Positions 1 to 64,000 of a stretch of DNA of 64,000 nucleotides are shown here, piece by piece. The position numbers were made by a program, and so were the translations under genes. Source of the stretch: Desulfobacterales bacterium (GTDB lineage Bacteria; Desulfobacterota; Desulfobacteria; Desulfobacterales; SURF-7); contig JANQFQ010000086.1 of the NCBI GenBank assembly GCA_028277765.1, positions 1 through 64,000 on the forward strand, read 5' to 3'. Within the stretch, counting starts at the first letter, position 1, and each line of letters begins with the position of its first letter. Under the pieces are notes generated by a model that saw only the letters and a list, made by a program, of their open reading frames with translations, had not been told where the DNA came from and did not search any database.

Positions 1-54
1 ACTCGCGACACCAAGCTTGGGAAGCTTGTACTCTACCAACTGAGCTATGCCCGC
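1..54 (-). tRNA. tRNA-Gly (anticodon CCC), cut off by window start
   Basis: Reverse complement reads GCGGGCATAGCTCAGTTGGTAGAGTACAAGCTTCCCAAGCTTGGTGTCGCGAGT: acceptor 5' strand, D-arm, anticodon stem CAAGC/GCTTG, loop TTCCCAA. Confidence 0.88.
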
Positions 55-324
55 TTTCAAAACGTATAACATTTATGAAAAAATAATGTTTTTGTCAATG
101 CTTAATATAATTTTATAATAAATATAGCCACATTATATCAAAGTAATGCTTTTTCGGAAAAGGTTAAAAATTGTAAAAAAACCGACCGCAGACTAAAAAA
201 ACGTTTTTTTAATTTAACAAAATATTTGACACTGAAAAAGTGTTTAAATATAAGAAGAAAGATGATAAATTAAAAAACATAAACTGTTTTTGGGCTAAAC
301 GGAAAAAATTTAAGGAGGTAGGAT

Positions 325-522
325 ATGGTGTCTGAAACTGGACGTAAACTTGCGGATATGATTAAAAAAGCAATTAGGGATTGCGAAATTACCACTGCTG
401 AATATGATGAAATCCTTGCTATTGCTAATGAAGACGGCGTTATTGACAACCAGGAAAAAAATCTTTTAAGCCAGCTCCAGGAGATGTTGTCAAACGGTAC
501 TATAAAAAGGGTTGCTGGTTAG
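325..522 (+). CDS. small conserved hypothetical protein (65 aa)
   Basis: ORF with AAGGAGG upstream; acidic helical protein, no firm family. Confidence 0.65.
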   Translation: MVSETGRKLADMIKKAIRDCEITTAEYDEILAIANEDGVIDNQEKNLLSQLQEMLSNGTIKRVAG

Positions 523-592
523 GTGTATACAAGTTAAAATCCGGGCACAGAGGGCTCTGGTTTTTCCCTGGAAGGGGATACAATATTGCTAA

Positions 593-630
593 CTAGATAC
601 TAGATGTTGGATGCTGGTCGGAACGAAATG
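593..630. repeat. partial copy of the dispersed intergenic repeat
   Basis: CTAGATACTAGATGTTGGATGCTGGTCGGAACGAA. Confidence 0.6.
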
Positions 631-789
631 TTTATCTGATTTACAGCCGTGAATATTATACTAAACTTAACACTTTCTCCAAGGTCAAATATTAACTTTC
701 ACGCATTCATTCAGGATTTAGAAACCAGTATCCAAATCCTTAAAAGATACTTTAGCTCACTTGTTCCATTGCTTAAGGGAGTTATTCCA

Positions 790-1068
790 TCAGCATTCGC
801 AGGAAGCTTTATCCTTTCCTTTTATCCATGTCTGAATAATATATGATGCGCAACCCACGCCTGGACTAACGGTTATGGCTTCTTCAGGACAATTGTTCGC
901 ACACGCACCGCATTCCATACAGCCATCCTTGTCGATAATGGCTGCCTTTTTTTCCTGGAAGGCAAACACTTGGTGCGGGCAGACAGCCATGCAGATTCCG
1001 CATCCCAAGCATTTATCCCTGTTCAATAAAAGGGTTGAAACATTTTCAAGATATCTAAAGTTTTTCAT
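790..1068 (-). CDS. hgcB: HgcB, 2x[4Fe-4S] ferredoxin of mercury methylation
   Basis: CLGCGICMAVCP and CMECGACANNCP clusters, GVGCA Cys, C-terminal Cys pair (SCEC); immediately downstream of hgcA. Confidence 0.92.
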   Translation of the reverse strand: MKNFRYLENVSTLLLNRDKCLGCGICMAVCPHQVFAFQEKKAAIIDKDGCMECGACANNCPEEAITVSPGVGCASYIIQTWIKGKDKASCEC

Positions 1069-1082
1069 GGCTTATTCCATAG

Positions 1083-2267
1083 CTATCCAGCAAAAGGTGC
1101 TAATATCCATAAAATTACAGCTAACAATAATGCCCCTGCCTGTATTGGTATCGCTTTTCTCATCTCCTTTTCAACTCCTGATGGTGATGTAAAGGGGGTC
1201 GTTCCAGTAAAGTTCATAGCCAGAAAAGAGCTGATTATATTGACAAACAAAAAAAGGGCGATCGTTTCTGCTGCTGAGATGCGCCCCCACAAGCAAATAA
1301 CCGTCCAGACGGAAGCAAATAAACCTGTAAAGACTCCTTTGATTGAAAAGGCCCTCCCTGGGAGCCATTGCAGAAGGAGAGGGACAGCTACAGCGCCGGA
1401 TATAATACCAGCTATGCATGCAATGATAATCATCATGCTCCTGCTCAAGGCCTGACCCAATGAAAAAATGCCTGGGCCAATACCCGAAAGTATAAATGAC
1501 ACAAGAAATGTCCACAAAAGCGGTTTTAGTGCCAGGGAAATCTCAATCGGTATTAACGACAGCCTTTCCTTTAACGTAAAGGTTGCCTCCCTCATCTCCG
1601 GCGATGCCTTATTTCCCGCCTCAAGAAACCGCTTGATATCAGCTGCACGCATTGGACCCCAAAAGACTTTAAAACCGCTCGCTTTTTTTAATTTTTCCGC
1701 TGAAACACCTGTTGCGGAAAGCTGGGGTAATATCAACTCTTTTTTATCAATCAGTTTGTCAAGACCCGTGCTGTTTATCTGTCGGACAATTTCATCGGTG
1801 GAAAAAGTGGCTTTGCCTGCGGCACACCAGACATTAATACCTCGGGTATCAAGAACCAGAACCCATGCATTCAAACGATCAAGATTTTTACGAAGGCTGT
1901 CAAAACTGTATTTATAATTGGCCGAAACAAAGACAGGGGCGTTTCTATCTGGTGTTCCCACGCAATAAAGCCCGGGAGTTATTTTATAATTATAGCGGTT
2001 AATGCCGGACAGGGCTTTAAATGAGCCATAATAATCCTCCTGCTGGAGTTTGGTTTTTATCCTGGGGACAGCCCCTGCTTCAGTGCTAATAAAGTTTTCA
2101 ACAAAATGACATAAAACATATCCTGGTTTTTCAAGGGGACTGGATGGTGGCTCCGCAGGCCTGCCACAGCAAGGCTCGTCCCTGTCCTGCTCAGGCATCT
2201 GGGCCATAATCCCGATAGTGCTACTGCTGCTTATATGGTCTTTATTACAGTCGCAGTTTTTCTCCAT
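1083..2267 (-). CDS. hgcA: HgcA, corrinoid protein of mercury methylation
   Basis: Cap-helix motif NVWCAAGK (DNA 1812-1835), CdhD-like corrinoid domain, C-terminal multi-TM region; adjacent hgcB. Confidence 0.95.
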   Translation of the reverse strand: MEKNCDCNKDHISSSSTIGIMAQMPEQDRDEPCCGRPAEPPSSPLEKPGYVLCHFVENFISTEAGAVPRIKTKLQQEDYYGSFKALSGINRYNYKITPGLYCVGTPDRNAPVFVSANYKYSFDSLRKNLDRLNAWVLVLDTRGINVWCAAGKATFSTDEIVRQINSTGLDKLIDKKELILPQLSATGVSAEKLKKASGFKVFWGPMRAADIKRFLEAGNKASPEMREATFTLKERLSLIPIEISLALKPLLWTFLVSFILSGIGPGIFSLGQALSRSMMIIIACIAGIISGAVAVPLLLQWLPGRAFSIKGVFTGLFASVWTVICLWGRISAAETIALFLFVNIISSFLAMNFTGTTPFTSPSGVEKEMRKAIPIQAGALLLAVILWILAPFAG

Positions 2268-2354
2268 TATTGTTTCCTTTTATTATTTTATCATCAACCA
2301 ACATAAACATTAATATCCTGGTGTCAATAAAAGCAAACCTCTTCCTTTTCCTTG

Positions 2355-3425
2355 TTAAAATAAATAATAGACTGTGCCCACGAGCAAAAGACTTACCACA
2401 CGAAAACCCTGTCCCACGAGAACAAGCTGTATTCCGGTTTTCGGCGAATAGATACCGATGTAGCGGGGCAGCTGATGCCTCAGGGCGCGAACAGGAAAAG
2501 CGATAATTGTTCCAATTAACAAGGCTAGCACCGCCTGTTTAAGAGTAAGTACTCCTGATTCAAGCATTGCGCCCGCAGCAGCAAATCCAGAAGTAAATTC
2601 TGCCACAAAACTAAGGACGATAAGGGAAAGGGAGTCTACGGGAATAAAGGTGGTTACCGCAACATCCGCCAGCCACATGCGAGCAATCTCAAAGGCTCCC
2701 ATTCTATTTAAAACAAAAACTGCCGTATATACGGGAATAACAAAAATAAAGATATTGATAATGCGGGCGATAAGTTTCTTTATGATGCTCTGTGTCTCTT
2801 TCCTCTTTCCCTTTCTATCATGCCGAGATTGAATCCCTTGTGATTGATTCTGCGAGGCATTATATTTACAGGTGTTTATGTCCGGTGTAAAATGTCCGTA
2901 TAAAAATAGTGCTGTTGTTCGCAAAACAACCGCAATAAAGGTAAGAAGAAAATAAACAGCGCCAGCCGTGCCAACAAGCGAGACTATCACCAGGAATGTT
3001 GTCGGTACATGAAGGAAATATGCTGGCAGGTGGTTGATAAAACATGTCAGGAAGAGTTGCTTACGGCAAATTTTTCCGTCTGCATAAAAGTCCGCTAGCA
3101 TGGCATTTGCCGCTGTTCCAGAGAAAAAAGCCGTGGTAAATGCAGCGCCACAACGCTCACCAAGATTACTAAATCTGAAAGCCGGGCGGACAATCCAAGC
3201 AACAAGCCTGGTCCAGCCCATGGCTTCAATCATCTGCCCGACAATAATACCGATCGTTACAAAACAGAGAAGGCGCATCAACGGGATCAGTAATCCAGAA
3301 AAGACATCTGATGTATTATCTGTTCCGGACGAGAAAAAAACAGATGCCAGTAAAGCGGCGGTAATCGCTGAAGATATTAGAACAGAAATTTTATTAACTG
3401 GCGTTTTTTTATTCTTCATTAACAT
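2355..3425 (-). CDS. nucleoside-recognition (gate) domain membrane protein
   Basis: Multi-TM protein with gate-like segments (FFSGTAANAMLADFYADG); co-directional and upstream of hgcA. Confidence 0.65.
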   Translation of the reverse strand: MLMKNKKTPVNKISVLISSAITAALLASVFFSSGTDNTSDVFSGLLIPLMRLLCFVTIGIIVGQMIEAMGWTRLVAWIVRPAFRFSNLGERCGAAFTTAFFSGTAANAMLADFYADGKICRKQLFLTCFINHLPAYFLHVPTTFLVIVSLVGTAGAVYFLLTFIAVVLRTTALFLYGHFTPDINTCKYNASQNQSQGIQSRHDRKGKRKETQSIIKKLIARIINIFIFVIPVYTAVFVLNRMGAFEIARMWLADVAVTTFIPVDSLSLIVLSFVAEFTSGFAAAGAMLESGVLTLKQAVLALLIGTIIAFPVRALRHQLPRYIGIYSPKTGIQLVLVGQGFRVVSLLLVGTVYYLF

Positions 3426-3462
3426 TTACATGATTTTTTTCCGCTTCAGCAACAAAAAGGCG

Positions 3463-5199
3463 TTACATCTTTTTTCGAAGCTTTTCCAGGTTTTCCCGCG
3501 CAAACTCAATAGAAGGGTCGAGTTCAAGGGCTATCAGGTAATAATTGATCGCTTTTTTGGTGTCTCCTAAATCACGATAATTTGAAGCGATATTCGCGTA
3601 ATCAATAGCTGAGCTTGGATCTAGCTCAATTATTCTTTGAAAGCACCTGATCGCTTTTTCGTGTTCTTTTCTTTTAAAATAACAAAAACCCATTAGATTA
3701 TAAATATCGGTTCTTTCATTATCAACACGCTGTCCCTTTTTAAGAACTTCCAGCGCTTGTTCGTACTGTTTCATATCTTTCAGACAGACTCCCATGTAGG
3801 AGTATATGCTTGGAATGTCCTGCTCGTTCGGTTCAAGATCTAGAGCCTGCTCAAAAAGGTCCAGAGCTGTTTGGGTATTCCCAAGGGACAGATGACAAGA
3901 ACCTTTGTAGAATTTAATATAATATTTGCCTGTAAGTGTTTGTTCTATGTCATTAAGTTGTTTTATGGCATCTAATGGCCCATAGGTTTCAGTAATCATT
4001 TTTGCAGAAAACATTCCCACGCTTGTACCAAGGGCTCTTTCCCTGAAGTGGGCCCCTGGTATAATGGTGTAAAACGCTGGGATTTCAAGGCGGGGGTGCA
4101 TTGTGTTTATCAGGATGACATCCATCCCTCTTTGTTCTAAAGCGTTTATGCAGTTTTCAACCTCTGTTTTAATATTGTCGTTTGACAGATCCGGAAGGCT
4201 ATTTATATCAATTTCTTTTCCAGGATTCATTATAAAATCAGCATCAGACAGGACGGTAAACTTCGGGAGTCCACTGGCCACATAGTTAGAGCCCGTATTA
4301 AAATCTCCAGCAAGTTGGGCTGTTTCCGTCAGGGCTCGGCTTAAGGCTTTTTGGGGATCCGGTGTTGTTCCGGCTGTCCACACAATTTCGCTCTTTTCAG
4401 GAAACGTTGAGGGATCATAGGCCATAACCCCCACAGAAGGTATGCCCATATCGAGTGTAAAGTCTGAAATATACAATTTTATACCAGACTTATTATATTT
4501 TCCAAACATTTCCACAACCATTTCATCGCTCGTTGAATCAGGATTTATCAACGGCACTTTTCTTTTGCTGTGGCTGATAATTGAGGAAACGTGTCTTTCA
4601 ATAATTTCACAAATACCCTGACTGACCGCCTCCTCTGTACAGTTGCCTGCTGAAGGACCGTTGAATTCGTTAATCATAAAAAACCAATTAAACGGTACCA
4701 GGACCTCCTGTTGCTTTGTCATGTTATAAGCGCCAGTCCACTCAAGTGGAAGCGCCTCAAAAACAGACTGCGCTGCATCAAGATCAGAAGAATCATCATG
4801 AACAGAGGCTGCTATCATTTCAAACGGAATAGCCCTCTCCTTGAGGTTTTTCTTTTTTTCAGTGAAAAAATTTTCCGGATTTTTACAAAAGGTAAAAAAG
4901 CTGAACCGTTCAGCCAGCTCCATCACAGCACTCGCTTCTGCTTGAAGAGGTGTGGCCCCTTTACCCATCTGTTTATTTGTACCTGTAGTCTGCCTGGCAT
5001 CCTTTCCGCACACACTAAAAAAGACAGGTATATCGAGTCTGCCGTTATCTATCCGTCTTGTTTCTTCAAGTATGTCCAGGTCCAGTTCTTTTAATTTTGA
5101 TTTAAACTTTTTTATGGTCTCTTCCGGAGACAACACCTTGTCTTGATCAAGAGTAAATTTTTTTATCGCATCTTTTAAAACTATTTTTCCTGTCATCAT
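3463..5199 (-). CDS. YcaO-like domain protein with C-terminal TPR repeats
   Basis: YcaO core (TGTNKQMGKGATPLQAEASAVMELAERFSFF) followed by TPRs; start placed at MMTGKIVLKD (ATG 5199/5196 with GGAG upstream) rather than the track start 5340. Confidence 0.85.
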   Translation of the reverse strand: MMTGKIVLKDAIKKFTLDQDKVLSPEETIKKFKSKLKELDLDILEETRRIDNGRLDIPVFFSVCGKDARQTTGTNKQMGKGATPLQAEASAVMELAERFSFFTFCKNPENFFTEKKKNLKERAIPFEMIAASVHDDSSDLDAAQSVFEALPLEWTGAYNMTKQQEVLVPFNWFFMINEFNGPSAGNCTEEAVSQGICEIIERHVSSIISHSKRKVPLINPDSTSDEMVVEMFGKYNKSGIKLYISDFTLDMGIPSVGVMAYDPSTFPEKSEIVWTAGTTPDPQKALSRALTETAQLAGDFNTGSNYVASGLPKFTVLSDADFIMNPGKEIDINSLPDLSNDNIKTEVENCINALEQRGMDVILINTMHPRLEIPAFYTIIPGAHFRERALGTSVGMFSAKMITETYGPLDAIKQLNDIEQTLTGKYYIKFYKGSCHLSLGNTQTALDLFEQALDLEPNEQDIPSIYSYMGVCLKDMKQYEQALEVLKKGQRVDNERTDIYNLMGFCYFKRKEHEKAIRCFQRIIELDPSSAIDYANIASNYRDLGDTKKAINYYLIALELDPSIEFARENLEKLRKKM

Positions 5200-5245
5200 A
5201 TAAACTCCGTTTATTACTTCCTTTGCTGTTATTGTAAAACACCAC

Positions 5246-5260
5246 TGCCACAACGTGGTA
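5246..5260. promoter_or_regulatory. candidate operator TGCCACAACGTGGTA upstream of ycaO/TPR
   Basis: Near-perfect palindrome matching two copies at 52493-52507 and 52523-52537. Confidence 0.6.
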
Positions 5261-5382
5261 CAACCAGAGAATATAAATGTTTTTATATAAATTTGCAAGG
5301 GATTAAAGACCCGCACATAAACTTCTTGACAGAAAAACATCTATTGTTTAGAAGAATTATAGATACTTAAAGGATAACTATT

Positions 5383-5457
5383 ATGAATAGAAGCGTTACA
5401 GGCAGATTTTATTATTTTTGGTATTATTTTACCACCGGTCTGCCTGCCGCGCACTGA
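5383..5457 (+). CDS. aromatic amino acid leader peptide MNRSVTGRFYYFWYYFTTGLPAAH
   Basis: ATG with AAGGA upstream, eight consecutive Phe/Tyr/Trp codons, stop just before attenuator; directly upstream of DAHP synthase gene. Confidence 0.92.
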   Translation: MNRSVTGRFYYFWYYFTTGLPAAH

Positions 5458-5513
5458 TTTTCAATAAAAACAACCACCGCCGCGGGCAGACCTGATGTCC
5501 GCGGTTTTTTTTT
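5399..5513 (+). promoter_or_regulatory. ribosome-mediated transcription attenuator
   Basis: Region 1 CAGGCAGA 5399-5406 pairs with TCTGCCTG 5439-5446; region 2 GGTCTGCC 5437-5444 pairs with region 3 GGCAGACC 5485-5492; region 3:4 terminator stem CCGCGG...CCGCGG + T9. Confidence 0.9.
5480..5513 (+). terminator. intrinsic terminator of the attenuator
   Basis: Stem CCGCGGGCA / TGTCCGCGG (one G-U) with 7-nt loop, followed by nine T. Confidence 0.9.
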
Positions 5514-5516
5514 GGA

Positions 5517-5551
5517 GGCCGTGGGCAGAAGAGATGCTTCACGGCCTTTTT
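5517..5551 (+). terminator. second tandem hairpin with T-run in the leader
   Basis: GGCCGTG (5517-5523) / CACGGCC (5540-5546) followed by TTTTT. Confidence 0.7.
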
Positions 5552-5569
5552 GTGTTAAAGGAGAAAAAA

Positions 5570-6622
5570 ATGAAGCCGACATTTGATTTAAACGTTAAGG
5601 AGTTAAAGCCCTTGATATCACCCGAAGCCTTAAAAAAAGAACTGCCCATAACCGAAGAAATCAGCGATACAGTTATTGCCAGCAGAAAAACGGTTGAAAA
5701 AATTCTTCTGGGAGAAGACAGGCGTCTTCTGGCAGTCGTGGGCCCTTGTTCCATCCACGATGAAAAAGCTGTAGTTGATTACGCTGAAAAGCTGAACCAA
5801 CTTAAGGAAAAAGTGAAAGAAACCCTCTGCGTTATTATGCGCGTTTATTTTGAAAAACCGAGAACCACCGTGGGTTGGAAGGGGCTGATTAATGATCCGT
5901 TTATTGATTCTTCTTACAATATTGAAGAGGGACTGCGCAAGGCAAGAAAAATACTTCTTCACATCAACGGCCTTGGGCTTCCTGCGGCTACGGAGATGCT
6001 GGATCCCATAACCCCCCAGTATATTGCAGGACTTATAAGCTGGGTTGCTATTGGCGCAAGAACAACGGAATCTCAAACCCATAGAGAAATGGCGAGCGGT
6101 CTTTCTATGCCAATAGGCTTTAAAAATAGCACTGACGGAAGCTTGTCTGCAGCCCTAAACGCCCTGGAAGCGGCTCGAGCACCCCAGAGCTTTCTGGGTA
6201 TAGACTCAAAAGGATACACCAGTATTGTCCAAACAACCGGAAATCCATGGGGTCATATCGTGCTAAGGGGTGGCGGAGGACATCCGAATTATGATCCTGT
6301 AAGCCTTGAAAAAACACAGAAGAATCTGGAAAAACGGGGGCTTCCTACCGGTATTATGATAGACTGTTCCCATGAAAATTCTGGCAAGAAATATAGCGCC
6401 CAGCCGTTTGTATGGAACAGCGTCCTCCAGCAGCGCCTTGAGGGAAACGATTCCATCATAGGCATGATGCTGGAAAGCAACCTTAATGAAGGGAACCAGA
6501 AATACTCGGATGATCCATCTTGTCTTAAATACGGTGTGTCAATAACGGATGAATGTATTTCATGGGAAACCACAAAGGAACTGCTGCTTTACGCTGATGA
6601 AAAACTCGGAAGCGCTAGATAG
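5570..6622 (+). CDS. 3-deoxy-7-phosphoheptulonate (DAHP) synthase, class I
   Basis: LLAVVGPCSIHD, PRTTVGWKGLINDP, GARTTESQTHREMASGLSMPIGFKN; start at ATG 5570 with GGAG; track start 5495 lies in the terminator. Confidence 0.95.
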   Translation: MKPTFDLNVKELKPLISPEALKKELPITEEISDTVIASRKTVEKILLGEDRRLLAVVGPCSIHDEKAVVDYAEKLNQLKEKVKETLCVIMRVYFEKPRTTVGWKGLINDPFIDSSYNIEEGLRKARKILLHINGLGLPAATEMLDPITPQYIAGLISWVAIGARTTESQTHREMASGLSMPIGFKNSTDGSLSAALNALEAARAPQSFLGIDSKGYTSIVQTTGNPWGHIVLRGGGGHPNYDPVSLEKTQKNLEKRGLPTGIMIDCSHENSGKKYSAQPFVWNSVLQQRLEGNDSIIGMMLESNLNEGNQKYSDDPSCLKYGVSITDECISWETTKELLLYADEKLGSAR

Positions 6623-6651
6623 CGTTATTGAGATTAGGGTATTGAATAAAA

Positions 6652-6788
6652 CGTGATACTGGATGCTCGATGAATGAATTGAGGTGTTTTTGAAGATGCG
6701 GGATTTCCCCGCCTTGTAGACTTTCTTCTATTCTCTAGACTGTTTATCTTCGGGTTTTTCCTTCCAGTATCTAGGATCTAGCATCACG
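6652..6788. repeat. imperfect inverted-repeat intergenic element
   Basis: CGTGATACTGGATGCTCGATG (left) vs reverse complement CGTGATGCTAGATCCTAGATACTGG (right). Confidence 0.45.
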
Positions 6789-6797
6789 CCTATCCCA

Positions 6798-8342
6798 TTA
6801 TTCCTCCAGTAAAGACTTCCCTGTCATCTTTTCTGGTTTATCTATACCTAAAATGTCAAGAATCGTCGGTGCTATATCGCCGAGACATCCCTGTGACAAC
6901 GTTACGTCTTTCCTTGAATCGTCAACCATTATAAAGAAAACAGGATTAAGGGTGTGGGCTGTATGAGGATTTCCGTTATTGTCGATCATCTGTTCCGCGT
7001 TTCCATGGTCAGCCGTAATAAAAGCTTTTCCTCCCTGTTTCTGAACCTGTTTAACCACTTCCTTTACACAAGTATCAACGGTCTCAACTGCTCTTATTGC
7101 CGCGTCCTGAATACCGGTATGGCCAACCATATCCATGTTTGCAAAATTCAGTACTATAAAATCATAATCTCCTGTCTGCAACCGCACCACGGTCTCTTCG
7201 GCTACTTTAAGAGCGCTCATTTCAGGTTTCTGGTCATATGTTGAAACCTCTCTTGGAGAAGGTATAAGGCACCTGTCCTCCAGGGGAAAAGGCTCTTCTT
7301 CTCCTCCGTTAAAAAAATATGTAACATGTGCATATTTCTCTGTTTCAGCTATCCTTAGCTGCCGCAGGCCCTTTTTACTGATAACCTCTCCTAGAATCGC
7401 TTCCATATGCTCCGGTGGAAACGCTATGGGAAGGGCAAATTCCTCGTCATACATGGTCATTGTAACAAACTCGCAGACCTTAGGAAAACGATCCCGTTCA
7501 AACATCTTAAAATCCGATTCAGTCAATGCCCTTGTAATCTGCCTTGCGCGATCAGCCCTGAAGTTGAAAAAAACAATGCCATCTTCATCTTCAACCATCC
7601 ACATCGGCTTATCTGACTCATCCATGATCACTATGGGCCTGATAAACTCATCTGTTTCTCCTCGGTTGTATGCGTTTTTTACAGCCTGTACAGGATCTTT
7701 TTCTGATACACCTTTTCCTAATACAAATAAATCATAGGCCTCTTTATTCCTTTCCCACCTTGTGTCCCTGTCCATGGCGTAAAACCGCCCGCATATTGTT
7801 GCAATCTTTCCAGAATTGTTTTCTTTTATATAGTCCTGAAGTTCCATTACATAACACTCTCCTCCGTTCGGAGGTGTATCGCGCCCGTCAAGTATGGCGT
7901 GTATATATACTTTTTTTAAACCGCTATTTTTTGTCATTTCTAAAAGAGCAAAAAGATGTGTCAGCTGGCTATGTACCCCACCGTCTGAAACAAGGCCCAT
8001 GAGATGGAGAGCTGTCCCTTTATCCTTTACTTTAGCCATCACAGCATTCAGCGCCTGGTTATCAAAAAAAGACCTGTCTGCTATGGCCATGTCGATCCTC
8101 AGCAGATCCTGATAAACCACTCTGCCAGCACCGATATTTAGATGTCCCACCTCGGAATTGCCCATTATTCCTTCAGGAAGTCCCACGGCTCCCCCGTGTA
8201 CCGTAAGCTGTGTGTGAGGATACTCCTCTAAAAGACTGTCAAGAAAAGGCGTGTTCCCCAGGGTAATAGCATTCCCTTTTTCCTCAGGATTAAGTCCGCA
8301 ACCATCTAATATGATAAGAATTAACGGTTTTTTTTCTGGCAC
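6798..8342 (-). CDS. gpmI: 2,3-bisphosphoglycerate-independent phosphoglycerate mutase
   Basis: LILDGCG, MGNSEVGHLNIGAGR, AILDGRDTPP, FNFRADRARQ, ITADHGNAEQM. Confidence 0.96.
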   Translation of the reverse strand: MPEKKPLILIILDGCGLNPEEKGNAITLGNTPFLDSLLEEYPHTQLTVHGGAVGLPEGIMGNSEVGHLNIGAGRVVYQDLLRIDMAIADRSFFDNQALNAVMAKVKDKGTALHLMGLVSDGGVHSQLTHLFALLEMTKNSGLKKVYIHAILDGRDTPPNGGECYVMELQDYIKENNSGKIATICGRFYAMDRDTRWERNKEAYDLFVLGKGVSEKDPVQAVKNAYNRGETDEFIRPIVIMDESDKPMWMVEDEDGIVFFNFRADRARQITRALTESDFKMFERDRFPKVCEFVTMTMYDEEFALPIAFPPEHMEAILGEVISKKGLRQLRIAETEKYAHVTYFFNGGEEEPFPLEDRCLIPSPREVSTYDQKPEMSALKVAEETVVRLQTGDYDFIVLNFANMDMVGHTGIQDAAIRAVETVDTCVKEVVKQVQKQGGKAFITADHGNAEQMIDNNGNPHTAHTLNPVFFIMVDDSRKDVTLSQGCLGDIAPTILDILGIDKPEKMTGKSLLEE

Positions 8343-8344
8343 GA

Positions 8345-8728
8345 TCAGATCCCTCTCTCTTCAGCATCCTGTTTCAAAAAGCTTTCTGTCTTTATCCTTT
8401 CCGCATCAACCCAGATACCTTCAATATCATAAAAATCACGCAATGGTTCATAAAAAACATGTATGATAATATGACCGTAATCGAGTAGTACCCAGTGGCC
8501 ATCCTTCAACCCTTCAATGCCCAGGGGTTTTATGCCGCTTTTTTTCAATTCTGACCTTACAAATTCGGCAATAGCCGATACCTGGCGGTTCGACCGTCCA
8601 CTGCAGATAATGATCGTGTCTGCCACAGATGTTAACGTCTTAACATCCAGCACGATAACGCCTAAAGCTTTCCTTCCCAGGACAGCTCTAACGTAATTAT
8701 CCAGAATCTGTCTTCCTTCTTTCTTCAT
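8345..8728 (-). CDS. rsfS: ribosome silencing factor
   Basis: DUF143/RsfS core (ADTIIICSGRSNRQV, GHWVLLDYGHIIIHVF); next to nadD. Confidence 0.94.
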   Translation of the reverse strand: MKKEGRQILDNYVRAVLGRKALGVIVLDVKTLTSVADTIIICSGRSNRQVSAIAEFVRSELKKSGIKPLGIEGLKDGHWVLLDYGHIIIHVFYEPLRDFYDIEGIWVDAERIKTESFLKQDAEERGI

Positions 8729-9393
8729 AAATAAAGCTCTTTTTTCTTAATAAATGCATAAACTTCTTCTGTCACCATCGATTTAATATGATCCCTCTTT
8801 TTTATACCGGACCTGATGCTGGTAGAAGAGATATCTATGGGGGTAACTTTTAATAAATATATGGTTGTTTTCTCTCTATTTACAAAACCGCCCTCTTTGA
8901 AGGAAAACAGATAGCCGTCTGAAACATTTTTGTTTAGATAATCACCTATTTCACTAATCGTTCTTTTTTCATTGTTATGCAACTGTCCCGGCCGAGTCAT
9001 AATAATAAACGGTGTCAGGAGAAAAAGCTCCTGAAATGATTTCCAAGTGTCTATTTCAAAGAAAGCATCAGAACCAAGAATCAGAAAAAGCTCGGTCTCC
9101 TTTGTCAGCTCTTTTTTAAGTTGTTTAACCGTATCAATGGTATATGACGGCCCAGAACGGCTTATTTCAATATCTGACACAATGAAACCGTCAAGTCCCA
9201 AAAAAGCAAGGCGGGTCATTTCAAGGCGGTCTTTAGGGTCAGCTACATCTCCGGATTCCTTGTGCGGAGGAACAGCTGAAGGAACGATGAATATAGGATC
9301 CAGGTTGAAGCTTTCTTTTGCCTCCTGTATAACCTGAAGGTGTCCTGTATGAACAGGATTAAAGGTGCCCCCAAATAGACCTGCTCTTTTCAA
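8725..9393 (-). CDS. nadD: nicotinate-nucleotide adenylyltransferase
   Basis: GLFGGTFNPVHTGHL, ISSTSIRSGI. Confidence 0.95.
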   Translation of the reverse strand: MKRAGLFGGTFNPVHTGHLQVIQEAKESFNLDPIFIVPSAVPPHKESGDVADPKDRLEMTRLAFLGLDGFIVSDIEISRSGPSYTIDTVKQLKKELTKETELFLILGSDAFFEIDTWKSFQELFLLTPFIIMTRPGQLHNNEKRTISEIGDYLNKNVSDGYLFSFKEGGFVNREKTTIYLLKVTPIDISSTSIRSGIKKRDHIKSMVTEEVYAFIKKKELYL

Positions 9394-9418
9394 AGAAGCT
9401 CCTCCATGTCTCTAAGTT

Positions 9419-10420
9419 TTACTGTTTTTCCCTGTCCAGGATCTTTATTAATCGGGATATAACCTTATCTATCCCCTTTCCTGCAGCAGCTGAAATAAAA
9501 AGCACATCTTCATCTTTTAGAGCCGCTCTGAAACTTTCCGCTGCTTTATCTGTTTCTGGAAGATCTGCTTTATTCAGTACCACGATCTGTGGTTTTTTCG
9601 CAAGTTTTTCACTGTATAAAGAGAGTTCCCTGTTAATGGTTACATAGTCTTTTAACGGCTCTTCCCTGTCTATCCCTGAAGCGTCAACAAGGTGTATAAG
9701 AACCCGCGTCCGTTCAATATGACGGAGGAATTTAATTCCAAGACCGGTACCTTTATGGGCGCCTTCAATAAGTCCGGGAATGTCAGCCACTGTAAACGGT
9801 TCACCCCATTCGTTCTGAACTACTCCTAGATTCGGTGTCAGGGTAGTAAACGGGTAAGCGCCTGTTTTAGGCCTCGCTGAAGAAAGCACGCTGATAAGCG
9901 TTGACTTTCCGGCGTTTGGCAGGCCGATAATTCCTGCATCAGCTATAAGCTTCAGCTCCAGCCGTAATTCTCTGGTCTCTCCGGGTTCACCTGGCTGTGC
10001 GAACCTGGGGGCCCTGTTTTTTGATGTTGTAAAACGCTTATTCCCCTGGCCTCCTCGGCCTCCTTTTGCTGCCACAAAAGCTTCGTCCGGACCGTCAAAG
10101 TCAAAAAGGCTCTCCCCGGTCTCTGCTTCAAAAATAATAGTTCCGGGTGGAATCTCAATGATCAGATCCCGGCCATTTTTCCCGTGCTTCTGCTTTCCCT
10201 GACCGTATCCGCCATTACCGGCTTTAAACTTTTTTTTATATCGGAATTGATAAAGAGTACGTTTTTGAGAGGTTGATCTAAAGAGGACATCTCCGCCGCG
10301 GCCCCCGTCTCCGCCATCTGGACCGCCCCGCTCAATAAACTTTTCCCGCCTGAAGCTTACACAGCCCCTACCGCCGTCTCCGGACTGAACCGTAATAATC
10401 GCCTCATCAATAAATTTCAC
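9419..10420 (-). CDS. obgE: Obg family GTPase
   Basis: Glycine-rich Obg fold and [31 protein letters not shown]. Confidence 0.97.
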
Positions 10421-10671
10421 TTAGCATAAACACTTACTTTTTTACGAGATTTGCCCAAGCGCTCGTACGCAACAATACCGTCAATTTTGGCAAACAGGGT
10501 ATAATCCTTCCCTGTTCCGACGTTTTCGCCTGGATGTATTCTTGTGCCCACCTGCCTTACCAAAATATTTCCAGCTTTTACGGTCTGCCCGCTAAAACAC
10601 TTTACGCCGCGTCTCTGTCCATTGCTGTCACGTCCGTTCTTAGAACTGCCGCCTGCTTTTTTATGTGCCAT
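10417..10671 (-). CDS. rpmA: 50S ribosomal protein L27
   Basis: [24 protein letters not shown]. Confidence 0.98.
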
Positions 10672-10683
10672 TGTTCAAACCCC

Positions 10684-10995
10684 TTATACTTCAATACTAT
10701 CTATCTTTACAGCAGTATACTGCTGACGATGTCCTCTCTTTCTGCGGTATCTTTTTCTCCGTTTATACTTAAAGACAATTATTTTTTTTGCTTTTCCCTG
10801 GTCTACAATATGGCCACTAACTGCCGCGTTTTCTAAAACCGGCTGGCCGATCTTGACTGATTCACCGTCTGAAAACATAAGGACCTTGTCAAAAGAAACC
10901 TCAGCGCCGATATCACCGGAGATCTTTTCAACCAATAACAAATCACCTTCTTTAACCCTGTATTGCTTGCCTCCAGCGGCAATCACTGCATACAT
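10684..10995 (-). CDS. rplU: 50S ribosomal protein L21
   Basis: MYAVIAAGGKQYRVKEGD and KRRKRYRRKRGHRQQYT. Confidence 0.98.
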   Translation of the reverse strand: MYAVIAAGGKQYRVKEGDLLLVEKISGDIGAEVSFDKVLMFSDGESVKIGQPVLENAAVSGHIVDQGKAKKIIVFKYKRRKRYRRKRGHRQQYTAVKIDSIEV

Positions 10996-11213
10996 CTTAT
11001 AATCCTCCTTAACCTTATAACCTGTTTATCAAACCGAGTTATTTTAAACGCCAATGAATTTTTGTCAAGAAAAATGTTACTTAATCGTATGTTTTTTTTA
11101 TAAAAATGCCTATTAACCTTATTTGGGGCGAAAATCCTCGCCGATAAACTTCTCGGTTATTCAAAAAAAGGGGGGGCCGGGTAGATATCTGGTCTGTTTA
11201 AATCAGTCGAAAT

Positions 11214-11312
11214 TTACTTCTTTTTATTTTTTTTCTTCTTTTTCGGCCGGCAGGTACCGTTTGATCCTCGCCAAATCTTCCCTTTTTTTGTTCGCCTATC
11301 ACCCTTACCCAT
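11214..11312 (-). CDS. 30S ribosomal protein THX (32 aa)
   Basis: Short ORF below the track cut-off: MGKGDRRTKKGKIWRGSNGTCRPKKKKKNKKK, AGGAG upstream; matches THX signature MGKGDxxTxxGKIWRG. Confidence 0.92.
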   Translation of the reverse strand: MGKGDRRTKKGKIWRGSNGTCRPKKKKKNKKK

Positions 11313-11512
11313 ATTTTTCTCCTTTAAATACTGTTTTAAAAATAACAGCAAATAACTATATTCGTTTTTGATCGGACTTTCAATAAAAATTTTATTTTGC
11401 AGGAAAACCAGGCCACTTTTTATTTTAACGCTATTTTTAAATATTTTTCTGTAACAGGTTTTTCAAAATTTAAAAGACAAAAAGAAAAGAATTAAAAGGG
11501 AAGAAAAACTGG

Positions 11513-11728
11513 TTATTCAACAGTAAACGTTATAACGCTATAAAAAGAAATAAATTCTGTGGAGCACTCATCGCAGTAGTATTGCTTTGTTCCCGGAACC
11601 ATGCGGACGAATGTATTGCGCCCGATTCTTTGACCAGAAATGTTTCCACAAGTAGGGCACTTTTCAAAAAACACCTTGTTGCCTTTGTTTAGGTAAATCA
11701 GTTTGTCTTTATGCATTCGTTTCTCCAT
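11513..11728 (-). CDS. zinc-ribbon hypothetical protein
   Basis: CPTC...CDEC Cys pairs; start chosen at MEKRMHKDK. Confidence 0.6.
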   Translation of the reverse strand: MEKRMHKDKLIYLNKGNKVFFEKCPTCGNISGQRIGRNTFVRMVPGTKQYYCDECSTEFISFYSVITFTVE

Positions 11729-12154
11729 TATTATCTCTTTGCTTGTTCTAACCAACACTTAATACTATATACAGTGTAAAATCTCTTCGTATTTCATTTC
11801 TTGCAAACATTTTAAATTCGAATATCGAATTAAGATTTGATTTTAAGATTTGGCGAAACAAATTTTAAAAATATAAATGTTCAAATGCTCAAAACCATAA
11901 CTTTCTAATTTTCCCCATTAAAGTGTCTTTTGTTTTGGATTTTTAACCTTCTTTAGATACTTCTTTTTTAATATATAACTGTATATAATGTCAACACTAG
12001 TTGTTTACACTATATTTTATCTTATAAATATAACCTATTTCTTTTAATTCGTCCATAGATAAAAACATCTGTTTTTCTGGGAATTCTTCCCAAAAACTCA
12101 GCTTCTGATTATTTTCATAAGAATTGACTAAAATCTCTAAACAAGCAAACCGTT

Positions 12155-13306
12155 TTAAAGTCTTTTTAGATAAGTTTCTATCCTATTAAGGCCCTCTTTA
12201 ATGTTTTCCAAGGAGTTTGCATATGAGAACCGGAGATATCCTTCACCGTTTTGACCGAAATCAATTCCTGGTGTAACACCTACATGGGCTTTTTCAAGAA
12301 TATCAAAAGCAAGTTTGTAAGAATCTTTTAAAATATGGCTAGCATTCGCAAACACATAAAACGCACCAGTAGGTTCAACTGTGATCCCGAAACCGAGAGC
12401 TTTAAGCCTTTTGACCATATACTGTCGCCGTTGATTATATATATGGTTCATTTCTCGGGCATCTTTTTCCGCTTCTTTTAAAGCAGCGATACCTGCAGCC
12501 TGGCTGGTCGATCCAGCAGAAATAAAAAAATTCTGCTGGATTTTCTGTATTGGCCTGATAAATTTTAAAGGCGCGATAAGATATCCCAACCTGAAACCTG
12601 TCATCGCATAAAGCTTTGAAAAACCGTTTAAGACAAAAGCTGTGTCTGTAAATTCAAGGATGCTATGTTCCGTCCCTTTATAAACCAGGCCGTGATAAAT
12701 CTCATCTGAAATCACAAAAAAATTGTTCTTCTCAGCCAGATCGGCAATTTCTTTCATCCTTGTTTTAGAAAGAATATTTCCTGTTGGGTTTGATGGAGAA
12801 TTTATAAACAGGGCCTTTGTTTTTTTATTAATCTTTTTCTCTATTTCCCTTGTTTTAAACTGAAAACCATCTTCTTCATAAACAGGTATTTTAATCGGAT
12901 CTCCTGAAAGAAACTCAATAAAGTTTGAATAACAAGGATAATTTGGGTCAGAAATGATCACCTGGTCTTTTTTTTCTAAAAGAGAGGATAACACCAGAAA
13001 AATAGCCGGAGATGTCCCTGATGTTATAACAACCCTGTCTGGTTTAACTTTTACATTATATTTACGATAATAGTTATCACACACAGCCTCTCTTAACTCT
13101 ATTAAGCCAAGGCTGTGTGTATAATTTGTAAAACCTTCTTCAAGGGCTCTTTTTACAGCTTTTTTAATACATTTAGGTGTTTCAAAGTCAGGCTCACCCA
13201 CTTCCAGGTGTATAATGCTGATACCATTCTTCTCCATTAACTGGGCCTTTTCCAGCACCTCCATTACAATAAAAGGTTTTATTCTGTCAGCCCGATTTGC
13301 TATCAT
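12155..13306 (-). CDS. PLP-dependent class I/II aminotransferase
   Basis: NSPSNPTGN, ISDEIYHGLVY, NGFSKLYAMTGFRLGY. Confidence 0.93.
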   Translation of the reverse strand: MIANRADRIKPFIVMEVLEKAQLMEKNGISIIHLEVGEPDFETPKCIKKAVKRALEEGFTNYTHSLGLIELREAVCDNYYRKYNVKVKPDRVVITSGTSPAIFLVLSSLLEKKDQVIISDPNYPCYSNFIEFLSGDPIKIPVYEEDGFQFKTREIEKKINKKTKALFINSPSNPTGNILSKTRMKEIADLAEKNNFFVISDEIYHGLVYKGTEHSILEFTDTAFVLNGFSKLYAMTGFRLGYLIAPLKFIRPIQKIQQNFFISAGSTSQAAGIAALKEAEKDAREMNHIYNQRRQYMVKRLKALGFGITVEPTGAFYVFANASHILKDSYKLAFDILEKAHVGVTPGIDFGQNGEGYLRFSYANSLENIKEGLNRIETYLKRL

Positions 13307-13384
13307 TGTTAAACGTTTAAAGAAAGAATTGTTTATTAATTTAAATATTTTATATAAAAATTAACATCTGGTCTGATTAGACGT

Positions 13385-14260
13385 CTAAACAACTTTATTT
13401 AGGGGATATTCAATAATACCTTCTGCTCCATTTTTTAACAGCTCAGGTATTAAATCCCTTACTGTATCTGAATCAACTACTGTTTCCACTGAAAACCAGG
13501 TTGATTTATAAAGGGTCGCTATTGTCGGTGCGTTAAGGCTTGGCAGCAGAGAAACAATATCTTCTAGTTTTTCTTCGGGAACATTCATTTTTATACCCAC
13601 AAGGGTTTCCGCCAGAAGTGCTCCTTTTAAAAGCAGAGCTATCTGCTCAATTTTTTCTTTTTTATCATTATCCTTCCAGACATTCTTATTCGCAATAATC
13701 TGTGTGTTTGTCTCCATCAATTCCTGGATAATTTTAAGGCCGTGTGCCTTAATAGTACTTTCTGTTTCAGTAACCTCCACAACAGCATCTGCCAGACCGG
13801 AAACTACTTTTGCTTCTGTGGCTCCCCAGGAAAATTCAACATCCACATTTATCTTTTTTTCCTTAAAATACCTTTTTGTAAAATTAACCAATTCTGTTGC
13901 TATTTTTTTTCCTTCTAGATTCTCTATTTTTTTTATCTTTGAATTATAAGGAACCGCCAGTACCCACCTGGCCGGGCGTGTACTCACTTTTGAATAAACA
14001 AGGTCTGTAACAACGATAACATCTGAATTGTTTTCAGCTATCCAGTCTTTTCCGGTAAGCCCGGCATCAAGTGTACCATCTTCCACATAACGTGACATTT
14101 CCTGGGCCCGACATATAGCACAATCAATATTATCATCGTTTATTTCAGGAAAATAACTTCTTCCATTTACATTTATTTTCCATCCAGAACGCTTAAAAAG
14201 AGCAATAGTTGCCTTTTGTAAACTCCCTTTTGGAATTCCTAATTTCAATTTATCATTCAT
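13385..14260 (-). CDS. hisG: ATP phosphoribosyltransferase (long form)
   Basis: [20 protein letters not shown]-terminal regulatory region; overlaps hisI. Confidence 0.95.
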
Positions 14261-14634
14261 TTATTATAAACCTCCTCAGGATCAAAAAGCGGCTTTCCCA
14301 CTATCTTTATCGAATTATTTTCTAATTTTCTATAAAAACAGCTTTTATGTCCTGTGTGACAAGCTGCGCCTCCCACTTGTTCAACCTTGAAAAGAACCGT
14401 ATCATTATCACAATCTATTCTTATTTCTTTAATTTTCTGAATATTTCCGGAAGTTTCTCCTTTTATCCAGAGCTTATTTCTAGACCTGCTGTAAAATGTC
14501 CCTTTGCCTGTTGATAAGGATGTTTCCCATGCTTCTTTATTTATAAAGGCCAGCATTAAAACTTCATTTGTATGACAATCCTGTACTATCGCTGGAATAA
14601 GTCCTCCTGTCTTGTCAAAATCTAGTTCAATCAT
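14257..14634 (-). CDS. hisI: phosphoribosyl-AMP cyclohydrolase
   Basis: [54 protein letters not shown]. Confidence 0.96.
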
Positions 14635-15026
14635 AAAAATATTCCTGAATATTTTATATATAATAAATAAGTTAAGTAACTATAACTTTAAATAATGTCA
14701 ATTCCTTTTTTATAACCAAAATATTAAAATAATTAATAAATAACAATAAAAAATATATTGTAAATAATTTGAAAAATAAATATATTCATTTGTTGTTACT
14801 TAATTTAATAATAAAAATATAGTTATTAACATAAAAAAAAAGTGTGTTTATAACTATAAATTTAATAAAAAAAAGCAATCATTAAATTAAAAATAAATAA
14901 TTAAAAAAATATAGTATATTCAGTAAATTATATTTTATAATATGTTTTGACATATACTATAAATATTTGTATAAGATATTAATTAATATATATTAAACTA
15001 TTATATCTAAAATATAGGAAAATGAT

Positions 15027-19263
<4,237 letters not shown>

Positions 19264-19272
19264 GGCGAGAAA

Positions 19273-19650
19273 TTATAAGCCCCTGAAAGGGTTTTTATGT
19301 CCAGTGCCTTTGCTGGTGATTACCGTAAGAAATACAGCTTCATCGGAATACTTTTTTTCAACCTGTTTAACAGCCCTTGCCTGGGAAACACACGGTTTGC
19401 ACCAGGTAGCTGAATAGTCTGCCCAGACAAAGTAGCCTTCAAGTTCATCAACGCAAACATTCCTGCCGTTACCATTGACCCGAAAGATCTTTTTGTCTGG
19501 CGTTGTTTGTCCCGAGTATGAGGTGTCGTTCATGTTGCCAATATAAGCGTTACCTGCAGAGGAGCGGGAGGTATTCTGTTGTTCACAGCCCAAAAAAACA
19601 GATAAACAGACCAGTAGACATACGATGATTTTTTGTATGTTTATTTTCAT
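19273..19650 (-). CDS. thioredoxin-like lipoprotein, apparently C-terminally truncated
   Basis: Lipobox-like FLGC, ATWCKPC active site; ORF ends early (GTGHKNPFRGL*). Confidence 0.6.
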   Translation of the reverse strand: MKINIQKIIVCLLVCLSVFLGCEQQNTSRSSAGNAYIGNMNDTSYSGQTTPDKKIFRVNGNGRNVCVDELEGYFVWADYSATWCKPCVSQARAVKQVEKKYSDEAVFLTVITSKGTGHKNPFRGL

Positions 19651-19854
19651 TTTTTAAAACCTTTTCGGAGTTTAAACATTTTTTTAAGGCATCGTTTTTA
19701 AAAAAACCTGACACTTTATGTAATGTCAAATCTAGCCTTTTACATTTAACATCTATACCACATATTGTGATCTCCTGAAAGATGTAAAAAGCGACAGACT
19801 TTTTCTTGCCTTGCTGAAGTTCCCGTGTTATTTTGAAAGACTAACAAATACAGG

Positions 19855-21585
19855 ATGATAAACAGCATGAAAACTCATGATGGATGGGGCGGCACAAAAA
19901 TTGTGACATTGATATGGTTCAGCTGTATGATTATTTTTTTCATTACGCCCGGGTGTTCCATGCGACCAGTTGTAAAGCGTCCGAAAAACGTTATTCTTAT
20001 TACAATAGACACATTCAGACCCGACCACCTTTCATGTTATGGATATCCGCGAAAAACAACCCCTGTTATGGATGAAATTGCAGCTCAAGGTGTGGTTTTT
20101 AAAACCGTTATCAGTTCAGCACCCTGGACCTCTCCTGGCATGATTTCGATTTTTACTGGAATGAATCCGTCTGTTCATGGTGTTAATGCCAGGGGGAGAT
20201 CGCTTCTTCCTGGGATAGAGACAATTTTTGATGTTTTTAAAAATAATGGCAGATTGGTTCCAGATATTACCTATCTTACAAACATGCCTAATTTTGCCCA
20301 TCTTGGGCTTGATCCAAAAGAGAGGAAGGTTTTAGCTAAATCCGCCTTTCCCGGCCACGAACTAATAACTTGGATTAAGGAGAATAAAGAGAACCGGTTT
20401 TTTGTCTGGTACCATTACAGGTTCCTGCACCTGCCCTATCTGCCTGATGATGAATTTAACCTTTTTGTTAAGGATGAAGACCTAGCCCTTTTAAACACAC
20501 CTGAACTTCAGACGGTTCAAAAGGAGGTGGTCATTCCAAAAGGGGTCATCTCCTTTACAAAGAAGCAGCAAAAGGTGGTTATCGATCTTTATGACGGACA
20601 GTTGAGGCAGCTTGATAGCCTGATAAAAAAAATTCATGACACCATGGTCCAGACAGATCTTTCTGAGAATACCCTGCTGGTCATTACTGCGGACCACGGT
20701 GAAGAATTCTTTGAACACGGTTTTATTGGTCACGCATCAACAGCAATACACGCGACCATGTATGATGAAGTGTTAAAAATACCATTAATCCTTTACGCGC
20801 CGTCATATTTTAAGGAAAACAAAGAGATAGACCGGATGGTAAGACAGATTGATATCATGCCGACCATACTGGAGGTTTCTGGTTTTAAGATACCGAAAAA
20901 CATTCAGGGCAAATCACTCCTTCCGCTGATAAATGGAAAAACGCCTAAAAAAGATCTGCCGGCCATAAGTGAATCAAATATGGGCGGCTACCAGAGCAGT
21001 CCTGAACTTGAAAAGATCCTTCTGCATTCTTTTCGCACCAGAGACTATAAGCTTATTAGGATACGAGAAGAAGAATCAGAAAGCCTGGAACTGTTTGACC
21101 TGGTCAATGATCCAGAAGAGAAAGAGAATATCGTGAAAAGAGAACCTGAAAAAGCCGCACAGCTTGCAAACAGGCTGGATATAGCCTTAAAAGAGATGAA
21201 CATGCAACGCTTGGCCCTTGAGGCAAAAGAGAACCAGGCGTTTTTAAGCCTTAAGGTTCCTGAACACGCGGTACTTGAAAAACCGGTCATTCTGTCACCT
21301 GAAAACGACGCTGCTCTAAAGATTGATCAATCTGGAAAGATTGTGATTCAATGGACCGGGAGAAAAGAGAACACTTATGTTATTGAATACAGTGCCGGAG
21401 AAGGGTGGCGTAATCTTACAGGAAAGATTCCTGCATATGGAAACAACAAAGTATTCGGCCCTCTACCCAAAGAAGCCTTGGAGCCGCTACCAGACTGGAA
21501 TCCCTACAGGATAAGGATTTCTCCTTATGGTCAGGAAGCTTATTGGAGTGATTGGGTTGAGTTTTCAATTTCCCTTGAAGAATAG
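19855..21585 (+). CDS. sulfatase family lipoprotein
   Basis: NVILITIDTFRPDHLSCYGYPRKTTPVMDEIA, ITADHGEEFFEHGFIGH; signal with GC lipobox. Confidence 0.9.
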   Translation: MINSMKTHDGWGGTKIVTLIWFSCMIIFFITPGCSMRPVVKRPKNVILITIDTFRPDHLSCYGYPRKTTPVMDEIAAQGVVFKTVISSAPWTSPGMISIFTGMNPSVHGVNARGRSLLPGIETIFDVFKNNGRLVPDITYLTNMPNFAHLGLDPKERKVLAKSAFPGHELITWIKENKENRFFVWYHYRFLHLPYLPDDEFNLFVKDEDLALLNTPELQTVQKEVVIPKGVISFTKKQQKVVIDLYDGQLRQLDSLIKKIHDTMVQTDLSENTLLVITADHGEEFFEHGFIGHASTAIHATMYDEVLKIPLILYAPSYFKENKEIDRMVRQIDIMPTILEVSGFKIPKNIQGKSLLPLINGKTPKKDLPAISESNMGGYQSSPELEKILLHSFRTRDYKLIRIREEESESLELFDLVNDPEEKENIVKREPEKAAQLANRLDIALKEMNMQRLALEAKENQAFLSLKVPEHAVLEKPVILSPENDAALKIDQSGKIVIQWTGRKENTYVIEYSAGEGWRNLTGKIPAYGNNKVFGPLPKEALEPLPDWNPYRIRISPYGQEAYWSDWVEFSISLEE

Positions 21586-21671
21586 TATTGCGGTTTTTTT
21601 AAGATTTTTTGAATTGTATGATTGTTCATTAATCCAGGTGTTTAACTTTTTTACTCTTTTTTCTACTTGTA

Positions 21672-22598
21672 TTATTGAAAGTCCCACCCTGACACAGCCG
21701 CAACAATCGCTATTGCGTGCATAATTGTTAAAACAGACAAGGGAACGATACACCAGAGACGTGCTGTTATCCGGTCACCCTGATCTGTCATATAGATCTC
21801 ATCGTCTTGATAAGTCTTTTCGGGTTTTGATTTAAGGGAAAAATAAAGGACGACCGCTGTTCCAAATAGAGTGCTAAGAACATTCCACGCCAGAAGCCAG
21901 GCCGGATATGTGTTTAACAACGGTTCATCCGGAATGGTATCAAACAGCTTTATACACATGAGAACAGCACCCAGCAGGCTAAAAGCAATAAAGTAAAAAA
22001 ACCTTTTAATCGGAAGCAGATACACGGTCCAACCAAAATCCCCTTCAGGCAGCTGCTTTAGCTCTTTGATGGTTAGAATGCCGATAATAGCTGAAGAAGA
22101 ATTGATGACCATGTCCTTCCAGCCATAATATCTTCCGGGATATAGACCCTGTTCAAGTTCGTCAACTACCCCGAGCAGGCAGGAACAGAGGAGCACAAGC
22201 AAAAGGAGCCCTTTGCCCCTGTAGTCCTCGGACATGGCTGCAAAGACAAACCACGTCATCAGCATGTATTCGGGTATATGGATGTATTTAACCTTAATCG
22301 ATTCAAACCAGATAATGCCCAAGATAATAAGGGAAGATGGTAAAAGCAGGCCGGAGAAATTTATCTTTTTTTTTCTTTTCAGACAGAAAGTAAAGTAACC
22401 AGTGATAAGAAGAAGGACGATTACCATTGGGATCCTGTCGGCCAGTGTAAAGGAGATGGCATCTGTAATCCAATCATATACAAGGCGGGCGTTTGGAAGG
22501 AGAGCCGTGTATATGGCGACTAGGGACCAAAGACCAACGCGACGTAGGCGTCTTTTTTTAAGAACGGAGAAGCGTTTATTTTTTTTTTCAGAATCCAT
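21672..22598 (-). CDS. VanZ-like multi-TM membrane protein
   Basis: TM segments and DELEQGLYPGRYYGWKDMVINSSSAIIG; start chosen at MDSEKKNK. Confidence 0.7.
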   Translation of the reverse strand: MDSEKKNKRFSVLKKRRLRRVGLWSLVAIYTALLPNARLVYDWITDAISFTLADRIPMVIVLLLITGYFTFCLKRKKKINFSGLLLPSSLIILGIIWFESIKVKYIHIPEYMLMTWFVFAAMSEDYRGKGLLLLVLLCSCLLGVVDELEQGLYPGRYYGWKDMVINSSSAIIGILTIKELKQLPEGDFGWTVYLLPIKRFFYFIAFSLLGAVLMCIKLFDTIPDEPLLNTYPAWLLAWNVLSTLFGTAVVLYFSLKSKPEKTYQDDEIYMTDQGDRITARLWCIVPLSVLTIMHAIAIVAAVSGWDFQ

Positions 22599-22747
22599 AA
22601 GAGTGATAAAAAGATTATAACCGATTATAGGTTTATTAACACATAAATTGTCTGTGCTCAACCTCATCCCTCATCCCCAGACATTATCACCCTTCTTTAG
22701 TTTATATTTCCTTGACCCGGAGAAGTATAACGTTTAATTTATACTTT

Positions 22748-25165
22748 ATGAAACCAAGCTTTTATGGAACAATTATAATCACTATTATGCTTATCTCAGG
22801 CTGCGCTGGATTGAAAGTTCAAGATGAAAAACCTGGACAGGAAAGAGCGCTATCAGCTCCAAAACCGTTTCTCGGTTTTGCCTACAAGATTATTAATGAT
22901 CTCCCGGAAACAGGTTTCACGTTAAAAGCAACAAGTGGTGTTAAGGCTACCCATGTAATTTATAAATCACCGTCCTATAAAGCCGGCCTTTGTGATGATG
23001 ATATCATATTTCAGTTTGACGAGGCATTTTTTGATAGCAAGGTTCAGCCGGTTTATGAACATTTTAGGGAGCTTATGAATGCCCACAGTCCAGGGGACAG
23101 GGTAAACATCAAGGTCCTCCGAATGGAGAGTTCCTCTTCAGCTGAAGTTAATGGAAAGAAAGTGTCATGGGAGTTTGTTCCTGAGGATTATGAGGGGCTG
23201 GTCGAGGATTTAGAAACAGCAGGTACAATAGAAGCTTTTTCCCAAAAAAGATGGCTGGTAAAAGAACTGACCGTAAAGCTTGGAAAAAGAAAAGAAGAAG
23301 ACGTGTTTGAACCTTTGCCGGAAATCGAACAGACAGATCTTGGCCGTTTTATTTCATCAATCCAGAGAGAAGGCTCGATTCCGTGGAAACAGCATGTAGA
23401 TAAAGCTGTGGAAAAATACAGATTAAAAGAGCCATATAATGATTTAAGAAAACGGCTTAAGGAGATTGAAGATGAAAGTGACGGCCATCGTCTCCAAGCT
23501 ATAGCAGCGGTTCACAGGGATCCTTTTATATATGAAAAAATGGGTCGTGAATTCACTGACCGCCTGCTAAATACAGAAAGCAATAACCAGGGAAGCTTAT
23601 TCTCGGAAACAGGGATCACACAGGTTTTAACTGGGGACAGAATAAACATTAAACCTGTTGCTTTCTCCACGCTTTCCATGGATTCAGACCCAGAACAGTT
23701 TAAAAAATGGTTTGAAAATCAGCTATCTCTGCTCTCATCATACCTTGATAAGGCATATGCCTCTTTTTCTAAAAAAGAAAAAAGGTTTTTGCTCAAACAC
23801 CGGTTAAAACTGATGAACACGTTTGGTGATTTTACCTACATTGAATCCGGAGCAGATAAGGAAAGCTTTGTCATTATAAGAAAGATTATCAGCTTGGGAA
23901 GAGAAATAGATCAAGTCCGGCTCATTGAAGCTGTAAAATATACATTTGATTTTATACAAGAAACCGAGGATCAAGTTTTCGCGTGGATGGCGGCACACCC
24001 GAATACTATTTTAATGGAGACAACATGGGGAACGATTGGTTTTGGCTCAAGCGGACCTGACCGCTGGGACAATCTTGAGCTTAAGTTTATCTATGATCCT
24101 GGCGGGGATGATATATATGTATGCGGTGCTGGGACAGCAAAATCTTTTGATCAGCCGTTTTCGTGGATCATTGATATAAAAGGAGACGACAGATACATGT
24201 CAACCTCGAACGGCGCCCAAGGATGCGGCCGGCCTGGGATAGGGATCCTTGTTGACAGAAAAGGGAATGACAGCTATACGGCCAAGCGTGAAGCACAAGG
24301 GAGCGGTTTTTTCGGTGCAGGCATTCTGATTGATGAAAGCGGAGATGACACGTTTCGGGCGTCTGAGTTTTCACAGGGTTCTGGTATGTTCGGTATTGGG
24401 ATTCTAAAGGAATCAAAAGGTAATGACAGGTATGATGCCACAATCCTTTCACAGGGAGTCGGTTTTCCAAAGGGTATTGGGATTTTGATCGAACAGCAGG
24501 GTAATGACAAGGTCTATTGTTCAGGAAAAAAACCATCTTCATACAAAACAAACGGATTATTTGAGGGATGGTCACAGGGCTGCGGAAAAGGATTCCGTGG
24601 TTTAGCCAGCGGGGGGATTGGTGTGGTTGCCGACGGTAGCGGGCGCGATACATATGAGGCTGGAAATTTTTCCCAGGGAGGCGGCTATTACTTTGGCATG
24701 GGTATTTTTCGTGCTGCTGGAAACGAAAACGATTCCTATCTAGGGTCCCGTTATGCCCAGGGTTTTTCAGCGCATCAAGCAGCAGGTCTTTTTATAGAAG
24801 ATGGCGGCAGCGATTCTTATTTTACCAATATCGGTGTTATGGCAGGTGTGGCGTGGGACCAGAGCCTGTCCGTTTTTGTAGATGAAAAAGGTGATGATAT
24901 ATACAATGGCGGAACATTTTTCTCTCTTGGCTCAAGCGCCCATAATGGTATGGCCTTGTTTCTGGACAGGGCAGGGACAGATAGCTATCTTTTTGAAGAC
25001 AGTCCTGGAAAGGCCGGCCCAAACGATTATCATGGCGGTTCCAGCTTCAGTTTTTTTATAGATAAGGGACCGGAGAAGGATATCTATAACGGAAAAAAAG
25101 AAAAAAATAATGTTGAAATTCATAGGCCTGAACACGGGATATTTCGGGATGGAGATCCGCGATAG
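22748..25165 (+). CDS. lipoprotein with N-terminal PDZ-like domain and C-terminal glycine-rich repeats
   Basis: Lipobox ISGCAG; PDZ-like segment; repeated GxDxY...QGxGxxxxGIGILxDxxG from about 24101. Confidence 0.8.
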   Translation: MKPSFYGTIIITIMLISGCAGLKVQDEKPGQERALSAPKPFLGFAYKIINDLPETGFTLKATSGVKATHVIYKSPSYKAGLCDDDIIFQFDEAFFDSKVQPVYEHFRELMNAHSPGDRVNIKVLRMESSSSAEVNGKKVSWEFVPEDYEGLVEDLETAGTIEAFSQKRWLVKELTVKLGKRKEEDVFEPLPEIEQTDLGRFISSIQREGSIPWKQHVDKAVEKYRLKEPYNDLRKRLKEIEDESDGHRLQAIAAVHRDPFIYEKMGREFTDRLLNTESNNQGSLFSETGITQVLTGDRINIKPVAFSTLSMDSDPEQFKKWFENQLSLLSSYLDKAYASFSKKEKRFLLKHRLKLMNTFGDFTYIESGADKESFVIIRKIISLGREIDQVRLIEAVKYTFDFIQETEDQVFAWMAAHPNTILMETTWGTIGFGSSGPDRWDNLELKFIYDPGGDDIYVCGAGTAKSFDQPFSWIIDIKGDDRYMSTSNGAQGCGRPGIGILVDRKGNDSYTAKREAQGSGFFGAGILIDESGDDTFRASEFSQGSGMFGIGILKESKGNDRYDATILSQGVGFPKGIGILIEQQGNDKVYCSGKKPSSYKTNGLFEGWSQGCGKGFRGLASGGIGVVADGSGRDTYEAGNFSQGGGYYFGMGIFRAAGNENDSYLGSRYAQGFSAHQAAGLFIEDGGSDSYFTNIGVMAGVAWDQSLSVFVDEKGDDIYNGGTFFSLGSSAHNGMALFLDRAGTDSYLFEDSPGKAGPNDYHGGSSFSFFIDKGPEKDIYNGKKEKNNVEIHRPEHGIFRDGDPR
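24101..25080 (+). repeat. protein-level repeats (~35 aa period, roughly 8-10 units) in the lipoprotein
   Basis: GDDRYMSTSNGAQGCGRPGIGILVDRKGNDSYTAKREAQGSGFFGAGILIDESGDDTFRASEFSQGSGMFGIGILKESKGNDRY... Confidence 0.75.
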
Positions 25166-25190
25166 ATTTTTGCGTTATTAGGAGAAAAAT

Positions 25191-26723
25191 ATGTCTGATA
25201 AGAAAAACGGCAAAAAAGAATGGAAATCTGTTCTTGAGAATCTTGAAAAAAGAAAACGTTTTGCGAGCGACATGGGCGGGGAAAAAAAGCTGGCCAGCCA
25301 CAACACAGAGGGCCGCATGGACGCGCGTCAGCGGATTGAAGCACTGGTTGACAAAGAGAGCTTTGTAGAGCTGGGAACACTAGTGGGGGGAATAAAACGC
25401 GGATTACTGTCTCCAGTCCCTGCTGATGGAATTGTTTCTGGTATGGCTAAAATAGACAGCCGGCCGATACTGGTTGGAGCAGAAGATTTTACCTCAAAGG
25501 GGGGTTCTATAGGTCTTGGCGCTCATGCTAAACGGATGCGTCTAGCCAGCCTAGCGGCCCAGGAGAGGATTCCCCTTGTCATGCTCCTAGAGGGCGCGGG
25601 TGAGCGCACCACAAACGCGCTTGAGCGGTATCCTTATGCGCCGAACGACCTTCAGGCCCTTGCCTCACTTTCAGGTCTGGTTCCGACAGTTGCCGTTATC
25701 ATGGGTCCCTCAGCCGGACACGGCGCCCTTTCAGCTCTTCTGATGGATTTTATTGTCATGACAAAAGATGCCTCCATCTTTTCTGCAGGTCCGCCTCTAG
25801 TGGCAGCGGCTACCGGAGAACAGGTGACAAAGGAGGCGCTGGGCGGTGTAGATATCCATGTACGTGAAAGCGGTGTGGCGCATAACATGGCAGAAACGGA
25901 TAATGACGCCCTTAAAACAATACGCAGATATTTAAGCTATTTGCCGACAAACGCTTGGGAACGGCCACCAGTGGACGTACCTGCGAAAGATGGAAAACGC
26001 ACCCTTGACAATATACTCGACCTGATTCCAATAAACCCGGCAAAATCGTATGATGTAAAGATTCTTATTAAAATGCTCTCTGACACAGACAGCCTGTTTG
26101 AGATCCAGCCTTCTTTTGGAAAATCAATAATCACGGCTTTTGTCCGGATAGATGGACGGCCGGTCGCCATTGTTGCCAATCAGCCGTTGATAAAAGCAGG
26201 CACAATAGACAGTGATGCTGCGGATAAGACAGCACATTTTTTGGAGATCGCGAACGCGTTTCACCTACCGGTTGTCTTTCTTGCGGACAATCCGGGAATA
26301 ATGGCCGGCACAGAGGCTGAGCGGTCTGGCACTCTGCGTAGCGCTGCCAGGATGTATGCTGCCCAGGCCCGGTTGTGTTCACCTAAGCTCCATGTAACCA
26401 TTCGCAAGGCATATGGGTTTGGGAGTTCTATCATGGCCATGAACCCTTTTGATTACCAGACCATAACACTTGCATTTCCAGGCGCCACTCTTGGGGCTAT
26501 GCCTGCGGAAGGAGGAGGAACTGCTTCTGGTGTGGATTCTGGCACACAGGACGCATTGGATGCCGCTGAAATCAGCGGTCCGTGGGCAACAGCTGACACC
26601 ATGAGTTTTGACGAAGTGATTGATCCACGGGAACTCCGCAACTACCTTGTTTCAGCACTTGAGATAACAGCCGGCAGGGATACAAAAAAGGTTGAGCCGG
26701 TATCTGGTGGCATAAGGCCGTAG
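25191..26723 (+). CDS. acyl-CoA carboxylase carboxyltransferase subunit
   Basis: ARQRIEALVDKESFVELG, FSAGPPLVAAATGE, carboxyltransferase fold. Confidence 0.93.
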   Translation: MSDKKNGKKEWKSVLENLEKRKRFASDMGGEKKLASHNTEGRMDARQRIEALVDKESFVELGTLVGGIKRGLLSPVPADGIVSGMAKIDSRPILVGAEDFTSKGGSIGLGAHAKRMRLASLAAQERIPLVMLLEGAGERTTNALERYPYAPNDLQALASLSGLVPTVAVIMGPSAGHGALSALLMDFIVMTKDASIFSAGPPLVAAATGEQVTKEALGGVDIHVRESGVAHNMAETDNDALKTIRRYLSYLPTNAWERPPVDVPAKDGKRTLDNILDLIPINPAKSYDVKILIKMLSDTDSLFEIQPSFGKSIITAFVRIDGRPVAIVANQPLIKAGTIDSDAADKTAHFLEIANAFHLPVVFLADNPGIMAGTEAERSGTLRSAARMYAAQARLCSPKLHVTIRKAYGFGSSIMAMNPFDYQTITLAFPGATLGAMPAEGGGTASGVDSGTQDALDAAEISGPWATADTMSFDEVIDPRELRNYLVSALEITAGRDTKKVEPVSGGIRP

Positions 26724-26802
26724 ATAAGAAATTCGAAACACGAATCCCGCTAAAGACGGGACGAAAGCAGAAACAAATGAATCCCATAACCCACGCCCTT
26801 AA

Positions 26803-26931
26803 ATGTTTTTCTTTGCCTGGCGTGACGCGGTTTCCCCGCTTGAATATTTCTCTGTTAAGGCACATCTTGCACTTGTAAAGGCGTTAAGGGACAGGTTTGG
26901 AGCACCGGTTGAAAACGCGAATATTAAATAA
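26803..26931 (+). other. short coding-like ORF (42 aa), possible gene remnant
   Basis: MFFFAWRDAVSPLEYFSVKAHLALVKALRDRFGAPVENANIK*, not in track; no convincing RBS and in-frame stop directly upstream. Confidence 0.35.
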
Positions 26932-27101
26932 AGATAAAAATAACCGCATTTTAATTGAAATAAAGAAAAAAAAACGTATACTTAAGTTATATGTTCCGCA
27001 TGATAGCTTATAGTTTTTAAATATCTTCATTTTTACTGTCAAAGCATTCAATTTTTGAAAAACATGTATGGCCTGGATGTCATCGTCTCAAGGAGTGTAT
27101 T

Positions 27102-27557
27102 ATGGATGAATTAACTAAGTTTTTAGGTGTATCGGAACTGTTCAGAGATATATCTCAGAAGGACCTGGCTGAAATACAAAAGTTATTGATAGAAAAAAGA
27201 ATTCCAAAAGACAAAGAGGTTTTTAAAGCGGATGATCTGGGAGACAACCTTTATCTCCTCTATAAGGGGAAAGTTAAAATTTTAATTCCAGCGGAACTGC
27301 GGGGCAAAAAAGAGGAACTTGTAGACACCATACTGCCAGGAGAAATTTTCGGTGAATTTTCATTTATTGATGGCGGCCGCCGTTCAGCGTCAGCTATAAC
27401 CATTGAGGCGTGTGACGTCCTTGTTCTGTCACGGACAGATTTTGAACTGTTCAGTCAGGAAAAACCGTATATCGCCCTTGCCATGATGCATAATTTTTCA
27501 TGGATATTAACAGAGAAGTTGAGAAACACAAACCTGCTGTGGCGTAACGTTAAATAA
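27102..27557 (+). CDS. cyclic nucleotide-binding domain protein (no HTH)
   Basis: cNMP-binding fold (LGDNLYLLYKGKVKILI, LPGEIFGEFSFIDGGRRSASA). Confidence 0.88.
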   Translation: MDELTKFLGVSELFRDISQKDLAEIQKLLIEKRIPKDKEVFKADDLGDNLYLLYKGKVKILIPAELRGKKEELVDTILPGEIFGEFSFIDGGRRSASAITIEACDVLVLSRTDFELFSQEKPYIALAMMHNFSWILTEKLRNTNLLWRNVK

Positions 27558-27676
27558 AGAGCAACCTTTTCTAACGATGTTGTTTTTGGACAGACAACTT
27601 ATCGTCGTTGGTTGTTCATAGATTATTTATAGCAATTCTCTTTTTGACACCCAAACAGACCATCCAGGAGGGCAAA

Positions 27677-28579
27677 ATGGACAGGACCGTAACCGTAGTG
27701 GTTGATACGGCATTGTGCACCGGTTGTGGTCTTTGTGTTGATATCTGTCCTTCACAGACCCTTTCCATGCAGGATGAAAAAGCAGTTGTAACCGGGAACA
27801 GATCATTAAATTGTGGCCATTGTATGGCTGTTTGTCCAACGGAAGCCATACATGTCCGTGCCATTGATAAGACCACGGTTGATTTTAAAACATTAAATAT
27901 TGACGGCCGGTGGCTAGCCCATGGCGACACAGATACTCCCAGACTGGTGAAACTTATGCTTTCCAGGCGATCCTGCAGAAAATATAAAGAGACTCCCGTG
28001 GAAAGGACGATTCTTGAAGACCTGGTAAGAATCGGCATTACAGCTCCTTCTGGTACAAACAGCCAGAAGTGGACGTTTACTCTTGTTGAGAAAAGAGAAG
28101 CGGTTGTCTGTCTTGCTGAAGGAATCGGCAGTTTTTTTAAGAAGCTGAACAGAACCGCTGAAAAGAAATATGTCCGGTGGCTGTTAAAACTTGCTGGCAG
28201 GAGCGAGCTTGATTATTATTATAAAGATTATTATGAATCCGTTAAACAAGGGCTGGAGGAATGGGAAAAAAAGGGTAAAGACATCCTTTTTCACGGCGCT
28301 GTAGCGCTGATTATAGTTGGATCAAGACCAGGCGGGAGCTGTCCAAAAGAAGACGCTTTACTGGCCACCCAGAACATACTGTTGGCTGCCCATGCTCTAG
28401 GGCTTGGCACATGCCTTATCGGTTTTGCTGTTTCGGCTATGGAAAAAGATGATTCGATAAAAAAAATTGCGGGCATACCAATCGAAGAAGCCGTACACGC
28501 AGTTATCGCGCTCGGATATCCAGACGAAACATATGAACGGATTTCAGGAAGAAAAAAAGTGATTATACGATATTTCTGA
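27677..28579 (+). CDS. nitroreductase fused to N-terminal 2x[4Fe-4S] ferredoxin
   Basis: CTGCGLCVDICP / CGHCMAVCP then SRRSCRKYKETPV nitroreductase domain; start at ATG 27677. Confidence 0.92.
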   Translation: MDRTVTVVVDTALCTGCGLCVDICPSQTLSMQDEKAVVTGNRSLNCGHCMAVCPTEAIHVRAIDKTTVDFKTLNIDGRWLAHGDTDTPRLVKLMLSRRSCRKYKETPVERTILEDLVRIGITAPSGTNSQKWTFTLVEKREAVVCLAEGIGSFFKKLNRTAEKKYVRWLLKLAGRSELDYYYKDYYESVKQGLEEWEKKGKDILFHGAVALIIVGSRPGGSCPKEDALLATQNILLAAHALGLGTCLIGFAVSAMEKDDSIKKIAGIPIEEAVHAVIALGYPDETYERISGRKKVIIRYF

Positions 28580-28580
28580 A

Positions 28581-28742
28581 ATGAAAAAAGCCGGACAGTA
28601 TTCAACGATCATTTTTGGTAGTTTATTTCTTATTGTATGCATTTTAGGATATTTCAGGGGCTTGGCTACAGAAGACTGGCCGTCAGTTGAAGGTAAGATT
28701 ATAAATGTAACTCTTAAAAAGAAAAAATTTAGCTTTAATTAA
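28581..28742 (+). CDS. small membrane protein resembling a truncated DUF3592 N-terminus
   Basis: MKKAGQYSTIIFGSLFLIVCILGYFRGLATEDWPSVEGKIINVTLKKKKFSFN*; one TM then WPSVEGKI. Confidence 0.5.
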   Translation: MKKAGQYSTIIFGSLFLIVCILGYFRGLATEDWPSVEGKIINVTLKKKKFSFN

Positions 28743-28745
28743 ATA

Positions 28746-29468
28746 ATGGTTAACAGACTTCTTTCAATCAGTTTCCTTGTTTTTGTGGGTGTAAGTTCAT
28801 TTATCTTTTTTTTTGTTGCGCTTATGATATGGTTGTTAACCGTCTGGTTTGATAAAAAGCTGGTTGTGCTGCATCTTTTTTCATCCCTGTGGGCGTCGCT
28901 CTATTTATGGATCGTGCCTATCTGGTCTGTTTCTGTTATAGGACGGGAAAAGATAAAAAAAGGATCAACCTATGTTGCTGTGTCAAACCATCAGTCAGCC
29001 CTTGATATACTTGTTGTTTACAAGCTTTTTTTCCCATTTAAATGGGTTTCAAAGGCGGAAAATTTTAAAATACCGTTTATCGGCTGGAATATGGTGTTAA
29101 ACAGGTATATAAAACTTACACGGGGGAACAAGGAGAGCATAAAAAAAATGATGGAAGAAGCCGAAAACGCCCTGACAGAAGGGTGTTCCCTGTTTATGTT
29201 TCCGGAAGGGACCCGGTCGGCAACCGGTAAAATGAGGCCGTTTAAAACCGGGGCGTTCACCCTTGCAAAAAAGGCTGGCGTTTCGATTCTGCCGGTTGTT
29301 ATAAACGGCACAAAAGACGCTCTCCCCAAAAACAGGTTGATTTTTAACGGTAGACATAAAATAAGCATTAATGTTCTTGATGAAATACCTTATGATATGT
29401 TAAAAACATTTACCGAGGAACAGGCCGCAGAAATGACCCAAAAGAAAATATCAGAGAATCTTTATTAA
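28746..29468 (+). CDS. plsC: 1-acyl-sn-glycerol-3-phosphate acyltransferase
   Basis: SNHQSALDI (HX4D), FPEGTRSATG, VVINGTKD. Confidence 0.93.
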   Translation: MVNRLLSISFLVFVGVSSFIFFFVALMIWLLTVWFDKKLVVLHLFSSLWASLYLWIVPIWSVSVIGREKIKKGSTYVAVSNHQSALDILVVYKLFFPFKWVSKAENFKIPFIGWNMVLNRYIKLTRGNKESIKKMMEEAENALTEGCSLFMFPEGTRSATGKMRPFKTGAFTLAKKAGVSILPVVINGTKDALPKNRLIFNGRHKISINVLDEIPYDMLKTFTEEQAAEMTQKKISENLY

Positions 29469-29482
29469 AAACGGGGGGCCCA

Positions 29483-30958
29483 GTGTATAGTTCAATAAAA
29501 ACAACAACTTGTACCATTGTCGGCGTTTTTGTTTTTATCGCTGTCTTTTTTGCAGTGCCGCTTTTTTCTGCAGAAACTAATAAAAAAGTATACATCATCC
29601 CTGCTGAAAAAGAAGTGAATCCCCGCATGGCTGCTTATATAAAACGGTCGATCGATATTGCTGCAAAAGACAAAGACGCCATCATTATAATGGAGATAAA
29701 TACTTTTGGCGGCAGGGTAGATTCAGCGCTTAAGATTGTTGACACACTTTTAAGCGTACCCAAAGAACAGACCATCGCTTATGTTACTGAAAAGGCAATA
29801 TCAGCTGGAGCTTTGATCGCCCTCTCATGCGGTAGGTTGGTGATGGAGCATAACACAACCATCGGTGACTGCGCGCCCATTACCTATTCAAATGATGGTC
29901 CACAAATGCTTGGGGAAAAGTTCCAATCCCCTTTAAGAGCCAAGTTCCGGACACTTGCGAAACGAAACAGCTATCCTGAATTACTGGCAGAAGCGATGGT
30001 TTCTTTGGACATAGAGGTTCTTGAAATCAAGTATAAAGACAGATCCTTATATATGTCCGCAAAAGATTACGATGACTTAAAAAAAGAAGAAAAAGATAAA
30101 ATTGTATCAAAAAAGACGGTTGTTGAAAAAGGTGAGCTTCTAACAATGAATGATGTTGAGGCGAAAGATCTCGGATTTTCAAAGATGAGCGTTAAGAACA
30201 TTGATGAAATGATGGAAAAACTGGGTATTCAACAACCGGAACGGATTACTATTGAAGAGAACTGGTCTGAAGCGTTGGTACGGTTTATCGACGCTATTGC
30301 ACCACTTCTTTTGCTAATTGGCGTTGTGGCATTATACGCGGAGTTTAAAATTCCAGGTTTTGTAGGACCGGGTATTATAGGGATTATCTGCCTCACTATA
30401 GTGTTTATAAACCAGTATCTGGTGGGGCTTGCTGATTATACAGAGCTTCTTCTTATTGTCATTGGTATTATATGTATTGGGTTTGAACTCTTTGTTATAC
30501 CAGGATTCGGTATTGCCGGTATTGCCGGCATTATTTTCATCGCAGGGGGCATGATTCTTTCCTTCCAGAACTTTGTCATCCCAGACCCGTCATTTCCGTG
30601 GGAGATGGAACTTTTTAGGTATAATATAACTCTGGTTTTTGGGTCGTTTTTATTTGCTTTTCTTACCGGTCTTTTTCTGCTACGATATGTACTTCCAAAA
30701 ACAACACGGGTTGTTAGCGGCCCGTACCTGGACAATACGTTAGAAGACTCACATGCCGATTCTTTAGAAGCAAAAAGCGCTAATATTGGTGATATTGGAA
30801 CGGCCATGACATATTTACGACCATCTGGCAAAATGGATATTAATGGTGAAATATTTGATGTTGTTACAGAAGGAGATTTCCTGGAAAAAGGGACACCACT
30901 AATCATTACAGAAAAACGGGGTAATGTTCTCGTTGTTAAAAGGAAAAAGGAATCATGA
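29483..30958 (+). CDS. NfeD-family membrane protein with ClpP-like (SppA-type) domain
   Basis: MEINTFGGRVDSALKIVDTL, AISAGALIALSC, C-terminal TMs and NfeD OB-fold; GTG start. Confidence 0.92.
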   Translation: MYSSIKTTTCTIVGVFVFIAVFFAVPLFSAETNKKVYIIPAEKEVNPRMAAYIKRSIDIAAKDKDAIIIMEINTFGGRVDSALKIVDTLLSVPKEQTIAYVTEKAISAGALIALSCGRLVMEHNTTIGDCAPITYSNDGPQMLGEKFQSPLRAKFRTLAKRNSYPELLAEAMVSLDIEVLEIKYKDRSLYMSAKDYDDLKKEEKDKIVSKKTVVEKGELLTMNDVEAKDLGFSKMSVKNIDEMMEKLGIQQPERITIEENWSEALVRFIDAIAPLLLLIGVVALYAEFKIPGFVGPGIIGIICLTIVFINQYLVGLADYTELLLIVIGIICIGFELFVIPGFGIAGIAGIIFIAGGMILSFQNFVIPDPSFPWEMELFRYNITLVFGSFLFAFLTGLFLLRYVLPKTTRVVSGPYLDNTLEDSHADSLEAKSANIGDIGTAMTYLRPSGKMDINGEIFDVVTEGDFLEKGTPLIITEKRGNVLVVKRKKES

Positions 30959-31431
30959 ACAGCTTAATTTTCCCAATTCTACTTCAGATAGTTGGTGTTT
31001 TGGTGATTATTGCTGAAATTTTCATCCCATCAAGCGGACTTCTCGCTATCATGGCTATCGCAATTCTCGCCTATTCTCTTTTTATTGTGTTCAGCATATC
31101 GGTGAGTGCGGGCATGTTTATGGTTGTTGCGGATATTATTATCCTCCCTTTTTTGATTATTTTTGGATTAAAAATGCTTTCCAAGTCTCCAGCCACGCTA
31201 CGGGAGGAGCTTTCAAGCGAAGATGGTGTAACATCACAGTCTCCGGAACTTGAAAAATATCTTGGAAAAAACGGGGTGACGACTTCAGACCTGCGACCGT
31301 CTGGTACCGCGTTAATTGACGGTAAACGTATGGATGTTGTCAGTCGTGGTAATTATATAGATAAAGATACAAAGATCGTTGTCTGCTCAGTGACAGGAAA
31401 CCAGTTAGTGGTAAAGAAAACAACAGACTGA
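30955..31431 (+). CDS. short NfeD-family protein
   Basis: TM helices plus C-terminal OB-fold (DLRPSGTALIDGKRMDVVSRGNYIDKDTKIVV). Confidence 0.88.
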   Translation: MNSLIFPILLQIVGVLVIIAEIFIPSSGLLAIMAIAILAYSLFIVFSISVSAGMFMVVADIIILPFLIIFGLKMLSKSPATLREELSSEDGVTSQSPELEKYLGKNGVTTSDLRPSGTALIDGKRMDVVSRGNYIDKDTKIVVCSVTGNQLVVKKTTD

Positions 31432-31445
31432 TATAGGAGGTTATT

Positions 31446-32432
31446 ATGAATGCGGTTGTTACTTTTTTAATTATTGCGGCAGTAATTGCAGTTATTATTT
31501 TTCTTATTTTTGCTGGATCATTAATTTCATTGTGGATACAGGCTCTGGTATCTGGGGCCAGGGTGGGGCTGCTTAATATTATTTTTATGCGGTTTAGAAA
31601 AGTGCCCCCGAAACTGGTTGTTGAATCAAAAATCGCAGCTGTAAAGGCAGGTTTAGATATTTCAACAGACAGCTTGGAATCCCACTATCTTGCCGGCGGA
31701 AATGTTTCAAGGGTGGTGCAGGCGTTAATCGCAGCAGATAAGGCGAACATAGAGCTTGGGTTTAACCGTGCCGCAGCAATAGACCTAGCAGGGCGAGATG
31801 TCCTTGAAGCTGTTCAGATGAGTGTTAATCCAAAAGTTATTGAGACACCTATTGTCGCGGCTATGGCAAAAGACGGTATTCAGCTGAAAGCGGTCTCCAG
31901 GGTGACGGTTAGGGCAAATATTGACAGACTTGTCGGCGGTGCTGGAGAGGATACTGTTTTGGCGCGCGTCGGTGAAGGTATCGTCTCTACAATAGGTTCT
32001 TCAGACACCCATAAACAAGTCCTTGAAAACCCTGATTCTATTTCAAAAACAGTCCTTGAAAAAGGACTTGATTCCGGAACAGCCTATGAGATCCTTTCAA
32101 TCGATATCGCAGATGTGGATGTGGGAAAAAACATTGGTGCCGAGCTTGAAACCGATCGCGCAGAAGCGGACAAGAAAATCGCCCAGGCAAAAGCTGAAGA
32201 GAGACGTGCCATGGCTTTTGCAAGGGAGCAGGAAATGAAGGCCTTGGTTGAAGAGAAACAGGCACAGGTGGTTGAAGCTGAGGCACAGGTCCCGCTTGCA
32301 ATGGCAGATGCGTTTAAAAGCGGAAACCTAGGCATAATGGACTATTACAGGATGAAAAATATCGATGCTGACACTCAGATGAGGGATAAGATTGGTTCTT
32401 CGGATGATTCAGGACAACCAACACCAACCTAA
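31446..32432 (+). CDS. floA: flotillin-like protein FloA
   Basis: N-terminal TM, SPFH domain, [28 protein letters not shown]; follows nfeD genes. Confidence 0.95.
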
Positions 32433-32455
32433 TAAAAACGGTTAGGAATCATATT

Positions 32456-32956
32456 ATGGAAACTATCTTTGACTTATTCTTTCCTATTATTATCATATTG
32501 ATTGTTATTTTTAATATTATTAAAGCGATATTCCCTGGCCGGAAGGGAGATGGGAAAAAACCTTCCGGCTGGAAGCAGGCTTTTGAGGATATTGTTGAAC
32601 AGATACAAAAGGAGGTCAACCCTGATTATTCCAGTGCAGGTTCAGGAACAGAACAGCGGGAACATATGGTGCCTGAAGAAACGCCCCTGGAACCTAAACT
32701 ACAAACAGTTATGAAAACCAAGAAAAAAGTATCTTCTATAATGGAAGAGGAGCAGGAAACGCTGAAACATAGGAGATCTCGTGAAGAAGAAACTGAACGG
32801 AGAAAACAGGATCTAAAACGTAAGAAAGCGTTTTCCAAAGCGTCAGCTTTTGTTAAAACAGCACGGTTTTCAAAAAAACAATTGAGAGAAGCGGTTATCT
32901 GGGCTGAAATCCTGGCGCCGCCCATAGCCCTGCGGAAACCTAATGAAAGAATATAA
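32456..32956 (+). CDS. hypothetical membrane-anchored protein downstream of floA
   Basis: N-terminal TM plus charged coiled region. Confidence 0.6.
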   Translation: METIFDLFFPIIIILIVIFNIIKAIFPGRKGDGKKPSGWKQAFEDIVEQIQKEVNPDYSSAGSGTEQREHMVPEETPLEPKLQTVMKTKKKVSSIMEEEQETLKHRRSREEETERRKQDLKRKKAFSKASAFVKTARFSKKQLREAVIWAEILAPPIALRKPNERI

Positions 32957-32981
32957 AATGACATAATTTGTCATTTTTTTT
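32956..32981 (+). terminator. intrinsic terminator after nfeD-floA run
   Basis: AAATGACA...TGTCATTT hairpin followed by T-run. Confidence 0.7.
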
Positions 32982-33213
32982 ACCAGTTTTGTCAGAAAAA
33001 ACGCATTTTATTTTTTATGTGATTTACTAATCCTCTGAAATACCACAAAAATTAAAAACACTATATTTTGGTATGAATAATGCTTATAAATACTATATAT
33101 TGTGTTTGTATGCATGAGATCACGGTTTATAAAAGGAGGATTAAGAAGGATACAACTTTCAGGCAAAGGTTCATCTCTGTTGACATATGAACAACAATGA
33201 AAGGAGGTATCTC

Positions 33214-33399
33214 ATGGAAAAAGAACTGAAAAGACTAAATTTGAGGCTGTTTTATCTATTAAGGAGGATTTCTTTCAAGAATGAAAAAGACAGGGCTGAG
33301 GCAGCAGCGCTACAAATGGAATATGAAAAGCTTGCGGACAGTATGAGTGTTGAGCTTTTTGATCTGTTTGATTCAAAACGCTTTGAGCTTTTGTCATAA
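33214..33399 (+). CDS. small hypothetical protein (61 aa)
   Basis: AAAGGAGG upstream of ATG 33214; MEKELKRLNLRLFYLLRRIS... Confidence 0.6.
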   Translation: MEKELKRLNLRLFYLLRRISFKNEKDRAEAAALQMEYEKLADSMSVELFDLFDSKRFELLS

Positions 33400-33509
33400 A
33401 AAGCGGAAGATATCATCTTAGGATATTTTAAATAGGGCAAACATATCTGGACGGTTTTTAAGGACATAAGAAATACGTTACGCTTTTCTTTTTGCTCTCA
33501 CCCACCCTT

Positions 33510-34325
33510 TTACCCTAAAAAAATAGCACAGGTCCACCCTTTTTCCGATTCAAACCAAAGTAATTCAAAACGCTCTTTTGTATAAAAATCAATAACATTG
33601 TCAGATTCTTCCTCTTTTATTCCTGACAAGACCAAAGCGCCCCTATCAGAAATTATCTTTTTTATATGTGAGTATAGGTTTTTTAAAGACGGTACCCTAA
33701 GGTTTGCACATAACAGGTCAATTTTTTTAGAAAAATCTTTTAGTTCTCTGTTTTCAATAGAAACGTTCTGATCTAAACGGTTTAATTTTATATTCTCTAT
33801 GGCTTCAGACCTGGCACACGCATCAATGTCTGTTCCAACCATACGGCTTATACCCATAAGCACAGAGGCGATGGCCAGGACTCCTGAACCTGTTCCGATA
33901 TCAAGCCCAAGAGTTTGTTTGTTCCTTATAAGACGGCCTGTTTCGATCAAAAGGTGTTCAAGCCCCCTGAGACAGAGACGAGTAGTCGGATGCTGTCCTG
34001 TACCGAATGAAGCGCCGGGCTGGATATTAATAATAATGTCTTTTGGAAGCTTGTTGTAGTTAATTTCAGGAGGCTTGAGAACAATATGCTTAGAAACACG
34101 TACAGGCCGATTAAAAGATGGTTCAAGAAAAGTACATCCAAATAGATATGAATAAGTGAGTTCGCCTGAGGTGACAAGTTCTTTTATAGCAGTTTTAATC
34201 TCTTTTCTACTGCATCCAAGAGAATGCGTCAGTTGTTTTTCAACTTCCTGGGGGGTAAGCCGTTGATATGATTCCAAGACAAATGACGAAGTTTTCTTTT
34301 TTATTTCATTAATGTCCCTTTCCAT
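33510..34325 (-). CDS. prmA: ribosomal protein L11 methyltransferase
   Basis: PGASFGTGQHPTTRLCL, LDIGTGSGVLAIAS, LSGIKEEE. Confidence 0.92.
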   Translation of the reverse strand: MERDINEIKKKTSSFVLESYQRLTPQEVEKQLTHSLGCSRKEIKTAIKELVTSGELTYSYLFGCTFLEPSFNRPVRVSKHIVLKPPEINYNKLPKDIIINIQPGASFGTGQHPTTRLCLRGLEHLLIETGRLIRNKQTLGLDIGTGSGVLAIASVLMGISRMVGTDIDACARSEAIENIKLNRLDQNVSIENRELKDFSKKIDLLCANLRVPSLKNLYSHIKKIISDRGALVLSGIKEEESDNVIDFYTKERFELLWFESEKGWTCAIFLG

Positions 34326-34361
34326 AAACTGTTATGCTGCCATAAATAATGGCCATAAAGG

Positions 34362-34709
34362 CTATTCGAGCCCTTCCTTTTTTAAAAGCTTATGGTACCA
34401 GCATGCGAAATCGTACATGCCAAGATACGCATCATCATTGTTGACAATACCGAGAGCCATATCCAACGCGCCCCGTCCATAAGCGTTTGAATAGTCTTCA
34501 TGGTCAACAGAAAGAAGAAATTCTCTGATGAGCTGCTGGCTGGTCCGCTTTGTTTTGTCCTTTCTGATATCGATCGGGTCCTTGGGCTCTTGAAACGGGT
34601 CCCATTTATCATAACCTTTTTTTAAAATCTGCTTCTGGCCCCTTTGACCCATGCTATCAAATATTGCCTTTTTTTTCTTTTCTATCTCTTCGGGTGTAAA
34701 TTTTGCCAT
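34362..34709 (-). CDS. conserved hypothetical protein
   Basis: Start chosen at MAKFTPEEIEKKKKAIFDSMG. Confidence 0.6.
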   Translation of the reverse strand: MAKFTPEEIEKKKKAIFDSMGQRGQKQILKKGYDKWDPFQEPKDPIDIRKDKTKRTSQQLIREFLLSVDHEDYSNAYGRGALDMALGIVNNDDAYLGMYDFACWYHKLLKKEGLE

Positions 34710-34713
34710 GTTA

Positions 34714-35394
34714 TTACCTGTCATCATTGTTAATTGGCTGTTTTTTTTCTGCAACACCAAGAAATTCTTCATTAAATTCCGTGATAAGGGACATGGATAA
34801 AGGCATAAGAAAGTCACCCATTTTTAAATGTTTTGACTGTATCTGTGTAGTAAGTTCAGTGGATATCTGGTACAACTGGTTATATATTACATCCATGTTT
34901 ACTGTTGGATATTTTTCTCCTTCAACAAAACCGGACTCTCCGCACGTATGGCCCATTCCTGCCGCAGATGTTGGTATCCCGTAAAGCCTACAGGTGATCG
35001 GCCGGAAACCATAAAGATCGCAAAGCATTTTATCGTTAAGAAGGGGACACCGGACACGCGCTATAGCCATTTTACCCAGGATCTCCTCCTCGCTTTTACC
35101 GTTTTTGAATTCCTTGTGTGCGTCTTTTTTTATTTTAAACGTTCTCCTGTCAGCCTGGTCGGCTTTTTCCAGTATATCAACACGTTCTTTGCCTGAAAAT
35201 TCTTCGTTGAACTTATGGTTAATGTAAAGAGCTTCGATCAGTGAGAGATCAAACAAGGCAAAACAGCAGTCAGCACACTTTGTTTTACAGTGTACTTGTT
35301 CTGGAAAATCATTCTCCATTTTCTTAAAAACATCATCAACCATCTGTACGATCGCTTCATATCTTTCAAAAAAAGGTTTAAAGTCTAAATTCAT
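34714..35394 (-). CDS. YkgJ-like cysteine cluster protein
   Basis: CKTKCADCCFALF ... CPLLNDKMLCDLYGFRPITCRLYG; start at MNLDFKPFF. Confidence 0.8.
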   Translation of the reverse strand: MNLDFKPFFERYEAIVQMVDDVFKKMENDFPEQVHCKTKCADCCFALFDLSLIEALYINHKFNEEFSGKERVDILEKADQADRRTFKIKKDAHKEFKNGKSEEEILGKMAIARVRCPLLNDKMLCDLYGFRPITCRLYGIPTSAAGMGHTCGESGFVEGEKYPTVNMDVIYNQLYQISTELTTQIQSKHLKMGDFLMPLSMSLITEFNEEFLGVAEKKQPINNDDR

Positions 35395-35473
35395 ATCTGT
35401 TGCTCCTGGCGCCAAATTGAACTGGCATGCCTGTTAAAAATAATATGTATTTCTATATGTTTCACGTGAAACA

Positions 35474-36874
35474 TTACTTGCCGATGCAAAACCGGCTAAA
35501 GATGCTATCAAGAATGTCTATCCTGGAAGGATCTCCAATTGCTTTCCCGAGCGCAGTGATAGCCTCTTTAATATCAATAGCCGTTAGTTCTGGCGTTGTT
35601 ACTTCTCTTAGTCCTTCTATGGCTGAAGAGAGGCTTGTTAAACTCTCCTCTAGTGCCATTTTGTGTCTTAGCCCTGGGACCGCTTCTTTAATCGTTTCCT
35701 GCGCTTTTCCAACAATGACATCACCTATCAGGGTCTTGAGGTGGTTAATGCCTGTCTTGTAAAGCGCCGAAATTTCGGCGCTTTTTAGTCGTTCCCATTC
35801 TTTTGGAAAACAGGGTCTGAAATCTCCGGCAAGATCCAATTTGTTTATAATCAGGATCCTTTGTTTTTCATCTAGCTGTTTATATAAATCCTTATCCTCT
35901 TTTTCAATATCTTTACTCCCGTCAATAATAAAAAGAACCAGGTCGGATAAGCCTGCGTCTTTTCTGGCTTTATCAATTCCGATTTTTTCAACAGGATCAT
36001 CTGTTTCATGGATGCCGGCTGTGTCTGTAATGCTGACACAAATACCATTTAAAATAAACGTTTCTTCTACAAGATCCCGGGTTGTTCCTGGAATTGGGGT
36101 AACGATAGAACGATCACTGTCTACAAGTACATTCATCAGTGTCGATTTTCCGACATTTGGTTTGCCTGCTATAACGATTTTAACACCATCTCTTAGATAC
36201 CGGGAGGTCTCGTATTGTCTGACCATCTCTTCCAGTGGACCAAGTATCATGTCTTCAAGTTCAGCGGTTGTTTTGTCTGTATTAATAATATCATCAGTCT
36301 CGTCTGGAAAATCAATAGCTGCCTCGAGTTCGGTTAAGATGTCTATAAGGTGCTTTTGGATTTTTTTTATTTTTTTACTAAGGCCGCCAGTTATCTGTGC
36401 GGCAGCCATATTTAATGCGCTTTCTGTTTTTGCGTTTATGATATCAATAACAGCTTCCGCCTGGGTCAGGTCAATTCTTCCGTTTAAAAACGCCCGTTTT
36501 GTAAATTCCCCCGGGGAAGCCAAAACAGCACCATGTTGTAACACTAGATCAAGTATAGCGTTTAGGACAAAAGCTCCAGCATGGGCGTTAATTTCAACAA
36601 CATCTTCTTTAGTGTAAGAAAATGGTGCGTTCATGATTGTAAGAAGAACTTCATCGATAACCTGGTTATGTGAGCTGTTTACAATATAGCCATGATAAAG
36701 ACGGTGAGATTTGAACAGGGTTACATCTGTTTTGCCGGAAGAGTCTTTCTGGTTTTTTTTTGGGCGGAAAATAGTAGAGGCTATTTTTATAGCTTCTGGT
36801 CCTGATAGCTTAATAATTCCGATGCCACCGCTTCCTGCGGGGGTTGCTATGGCGGCAATTGTGGGGCTTTCCAT
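35474..36874 (-). CDS. mnmE: tRNA modification GTPase MnmE
   Basis: IAAIATPAGSGGIGIIKLSG, GKPNVGKSTLMNVL, C-terminal FCIGK. Confidence 0.98.
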   Translation of the reverse strand: MESPTIAAIATPAGSGGIGIIKLSGPEAIKIASTIFRPKKNQKDSSGKTDVTLFKSHRLYHGYIVNSSHNQVIDEVLLTIMNAPFSYTKEDVVEINAHAGAFVLNAILDLVLQHGAVLASPGEFTKRAFLNGRIDLTQAEAVIDIINAKTESALNMAAAQITGGLSKKIKKIQKHLIDILTELEAAIDFPDETDDIINTDKTTAELEDMILGPLEEMVRQYETSRYLRDGVKIVIAGKPNVGKSTLMNVLVDSDRSIVTPIPGTTRDLVEETFILNGICVSITDTAGIHETDDPVEKIGIDKARKDAGLSDLVLFIIDGSKDIEKEDKDLYKQLDEKQRILIINKLDLAGDFRPCFPKEWERLKSAEISALYKTGINHLKTLIGDVIVGKAQETIKEAVPGLRHKMALEESLTSLSSAIEGLREVTTPELTAIDIKEAITALGKAIGDPSRIDILDSIFSRFCIGK

Positions 36875-36899
36875 TTTAAAGAACCTTAAAGGAAAAGAG

Positions 36900-37718
36900 T
36901 TATTTTTTCTTTTGATAACCTTTTTTTCTGCGGTTGTTCTTTTTTGGAAAAACTACGAGTTTTCTATAATAACCTTCGCCTATACTCTGGGTTCTTACTT
37001 TCCTGTCACCCCTTAAGGTCATATGGACGATACGTCTGTCGTGAGAATTCATCTGACCGATGGTGGATGGTTTACCTGTTCGCTTTGTCTTTTCAGCCAT
37101 CTTTTTTGCAAGGGTTTTCAGGTTATTTTTCCTCTCCTCCAGGTAACCTTCTACATCCACAGACAGCCGGATGCGATGATGGCTCTGCTTGTTAACCATT
37201 TTTTCTGTAAGATATTGAATTGCTTCAAGATTTTGTCCTTTTTTTCCTATTAGAATAGATGCGTTGCCGCCTTCTACATCATACTCCAGCCGACCGCTTT
37301 TCTGTTTTACAATAACCGTTGCCCCGTTTGTAATAAAATCGGCAAATTTCTGTACAGCTTCCTTTCCTAGTGCTACAACAGATTCTGGGATGTCTTCTTT
37401 AGCTTTTGGCTCCTTTTTTTTCCAGCGGTTCTTTTTTTTATTTTTTGTAACACGATCATCTGCTTTACCCGTGCTGCTGTTAAACGCTTCATCAACCAGG
37501 GAAAGAACTCCTTCACGGCTAAAATCATCTGTTTCAGGGCTGTCTGGCGCTTTTACCCTGATTCTTGCGTTCTTTGCACCCACAAGGCCGAAAATTCCGC
37601 TGGAACCCTCTGTAATCACTTCATATTCAAGTTTGTCTTGGCTGGTTTTAAGCTCCAGACAGGCTGTTTCCACAGCCTTATCAATACTTTTGCCTTCAAA
37701 TTCAATATTAGGCGACAT
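36900..37718 (-). CDS. Jag / SpoIIIJ-associated RNA-binding protein (KH-R3H)
   Basis: Jag-N, GKKGQNLEAIQYLTE (KH), R3H MNSHDRRIVHMTL. Confidence 0.94.
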   Translation of the reverse strand: MSPNIEFEGKSIDKAVETACLELKTSQDKLEYEVITEGSSGIFGLVGAKNARIRVKAPDSPETDDFSREGVLSLVDEAFNSSTGKADDRVTKNKKKNRWKKKEPKAKEDIPESVVALGKEAVQKFADFITNGATVIVKQKSGRLEYDVEGGNASILIGKKGQNLEAIQYLTEKMVNKQSHHRIRLSVDVEGYLEERKNNLKTLAKKMAEKTKRTGKPSTIGQMNSHDRRIVHMTLRGDRKVRTQSIGEGYYRKLVVFPKKNNRRKKGYQKKK

Positions 37719-37732
37719 TCATACCTCCAAAA

Positions 37733-39382
37733 TCAAGCGAATTTCTTTGAAATATAATATTGTTGTGCAATTGAGAGGATGTTATTTATGAGCCAGTACA
37801 GAACCAGTCCGGAAGCGAAATTGATAAAAATAACAGTAAATATTACGGGCATAAACATCATCATCTTTGCTTGCATTGGATCTCCTGGTGGGGGAGACAT
37901 TTTCTGCTGAAGTATCATGGTTCCACCCATGATCAGAGTAAGAACAGGTAGACCGTAGGGCGGATGAAAACCTAAATGACCCAGAAAACTTAATGTTTCG
38001 AAACTGCCAAGCCTGTCAGGCGCGGACAAATCCATTATCCATCCGAAAAAAGGTGCGTGTCTGAGTTCAATGGCGCCAAGCAGCATGCCATAAAAAGCAA
38101 TAAATACTGGAAATTGCGCTAACATGGGAAGGCAGCCCCCCACTGGATTTATTTTATATGTTTTATACAACCCCATCATCTCTTCGTTCATCTTCTTTTT
38201 GTCATCTTTATATTTTTCTTTTATTTCCGCCATTAGGGGTTGAAGCTTTTTCATGTCGTTCATTGATTTATAGCTTTTAGTGCCAAGAGGCCACAAAACG
38301 ATCTTAATTAAAATCGTTAAAATAATAATTGCGATACCATAGTTAGGTATATATTGATAGATGAGGTTCATCAGCCACAATGCTGGTCTTGCCAGTATAT
38401 CTGGTCCATAAATATCTATTGCCATATCCAGGTTACAATTAAAGCTTTCAAGTACTTTTATGCTTTTCGGTCCAAAATAAAGATCAAACAAATATGATTC
38501 CTGTTGTTCAGGGCTGATTTGCGTTTTTGGCAGCAGATATTGAACGTTTAAAATGTTATCTTCTGTAACAAAAACATCCATTGTTGTTTTGGTTTCTTTT
38601 TGTGGTATAATGCTTGTTATAAAATAACGGTCCTGTATCGCAACCCACCTGATGTTTCCGGTAAAGGACTGTTTTTCCTTCTTTATTTTAATTTTTTCCA
38701 GTTTTTGATTTAGTAATGAACAGGGCCCTTCAAACCCGATCCTTGTCTTTTTTTCTATAACAGGCTGCGCTAGAGAAAGGGTAAAACCTTCTTCAATTAT
38801 TCTGTGTGTTTGATTCTTAATTGTTACTGATAGAGAGATTAAGTAGGTATCTGGAACAAAGGTATATTTTTTTTCAATAATAATACCCTCTGGGGAGTGC
38901 CATAAAAAGCTAATATCCCTTTTTTCTTTTTCCATAACAAAATTGACTTCTTTTGATCCCGTATCAAATAAAACATTTTCTAGCCCGTTAATGCCGTTAA
39001 GCTGTATGGTTCCTTCAATATCTTCTTGAGAAATCATCTTTTTCAGATCAGAATTTTCTTCATTACTCTCTTTATAGCCTTTTAAAATAAAGGTTTTAAA
39101 TACAGCCCCCTTTTCAGAAATAGTTGCTGAATAAAGGGGTGTTTCTATTGATATTGTCCTTGGCTCGCGTTCTGGCAGAATTTTTTCTTCAACAGCTGGT
39201 TCTGGTTTTTCTTTAAAAACAAAGCTGTTCTGGCTGTCTTCTTTTTGAGACACGGGCGCTTGTTTTTTATTTTCAGCTGTTTTCTGTTCCAGTGGCTGCT
39301 CTTTTGGAGCAAAATAAAGAGTCCAAAGAAAAAATACTAGGATTGAAAGCGCTGTGGCTAAAAATAAACGAGCTTGTTCCAC
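37733..39382 (-). CDS. yidC: membrane protein insertase YidC
   Basis: N-terminal TM, periplasmic domain, PLGTKSYKSMNDMKKLQP, GGCLPMLAQFPVFIAFY. Confidence 0.97.
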   Translation of the reverse strand: MEQARLFLATALSILVFFLWTLYFAPKEQPLEQKTAENKKQAPVSQKEDSQNSFVFKEKPEPAVEEKILPEREPRTISIETPLYSATISEKGAVFKTFILKGYKESNEENSDLKKMISQEDIEGTIQLNGINGLENVLFDTGSKEVNFVMEKEKRDISFLWHSPEGIIIEKKYTFVPDTYLISLSVTIKNQTHRIIEEGFTLSLAQPVIEKKTRIGFEGPCSLLNQKLEKIKIKKEKQSFTGNIRWVAIQDRYFITSIIPQKETKTTMDVFVTEDNILNVQYLLPKTQISPEQQESYLFDLYFGPKSIKVLESFNCNLDMAIDIYGPDILARPALWLMNLIYQYIPNYGIAIIILTILIKIVLWPLGTKSYKSMNDMKKLQPLMAEIKEKYKDDKKKMNEEMMGLYKTYKINPVGGCLPMLAQFPVFIAFYGMLLGAIELRHAPFFGWIMDLSAPDRLGSFETLSFLGHLGFHPPYGLPVLTLIMGGTMILQQKMSPPPGDPMQAKMMMFMPVIFTVIFINFASGLVLYWLINNILSIAQQYYISKKFA

Positions 39383-39487
39383 GATGACTCCTAACTGTTT
39401 GTTAAAATACGCAATTATACATTGTCAAGTCGGGTGGTTGCTGCGGCTGGGCGAACCGCATTTTATGAAATGCTTTTTATTCCAGCA

Positions 39488-39715
39488 CTATGGTATTGGA
39501 TCAAAACCGCCTGGATGAAATGGGTGGCATTTAATAATCCGTTTAAAAGAAAGATATACTCCCTTTATAGCGCCATGGGCCGAGATGGCCTGATAAGCAT
39601 ATTCAGAGCAGGTTGGGTAAAAACGGCAAGCGGGCCTTAAAAGCGGAGAAATTAACTGTTTATAACTTTTTATAATAAAAAGTAATATTTTCCTAATTAT
39701 CAAACTTTCCCTCAA
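39488..39715 (-). CDS. yidD: membrane protein insertion efficiency factor YidD
   Basis: [40 protein letters not shown]. Confidence 0.96.
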
Positions 39716-40049
39716 TTTTTTTAAAAATACCCTGTAAGGAAGAAAACATCTGATCTGTTCCTGCTGCTTCGGCTGCTTTTTTTGCTATGATATTTATATC
39801 CCAACAGCCTTTAATCTTTTGTTTCTCAAGTCTAAAACATTCGCGGATAATTCTTTTGATTCTGTTGCGAACAGCAGCGTTACCGACTTTTTTTGTAACC
39901 GTAATACCAAGGCGTGTTCTTTCAAGACGACCAGTAGAATAGACTGCTGTAAAATAGGTGTCCTGAAGTCTTTTTCCCTTTTTTGAAATTCTTACAAAAT
40001 CTAAATGCTTTAAGATTCTGTCTGCCTTGGTAAAAGAAAAAACGCGCAA
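39693..40049 (-). CDS. rnpA: ribonuclease P protein component
   Basis: [30 protein letters not shown]. Confidence 0.95.
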
Positions 40050-40133
40050 AAACCATCCTGCTCTTTAATAAAGTTTTTTAATCAGTCTGATGATTAAGCC
40101 CTTCTAAACGCACCCTTGCTGTTTTCAGCTGTT

Positions 40134-40268
40134 TCAAGCTGACAGACGGCTTCTCCCTTTAGCCCTTCGCCGGTTAATTATTCTTCTTCCCTGCTTTGTG
40201 GACATTCTTTTTCTAAATCCGTGTTTTCTTGCGCGTTTTAGCCTGCTTGGCTGAAATGTCCTTTTCAT
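40134..40268 (-). CDS. rpmH: 50S ribosomal protein L34 (44 aa)
   Basis: Not in ORF track; [44 protein letters not shown], upstream of rnpA. Confidence 0.97.
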
Positions 40269-40412
40269 TTTTAACTACCCCTTTTTATATAATCAAGTTC
40301 TATAAAATCTTGTTATGGTCAAATATGTTTCGTATAATTACGAAAAACCGTAATAGTAAAACACAGCTCTCTTTTTCTGTCAAGAATCAATATGTTTATA
40401 CACAAAAAAAGA

Positions 40413-41966
40413 TTATTCCTTAATAGTTTCAAGGATATCAAACTCTTCTACGTGAAACTTTTCAGTTGGATAGATAAATATATGTTTTCCCAACTGGTTT
40501 TCAAGTGAAGTAATCACATTGCTTTCTTCTCCTAAAAGAAGTTCTGCTATTTCTGGGTTGACTCTTAGAGTAAGCTTTGTGCCGGACATGTCATTGGCTT
40601 CACGAAGGATTTCTCTATAAACATTATAACAAATCGTCTGTTTTGAAACCAAGTAGCCATCACCTTCACAATATAAGCAGGGCTCACAAAGAATCTTTGT
40701 TAATGATTTTCTAATCCGCTTTCTTGTCATCTCAACAAGTCCCATTTCAGAAATCGGAAGCACATTTGTCTTGCTTTTGTCCTTTTTCAAGGCCTCTTTA
40801 AGGGCATTATAGACTTTTTCCTTGCTTGACTTTTTCGTCATGTCAATAAAATCTATTATTATAATACCCCCAATATTCCTTAGCCGCACCTGGTAAGCGA
40901 TTTCTTTTATTGCTTCAAGGTTTGTTTTTAATACGGTCTCTTCAAAGTTGTGTTTACCCACATAACGCCCGGTGTTTACATCTATGGCCACAAGGGCCTC
41001 TGTCTGCTCTATAACTATATAACCCCCAGATTTAAGCCATACTTTTTTTTGTAGCGCTCTTGAAATATCCCCTTCAAGATTATAGAAGTCAAAAAGCGGC
41101 TCTTTACCTTGATACAGTTCAACCGATTCCTTAAGGCTGGGCATAAACTCTTCAATAAAGGAAAGAACAACCTTGTATGCTGAAGCCGAATCAACAATAA
41201 CCTTGTCAGCTTCATGGGTTAAAAGATCCCTGACAGCTCGAAGTGTAATTGAAAGCTCCCGGTGCAGAAGGGCGGGAGCAATGGCAGATTCGCTCTTTTT
41301 CTGTATACTTTTCCACAGGTTAATCAAAAATGACATTTCACGTTCAAGTTTTTCCTTCTGTACACCTTCAGCGGCAGTTCTGACAATATAGCCATAAGGT
41401 TTATCCCTTAAGGTAGCGACTAGTTCTTTTAATCGGTTCCGTTCTTCCTCTTCTTCAATTCGCCTGGAGATTCCAATATGGTCCACTGTCGGCATAAGAA
41501 CCAGAAATCGTCCAGGAAGAGAGATATGACTTGTTACTCGGGCACCCTTTGTGCCAATTGGCGATTTTGCCACCTGTACAAGGATCTCCTGGTTTTCTGT
41601 AAGAATATCTTCTATCTTACAATCGCCTATTGAAATGGGTTTTGTCTCTTCCTGTAAGGGGGCTTCTTTCTCCTCACCGTTTAAGCTGTTTTCATCTTCA
41701 GCGTTTTTGAGAAAAAGCTCTTCAATTTCATTAGATTTTTCTCTGATGACATCTCCGACAAAAATAAACGCTGCCCGCTCAAGACCAGCGTCTATAAAAG
41801 CAGCTTGCATGCCGGGAAGAACCCTTTGAACCCGCCCTTTATATATATTTCCAGCAATATTAAAATCATAGCTCCGTTCTACAAAAAGTTCGGCCAGGTT
41901 TCCGTCTTCTATCAGGGCAACCCGAGTCTCCTGCTCGGTTGCGTTAATAACTAATTCGTTATACAT
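40413..41966 (-). CDS. rng: ribonuclease E/G family
   Basis: GNIYKGRVQRVLPGMQAAFIDAGLERAAFI, VDVNTG-type core (VAIDVNTGRYVG), CEPCLYCEGDGYL. Confidence 0.95.
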   Translation of the reverse strand: MYNELVINATEQETRVALIEDGNLAELFVERSYDFNIAGNIYKGRVQRVLPGMQAAFIDAGLERAAFIFVGDVIREKSNEIEELFLKNAEDENSLNGEEKEAPLQEETKPISIGDCKIEDILTENQEILVQVAKSPIGTKGARVTSHISLPGRFLVLMPTVDHIGISRRIEEEEERNRLKELVATLRDKPYGYIVRTAAEGVQKEKLEREMSFLINLWKSIQKKSESAIAPALLHRELSITLRAVRDLLTHEADKVIVDSASAYKVVLSFIEEFMPSLKESVELYQGKEPLFDFYNLEGDISRALQKKVWLKSGGYIVIEQTEALVAIDVNTGRYVGKHNFEETVLKTNLEAIKEIAYQVRLRNIGGIIIIDFIDMTKKSSKEKVYNALKEALKKDKSKTNVLPISEMGLVEMTRKRIRKSLTKILCEPCLYCEGDGYLVSKQTICYNVYREILREANDMSGTKLTLRVNPEIAELLLGEESNVITSLENQLGKHIFIYPTEKFHVEEFDILETIKE

Positions 41967-42048
41967 AGTTCTATTCCGTTCTATTCTGTTACTTTTTCAA
42001 TATGTTGTCAGATATGTTATACTAACATGTTTTTTTTTCAACATTTTT

Positions 42049-44577
42049 TTACATAATGCCGTTATATTTATCCGTTGGCAGCTTTAAGATGCCTATCATT
42101 TTCAGCCGTTCTTTCTGGAACGAAAAAATTTCCTTGACCACAACAAGAGGCTGTACGGATTTTCCCTGCTCCTGTCTAAGTATCATTTTAAGCCTGTTTT
42201 GGGATAGTTTTTCTATTTCTAAAACGGCTTTTTTCAGGTTTACTATTTTTTTTCGGCCCTTTTTATTCACAAGGGTTATACTAACATCTTTGCTTTCCAA
42301 AAAATTGTTTAGCTTTTCATCACTAAAGCTGTTTTCACCTACTGTTAAAAGAAAAGCCTCTGTTTCAACCTCTTTTGCCGGTTTTTTCTTTCCAGCAGGA
42401 CGACATGTTAAAACAGAAAGCCCCTCAGGTAGCTGCTGGTTGAGTTTGCTGATTATTCCATCTGTGTCTGTTTCACCAAGAACTGTTAAATAAAAAGATT
42501 CTTCAAGGCTTTCCATGCCCACCGGCAGAGGCCTTTGAAATGATATTTTCGGTTTTGGATGAAATCCCATGGAATGTTTCATTTTTATGCCTATACGTCG
42601 AAAAGCCCTTAAAAAAATACTGACAAGCTCCAGGTGCCCAAAATATTTTGCCGAACCTGTTTTGGAAAAAACAAATATATACTTTTTCGAAGCTATCTCT
42701 TTATTCTCTTCAGGCTTTTCCAGTACATTATGGCGTGTTGAGTTGATATCATAAATCCGCGGTGCAATGGTTTTAAAATCACAGACGCCACAGTTTCCGC
42801 AATCATTAACTCGACATCCTGGAGCAGCTTCTGCACTGCGGCTTCGTTCAAGTTCCTGTATTAAATGTTTTTTTAGAACGCCTGTTTCAATATGGTCCCA
42901 TGGTAAAACCTCGGTATTCGCTCTTTCCCGTGTGGTAAAAAATTCCGCGTCAACGCCTGTTTCGTTTAAAGCCTCTTCCCACAGGTCGAACTTAAACATG
43001 TCTGACCATCCATCAAACCGGCATCCTTTTGTGTACGCAGAAACAAGCAAATTGCATAGCCGTCTGTCGCCGCGAGCCCAGATACCTTCAAGGAAGCTGG
43101 CTTTTGGATTCTGCCATTTAAAATTAATCCCAGGCCCCTTAAGTCGGTCTTTTAAAAAAAGAATTTTATCTGTTGATTCCGCCAGAGACACCTGGGGCTC
43201 CCATTGAAACGGCGTGTGGGGTTTTGGAATAAAGGTTGAAACACTAACATTAATATTTTTTTTTCTCTTTCCCTTTTTTTCTGTTTTAGACAGATCCTTT
43301 ACCAAGGCAATGATTGCTTCTATGTCATCCTGTTTCTCTGAAGGAAGGCCAATCATAAAATAGAGTTTTATTACTGTCCATCCCAAATTAAACGCGTTTA
43401 AAACCGTGCTGAATATTTCATCGTCTGTAATATTTTTGTTGATAACATTACGAAGTCTCTGGCTGGCTGCTTCAGGCGCGATGGTAAAACCTGTTTTGCG
43501 AACCCGTTTTACAAGGCCCATCAATTTTTTTGTAAGAGTATCCGCTCTGAGTGACGGGAGGGATATGGCCACATGCTGTGATTCATATTTTTCCATAAGT
43601 ACTTCCATAAGGGAAGGCAGGCATCCGTAGTCTCCTGTGCTGAGGGACAGAAGAGAAAGATCCTCGTAGCCTGTGGCAAGCAGGCTTTTTTTCGCCAGAG
43701 CAAGAATATCTTCCATTCTTCGTTCACGAACCGGTCTGTAAATAATACCAGCCTGACAGAACCGACATCCCCTTGAACATCCCCGTGCAAGTTCAAGACG
43801 TAGACGGTCATGAACCGGTCTTCCAAAAGGTATCACAGGCGTTTCAGGAAAATGATTTAGTTCAAGGTTTGACACAACGGCCCGTTCTATTTTTTCATAT
43901 CCTGGTAACAAGGGAATAAGATTCTGGAAACCGGAAACATCATACGATGGTTTAAAAAAGCAGGGAACATATACTCCTTTAATGCCGGACAGGTCCTTTA
44001 AAAGCTGCTGCCGGTCATTGTTGTTTGATTCTTTCCATTCAAGCCAGCGGTTGCATATTTCTGTTATAACGGTCTCCCCGTCACCAATAACCATTGCATC
44101 AAAGATATCCGCCAAAGGTTCAGGGTTGCAGGCACACGGTCCACCTGCGATTATCAGAGGGTGAGACCCGTCCCTTTGTGACGCTAGGAAAGGGATGCCT
44201 GCCAGGTCAAGAATCGTCAGGATGTTTGTAAAGTTGAGTTCATATAAAAGGCTGAACCCGATAATATCAAATCGGCTTAAAGGCCTGTTTGTTTCCAGAG
44301 TGGAGAGTTGGATAGCGTATTTTCTCAGGTGCGCCTCCATGTCTTGCCCGGGAGCAAAGACTCTTTCCGCGGCAATTTCCTGATAACTGTTAAGGATATG
44401 GTAGAGTATCTGAAGGCCGAAATGGGAGGTGCCGATATCGTAAAGATCTGGAAAGGCCAGGGCGATGCTCAACTTTACATGGCTATAGTCTTTTTTTATG
44501 CTGTTTATTTCCGTGCCCAGATAACGGCTGGGTTTTTCAACAAACGGCAGGAGGTCTTGAATCGTTTTTATTCTCAT
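42049..44577 (-). CDS. TIGR03960-type radical SAM protein fused to DUF2344-type domain
   Basis: CSRGCRFCQAG cluster; C-terminal KTGSAKYFGHLELVSIFLRAFRR...FHPKPKISF; next to rng. Confidence 0.92.
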   Translation of the reverse strand: MRIKTIQDLLPFVEKPSRYLGTEINSIKKDYSHVKLSIALAFPDLYDIGTSHFGLQILYHILNSYQEIAAERVFAPGQDMEAHLRKYAIQLSTLETNRPLSRFDIIGFSLLYELNFTNILTILDLAGIPFLASQRDGSHPLIIAGGPCACNPEPLADIFDAMVIGDGETVITEICNRWLEWKESNNNDRQQLLKDLSGIKGVYVPCFFKPSYDVSGFQNLIPLLPGYEKIERAVVSNLELNHFPETPVIPFGRPVHDRLRLELARGCSRGCRFCQAGIIYRPVRERRMEDILALAKKSLLATGYEDLSLLSLSTGDYGCLPSLMEVLMEKYESQHVAISLPSLRADTLTKKLMGLVKRVRKTGFTIAPEAASQRLRNVINKNITDDEIFSTVLNAFNLGWTVIKLYFMIGLPSEKQDDIEAIIALVKDLSKTEKKGKRKKNINVSVSTFIPKPHTPFQWEPQVSLAESTDKILFLKDRLKGPGINFKWQNPKASFLEGIWARGDRRLCNLLVSAYTKGCRFDGWSDMFKFDLWEEALNETGVDAEFFTTRERANTEVLPWDHIETGVLKKHLIQELERSRSAEAAPGCRVNDCGNCGVCDFKTIAPRIYDINSTRHNVLEKPEENKEIASKKYIFVFSKTGSAKYFGHLELVSIFLRAFRRIGIKMKHSMGFHPKPKISFQRPLPVGMESLEESFYLTVLGETDTDGIISKLNQQLPEGLSVLTCRPAGKKKPAKEVETEAFLLTVGENSFSDEKLNNFLESKDVSITLVNKKGRKKIVNLKKAVLEIEKLSQNRLKMILRQEQGKSVQPLVVVKEIFSFQKERLKMIGILKLPTDKYNGIM

Positions 44578-44622
44578 GCTATAAAGAAATCTTTTTAAAT
44601 AAAATCAAACCAAATTAATAAA

Positions 44623-46020
44623 ATGACAAAACTCTACGAACAAAGCAACACAATAACCTTGGGTGTAATCTTTTTATCAGTCGTCGTCTTTTTTAACACG
44701 TCTATTAGTTATGGATTCGAGCGTAAAACAGCAGTTGTGAAGGCCGTAGAAGAGGTTAGCCCCGCTGTTGTAAATATCAGTTCTGAATATGAAGTACGGG
44801 GCCGGTCGAATCCGTTTTCAGGTTTTGGCATGGATCCGTTTTTTGATTCCTTTTTCAGGGACTTTTTTGATCATGGTTATGAACAGCGTTATAAAAGAAG
44901 CAGTCTTGGCTCTGGTGTCATTATAGATGGTCATCGCGGGTTTATTCTAACAAACGCCCATGTGATCATGGGGACGGATAATATAACGGTTGTCTTAAAG
45001 GACGAACGTGAATTTGAAGCTAAGATCATCGGTGTTGATCCTGATTCAGATCTGGCTGTTCTCAAGATAGTATCAGATAAAACACTCCCGGCCATTGAAA
45101 TGGGGAATTCAGACACCATTATGATCGGTGAAACAGGCATTGCCATTGGCAACCCTTTTGGCTTTTCCAATACCGTGACAACTGGTGTAATAAGTGCCTT
45201 GAATCGCAGCATAAATACGGAAGCCCGGGTTTATCATGACTTTATTCAGACAGATGCGTCAATTAATCCAGGGAACAGCGGCGGACCACTACTGAATATT
45301 AATGGCGAGCTTATAGGAATAAACACCGCTATTTACGCAAAAGCCCAGGGTATTGGGTTTGCCATTCCTATCAATAAAGCAAAAAGAATTGTTTCTGATC
45401 TTATACTCCATGGAGAGGTTGTTCATGTTTGGACAGGTATTTTTGTTCAGGATATGGATCAACGGCTTGCCGCATATCTAAATGTTCCCGGAAAAAAAGG
45501 AGTAGTTGTCAGCGAAATTGAAAACAAGAGTCCCGCGCATGAAAACGGCATAAAAACCGGCGATATTATTCTGTCTGTGGGAGCCAAGAAGATTGCTTCT
45601 TCCCAGGAATACCTTGCGGCGATAAAGGATTACGCGTCAGGAGATACAGCCCGGATAACAGTCTGGAGAGAAGACAGAAAGATTGAATTCTCTTTTACAG
45701 TTTTTACCTTTCCTCCAGAAAAAGCCCATGAACTAGCCTACTTACGCCTCGGGATCAAGATAAAAGGATTAAACCGTAAAAACCGGAGAAAATATGATAT
45801 TAAAGCAGAAAGCGGGGTCGTGATTACTGAAATCAAAAGAGATTTTTCTCTGGCAAAAACAGGTGTTAAGCCAGGGGATGTTATCCGCCAGATAGGTGAA
45901 ATAGCAATCAATAATAAAAAAGATTTTGAAAAGGCAATTATAAAATTCCGTCACAAGTATTCAGTAGCCATTCTTATTCAAAGGGGCTCCCGCGGGTATT
46001 ATATATCCGTAAAGATGTAA
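44623..46020 (+). CDS. Do/HtrA-family serine protease with PDZ domains
   Basis: LTNAHVI, DSDLAVLKI, NPGNSGGPLLN; two C-terminal PDZ-like regions. Confidence 0.93.
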   Translation: MTKLYEQSNTITLGVIFLSVVVFFNTSISYGFERKTAVVKAVEEVSPAVVNISSEYEVRGRSNPFSGFGMDPFFDSFFRDFFDHGYEQRYKRSSLGSGVIIDGHRGFILTNAHVIMGTDNITVVLKDEREFEAKIIGVDPDSDLAVLKIVSDKTLPAIEMGNSDTIMIGETGIAIGNPFGFSNTVTTGVISALNRSINTEARVYHDFIQTDASINPGNSGGPLLNINGELIGINTAIYAKAQGIGFAIPINKAKRIVSDLILHGEVVHVWTGIFVQDMDQRLAAYLNVPGKKGVVVSEIENKSPAHENGIKTGDIILSVGAKKIASSQEYLAAIKDYASGDTARITVWREDRKIEFSFTVFTFPPEKAHELAYLRLGIKIKGLNRKNRRKYDIKAESGVVITEIKRDFSLAKTGVKPGDVIRQIGEIAINNKKDFEKAIIKFRHKYSVAILIQRGSRGYYISVKM

Positions 46021-46120
46021 TATTATCATGAAATATTAAGCATTTTGTTTAATACAGCCTGGTAAAAAGCAAAAGATTACTTTATTTTAGATTTTTTAAC
46101 TTTATATCAATGGAAATAAT

Positions 46121-47503
46121 ATGAAACAGACAAAAATAGTAGACATCTTAAATGTTGAAAAACCGGCTGATACAGTTCTTGTCAAAGGATGGGTTAGAAC
46201 CAGGAGAGATTCAAAAGGATTTTCATTTGTTGAATTAAACGATGGATCTTGTTTAAAAAATATGCAGATTATAACAGATAGCAACCTAACCAATTACGAT
46301 GATATCTGCAGGATTACAACAGGATCAGCACTGGCCGTGACAGGAAAGCTGGTTGAATCTCCAGGGAAAGGACAGAAATGGGAAATTCACGCTGACAGTG
46401 TTACCATTATCAGCATGGCCCCAGAAACGTATCCCCTGCAAAAAAAACGGCATACAGATGAGTTTTTAAGAACCATCAGCCATTTAAGACCACGCACAAA
46501 CAAGTATTCCGCTATTTTCAGAATCAGGTCGGAACTCTCATTTTTAATACACAAGTTTTTCAGAGACAGGGGATTTAAATATATCCATACACCGATTATT
46601 ACAGGTTCTGACTGTGAAGGTGCAGGAGAAATGTTCCGTGTAACTGCCCTAGAACTTGAAAATATACCAAAAAAAGATGGAAAACCTGACCTGACAAAGG
46701 ACTTTTTCGGCGGAGAATCAAACCTAACGGTTTCCGGTCAGCTCTCAGCTGAAATGTTTGCGCTTGCTCTGGGAGATGTTTATACTTTTGGTCCTACTTT
46801 CCGCGCTGAAAACTCAAACACAAGAAGACATGCCGCGGAATTCTGGATGGTGGAACCTGAAATGGCTTTCTGCGATCTTGAAGGGGACATGGACCTGGCG
46901 GAAACATTTTTAAAATACCTCACAGAAAACATCATGGAAGCCTGCAAAGAGGACCTGGAACTTTTTTATAAATTTGTTGATAAAACACTTTTCGATACCT
47001 TGAGCGGCATCGTTGAATCTGGTTTTGAACGGATACCTTATAAAAAAGCCGTAGACATTCTGACAAAAGCGAACAAAAAGTTTGAATATGATGTGTCTTT
47101 TGGAAACAACCTGCAGGCAGAACATGAACGGTATCTGGCTGAAGAGTATATAAAAAAACCGGTTATTGTTTACGATTACCCAAAAGAGATCAAACCTTTT
47201 TATATGAGGATTAATGATGACAACACAACAGCTGCAGCCATGGATGTGCTAGTTCCACGAATAGGAGAAATTATTGGTGGCAGTCAAAGGGAAGAGCGTT
47301 TGGATTTTCTGGAGACCCGGATGGAAGAAGATGGTCTAAAGAAAGAGCATTACTGGTGGTACCTTGATTCAAGAAAGTACGGATCTGTACCGCACAGTGG
47401 TTTTGGCCTGGGTTTTGAGCGCATGTTAATGTTGATAACCGGCGTGGTAAATATCAGGGATGTTATTCCCTTTCCCAGAACCCCGGGAAGTATTGAGTTT
47501 TAA
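46121..47503 (+). CDS. asnS: asparaginyl-tRNA synthetase
   Basis: VKGWVRTRRDSKGFSFVELNDGS, FGPTFRAENSNTRRHAAEFWMVEPEMAF, GFGLGFERMLM. Confidence 0.97.
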   Translation: MKQTKIVDILNVEKPADTVLVKGWVRTRRDSKGFSFVELNDGSCLKNMQIITDSNLTNYDDICRITTGSALAVTGKLVESPGKGQKWEIHADSVTIISMAPETYPLQKKRHTDEFLRTISHLRPRTNKYSAIFRIRSELSFLIHKFFRDRGFKYIHTPIITGSDCEGAGEMFRVTALELENIPKKDGKPDLTKDFFGGESNLTVSGQLSAEMFALALGDVYTFGPTFRAENSNTRRHAAEFWMVEPEMAFCDLEGDMDLAETFLKYLTENIMEACKEDLELFYKFVDKTLFDTLSGIVESGFERIPYKKAVDILTKANKKFEYDVSFGNNLQAEHERYLAEEYIKKPVIVYDYPKEIKPFYMRINDDNTTAAAMDVLVPRIGEIIGGSQREERLDFLETRMEEDGLKKEHYWWYLDSRKYGSVPHSGFGLGFERMLMLITGVVNIRDVIPFPRTPGSIEF

Positions 47504-47749
47504 GCCCAGATTTTACGCGAAAAACCAAATTTCAGGTTCAATCTTACCTCTGAGGAAAAATACCCAACCTATTTTTAACGCAGGCTAACCGTCCAGTATC
47601 TTTTGTTATTTTTATAATAAATTTAAAAATACCTATTTTCGGCCAGTAGTTTTACAGTGCGAATTCAGTCTTGATTTTTTTGAAAAGTATGTCAAGTTAA
47701 TAAAGAAAGTTTCAGTATTATGGGAATAACACTGAAAAAGAGGTTTTTT

Positions 47750-47935
47750 ATGATTAGCTCACCATGTGCAGACTGCCCCAAAAAAAATCAGTCAAAATAC
47801 AAATGCATTAAGGCCTGTAGTAAGCTGAAAGAGATCCAAGATTATCAAGTAAAAAATAGAGAAGAGGTTTTCTCTAATGCAATTGATTACACGAAAGAAA
47901 ATAGCTATGTTGCAACAAGTAAAAGCTTTGTATGA
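47750..47935 (+). CDS. small Cys-containing hypothetical protein
   Basis: MISSPCADCPKKNQSKYKCIKACSKLKEI; GAGG upstream of ATG 47750. Confidence 0.5.
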   Translation: MISSPCADCPKKNQSKYKCIKACSKLKEIQDYQVKNREEVFSNAIDYTKENSYVATSKSFV

Positions 47936-48079
47936 TAAAAACAGTCCGGCTTTAATAAAGCATAGAATCAAATAACAGCTTAAATCCGCCATATACTTAT
48001 ATGCTTACTTGACAATCTTAACGAATTCATATTAAAAATAATTTCCTTTTCTGATCAGTACAAACATTGGAGACAAAAG

Positions 48080-48499
48080 ATGAAGTTGTCCACAAGAAGC
48101 CGGTACGGCACACGTTTAATTCTTGATATGGCGCAGCACAGGGATGAAGGAGCTGTTCAGCTTAGCGAGATAGCAAAACGGCAGGATGTTTCCGTGAAAT
48201 ACCTTGAGCAGATTATCATCCCTTTAAAAAAATCCAAATATGTTAAAGGTATCCGCGGTGCCAGGGGAGGGTATGTTTTAAAGAAAGAACCGAAAGATAT
48301 AACCGTGGGAGAAATTGTGGCTTTACTTGAAGGTGGAGAAAGCCTTTGCGATTGTATAGACAAACCAAGATCCTGCAAAAAATCGAAAACATGCATGACC
48401 CGGCAGATGTGGATGGAGGCCGCCCGGACCATGTTTGACAATCTGAATTCAATTACATTTGAAGAATTAAAAAAAGGTGAATGCGGACCGAATCTATAA
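48080..48499 (+). CDS. Rrf2 family transcriptional regulator
   Basis: MKLSTRSRYGTRLILDMA, VSVKYLEQII, GIRGARGGYVLKK; Cys-rich LCDCIDKPRSCKKSKTC. Confidence 0.94.
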   Translation: MKLSTRSRYGTRLILDMAQHRDEGAVQLSEIAKRQDVSVKYLEQIIIPLKKSKYVKGIRGARGGYVLKKEPKDITVGEIVALLEGGESLCDCIDKPRSCKKSKTCMTRQMWMEAARTMFDNLNSITFEELKKGECGPNL

Positions 48500-48506
48500 A
48501 TTAAAT

Positions 48507-49679
48507 TTATGCTGGTAGCGTAAACTGCGGCTCTCCTATAAAGAAATCCCCTTTTTCGATCCATTCTTTTAATGTTTCTGCTATTTCAAGGGCTCTTACC
48601 ATGCTTGACAGAGGGACCGTGGGCACAGTTTTGCCTTTGAACTTTATAGAGCCGCTTCTGAGTTGGGCATAGCTGACCTTGCCTAGACTTTTTGTTTTTC
48701 CTGAGGGATATGCCTTCCCGTAATCGATGATTTGTGTAAAAAGATTTTTATCTGATACCGAGGTATATTGGGCCATCTCTTCATTTAATATAGGTATTGG
48801 AATACCAAGCCCCACGGCAAGGCTGCACCCATATCCTTGAAGACTCATTCCCTTAAGCCAGTACGAGCTCATCTGCTTGAGGTCACCCATCACCCAAATA
48901 GTACCAGCCGGTGTCAGGGGCGCGCCTTTTTTTGTTCTTTTTACAGATGGATTGTGCTGTGTTCCCTGCCAAGTAACATACCCTACCCCCCCGCCAAGAA
49001 ATATACGTGTGCCAAGGCCAATGGTTTTATAATATGGATCATTCAATAGGGGACTCAGCTGGCCGGCACTGCAGTAGTTAGCATTGGCAGCATTAGGCTT
49101 TAACGCTCCCATATAGGTATAGATGGTCTTTTTCGTCAGGTTGACGGCACAGTTATAATTCTGGTATCCGTTTCTTGGATTGCAGAGTGTTGCCATGGGC
49201 AGAGTTTTCAGCCGGATTTCTTTTTCGACCAGCCTGCCGGGATAACAGGATGTTCCGTACGCGGTTGCTTTTAAATGAACCTTTTTCCCGGCAACAAGAT
49301 CCTCGATCACATGGCCGCCGCCGTAATTGAACTCCCCAGGCCAGACCTTGTTCAGGGGATCATCTTCACACGGTTCAGTAGCGCCGATATAGGAGTCTAC
49401 CGCAGCTACACCAGCATAGGCAGGGACATTATTCATCCAGACCTTTGATGCTTTTATGGTTGGTGAAGAATGACCGAAATTGATAAAGGCGCCTGAAGAG
49501 CACATGGGCGCAAATGTTCCTGTTGTTACAACATCAACTTTTCGGGCAGCTTTTTCAGGTCCTTTTTCCTCGACAATACTGATCATTTCCTCGGCAGTAA
49601 CAACTACCACTTTACCTGATTTGATTTTGTCATTAATGCTTTTGTATGTCTTGTTGACTTTATATTTTTTTGGGGCCAT
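48507..49679 (-). CDS. homocysteine biosynthesis protein family (DUF39 / COG1900)
   Basis: KTYKSINDKIKSGKVVVVTAEEM, GTFAPMCSSGAFINFGHS, family-level recognition. Confidence 0.85.
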   Translation of the reverse strand: MAPKKYKVNKTYKSINDKIKSGKVVVVTAEEMISIVEEKGPEKAARKVDVVTTGTFAPMCSSGAFINFGHSSPTIKASKVWMNNVPAYAGVAAVDSYIGATEPCEDDPLNKVWPGEFNYGGGHVIEDLVAGKKVHLKATAYGTSCYPGRLVEKEIRLKTLPMATLCNPRNGYQNYNCAVNLTKKTIYTYMGALKPNAANANYCSAGQLSPLLNDPYYKTIGLGTRIFLGGGVGYVTWQGTQHNPSVKRTKKGAPLTPAGTIWVMGDLKQMSSYWLKGMSLQGYGCSLAVGLGIPIPILNEEMAQYTSVSDKNLFTQIIDYGKAYPSGKTKSLGKVSYAQLRSGSIKFKGKTVPTVPLSSMVRALEIAETLKEWIEKGDFFIGEPQFTLPA

Positions 49680-49718
49680 TTATCACTCCATTTTATTGGA
49701 TAAAATGTTATTTGCCTG

Positions 49719-50756
49719 TTATTTTGGCGCCAGCTCCAGCATACGATCTAGGGCAAGTCCAGCATCTTTTTTTATGTCATCTTCAACTGTAACAATATTA
49801 ACGCGGCCGATATTTTCTAGTGTCCAAAGAAGATTATCAAGGGTTATCTTTGCCATATTTGGACACATGGAATCGCTTAAGGTCATAATTTTCATGTCCG
49901 GATACTCAATCGCGAGACGTTCAATGAGATTGATTTCTGTTCCGATGATTATGGTGCTGCCAGCAGGAGCCTCTTTAACATAGTTTACAATAAAACTTGT
50001 GGATCCCACAGCATCTGCTGCGTTTACCACTTCTTGTGTACATTCAGGGTGAACAACAATGTTAGCCTCTGGAAATTCACGCCTTCGGTCATTAATTTGG
50101 TCAACCGTAAACCGGGTATGCACCAGGCAGTATCCGTCCCAGAGAATTACTTTTGCGTTTTTAATACTCTCTTCCGAGTTTCCCCCCAAAGGTTTGCTGC
50201 GGTCCCAGATAATCATCTGGTCAGCAGGGATATTCATCCGGTTACCAGTATTGCGGCCAAGGTGCTCATCAGGAAAAAAGAATATTTTTTCGCGTTTTTC
50301 AAATGCCCATTTAAACGCATCCGGTGCGTTTGACGATGTGCAGACAGCACCCCCGTTCCTGCCGCAGTGGGCTTTGATAAAGGCGTCTGAGTTCATGTAA
50401 ACCAGAGGGGTAACAGAGTCTTCACCAGCTATGGCGGTTAATTCATCCCAGGCTCTTTCAACCATAATGGAATCCGCCATGTCAGCCATCCAGCAGCCTG
50501 CATCCATGTCTGGGATCTGTACAATCTGGCCAGGACGGGCAAGTATTGCAGCGCTTTCAGCCATAAAATGGACTCCGCAAAAAACAATAAACTCCACATC
50601 CTGGTCTGCAGCTGCTTTCTGCGAAAGGCCGAAAGAATCTCCCTGAAAATCGCCAAGGCCCACGATTTCTTTTTGCTGATAATGATGCGTCAGTATAACC
50701 AGTTTTTTACCGAGTTCGTTCTTAATCTTTTTTATTTTTTCAATCATTTCCTGCAA
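49719..50756 (-). CDS. nadA: quinolinate synthase A
   Basis: LVILTHHYQQKEI, FCGVHFMAESA, VHPECTQEVV, SDSMCPNMAKITL. Confidence 0.95.
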   Translation of the reverse strand: MQEMIEKIKKIKNELGKKLVILTHHYQQKEIVGLGDFQGDSFGLSQKAAADQDVEFIVFCGVHFMAESAAILARPGQIVQIPDMDAGCWMADMADSIMVERAWDELTAIAGEDSVTPLVYMNSDAFIKAHCGRNGGAVCTSSNAPDAFKWAFEKREKIFFFPDEHLGRNTGNRMNIPADQMIIWDRSKPLGGNSEESIKNAKVILWDGYCLVHTRFTVDQINDRRREFPEANIVVHPECTQEVVNAADAVGSTSFIVNYVKEAPAGSTIIIGTEINLIERLAIEYPDMKIMTLSDSMCPNMAKITLDNLLWTLENIGRVNIVTVEDDIKKDAGLALDRMLELAPK

Positions 50757-50774
50757 TTTATCACCTGTGTTTAT

Positions 50775-51572
50775 TTACCCTTTTAATCGTTCTTTTCCGC
50801 TGAAAATTATAAGCTCATCTTTTCTGATTCTGGCAATAGACACATTCATTGACCTTGCCAGGGTTACAGCCAGTTCTGTTGGGCGAGAAATGGAAATGAT
50901 TATTTCAATACCAGCCCTGACACCCTTTTGAACAAGTTCATAGCTTACTCGTGAAGAGAGCACAGCGATGACAGAATCCGCGATAGAATCCTGCATTAGG
51001 ACACGGCCAATGGCTTTGTCAAGCGCGTTATGCCGTCCCACATCTTCTGCGGCAGCTGTAACGTTTAAACTATTATCAAGAAGCACCGAGGCATGAGTGG
51101 AATATGTTTTGCCAAAAAGATCCTGCTGTTCGAAAAGCTTGTTTTCAAGTCCAAGAGCTGTGCCGGCATCAATCGCCGTTGTGCTTTTCACAGGCGTCAT
51201 GGTCTGATGAAGATCTTTAATAAGTTCTTTCCCGCATATACCGCAGCTCGTCTGACTGATAAAGTTTCTTCTTTCTAAAAGCGGTTTGACTTTTTTCCTT
51301 CTCTGTTCGGTCAGGGTTATGGTTACAAGATTTGGATCCATGTCTTCGCACTGACCAATGGAAGCGAAATCCTCCTTTTGTTTAACAAGCCCCTCTGACA
51401 GGCAGAAGCCGGCAGCATGAAATATCTCATGACCTGGTGTTCGCATGACAACAGAATATGGATTTCCTTCAACATGTATAGCCAATGGTTCTTCACATAC
51501 AAGATTCAGTTCTCTGTTTTGGAATGAATTATTTTTAAAGCACGTAACTTTTTCTGGTGTCAGTTGTTTCAT
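50775..51572 (-). CDS. fdhD: formate dehydrogenase accessory sulfurtransferase FdhD
   Basis: TSCGICGKE, AEDVGRHNALDKAIG, LSSRVSYELVQK. Confidence 0.94.
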   Translation of the reverse strand: MKQLTPEKVTCFKNNSFQNRELNLVCEEPLAIHVEGNPYSVVMRTPGHEIFHAAGFCLSEGLVKQKEDFASIGQCEDMDPNLVTITLTEQRRKKVKPLLERRNFISQTSCGICGKELIKDLHQTMTPVKSTTAIDAGTALGLENKLFEQQDLFGKTYSTHASVLLDNSLNVTAAAEDVGRHNALDKAIGRVLMQDSIADSVIAVLSSRVSYELVQKGVRAGIEIIISISRPTELAVTLARSMNVSIARIRKDELIIFSGKERLKG

Positions 51573-51591
51573 TTTTTATAAGCAATCCTTG

Positions 51592-52029
51592 TCAAGCTTT
51601 TTCCTGGAATTCAATTGTGTCTCCACAGGAGATGGCGCCACTTTTAAGGACACGTGCAAAGACACCTTCCCGCGGCATAATGCAATCTCCAGCCTGATAA
51701 TATATGGCACATTTGCTGTGACATTTTTTTCCTATTTGCGTTATTTCCACAATGGCTGTTTCCCCAAGTTTAACCTTGGTGCCAATTGGAATATGTTTCC
51801 AGTCTATACCAGTAGTAGCAATATTTTCAGCAAAATCACCAAAAGTTACATCAAGACCCTTTTTCTGGGCTTTTTCAATATTTTCATATGAAAGAAAACT
51901 TATCTGCCGGTGCCAGGTACCAGCGTGGGCGTCTCCCTGCAGCCCATGCTCTTTGATTAATTCAGCTTTATTGACCTGGGTTTTACGCTCACCCTTTTTT
52001 TTACTTACAGCAATTGAAACAATTTCCAT
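51592..52029 (-). CDS. MOSC domain-containing protein
   Basis: LQGDAHAGTWHRQISFLSYENI, GDFAENIATTGID, GKKCHSKCAI. Confidence 0.9.
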   Translation of the reverse strand: MEIVSIAVSKKKGERKTQVNKAELIKEHGLQGDAHAGTWHRQISFLSYENIEKAQKKGLDVTFGDFAENIATTGIDWKHIPIGTKVKLGETAIVEITQIGKKCHSKCAIYYQAGDCIMPREGVFARVLKSGAISCGDTIEFQEKA

Positions 52030-52082
52030 AATACGCCTCGATTTATATATAATTAAACGTTAAGATTCAACCATATAGTTAA

Positions 52083-52457
52083 CTAAAGGAGGGAAAGAAG
52101 CACATCGCAGGTTTTACAGACTTTTATTTTATCTTCCCAGCTTTCATGGGCGACACCATTACACATGGTTCCGTTAATATGCCAGCAGAATTTTCCTGCA
52201 TCAAATTCCCAAGCCGGACACTTTTCTTTTTTTTCATCCGGGCATTTAGTGATGGTCCAGCAGGCTTTTTGCGATTTTGTTTTTTTGTCTCCGCGTGTGA
52301 TAATAAACAGTAGCTGTCTTTCAACATGGGGTGGTATAGCCCGCCATCCCTGCTCATAGCTGCGTACTGCTTTAACGGAAATGCCAAGAAGCTGAGCAAT
52401 TTGCGCCTGTGTCTTTTTCAGCTTTTTCCGAAGATTGACAAATTCCTCACTTGTCAC
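52083..52457 (-). CDS. XRE-type HTH regulator with Cys/Trp-rich C-terminal domain
   Basis: LKKTQAQIAQLLGISVKAVRSYEQGWR, then CWTITKCPDEKKEKCPAWEFDAGKFCWHINGTMCNG...CKTC. Confidence 0.88.
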   Translation of the reverse strand: MTSEEFVNLRKKLKKTQAQIAQLLGISVKAVRSYEQGWRAIPPHVERQLLFIITRGDKKTKSQKACWTITKCPDEKKEKCPAWEFDAGKFCWHINGTMCNGVAHESWEDKIKVCKTCDVLLSLL

Positions 52458-52492
52458 ATGTACCTCCTGAAGTCAAAATTCTCTTGACAAAG

Positions 52493-52507
52493 TGCCACAA
52501 TGTAGTA
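52493..52507. promoter_or_regulatory. candidate operator copy 1 TGCCACAATGTAGTA
   Basis: Degenerate copy of the palindrome, exactly 30 bp from copy 2; next to TTGACA at 52484. Confidence 0.55.
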
Positions 52508-52522
52508 GTACAAAGGTCAACA

Positions 52523-52537
52523 TACCACAAAGTGGTA
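52523..52537. promoter_or_regulatory. candidate operator copy 2 TACCACAAAGTGGTA
   Basis: Perfect 6-3-6 palindrome between opposing TTGACA-type elements. Confidence 0.65.
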
Positions 52538-52573
52538 CGGATTTGTCAATAAAAAAGTCAGGAGAAGAAAAAC

Positions 52574-53092
52574 ATGATGTACTCAAAGACAGTGATGGAA
52601 CATTTTAGAAATCCAAGAAATGTGGGCGTGATTGAAGATGCTGACGGTGTGGGAGAGGTTGGAAACCCGATTTGCGGTGACATGATGACCATATATCTTA
52701 AAATTAATGAAGAAAAGATAGGGGATATAAAGTTTCAGACCTTTGGGTGCGGGTCTGCCATAGCTGTTTCAAGCATGCTAACGGAGCTCGCTATGGGGAA
52801 AAGTATTGAAGAGGCTAAAAAGATCACAAACAAAGACGTAGCCGCAGCCCTTGAAGGACTGCCGAAAAACAAGCTGCACTGCTCAAACCTCGGGGCTGAT
52901 GCTCTGCACCTGGCGATACAGGATTATGAAGACAGAAAAGCAGGTATAACAAGACCTGAGCCGAGAAGGCCGATAGAGAAGCATGTTCATGTTCATGGTG
53001 AAAAATGTTTGTGTCCTTACTGTGATACAGAGATAATGGAAAGCACTACTTTCTGCAAGGCATGCCAGTCTGATTTGAACGATGAACACTGA
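52574..53092 (+). CDS. IscU/NifU-N-like Fe-S scaffold with C-terminal zinc-ribbon-like extension
   Basis: MEHFRNPRNVGVI, GNPICGDMMTIYLKI, FGCGSAIAVSSMLTE, LHCSNLGADALH; tail CLCPYCDTEIMESTTFCKAC. Confidence 0.92.
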   Translation: MMYSKTVMEHFRNPRNVGVIEDADGVGEVGNPICGDMMTIYLKINEEKIGDIKFQTFGCGSAIAVSSMLTELAMGKSIEEAKKITNKDVAAALEGLPKNKLHCSNLGADALHLAIQDYEDRKAGITRPEPRRPIEKHVHVHGEKCLCPYCDTEIMESTTFCKACQSDLNDEH

Positions 53093-53111
53093 CAGATAAT
53101 AAAGGATAAAT

Positions 53112-54107
53112 GTGCGTAAAGAAGAAACAAAAAAGAATATCAAAAAAGATGTTCTGCTTGATTACATAAAGGCCACAAGCTGTGCGTTTTCAATGACTCT
53201 GAATCTGAGCAAGGCCCTTGGTATAGAGCCAGACCCTCTACTCCTTTCTTCAGTGATCGGATTCAGTGCAGGGGTCAGCGCCATGGGAGACACCTGTGGT
53301 ACGCCAAATGGGGGTATAGTGGCCCTGGGTGGTAAGTATGCTGATACCGGCACGCTGGATTCTTCACGGTTTTACATGGTCTGTTCGGAATATTTCCGGA
53401 GGCTTGAAAAAAGACTTGATACACCTGACTGTGGCAAGGTTCATGGCGGCAAACATTTGGCAAACAACTTCCGCAGGGCCATACTTACGGGTAAACCTTT
53501 AAAATGCATGGAGATTTTATGGCACGGAACGGAAGTTATCACTGAGCTTGACCAGGAGACGGAAAACAGGAATTCATTTTCTGATCTTCCAGAATATCCT
53601 TATATTGATCGGATGACGCGGTATTTTGAACAAGAGGCGTTTCACTGCAGCCAAACGGTGATTCAGAATATTGCTGACAAAACCGGCAAGGATATGGGAT
53701 TGATCGACAGCCCGTCAAAAGGGTTTGCCGGCGGTATTGGATTTAACGGTACTTTCTGTGGTGCCATCTCGGGCGGGGTACTCTCTCTTGGTTTAATAGC
53801 GGGCGTGGATTTAAGGAGTGCGGGATATTATGATGCTTTTAAAACAATTATGGTAGGTCTAGCGATCAGTGACGGAATATTCAGCAGTGAAAAACATTTT
53901 CCTGGTGCAAAACTTTTTGGACAGTGCAAAAAGGTTTATAAATTAATTGAGGATAAATTCGGAGGGGTCCACTGTAAAGATATTTTACAATTACAACTGA
54001 ATACTGATGAGGGGAGTAAGGAATACATAAAGACGAATAAAATTGAACATTGCCGAAAAGTTGTTCAGACAGTGACAGATACGGTCATCAATATCTGGGA
54101 AGACTGA
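53112..54107 (+). CDS. C_GCAxxG_C_C family protein, apparently internally duplicated
   Basis: GTG start; FHCSQTVIQN...NGTFCGAISGGVLSLG...GQCKKVYKLIEDKFGGVHCKDI, with a diverged N-terminal equivalent (ATSCAFSMTLN...GDTCGTPNGGIVALG). Confidence 0.8.
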   Translation: MRKEETKKNIKKDVLLDYIKATSCAFSMTLNLSKALGIEPDPLLLSSVIGFSAGVSAMGDTCGTPNGGIVALGGKYADTGTLDSSRFYMVCSEYFRRLEKRLDTPDCGKVHGGKHLANNFRRAILTGKPLKCMEILWHGTEVITELDQETENRNSFSDLPEYPYIDRMTRYFEQEAFHCSQTVIQNIADKTGKDMGLIDSPSKGFAGGIGFNGTFCGAISGGVLSLGLIAGVDLRSAGYYDAFKTIMVGLAISDGIFSSEKHFPGAKLFGQCKKVYKLIEDKFGGVHCKDILQLQLNTDEGSKEYIKTNKIEHCRKVVQTVTDTVINIWED

Positions 54108-54191
54108 AATTGATTTGAAATATTTTGTAAATATTGTAATATGTTTCAGTTGTTTTTATGGAAATAATCCCATAAAAAAGCGGAGGATATA

Positions 54192-54383
54192 ATGGCACAC
54201 GGAAAAATAACAAAAAAAATGGCAGATGTATGTAAAAACGCTTGCCCTGTATGTAAAACAGCAAGAAAAAAAGGCGAAGGGCTTATACACGCTTTTGTAA
54301 AACTGGAGGCTCCAGTCTGTCCATTTTGCCGGTCGTACAAAAAAGTATATGGTGTACCATCGTATGAAAAAATCAAAAAATAG
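54192..54383 (+). CDS. small four-Cys (CPVC/CPFC) protein
   Basis: CKNACPVCKTARKKGEG...APVCPFCRSYKK; GGAGG-like RBS. Confidence 0.65.
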   Translation: MAHGKITKKMADVCKNACPVCKTARKKGEGLIHAFVKLEAPVCPFCRSYKKVYGVPSYEKIKK

Positions 54384-54403
54384 TTTTTTATTTTTAGGAG
54401 GAG

Positions 54404-54628
54404 ATGATGAAAGATAAAGTACAGGCATCCATAGATAAAATCAGGCCAATGCTTCAGGCTGACGGCGGGGATGTGGAACTTATCGATGTTGTTGACGGGA
54501 TTGTTAAGGTCCGTCTTCAAGGCGCGTGTGCTGGCTGCCCAATGTCCCAGATGACACTTAAAAACGGAATAGAGCAGCAGATTAAAGCAGATGTGCCGGA
54601 AGTGAAATCTGTGGAAAATGTTAGCTGA
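54404..54628 (+). CDS. NifU C-terminal domain (Nfu-type) Fe-S protein
   Basis: IDKIRPMLQADGGDVELIDVVDGIVKVRLQGACAGCPMSQMTLKNGIEQ. Confidence 0.94.
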   Translation: MMKDKVQASIDKIRPMLQADGGDVELIDVVDGIVKVRLQGACAGCPMSQMTLKNGIEQQIKADVPEVKSVENVS

Positions 54629-54708
54629 CCAGGTGTGAGTTAAACAAACCCATATAAAGACAAACCCTTTCAATGTTTTAATTGTTTTGGTAAGAACATA
54701 TAAAAAAT

Positions 54709-54783
54709 GTAGGGTGGGCTGTGCCCACCATCTACTGATTCATAATGTATGCTGACTTATTTGGTGGGCATAGCCCACCCTAC
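54709..54783. repeat. intergenic inverted repeat (GTAGGGTGGGC-type)
   Basis: GTAGGGTGGGCTGTGCCCACCA (54709-54730) and inverted copy TGGTGGGCATAGCCCACCCTAC (54762-54783), one mismatch. Confidence 0.85.
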
Positions 54784-54853
54784 GATGGTTGGTCACATTT
54801 CATTAAATTAAAAAAAATCAGACTTGATAATACATAACGTGTTAGGTTTTTGA

Positions 54854-55516
54854 TTAAGAGCTACTTTTGATCAATATACTCATAAGCGGTTGTTGAATTT
54901 CTTTATTTTTTTTTCTGCAAACATTATCTATTTTTATTTCAACATTTTTCCATGACACCAATTCATAAACGGCTTCTTCATTTCTAAGGTTCCCATAGTC
55001 AGCTGAAAAAAGTTCGCCTTTTATGAAATACATCCATCCTGTTTTATTGCCGGAAGACACCTGGAGGGTACATGTTTTTTCTTCTATTTCAATCAGCTGC
55101 AAGAAGGATGGCAGGCCAATACCGATCAGATTTCCTTTTGCTCTGGAATCGAATTCTTTAAAGATGCTTTGGGCAAGAATGTCCATGTCTATGGGTTTTG
55201 TAAAAAGCCTGGATGTCTTAAGGGCATTTTTTGCGGTATCAGTTTTAGGGATTTCAAATGCTGTCATAACAAAAACAGGTGTTTCCGGATAATGCAAGGT
55301 CATGTGGGCAATGAGTTCAAAGCCATCGATCAACGGCATCTGAACATCTGTAATGACCAAGTCAATATTTTTTTCTTTAAGAAGACGTGTCGCTTCCATA
55401 CCATCTTCAGCAGTTAAAATTTCAAAATCATCAGAATAGTTTTTTAGGACACGAGAATACAGACCGCGGGTGACGGTGTCATCATCTACAATGAGAATTT
55501 TTTTTGAATCTGGCAT
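54854..55516 (-). CDS. response regulator with C-terminal DUF4388-like domain
   Basis: KILIVDDDTVTRGLY, DLVITDVQMPLIDGFELI, LPSFLQLIEIEEKTCTLQVSSG. Confidence 0.88.
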   Translation of the reverse strand: MPDSKKILIVDDDTVTRGLYSRVLKNYSDDFEILTAEDGMEATRLLKEKNIDLVITDVQMPLIDGFELIAHMTLHYPETPVFVMTAFEIPKTDTAKNALKTSRLFTKPIDMDILAQSIFKEFDSRAKGNLIGIGLPSFLQLIEIEEKTCTLQVSSGNKTGWMYFIKGELFSADYGNLRNEEAVYELVSWKNVEIKIDNVCRKKNKEIQQPLMSILIKSSS

Positions 55517-55743
55517 TTATTGTCCTAGCCGGCACTCAATTAGCGTTTCATTTTTTAAACAGAAGAAGTGCCTTAAATTATAAGTTACAAGTGACTTAAG
55601 TTAAGGTGTTCTGCAAATTATATGTTAAAAATGCCAGCGCGGGGTGACACATAAATTCCGCAAGGGCTCGATTTTTTAACATTTATTTAAAAGTATAGCT
55701 TTTCTTAAAATCTGACTCTGTCTGTACGGTTAAATCTTATTTT

Positions 55744-56670
55744 TTACAATCCTCCCCGGTCATCCCTTGGTACTGTCAATTTCGCGTCGATAAAATCCTT
55801 ATGACCCAGGCGGAGAAGTTTTGATATGGTACGGATTTCTTCAATTTCATCATTTGATGTATTTTCAGAAGAATTAGCCACGCTAAACAGGGTTTTCAGA
55901 AAAGAGGTTCTTTCATTATAATCAGTGCATTTAAAAAAACTTCTGCACAGCCTGAAACGGTCAAGACCTTTTAATGCCTTTGAACAGGCGAGTTCAGTAA
56001 CAACAGAAGTCCTGTTTGCATCCAGGCCCCAATTTTCAGACAGGGCATTGTTGATGGCATTTTTTTCCTTTGGGGAAATATCCTTATCAACCCAGGCGAG
56101 CACAGCCATAATTCCAGCGGCAAGGCATAGTTTCCTGAGTTCATTGTCTCCAATATCATCAAAAGAGATCTCTTTAGAACTAATCTCTGTCTTTAATTTA
56201 AAATAGACTGTGTTTTTGATGAAATCCTCAATCCTCTCCTCCCGGCTTGGCGTGGTTCCCAGTTTCTGCCTTCTTTTACTAAGCGATGACTTTATGATAC
56301 TTGTCATTGTCTCCATGATACCGGTTTTTTTGCTGTCAATGGCTTGTAGTACCTCATCTAGAAAGGATTGTTCATCCTGGGTTACGATCCCGTCACTGCT
56401 AACAAGCCGGTCAAGGAATTCACGAGCATCGGCCTTGTCTTGATTACTTTTGATACTGGCGACAGCGTCTTCTATTAATTGCTGTGCCTCTTCCTCCTTT
56501 ACCGGGCTTTCCATGTATACTTCGATTTCAGGCCATTCTTCACCGGAAAGATCTGGGATGTTAAACAGGAGATCTTTAAACGCATTCATTTCATCATTGG
56601 AAAGTTCGCCGTCACTCCATGCAGCAGCGATGAGCACCTTTGCCAGTTTAATTGCCAATGTTTTTTCCAT
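55744..56670 (-). CDS. TerB-like domain protein
   Basis: KVLIAAAWSDGELSNDEMNAFKDLLF and LAWVDKDISPKEKNAINNAL repeats. Confidence 0.7.
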   Translation of the reverse strand: MEKTLAIKLAKVLIAAAWSDGELSNDEMNAFKDLLFNIPDLSGEEWPEIEVYMESPVKEEEAQQLIEDAVASIKSNQDKADAREFLDRLVSSDGIVTQDEQSFLDEVLQAIDSKKTGIMETMTSIIKSSLSKRRQKLGTTPSREERIEDFIKNTVYFKLKTEISSKEISFDDIGDNELRKLCLAAGIMAVLAWVDKDISPKEKNAINNALSENWGLDANRTSVVTELACSKALKGLDRFRLCRSFFKCTDYNERTSFLKTLFSVANSSENTSNDEIEEIRTISKLLRLGHKDFIDAKLTVPRDDRGGL

Positions 56671-56700
56671 TCATTGTTCCTTTATCAATATTTTTATCCA

Positions 56701-56815
56701 GTATCTCCACTAAAAAAGCAGCGAGATCTATGTTCCGCTACAACTAGTATCCCCGCTAAACAGCAGCGGGATCTATGCTTCGCTCCGACCAGCATCAAGG
56801 ATCTAGTATCTTGTT
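56701..56815. repeat. tandem copies (~46 bp) of a dispersed intergenic repeat
   Basis: GTATCTCCACTAAAAAAGCAGCGAGATCTATGTTCCGCTACAACTA then GTATCCCCGCTAAACAGCAGCGGGATCTATGCTTCGCTCCGACCAGCATC. Confidence 0.75.
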
Positions 56816-56878
56816 TTCCCTGAAAGACATATGCTTTATGAAAACACTTTACAAAAGCGTGTATTTCTGGAAACAAAA

Positions 56879-57484
56879 TTAATTATTCCCTTTATTCTCA
56901 AAATGCACAAAATCGATCAGAAAGACAGCACCCAGAAAAATTGCTTTTTGTTCTGCCGGCCATTCTGCCGGAAACATAACGCCAAAGTTGTCCGCGTCAG
57001 AAAAGCCTTCCTTCATCAGGCCGCTCCATTTTTTGGTAATCTTTCCCTGTTCACGCGACTGATCATCCATGATATTAAATGTCCAGGGGTGGAGTATGGG
57101 GCCAAAGAGTTGAAATATTTCCTTGCCGCTGGAATCCAGAACATCATAAATACGCCGGATAATTGAAAACTTCTTTTTGATCGTACCTAACAGTTTATTA
57201 TCCGGCCCATAGACATTTATTTCATGAAAATAAAACCTGAACGGCCGGACCACATGAATAACCTGCTGCTGATCAAGGGTCCGTACAAAAATTTCAAACG
57301 GACGCCATGCTTTCAAAAACATGCGCATTACTGTAGATCCCCCTTCTTCAAGGGCCATGTAAAGCTCGTTTCCAGCTTGGTCAAGCACAATATATTTATT
57401 TTTGGTTTCAAAGCTGGAAAGAATCTCTCCCCATTCTTTTTTCTGGCTGATAACAAGACTGTTAACAGAATCCAGGGACTTCAT
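56879..57484 (-). CDS. phospholipid scramblase-related protein
   Basis: RPFRFYFHEINVYGPDNKLLGTIKKKFSIIRRIYDVLDSSGKEIFQLFGPILHPWTF. Confidence 0.8.
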   Translation of the reverse strand: MKSLDSVNSLVISQKKEWGEILSSFETKNKYIVLDQAGNELYMALEEGGSTVMRMFLKAWRPFEIFVRTLDQQQVIHVVRPFRFYFHEINVYGPDNKLLGTIKKKFSIIRRIYDVLDSSGKEIFQLFGPILHPWTFNIMDDQSREQGKITKKWSGLMKEGFSDADNFGVMFPAEWPAEQKAIFLGAVFLIDFVHFENKGNN

Positions 57485-57530
57485 AATGCACCTCCTTTTT
57501 TTGTTTATGAAACCTAAGTTCAGGAAAGCG

Positions 57531-58616
57531 TTACCTGTTTAAATCTGATAAAATCGGGTCCATTGAGTCAACACATCCCCTGTGGATATGGGCTGCTTCA
57601 CGGCAGCCGCCGTCGCAGGTATTGTTCAGGTTGCAGTTAAAGCACTGCTCCGGCAGGTAGTCTTTCATCACAAACCGTTTCCAGTAGGGATTTATTTTTA
57701 ATTCATTTATTTGTGTCAAGTGGTTCAGTCTTACAGGGGAATGGTTGCAGACCCTTATGTATCCTGACGGGTCTATGACAAAAAAATCGAGAGCTGCTGA
57801 GCAACGGGTGCCGACGGTTAAATGTTTAAACCCTTCTTCTCCAATGGCACATTTCGGCAGCTCTGTGCCCACACTCCCTTTTCTTCCCGAAGAACTGAGC
57901 ACCTTTTCGGCGGTAGTTAACATTTCTGCAATGTCTTCCCTGTCAAGGCTCAATTTCTCTGCAAACTCAATGCCCCTTCCGCCCGGTATAAAACGGTTTA
58001 AAAGTATGGTATCTGCCCCGTTTAACAATGCCGCGGAAATAGTTTCATACAGTTCATACAGGTTCTGTTTGGTTACAGTAATACCGGCTGTCGTGGTGAC
58101 CCCCATATCTTTTGCCCTGTAAAACCAGTTCAAAACATTCCGGGCCTCTCCGTTCTTTGTATGCCAGGAAAAGGATTCAATGCCCGGCAGGCTCAGGCTT
58201 AAATTAACAGCGTATTTTTTGCACAACTTTAGAATGTCATCTGTCAGGACCTTGCCGTTTGTCAGCAGATAGAGTTTCGGTGGTTTTAATTCCTTAACAA
58301 GTTCTTTACCGGCGGTTTCTATATGGCTGGCATTAAGTCCGGCAGAAAATTCAATCAGCCCTTCAATCCCTTTTTTTAACAAAGGCTCTCCGCCGGTAAA
58401 GGCGATATTACAGACTCCCATCTCACAAAGGTTTTTAATCGTCTCTTTCCATTCTTTTATGGACAATTCTTTCAGTTTTTTAAAGCCATTATTTTTATCA
58501 TACCAGGGACAGGAACAGAAAAGGCATGAATGATTGCACTCATAGGTCATTTCCAGCACAGCCGTGGCCGGTAGGAAAGAAGGAGAAAGACATGATGTGC
58601 CAACAGAGATACTCAT
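57531..58616 (-). CDS. radical SAM protein with SPASM-like C-terminal Cys cluster
   Basis: CNHSCLFC, AFTGGEPLLKKG, C-terminal CNHS...CFNCNLNNTCDGGC; start set to ATG 58616. Confidence 0.88.
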   Translation of the reverse strand: MSISVGTSCLSPSFLPATAVLEMTYECNHSCLFCSCPWYDKNNGFKKLKELSIKEWKETIKNLCEMGVCNIAFTGGEPLLKKGIEGLIEFSAGLNASHIETAGKELVKELKPPKLYLLTNGKVLTDDILKLCKKYAVNLSLSLPGIESFSWHTKNGEARNVLNWFYRAKDMGVTTTAGITVTKQNLYELYETISAALLNGADTILLNRFIPGGRGIEFAEKLSLDREDIAEMLTTAEKVLSSSGRKGSVGTELPKCAIGEEGFKHLTVGTRCSAALDFFVIDPSGYIRVCNHSPVRLNHLTQINELKINPYWKRFVMKDYLPEQCFNCNLNNTCDGGCREAAHIHRGCVDSMDPILSDLNR

Positions 58617-58620
58617 TTCA

Positions 58621-59298
58621 TTATTTTCCTTGTTTACCTTTCTGGGCAATTCCCAGCAGTTCATGAAGACGGCCAGTATAATCTTTAAGAGGGACTTCAG
58701 AATCGTTAAAAGTTTTATGTTTGTTTTTTCCGGTAAAAAACTCATACAAAAGATTACAGTCATTGCTGGTGATATCCCAGACCGCATGTGCCTTGTCAGA
58801 ATTTTTATATTTAATGCTGAGTCCTAGCTGAGGGGTGTCTGTATTAGGAGTACATTTTCTGCAAAACTGTGATTCCAGAAGCTCAACATGAAAATCTTTG
58901 AGAAGCTTGACCGTTCTTCTGCATCCAGGAAGCTCTTTCAGGATAGCCTCTACGGTTTTGTATGAACCTTTTCCGTAGTTGGACTTTTCTTCTTCTGGTA
59001 CAGCATACAGGGTTTTTTCACCGCATAAAGGACAGACATATTCAGCTCTTAGGGGAGGGAGGGCCATCTTGTAGCACATGGCCCCGACACGTAAGTCTTT
59101 AGGCGGTTTGCTTTCAGCCAGCTGTTTCAGTTTTTTTGCAATTTCTTCTCTGGAGAGTACCATGGGAATACCTTCCTTAGTTTCATGCACACCGGTTCTC
59201 GCGTTGTTCCAGGTATCCGCGGCTTTGGAATCGGCCGGCATCTTAACCGTTATCAGTATCCCGAGAAAGAGGACAAATAGAAGAACAAAGAAATAATG
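58621..59298 (-). CDS. membrane-anchored/secreted Cys-containing hypothetical protein
   Basis: N-terminal hydrophobic segment MHYFFVLLFVLFLGILITV, then CPLCG, CRRC-like cysteines; ends 4 bp before the rSAM start. Confidence 0.7.
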   Translation of the reverse strand, partial: HYFFVLLFVLFLGILITVKMPADSKAADTWNNARTGVHETKEGIPMVLSREEIAKKLKQLAESKPPKDLRVGAMCYKMALPPLRAEYVCPLCGEKTLYAVPEEEKSNYGKGSYKTVEAILKELPGCRRTVKLLKDFHVELLESQFCRKCTPNTDTPQLGLSIKYKNSDKAHAVWDITSNDCNLLYEFFTGKNKHKTFNDSEVPLKDYTGRLHELLGIAQKGKQGK

Positions 59299-59360
59299 CA
59301 TTTTTAGTGGTTCCTTAAAAGATGTTTTCATTATATGATAATTGATTGTATAATCCACAA

Positions 59361-60002
59361 TTATTCAAGTTTCTTTTTACACACATACATGTGAACACTT
59401 CCAAAACCGCCTATTTCAATATCGTTATAATCAAACCCACCTTCAAGAAGGCTGTCCATGTCCCGGATAATGTCCCCCATTGCTTGCCAGAACCGAGTCA
59501 GGCGGGTGCCAGCCCAGTTTCTGTTTTTTGGATATGTTATATCAACAAGGACAAAAGTACCGCCAGGCTTTAGCACCCGTTTGATTTCAGACAGTGCCCG
59601 GACTGCGTCTGGATACCCGGACATGGCCATGGTGTTGATAATGGTGTCAAAGGTGTTGTCTTCGTAAGGCAGGTTTTCAACATTTCCCTGTCTCAGGTCG
59701 GCAGACATCCCTTTTTTTTTAATGTTTCTGCCCGCGACCTCAACCATTTTTGCATTATAATCAATTCCATGTATCTCAAGGCCTTTAGGATACCGGGTTA
59801 GCAGATATCCTGTGCCAAAGGAAACTTCTAAAAGACGTTTCCCCTTAACATGCTCAAGAGTGCGCGACAGCCACCACTTCCAGAAAGGCATTACTTTTAT
59901 CAAAAAATCATATAGTGGCGCAAACCTTGTGTAGAAACCGTCAAACTCCTTCTGAAAGGCTTCTGAATCATGAGGGTCAGGAGAATAAAGTGGTTTTACC
60001 AT
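59361..60002 (-). CDS. class I SAM-dependent methyltransferase
   Basis: LLEVSFGTGYLLTRYP, IHGIDYNAKMVEVA, FDTIINTMAMSGYPD. Confidence 0.88.
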   Translation of the reverse strand: MVKPLYSPDPHDSEAFQKEFDGFYTRFAPLYDFLIKVMPFWKWWLSRTLEHVKGKRLLEVSFGTGYLLTRYPKGLEIHGIDYNAKMVEVAGRNIKKKGMSADLRQGNVENLPYEDNTFDTIINTMAMSGYPDAVRALSEIKRVLKPGGTFVLVDITYPKNRNWAGTRLTRFWQAMGDIIRDMDSLLEGGFDYNDIEIGGFGSVHMYVCKKKLE

Positions 60003-60008
60003 GCTTCA

Positions 60009-60872
60009 TCATCCTTTTCTTTTAATCCCCATAATCTCACGGGCTTCATTAGGGGATGCTGGTTCTTTTCCGAGTATGTCTGCTACCTTTACAGCCCATT
60101 CTACCAGTTCATAGTTTCCTTTTGCCAATTCACCATTTGGGAGTCTTACATTGTCCTCAAGGCCGACTCTCATATGGCCGCCCATAATGCAGGACTGCAT
60201 AATTGCTTTAAACTCTTCATCAGCAACACCACAGGTGGTGAAATTGGAATCTTCAGGGAGTGCGTGCACAAGGGTTGTAAAAGCATCTGGCCTGAATTTT
60301 TGTCCGCCGTCAACTCCCCAGACAAAGTTAAAATTAAGGGGCCGGGTAAAAAATCCCTGTTTTTCAATAAGGAAAAAATTATCCAGGCCACCTAAGTCAT
60401 AGACCTCAATCTCAGGTTTGACATGGATCTCCTCCATTGCTTTGCCAAATTCTTCAAGCATGGCAAAGCTATTATCAAAAATAATTTCAAAAAATATTTT
60501 CCCGGTGTTCCGGTCAATCCTGCCGAAATTCATTGTGTTGGTGTTCAAAGACGCCATTTCAGGCTTAATCTCCACGATCTGTGTCAGCCTTTGTTCCGAT
60601 GTCTTGTTCCCGCCCACAGCTGAACTCAAATTCACGATCACATCAGGGCATCTTTCCTTTATGGCATCATGGGTAGCCCTGATCCTGTCAACATCATGGG
60701 TTGCCCAGCCGTCATCTTGTTTGGCGTGAACATGTACCATTGCTGCGCCTGCTTTATATGCTTTTTCCGCTTCATCAGCAAACTCCTCTGGTGTATACGG
60801 TACTGCAGGATTATTCTCCTTAAATGTGCCGGCGCCGGAAAGCGCGGCGGTTATGATGACTTTTTCTGACAT
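60009..60872 (-). CDS. beta-keto acid cleavage enzyme (BKACE, DUF849)
   Basis: VIITAALSGAGTF, GAAMVHVHAKQDDG, GGHMRVGLEDN. Confidence 0.92.
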   Translation of the reverse strand: MSEKVIITAALSGAGTFKENNPAVPYTPEEFADEAEKAYKAGAAMVHVHAKQDDGWATHDVDRIRATHDAIKERCPDVIVNLSSAVGGNKTSEQRLTQIVEIKPEMASLNTNTMNFGRIDRNTGKIFFEIIFDNSFAMLEEFGKAMEEIHVKPEIEVYDLGGLDNFFLIEKQGFFTRPLNFNFVWGVDGGQKFRPDAFTTLVHALPEDSNFTTCGVADEEFKAIMQSCIMGGHMRVGLEDNVRLPNGELAKGNYELVEWAVKVADILGKEPASPNEAREIMGIKRKG

Positions 60873-60896
60873 GTGAACTCCTTTGTAACAAACATG

Positions 60897-60960
60897 ATCC
60901 TAGGTGCTAGATGCTGGTCGAAGCAGCGCATAGATCCCGCTGTTATTTGGTGGGTATCCT
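60897..60960. repeat. copy of the dispersed intergenic repeat (inverted relative to 56747)
   Basis: GCTAGATGCTGGTCGAAGCAGCGCATAGATCCCGCTG. Confidence 0.7.
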
Positions 60961-60971
60961 TTGGCAGTACT

Positions 60972-61520
60972 TTAATAAATAGCCTCCAGATACGCTTCTT
61001 CAAGATTTTTTCTCCATTGTTTTATTTCTGCCATGGTATTGTTGAAGACTTCCTGTTCTTCAGGCCTCTTTTCTCTTAGAAGAATCATTTGCGATGGACA
61101 GATATACAAGGTACACATCCAGGGCCTTGCCTTTCTTGGAAGGCGGCAGCCCTGGGGGCCTATGTTCCTGCAGACGGTTTCTTTTTCATTAGTGGGCTGA
61201 GCTTCGGGTACGGGAAGAGCGCCTAAATGCAGAAAGAGCATATCCTTAAGGTCAAACCAGACAGTTGCCTTTAGGCAGCATGGGTCTGGACACATAAAAC
61301 AGGTTGTTGAACAAAGCTCATCAAGGATCGGAAATAGTGATTCCATTGAACGGTCTATATCCAATGCATATTTTCTGGCATTATCCATTTTTATAGCATT
61401 AAGGGTGATATGATAGTTTACAGAGTCAACTGCCTCTTGCCAACTGGCAGAAGTGCCCCAGGAAAGATGGAACTTGTTTTTAACAAAATCCTGTTCAACG
61501 ATGTCGGCTTGATTAATCAT
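60972..61520 (-). CDS. YkgJ-like cysteine cluster protein
   Basis: CSTTCFMCPDPCCLK ... CRLPRKARPWMCTLYICP. Confidence 0.72.
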   Translation of the reverse strand: MINQADIVEQDFVKNKFHLSWGTSASWQEAVDSVNYHITLNAIKMDNARKYALDIDRSMESLFPILDELCSTTCFMCPDPCCLKATVWFDLKDMLFLHLGALPVPEAQPTNEKETVCRNIGPQGCRLPRKARPWMCTLYICPSQMILLREKRPEEQEVFNNTMAEIKQWRKNLEEAYLEAIY

Positions 61521-61671
61521 AATAAAAAATGTGGGTTAAATAATTAAATTATCTGAAGTCTATAAATTACACAAAACAGACCGGTCAGTAAAGCGATAAA
61601 TGTTTTTTAGACAAATTAAAAAGAAATTGAATCAGTTGACAGAAAACAGTTTGCTTTGTAAAAATAAGCAC

Positions 61672-62049
61672 ATGAAAAACAAAAAAGGAATTCCACGGCT
61701 TATTAACGCGACGCGCTGCTCCATTATCGGCTTAAAAGCAGTTTGGAAAAGTGAAGAAGCCTTCAAAATAGAGTGTATACTCGCTTTTTTTATGATACCA
61801 GCCGGCATATGGTTTGGGGAAACCGCTGTTCAGCAGAGCCTGCTTGTGGGAACCTGTTTACTAGTTCTTATCACAGAGTTGTTAAACACCGGGATTGAAA
61901 CAGTTGTTGACAGAATTGGGCTGGAAGAGCATGAACTTTCAGGTAAAGCAAAAGATGCCGGGTCCGCGGCCGTAATGTTCAGCTTGATAACCGTCGTTGT
62001 TGTCTGGGGATTGATTCTGTATGAGAAATTTTACGGTGCAGGTGTTTAA
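61672..62049 (+). CDS. dgkA: diacylglycerol kinase
   Basis: LINATRCSIIGLKAVWKSEEAFKIE, ELLNTGIETVVDRIG, KAKDAGSAAVM; start set to ATG 61672. Confidence 0.92.
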   Translation: MKNKKGIPRLINATRCSIIGLKAVWKSEEAFKIECILAFFMIPAGIWFGETAVQQSLLVGTCLLVLITELLNTGIETVVDRIGLEEHELSGKAKDAGSAAVMFSLITVVVVWGLILYEKFYGAGV

Positions 62050-62214
62050 CAATCATTGATTTCAGTTAACACGAATCATCTTTTCCAGAAACAGGCGATC
62101 CTTATTCTTTGTAAGATATACAGTTAGAAAAGCTATAAAGCTGAGTTGAGTTGCAGGGTTATGAAATAACACCGCAACTTAAACGAAACTTATGCCATTT
62201 TCGGTATTAAATAA

Positions 62215-63174
62215 TTCATTACAATTGTCGTTATCTATCAAGGTGAATTCTGGAAAGAACACCTAAAAACAGAGAATACACATTTTGAGCCTTATTATCA
62301 CTGGCGAAGAGATGGATTCCAAGGCAAATATACTAATGTATCCGATGATGGAGTTAGACGTACCGTCGCATTAAGAAACCATAAGGATGCTAAGAGAGTA
62401 TTCATGTTCGGTGGATCTTCTTTATGGGGCACTGGCAGCAAAGATGAGCATACAATACCTTCCTTTTTACAATCATTATTGGGTGAGGATTATAAAATAT
62501 ATAATTATGCCGAAACGGGATATGTTTCAACGCAAGAATTGAATTTTCTGTTACATCAATTAGCAAAAGGAAATCTTCCAGATGCGATAATCTTTTATGA
62601 CGGAGTAAATGATGGGTATGTTGGCGTTTATTCACCCGCAATACCCAGAGGCGTCCATAATTTAAGAATGACATATAAAAATGAAAGAAAAGATAATGTA
62701 TTTATTGAGTTATATCATGCAAGCAACTATAAGAAACTCGTGGATTTTTTTTCTAAAAATCAAGCTACTAAAAAATGGGATGATGAAATTTCATCCAAAA
62801 TACAACTAAATTCGTCTTCAGTAGTAGAACTATATGAGGCACACATAAAGCAGGTGAAAGCACTGGGGAAAGAGTATGGTTTTAAAGCGTTCTTTTTTTG
62901 GCAACCAAACCTATTTAGTAGAACAAGAGACGGGCTCCCATATGAGGAGGCGATTATTCAGAAAGCTTCACCTGTCTTTGTGGAGTCTCAGCACCAAGTG
63001 TATTTAGATGCAAAATCTACCTTTAGTAATAGAGAAAACGAACAAATATTCTTTTTAGGAGACATATTTAATCAAATAAAAGAGCCCATTTACATTGATT
63101 GGTGCCACGTAGGCCATAATGGCAATGAAATAATTGCGAGGCGGATGTTCGATAATATTAAAGACTTTTTGTAA
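62215..63174 (+). pseudogene. SGNH/GDSL-like hydrolase, 5' end apparently missing or unusual
   Basis: MFGGSSLWGTG, IIFYDGVNDGY, DWCHVGHNGNEIIA; in-frame coding-like sequence upstream (FWKEHLKTENTHFEPYYHWRRDGFQGKYTNVSDDGVRRT) to stop at 62212 with no ATG/GTG/TTG before 62404. Confidence 0.55.
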
Positions 63175-63333
63175 TGATACTTTTGTGATATAAAGTTAGA
63201 AAATCGATAAAATAATATATTTATTTGTTTGTAAGCTTTCCTTCTTTTTTGGTTTATATTGTTTTGAAGGAAAACTCTTAATGAGTTTAGTAAAAAACAA
63301 AAGAAGACAAAAACAACCACAGGAGGATTGAAA

Positions 63334-64000
63334 TTGAAAATCTTATTATGTTTATTTGTCTTATTCTTAAATGGTTATGTTGCACTTGCTCAAGAGAAAG
63401 TAGATGTTAAGGCATCATCAGAGACAGACCGTCTTGCTGAACAAAAATTGAGAAAGTTTTCAACAAATAATACAACAATGGCTGTCAAGCTTGCGTCCCT
63501 TTTAAATGATAAGCGTCAAGTTATTGGTTCATTAGAAACCTCCGGTAATGAAGTTATTCTAAAAGATTTGAATTTAAGACTTATTATATCTGAAAGATTT
63601 GATCATGATGGGCAATCAAATTACAAGCATTTTCATGTGTTTGCCCAATCATCGCAATATTTTCCTGAAAAACTTGATGCTTGTATCATTGGTGTGGGGG
63701 ATGACGATAAAGAAATGATTGCCGATGCAGCTGAAATCTATTCGGATCTGGTACTGCCATCTATTTTATCTTTTATCAAAGGAGAAGAAGTTCTTACCGC
63801 CAGTCAATTTTATGGTACTGAATCATGGGGTGTTGCTGGTTATCGCGGATTTAAGGGGAATTATGCAATAAGAGGTGCTTCGGATGATTCTCAATTTGAT
63901 GAGGCCACATTTTTTGCGGATATTCCCAATCTTCCATCTGACAAGCGTGCGCATCTGCTTAAGGCGACGCTTCAATGCCAGAAAGGGGCTTGGATCCGCA
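63334..64000 (+). CDS. secreted hypothetical protein (possibly DUF6348-like), truncated by window end
   Basis: AGGAGG 7 nt before TTG 63334; signal-like LKLKILLCLFVLFLNGYVALAQ; open to window end. Confidence 0.65.
   Translation, partial: MKILLCLFVLFLNGYVALAQEKVDVKASSETDRLAEQKLRKFSTNNTTMAVKLASLLNDKRQVIGSLETSGNEVILKDLNLRLIISERFDHDGQSNYKHFHVFAQSSQYFPEKLDACIIGVGDDDKEMIADAAEIYSDLVLPSILSFIKGEEVLTASQFYGTESWGVAGYRGFKGNYAIRGASDDSQFDEATFFADIPNLPSDKRAHLLKATLQCQKGAWIR

Follow-up and report, generated by a model that had tools for sequence, protein, structure and literature searches.

The window, a stretch of 64,000 nucleotides from a Desulfobacterales bacterium, carries on its plus strand a gene for DAHP synthase preceded by a short leader ORF with eight consecutive aromatic codons and by a series of complementary RNA segments, here called regions 1 to 6. 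The features of the locus are as follows.

5326..5354, plus strand: promoter-like element, TTGACA (5326-5331), a 17 nt spacer and TAGAAG (5349-5354), matching the consensus at 10 of 12 positions
5369..5374, plus strand: ribosome-binding site AAAGGA of the leader ORF, from the sequence
5383..5457, plus strand: leader ORF MNRSVTGRFYYFWYYFTTGLPAAH, 24 codons plus TGA, ATG at 5383, conserved at orthologous loci
5399..5406, plus strand: region 1, CAGGCAGA, forming the protector stem 1:2 with region 2 through 8 perfect pairs with TCTGCCTG (5439-5446)
5407..5430, plus strand: eight consecutive aromatic codons, TTT TAT TAT TTT TGG TAT TAT TTT, the putative regulatory stall site
5437..5447, plus strand: region 2, GGTCTGCCTGC, partner of region 1 or, in the antiterminator, of 5482-5492 (folding, covariation)
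5479..5505, plus strand: terminator 1, region 3 (5479-5488) with region 4 (5496-5505), the U-tract running to 5513 (folding, terminator scan, covariation)
5496..5527, plus strand: 4:5 anti-terminator-2 hairpin, 5496-5509 with 5514-5527, 14 pairs including G-U and a 4-nt loop
5515..5551, plus strand: terminator 2, GAGGCCGTGGG..TTCACGGCCTT, region 5 (5515-5525) with region 6 (5538-5548), U-tract 5547-5551 (folding, covariation)
5557-5563, plus strand: ribosome-binding site AAAGGAG of the DAHP synthase gene, from the sequence
5570..6622, plus strand: regulated gene, DAHP synthase of type I-alpha (aroFGH family; NF009395, 509 bits; TIGR00034, 477 bits)

The closest solved relatives of the encoded DAHP synthase are of the AroF/AroG kind, i.e., Tyr- and Phe-sensitive enzymes. 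A listed ORF beginning at 5495 was rejected as the start of this gene because the ribosome-binding site and the homologous N-terminus belong to 5570. The promoter-like element puts the predicted transcript start near 5361, with the leader downstream of it; the original prediction had named a start downstream of 5457 as contrary to its model, and the sequence points instead to a promoter upstream of the leader. Promoter-like scores of at least 10 were reached in 21 of 88 relatives vs. 1 of 88 shuffles, and a stricter promoter scan did not list the TTGACA-17-TAGAAG element. On the minus strand, a large divergent ORF (3463-5340, 625 aa as listed), reaching with its listed start into the promoter region of the leader, was found by eye to have a YcaO-like N-terminal part and C-terminal TPR repeats.

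The aromatic block occupies codons 9-16 of the leader ORF. Eight aromatic codons in a row were found once among the 2,451 short-ORF starts of the window vs. never among 65,489 in 20 Markov-simulated windows, the two sets serving as the estimate of chance. The leader region also folds unusually well (z = -4.15), no shuffled sequence being equally good, and AGGA-type ribosome-binding sites, much alike, precede the leaders in most relatives.

Region 2 has two possible partners, as GGTCTGCC (5437-5444) is fully complementary to GGCAGACC (5485-5492) in region 3. Terminator 1 is formed by CCGCGG..CCGCGG (5480-5504), its 10 pairs spanning 5479 to 5505 and being followed by nine T; it was detected by a consensus scan that expects about 0.4 terminators by chance. 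Thus, the leader ORF with its ribosome-binding site and eight aromatic codons proved correct to the base as originally predicted, and the predicted stems 1:2, 2:3 and 3:4 with the T9 terminator all lie where they had been placed. Folding of the free RNA predicted a switch that depends on the position of the ribosome. With the ribosome edge at 5420-5438, as for stalling on the aromatic codons, 2:3 formed with a probability of 0.97-1.0 and 3:4 was almost nil, while with the edge at 5466, i.e., at the stop codon, the probability of 3:4 was 0.99 and that of 5:6 was 0.85. Without a ribosome, the fold consisted of 1:2 plus 3:4. This agrees with the earlier proposal that stalling masks region 1 and favours antitermination. 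With the edge at 5441, corresponding to the last aromatic codon, region 2 is already masked and the termination fold results, thus indicating that the signal resides in the first six or seven aromatic codons.

The arrangement is conserved in the order Desulfobacterales, where orthologs of the DAHP synthase occur in 148 of 390 genomes. At about 100 distinct ortholog loci, a leader ORF with 5-9 aromatics in 9 residues and a C-terminus that is usually T-G-L-P-x-V-R-like lies roughly 90-370 bases upstream of the gene, the exceptions being a minority (L005, L013, L019, L053, L139, L179 and second gene copies). In 96 of the 99 leader-bearing loci, a terminator is located 3′ of the leader. Among 70 DAHP synthase loci from elsewhere (Halomonas, Pseudomonas, cyanobacteria, Verrucomicrobia and others), there were never more than four aromatics in 9 residues. 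At L039 and L009/L020 and in genomes G126 and G175, one contig carries two closely spaced DAHP synthase I-alpha genes; in the pairs of which both members were read, a leader precedes the first copy only.

The pairings of the core were evaluated by covariation in an alignment of 61 sequences, with shuffling and sliding as controls; both controls ignore relatedness, so the figures are not probabilities. The antiterminator 2:3 was paired in 87% of cells, with 27 double-change cells vs. 7.2 in shuffled alignments, and in no more than 49% when slid. The terminator stem 3:4 was paired in 95.6% of cells with 43 double changes, and the protector stem 1:2 in 78.6% vs. at most 39.5% when slid, its covariation being weaker than that of 2:3. 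The covariation in relatives that had been proposed as a check revealed compensatory changes in 2:3 and 3:4 and, more weakly, in 1:2. Neither the leader codons nor the stem pairing had been lost at orthologous loci, a loss that would have spoken against the original prediction. With the leader, the terminator and the mutually exclusive stems conserved and compensatory changes present, the leader-peptide attenuation of the DAHP synthase is well supported.

Full-length equilibrium folding of the relatives gave a different picture, since only about 15% of them switched, and in many of them 3:4 and 5:6 were favoured even with a stalled ribosome. Antitermination is decided during transcription, and therefore equilibrium folding is uninformative on switching in relatives and a kinetic, co-transcriptional argument is needed. 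We replaced this test by covariation and by folding to the end of region 3, which predicted 2:3 prior to the synthesis of region 4 in 95 of 96 loci.

The original prediction spoke of a textbook attenuator. The four-region core justifies this description, but a second terminator and the 4:5 pairing, both within 5383-5551, were overlooked. The hairpin of terminator 2 (5515-5548) begins ten bases past terminator 1, and its region 5 could base-pair with both the U-tract of terminator 1 and the 3′ arm preceding it. In the window, the resulting 4:5 hairpin has a free energy of -19.2 kcal/mol. When 2:3 is formed (edges 5420-5438), the predicted probability of 4:5 is 0.92-0.96 and 5:6 is almost nil, such that both terminators are lost. 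Conversely, the probability of 5:6 is 0.03 with region 4 free vs. 0.86 with region 4 sequestered.

Of 96 DAHP synthase I-alpha loci, 26 have terminator 2, as do 24 of another 63 loci, and its score was reached by 0.2% of shuffled sequences. It is met again, similarly close, before various genes, its 5′ arm being usually GGCCGYGG-like. In 46 of the 50 loci, 4:5 was stronger than the rival pairing 3:6 (-17.7 vs. -12.4 kcal/mol, Wilcoxon 2.5e-9). In a second alignment of 45 loci, used for covariation of 4:5, 3:6 and 5:6, the 4:5 columns were 92.4% paired, with 18 double-change cells vs. 4.3 shuffled (0 of 500 shuffles), and the 5:6 columns also showed an excess, whereas 3:6 gave no clear covariation excess in these 45 loci. 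In all 26 DAHP synthase loci tested, 4:5 has at least eight expected pairs before region 6 exists. When cognate 4:5 duplexes were compared with swapped ones, the difference was not significant (-19.4 vs. -18.4, p = 0.07); the GCCGYGGG motif is common to all loci, which weakens this test. At equilibrium, 5:6 prevails in most relatives even when region 4 is free, and a relay in them must therefore be kinetic. Tandem terminators also follow aromatic leaders at L220 and, before an aminotransferase-like gene, at L257; at L257 both hairpins carry the same changed core, GCCACGGG.

From the sequence, its conservation, the compensatory pairing and the predicted folds, we infer stalling, termination and a relay between the terminators. 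When Phe-tRNA or Tyr-tRNA (possibly also Trp-tRNA here) is short, the leading ribosome would stall in the aromatic block and cover region 1, and the free region 2 would pair with region 3 as soon as the latter is made, thereby blocking terminator 1. The freed region 4 and the U-tract could then pair with region 5, thereby blocking terminator 2, and RNA polymerase would read into the DAHP synthase gene. With charged tRNAs in good supply, the ribosome would reach the stop codon and mask region 2, such that 3:4 forms and terminates transcription, and a polymerase escaping terminator 1 would meet 5:6 as a back-up. In the absence of translation, 1:2 would set the off state. We consider it very probable that ribosome-mediated attenuation by stalling at aromatic codons operates here and acts on at least terminator 1. 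That one stalled ribosome disarms both terminators through the relay is probable too, if less firmly so, given the folding and the covariation in 45 loci. If true, the two-terminator relay would provide a tighter off state without loss of induction and a simple layout for more stringent genetic switches.

The relay has to be weighed against a plainer scheme, in which a classical four-segment attenuator is followed by an unrelated or back-up terminator 2 without any 4:5 pairing, the latter adding termination at the cost of some constitutive loss. The core evidently works without terminator 2, which only 26 of 96 relatives possess, and the persistence of 5:6 at equilibrium in most relatives is what such a scheme would predict. 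The swapped control likewise shows that shared motifs alone yield much 4:5 complementarity, and the greater strength of 4:5 over 3:6 could reflect selection against a 3:6 misfold. However, the 4:5 columns co-vary as opposed to those of 3:6, which hardly do, and in the window 4:5 wins outright. Besides, an uncontrolled terminator 2 would block induction, and the fact that it turns up similarly close before various genes argues against an unrelated element. On balance, the back-up scheme seems unlikely to us, and the relay is the reading we prefer.

The strong conservation of the C-terminal T-G-L-P-x-V-R motif across the order might suggest that the nascent peptide itself arrests the ribosome, the signal being an aromatic metabolite and not tRNA charging. 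Yet it is region 2 that encodes the motif, and this region is bound to pair with regions 1 and 3; where the leader codon CTG (Leu) is changed to CCG (Pro), region 3 shows a matching A to G change (10 C-G vs. 66 T-A), so the peptide change follows the RNA pairing. Moreover, the aromatic residues swap freely, as the reading of codons predicts, and we regard arrest by the peptide as very improbable. Even less credit can be given to a T-box, a riboswitch or a protein-binding leader controlling the terminator, with the aromatic ORF being incidental. Leader terminators are often controlled in such ways, but a search of Rfam with 5250-5650 of the window gave no match up to E = 1, T-box included, and unrelated genes of this pathway are likewise preceded by the conserved ORF and its aromatic block. 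Stalling at the aromatic codons thus remains the preferred explanation.

The original prediction also proposed one sensor for Phe, Tyr and Trp. Support for this is incomplete: the codons of Phe and Tyr are near-universal in the DAHP synthase I-alpha leaders (103 and 106 of 106, respectively), and that of Trp occurs in 47 of 106. No enrichment of Trp was found in the leader blocks, where it accounts for 48 of 851 aromatic codons. The leader in the window has a single Trp codon, which is missing in most ortholog leaders. In C. glutamicum, the aroR leader Phe-Tyr-Phe responds to Phe and not to Tyr, according to PMC11802643; aroR holds a Tyr codon without a Tyr response, and hence the presence of a codon does not prove sensing. 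A single sensor for all three end products holds at most in some species, and that this copy senses Trp is a tentative suggestion, somewhat short of an even chance.

The same genome bears a second strong copy of the attenuator (L190, G000:C117:8677-8829, 102 bits), whose leader MSSNCSGRFDYFYRYYYDNALPGVC contains Phe and Tyr and is free of Trp; the gene behind it encodes PheA, a prephenate dehydratase with an N-terminal chorismate mutase-like part. It also bears a leader MKITCWWWQTINHGFANGTFLV with WWW and a terminator before TrpE (L191, G000:C39:11240-11382), a putative Trp attenuator. The presence of Trp in the common-step leader and its absence from the Phe-branch leader would fit end-product logic, as judged from the sequences of this one genome. 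Three weaker matches in this genome (L192-L194, E 0.09-0.4) were dropped, as they have no aromatic leader.

In the pheL and trpL leaders of E. coli, four regions form either a 2:3 antiterminator or a 3:4 terminator, the regulatory codons lying between regions 1 and 2. The window shares this mechanistic model, but each E. coli leader responds to one amino acid, controls a branch enzyme and not the first common step, and has one terminator. The enterobacterial his leader has six segments, which pair as A:B, C:D and E:F or as B:C and D:E, and only E:F is a terminator. The chain 1:2/3:4/5:6 vs. 2:3/4:5 deduced for the window from predicted folds and covariation alternates in the same manner; unlike in the his leader, both 3:4 and 5:6 are terminator-like, and 3:4 has its own U-tract of nine T. 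The E. coli pheL/pheA and trpL/trp attenuators go back to Yanofsky 1981 and Zurawski 1978, as cited in PMC11802643. The ilv leaders, e.g., that of Corynebacterium ilvB (PMC11109978), also hold codons for several end products (Ile, Leu, Val), which are branched-chain and not aromatic.

Two earlier cases concern DAHP synthase itself. For C. glutamicum aroR, situated before the aroF operon, attenuation by stalling was proposed from experiment (Neshat et al. 2014, as summarised in PMC11802643). As in the window, an aromatic leader peptide precedes a DAHP synthase gene, whereas aroR has Phe-Tyr-Phe only, comes from a different phylum, and no second terminator is mentioned in that summary, the comparison being made by description. 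The uORFC-13-1 motif before aroF is a candidate attenuator known from 24 sequences, limited to Acholeplasma and environmental ones (PMC8632094). Like the window, it combines an uORF bearing Phe codon(s), a ribosome-binding site and a terminator before DAHP synthase; compared by description, it differs in having at least one Phe and no eight-codon block, and in occurring only before aroF (PMC8632094). The element is not described in the portions consulted of the Naville and Gautheret papers, the Actinobacteria survey, the RSSVM Shewanella study and the 50-genome ncRNA survey. A literature search, which left most subscription papers outside its scope, found no report of the family in this phylum and no leader-peptide attenuator with two linked terminators. 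Attenuation at the first common step of aromatic synthesis has so far been a matter of scattered cases, and here it appears as a broad family outside Rfam.

The breadth of this family was evaluated with a covariance model, R1, which matched 206 of the 395 phylum genomes searched (E <= 0.01) vs. 1 of 20 genomes from outside the phylum; the window itself, being a training sequence, scored 110 bits. Across the phylum, the matches lie mostly before aromatic-pathway genes. Among the 74 loci inspected, the gene behind the element encodes ADTH synthase in 23 cases, DAHP synthase I-beta in 12, shikimate kinase in 11 and DAHP synthase I-alpha in 8; inspection by eye added ABC solute-binding proteins, 3-dehydroquinate synthase II, an aminotransferase and MBL-fold proteins. 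Genomes devoid of the I-alpha enzyme (e.g., G034) have the same switch before the replacing enzyme. Taken together, the results incline us, by a narrow margin over even odds, towards a phylum-wide family in which one aromatic-codon sensor throws two serial terminators by relay and which has been kept before three exchanged first enzymes, namely DAHP synthase I-alpha, DAHP synthase I-beta and ADTH synthase.

With one RNA switch retained and the enzyme downstream replaced, the family clearly illustrates how regulation can outlast the protein it regulates. In addition, the element marks aromatic-regulon genes (ADTH synthase, shikimate kinase, apparent transporters, acyl-CoA ligase) independently of sequence family and can be used for assigning gene functions. 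The archaeal-type first enzyme, ADTH synthase, stands behind the attenuator at L195-L198, L200, L201, L203, L204, L206, L215, L217 and L221. Five loci (L230, L238, L250, L255, L261) bear Phe-rich leaders, e.g., MLKNYFFKKAVFFYFFSFINLKVCLTES, and terminators before ABC solute-binding proteins that look LivK-like by eye, which suggests putative importers of aromatic amino acids. A Tyr-rich leader, MQVYYYYYYYYTKGRNLPAY, precedes an ADP-forming acyl-CoA ligase alpha-type protein at L212 and L213, a ligase that may possibly serve an arylacetate route to aromatic amino acids. At L244 and L248, aromatic leaders with terminators are located before a putative MBL-fold protein.
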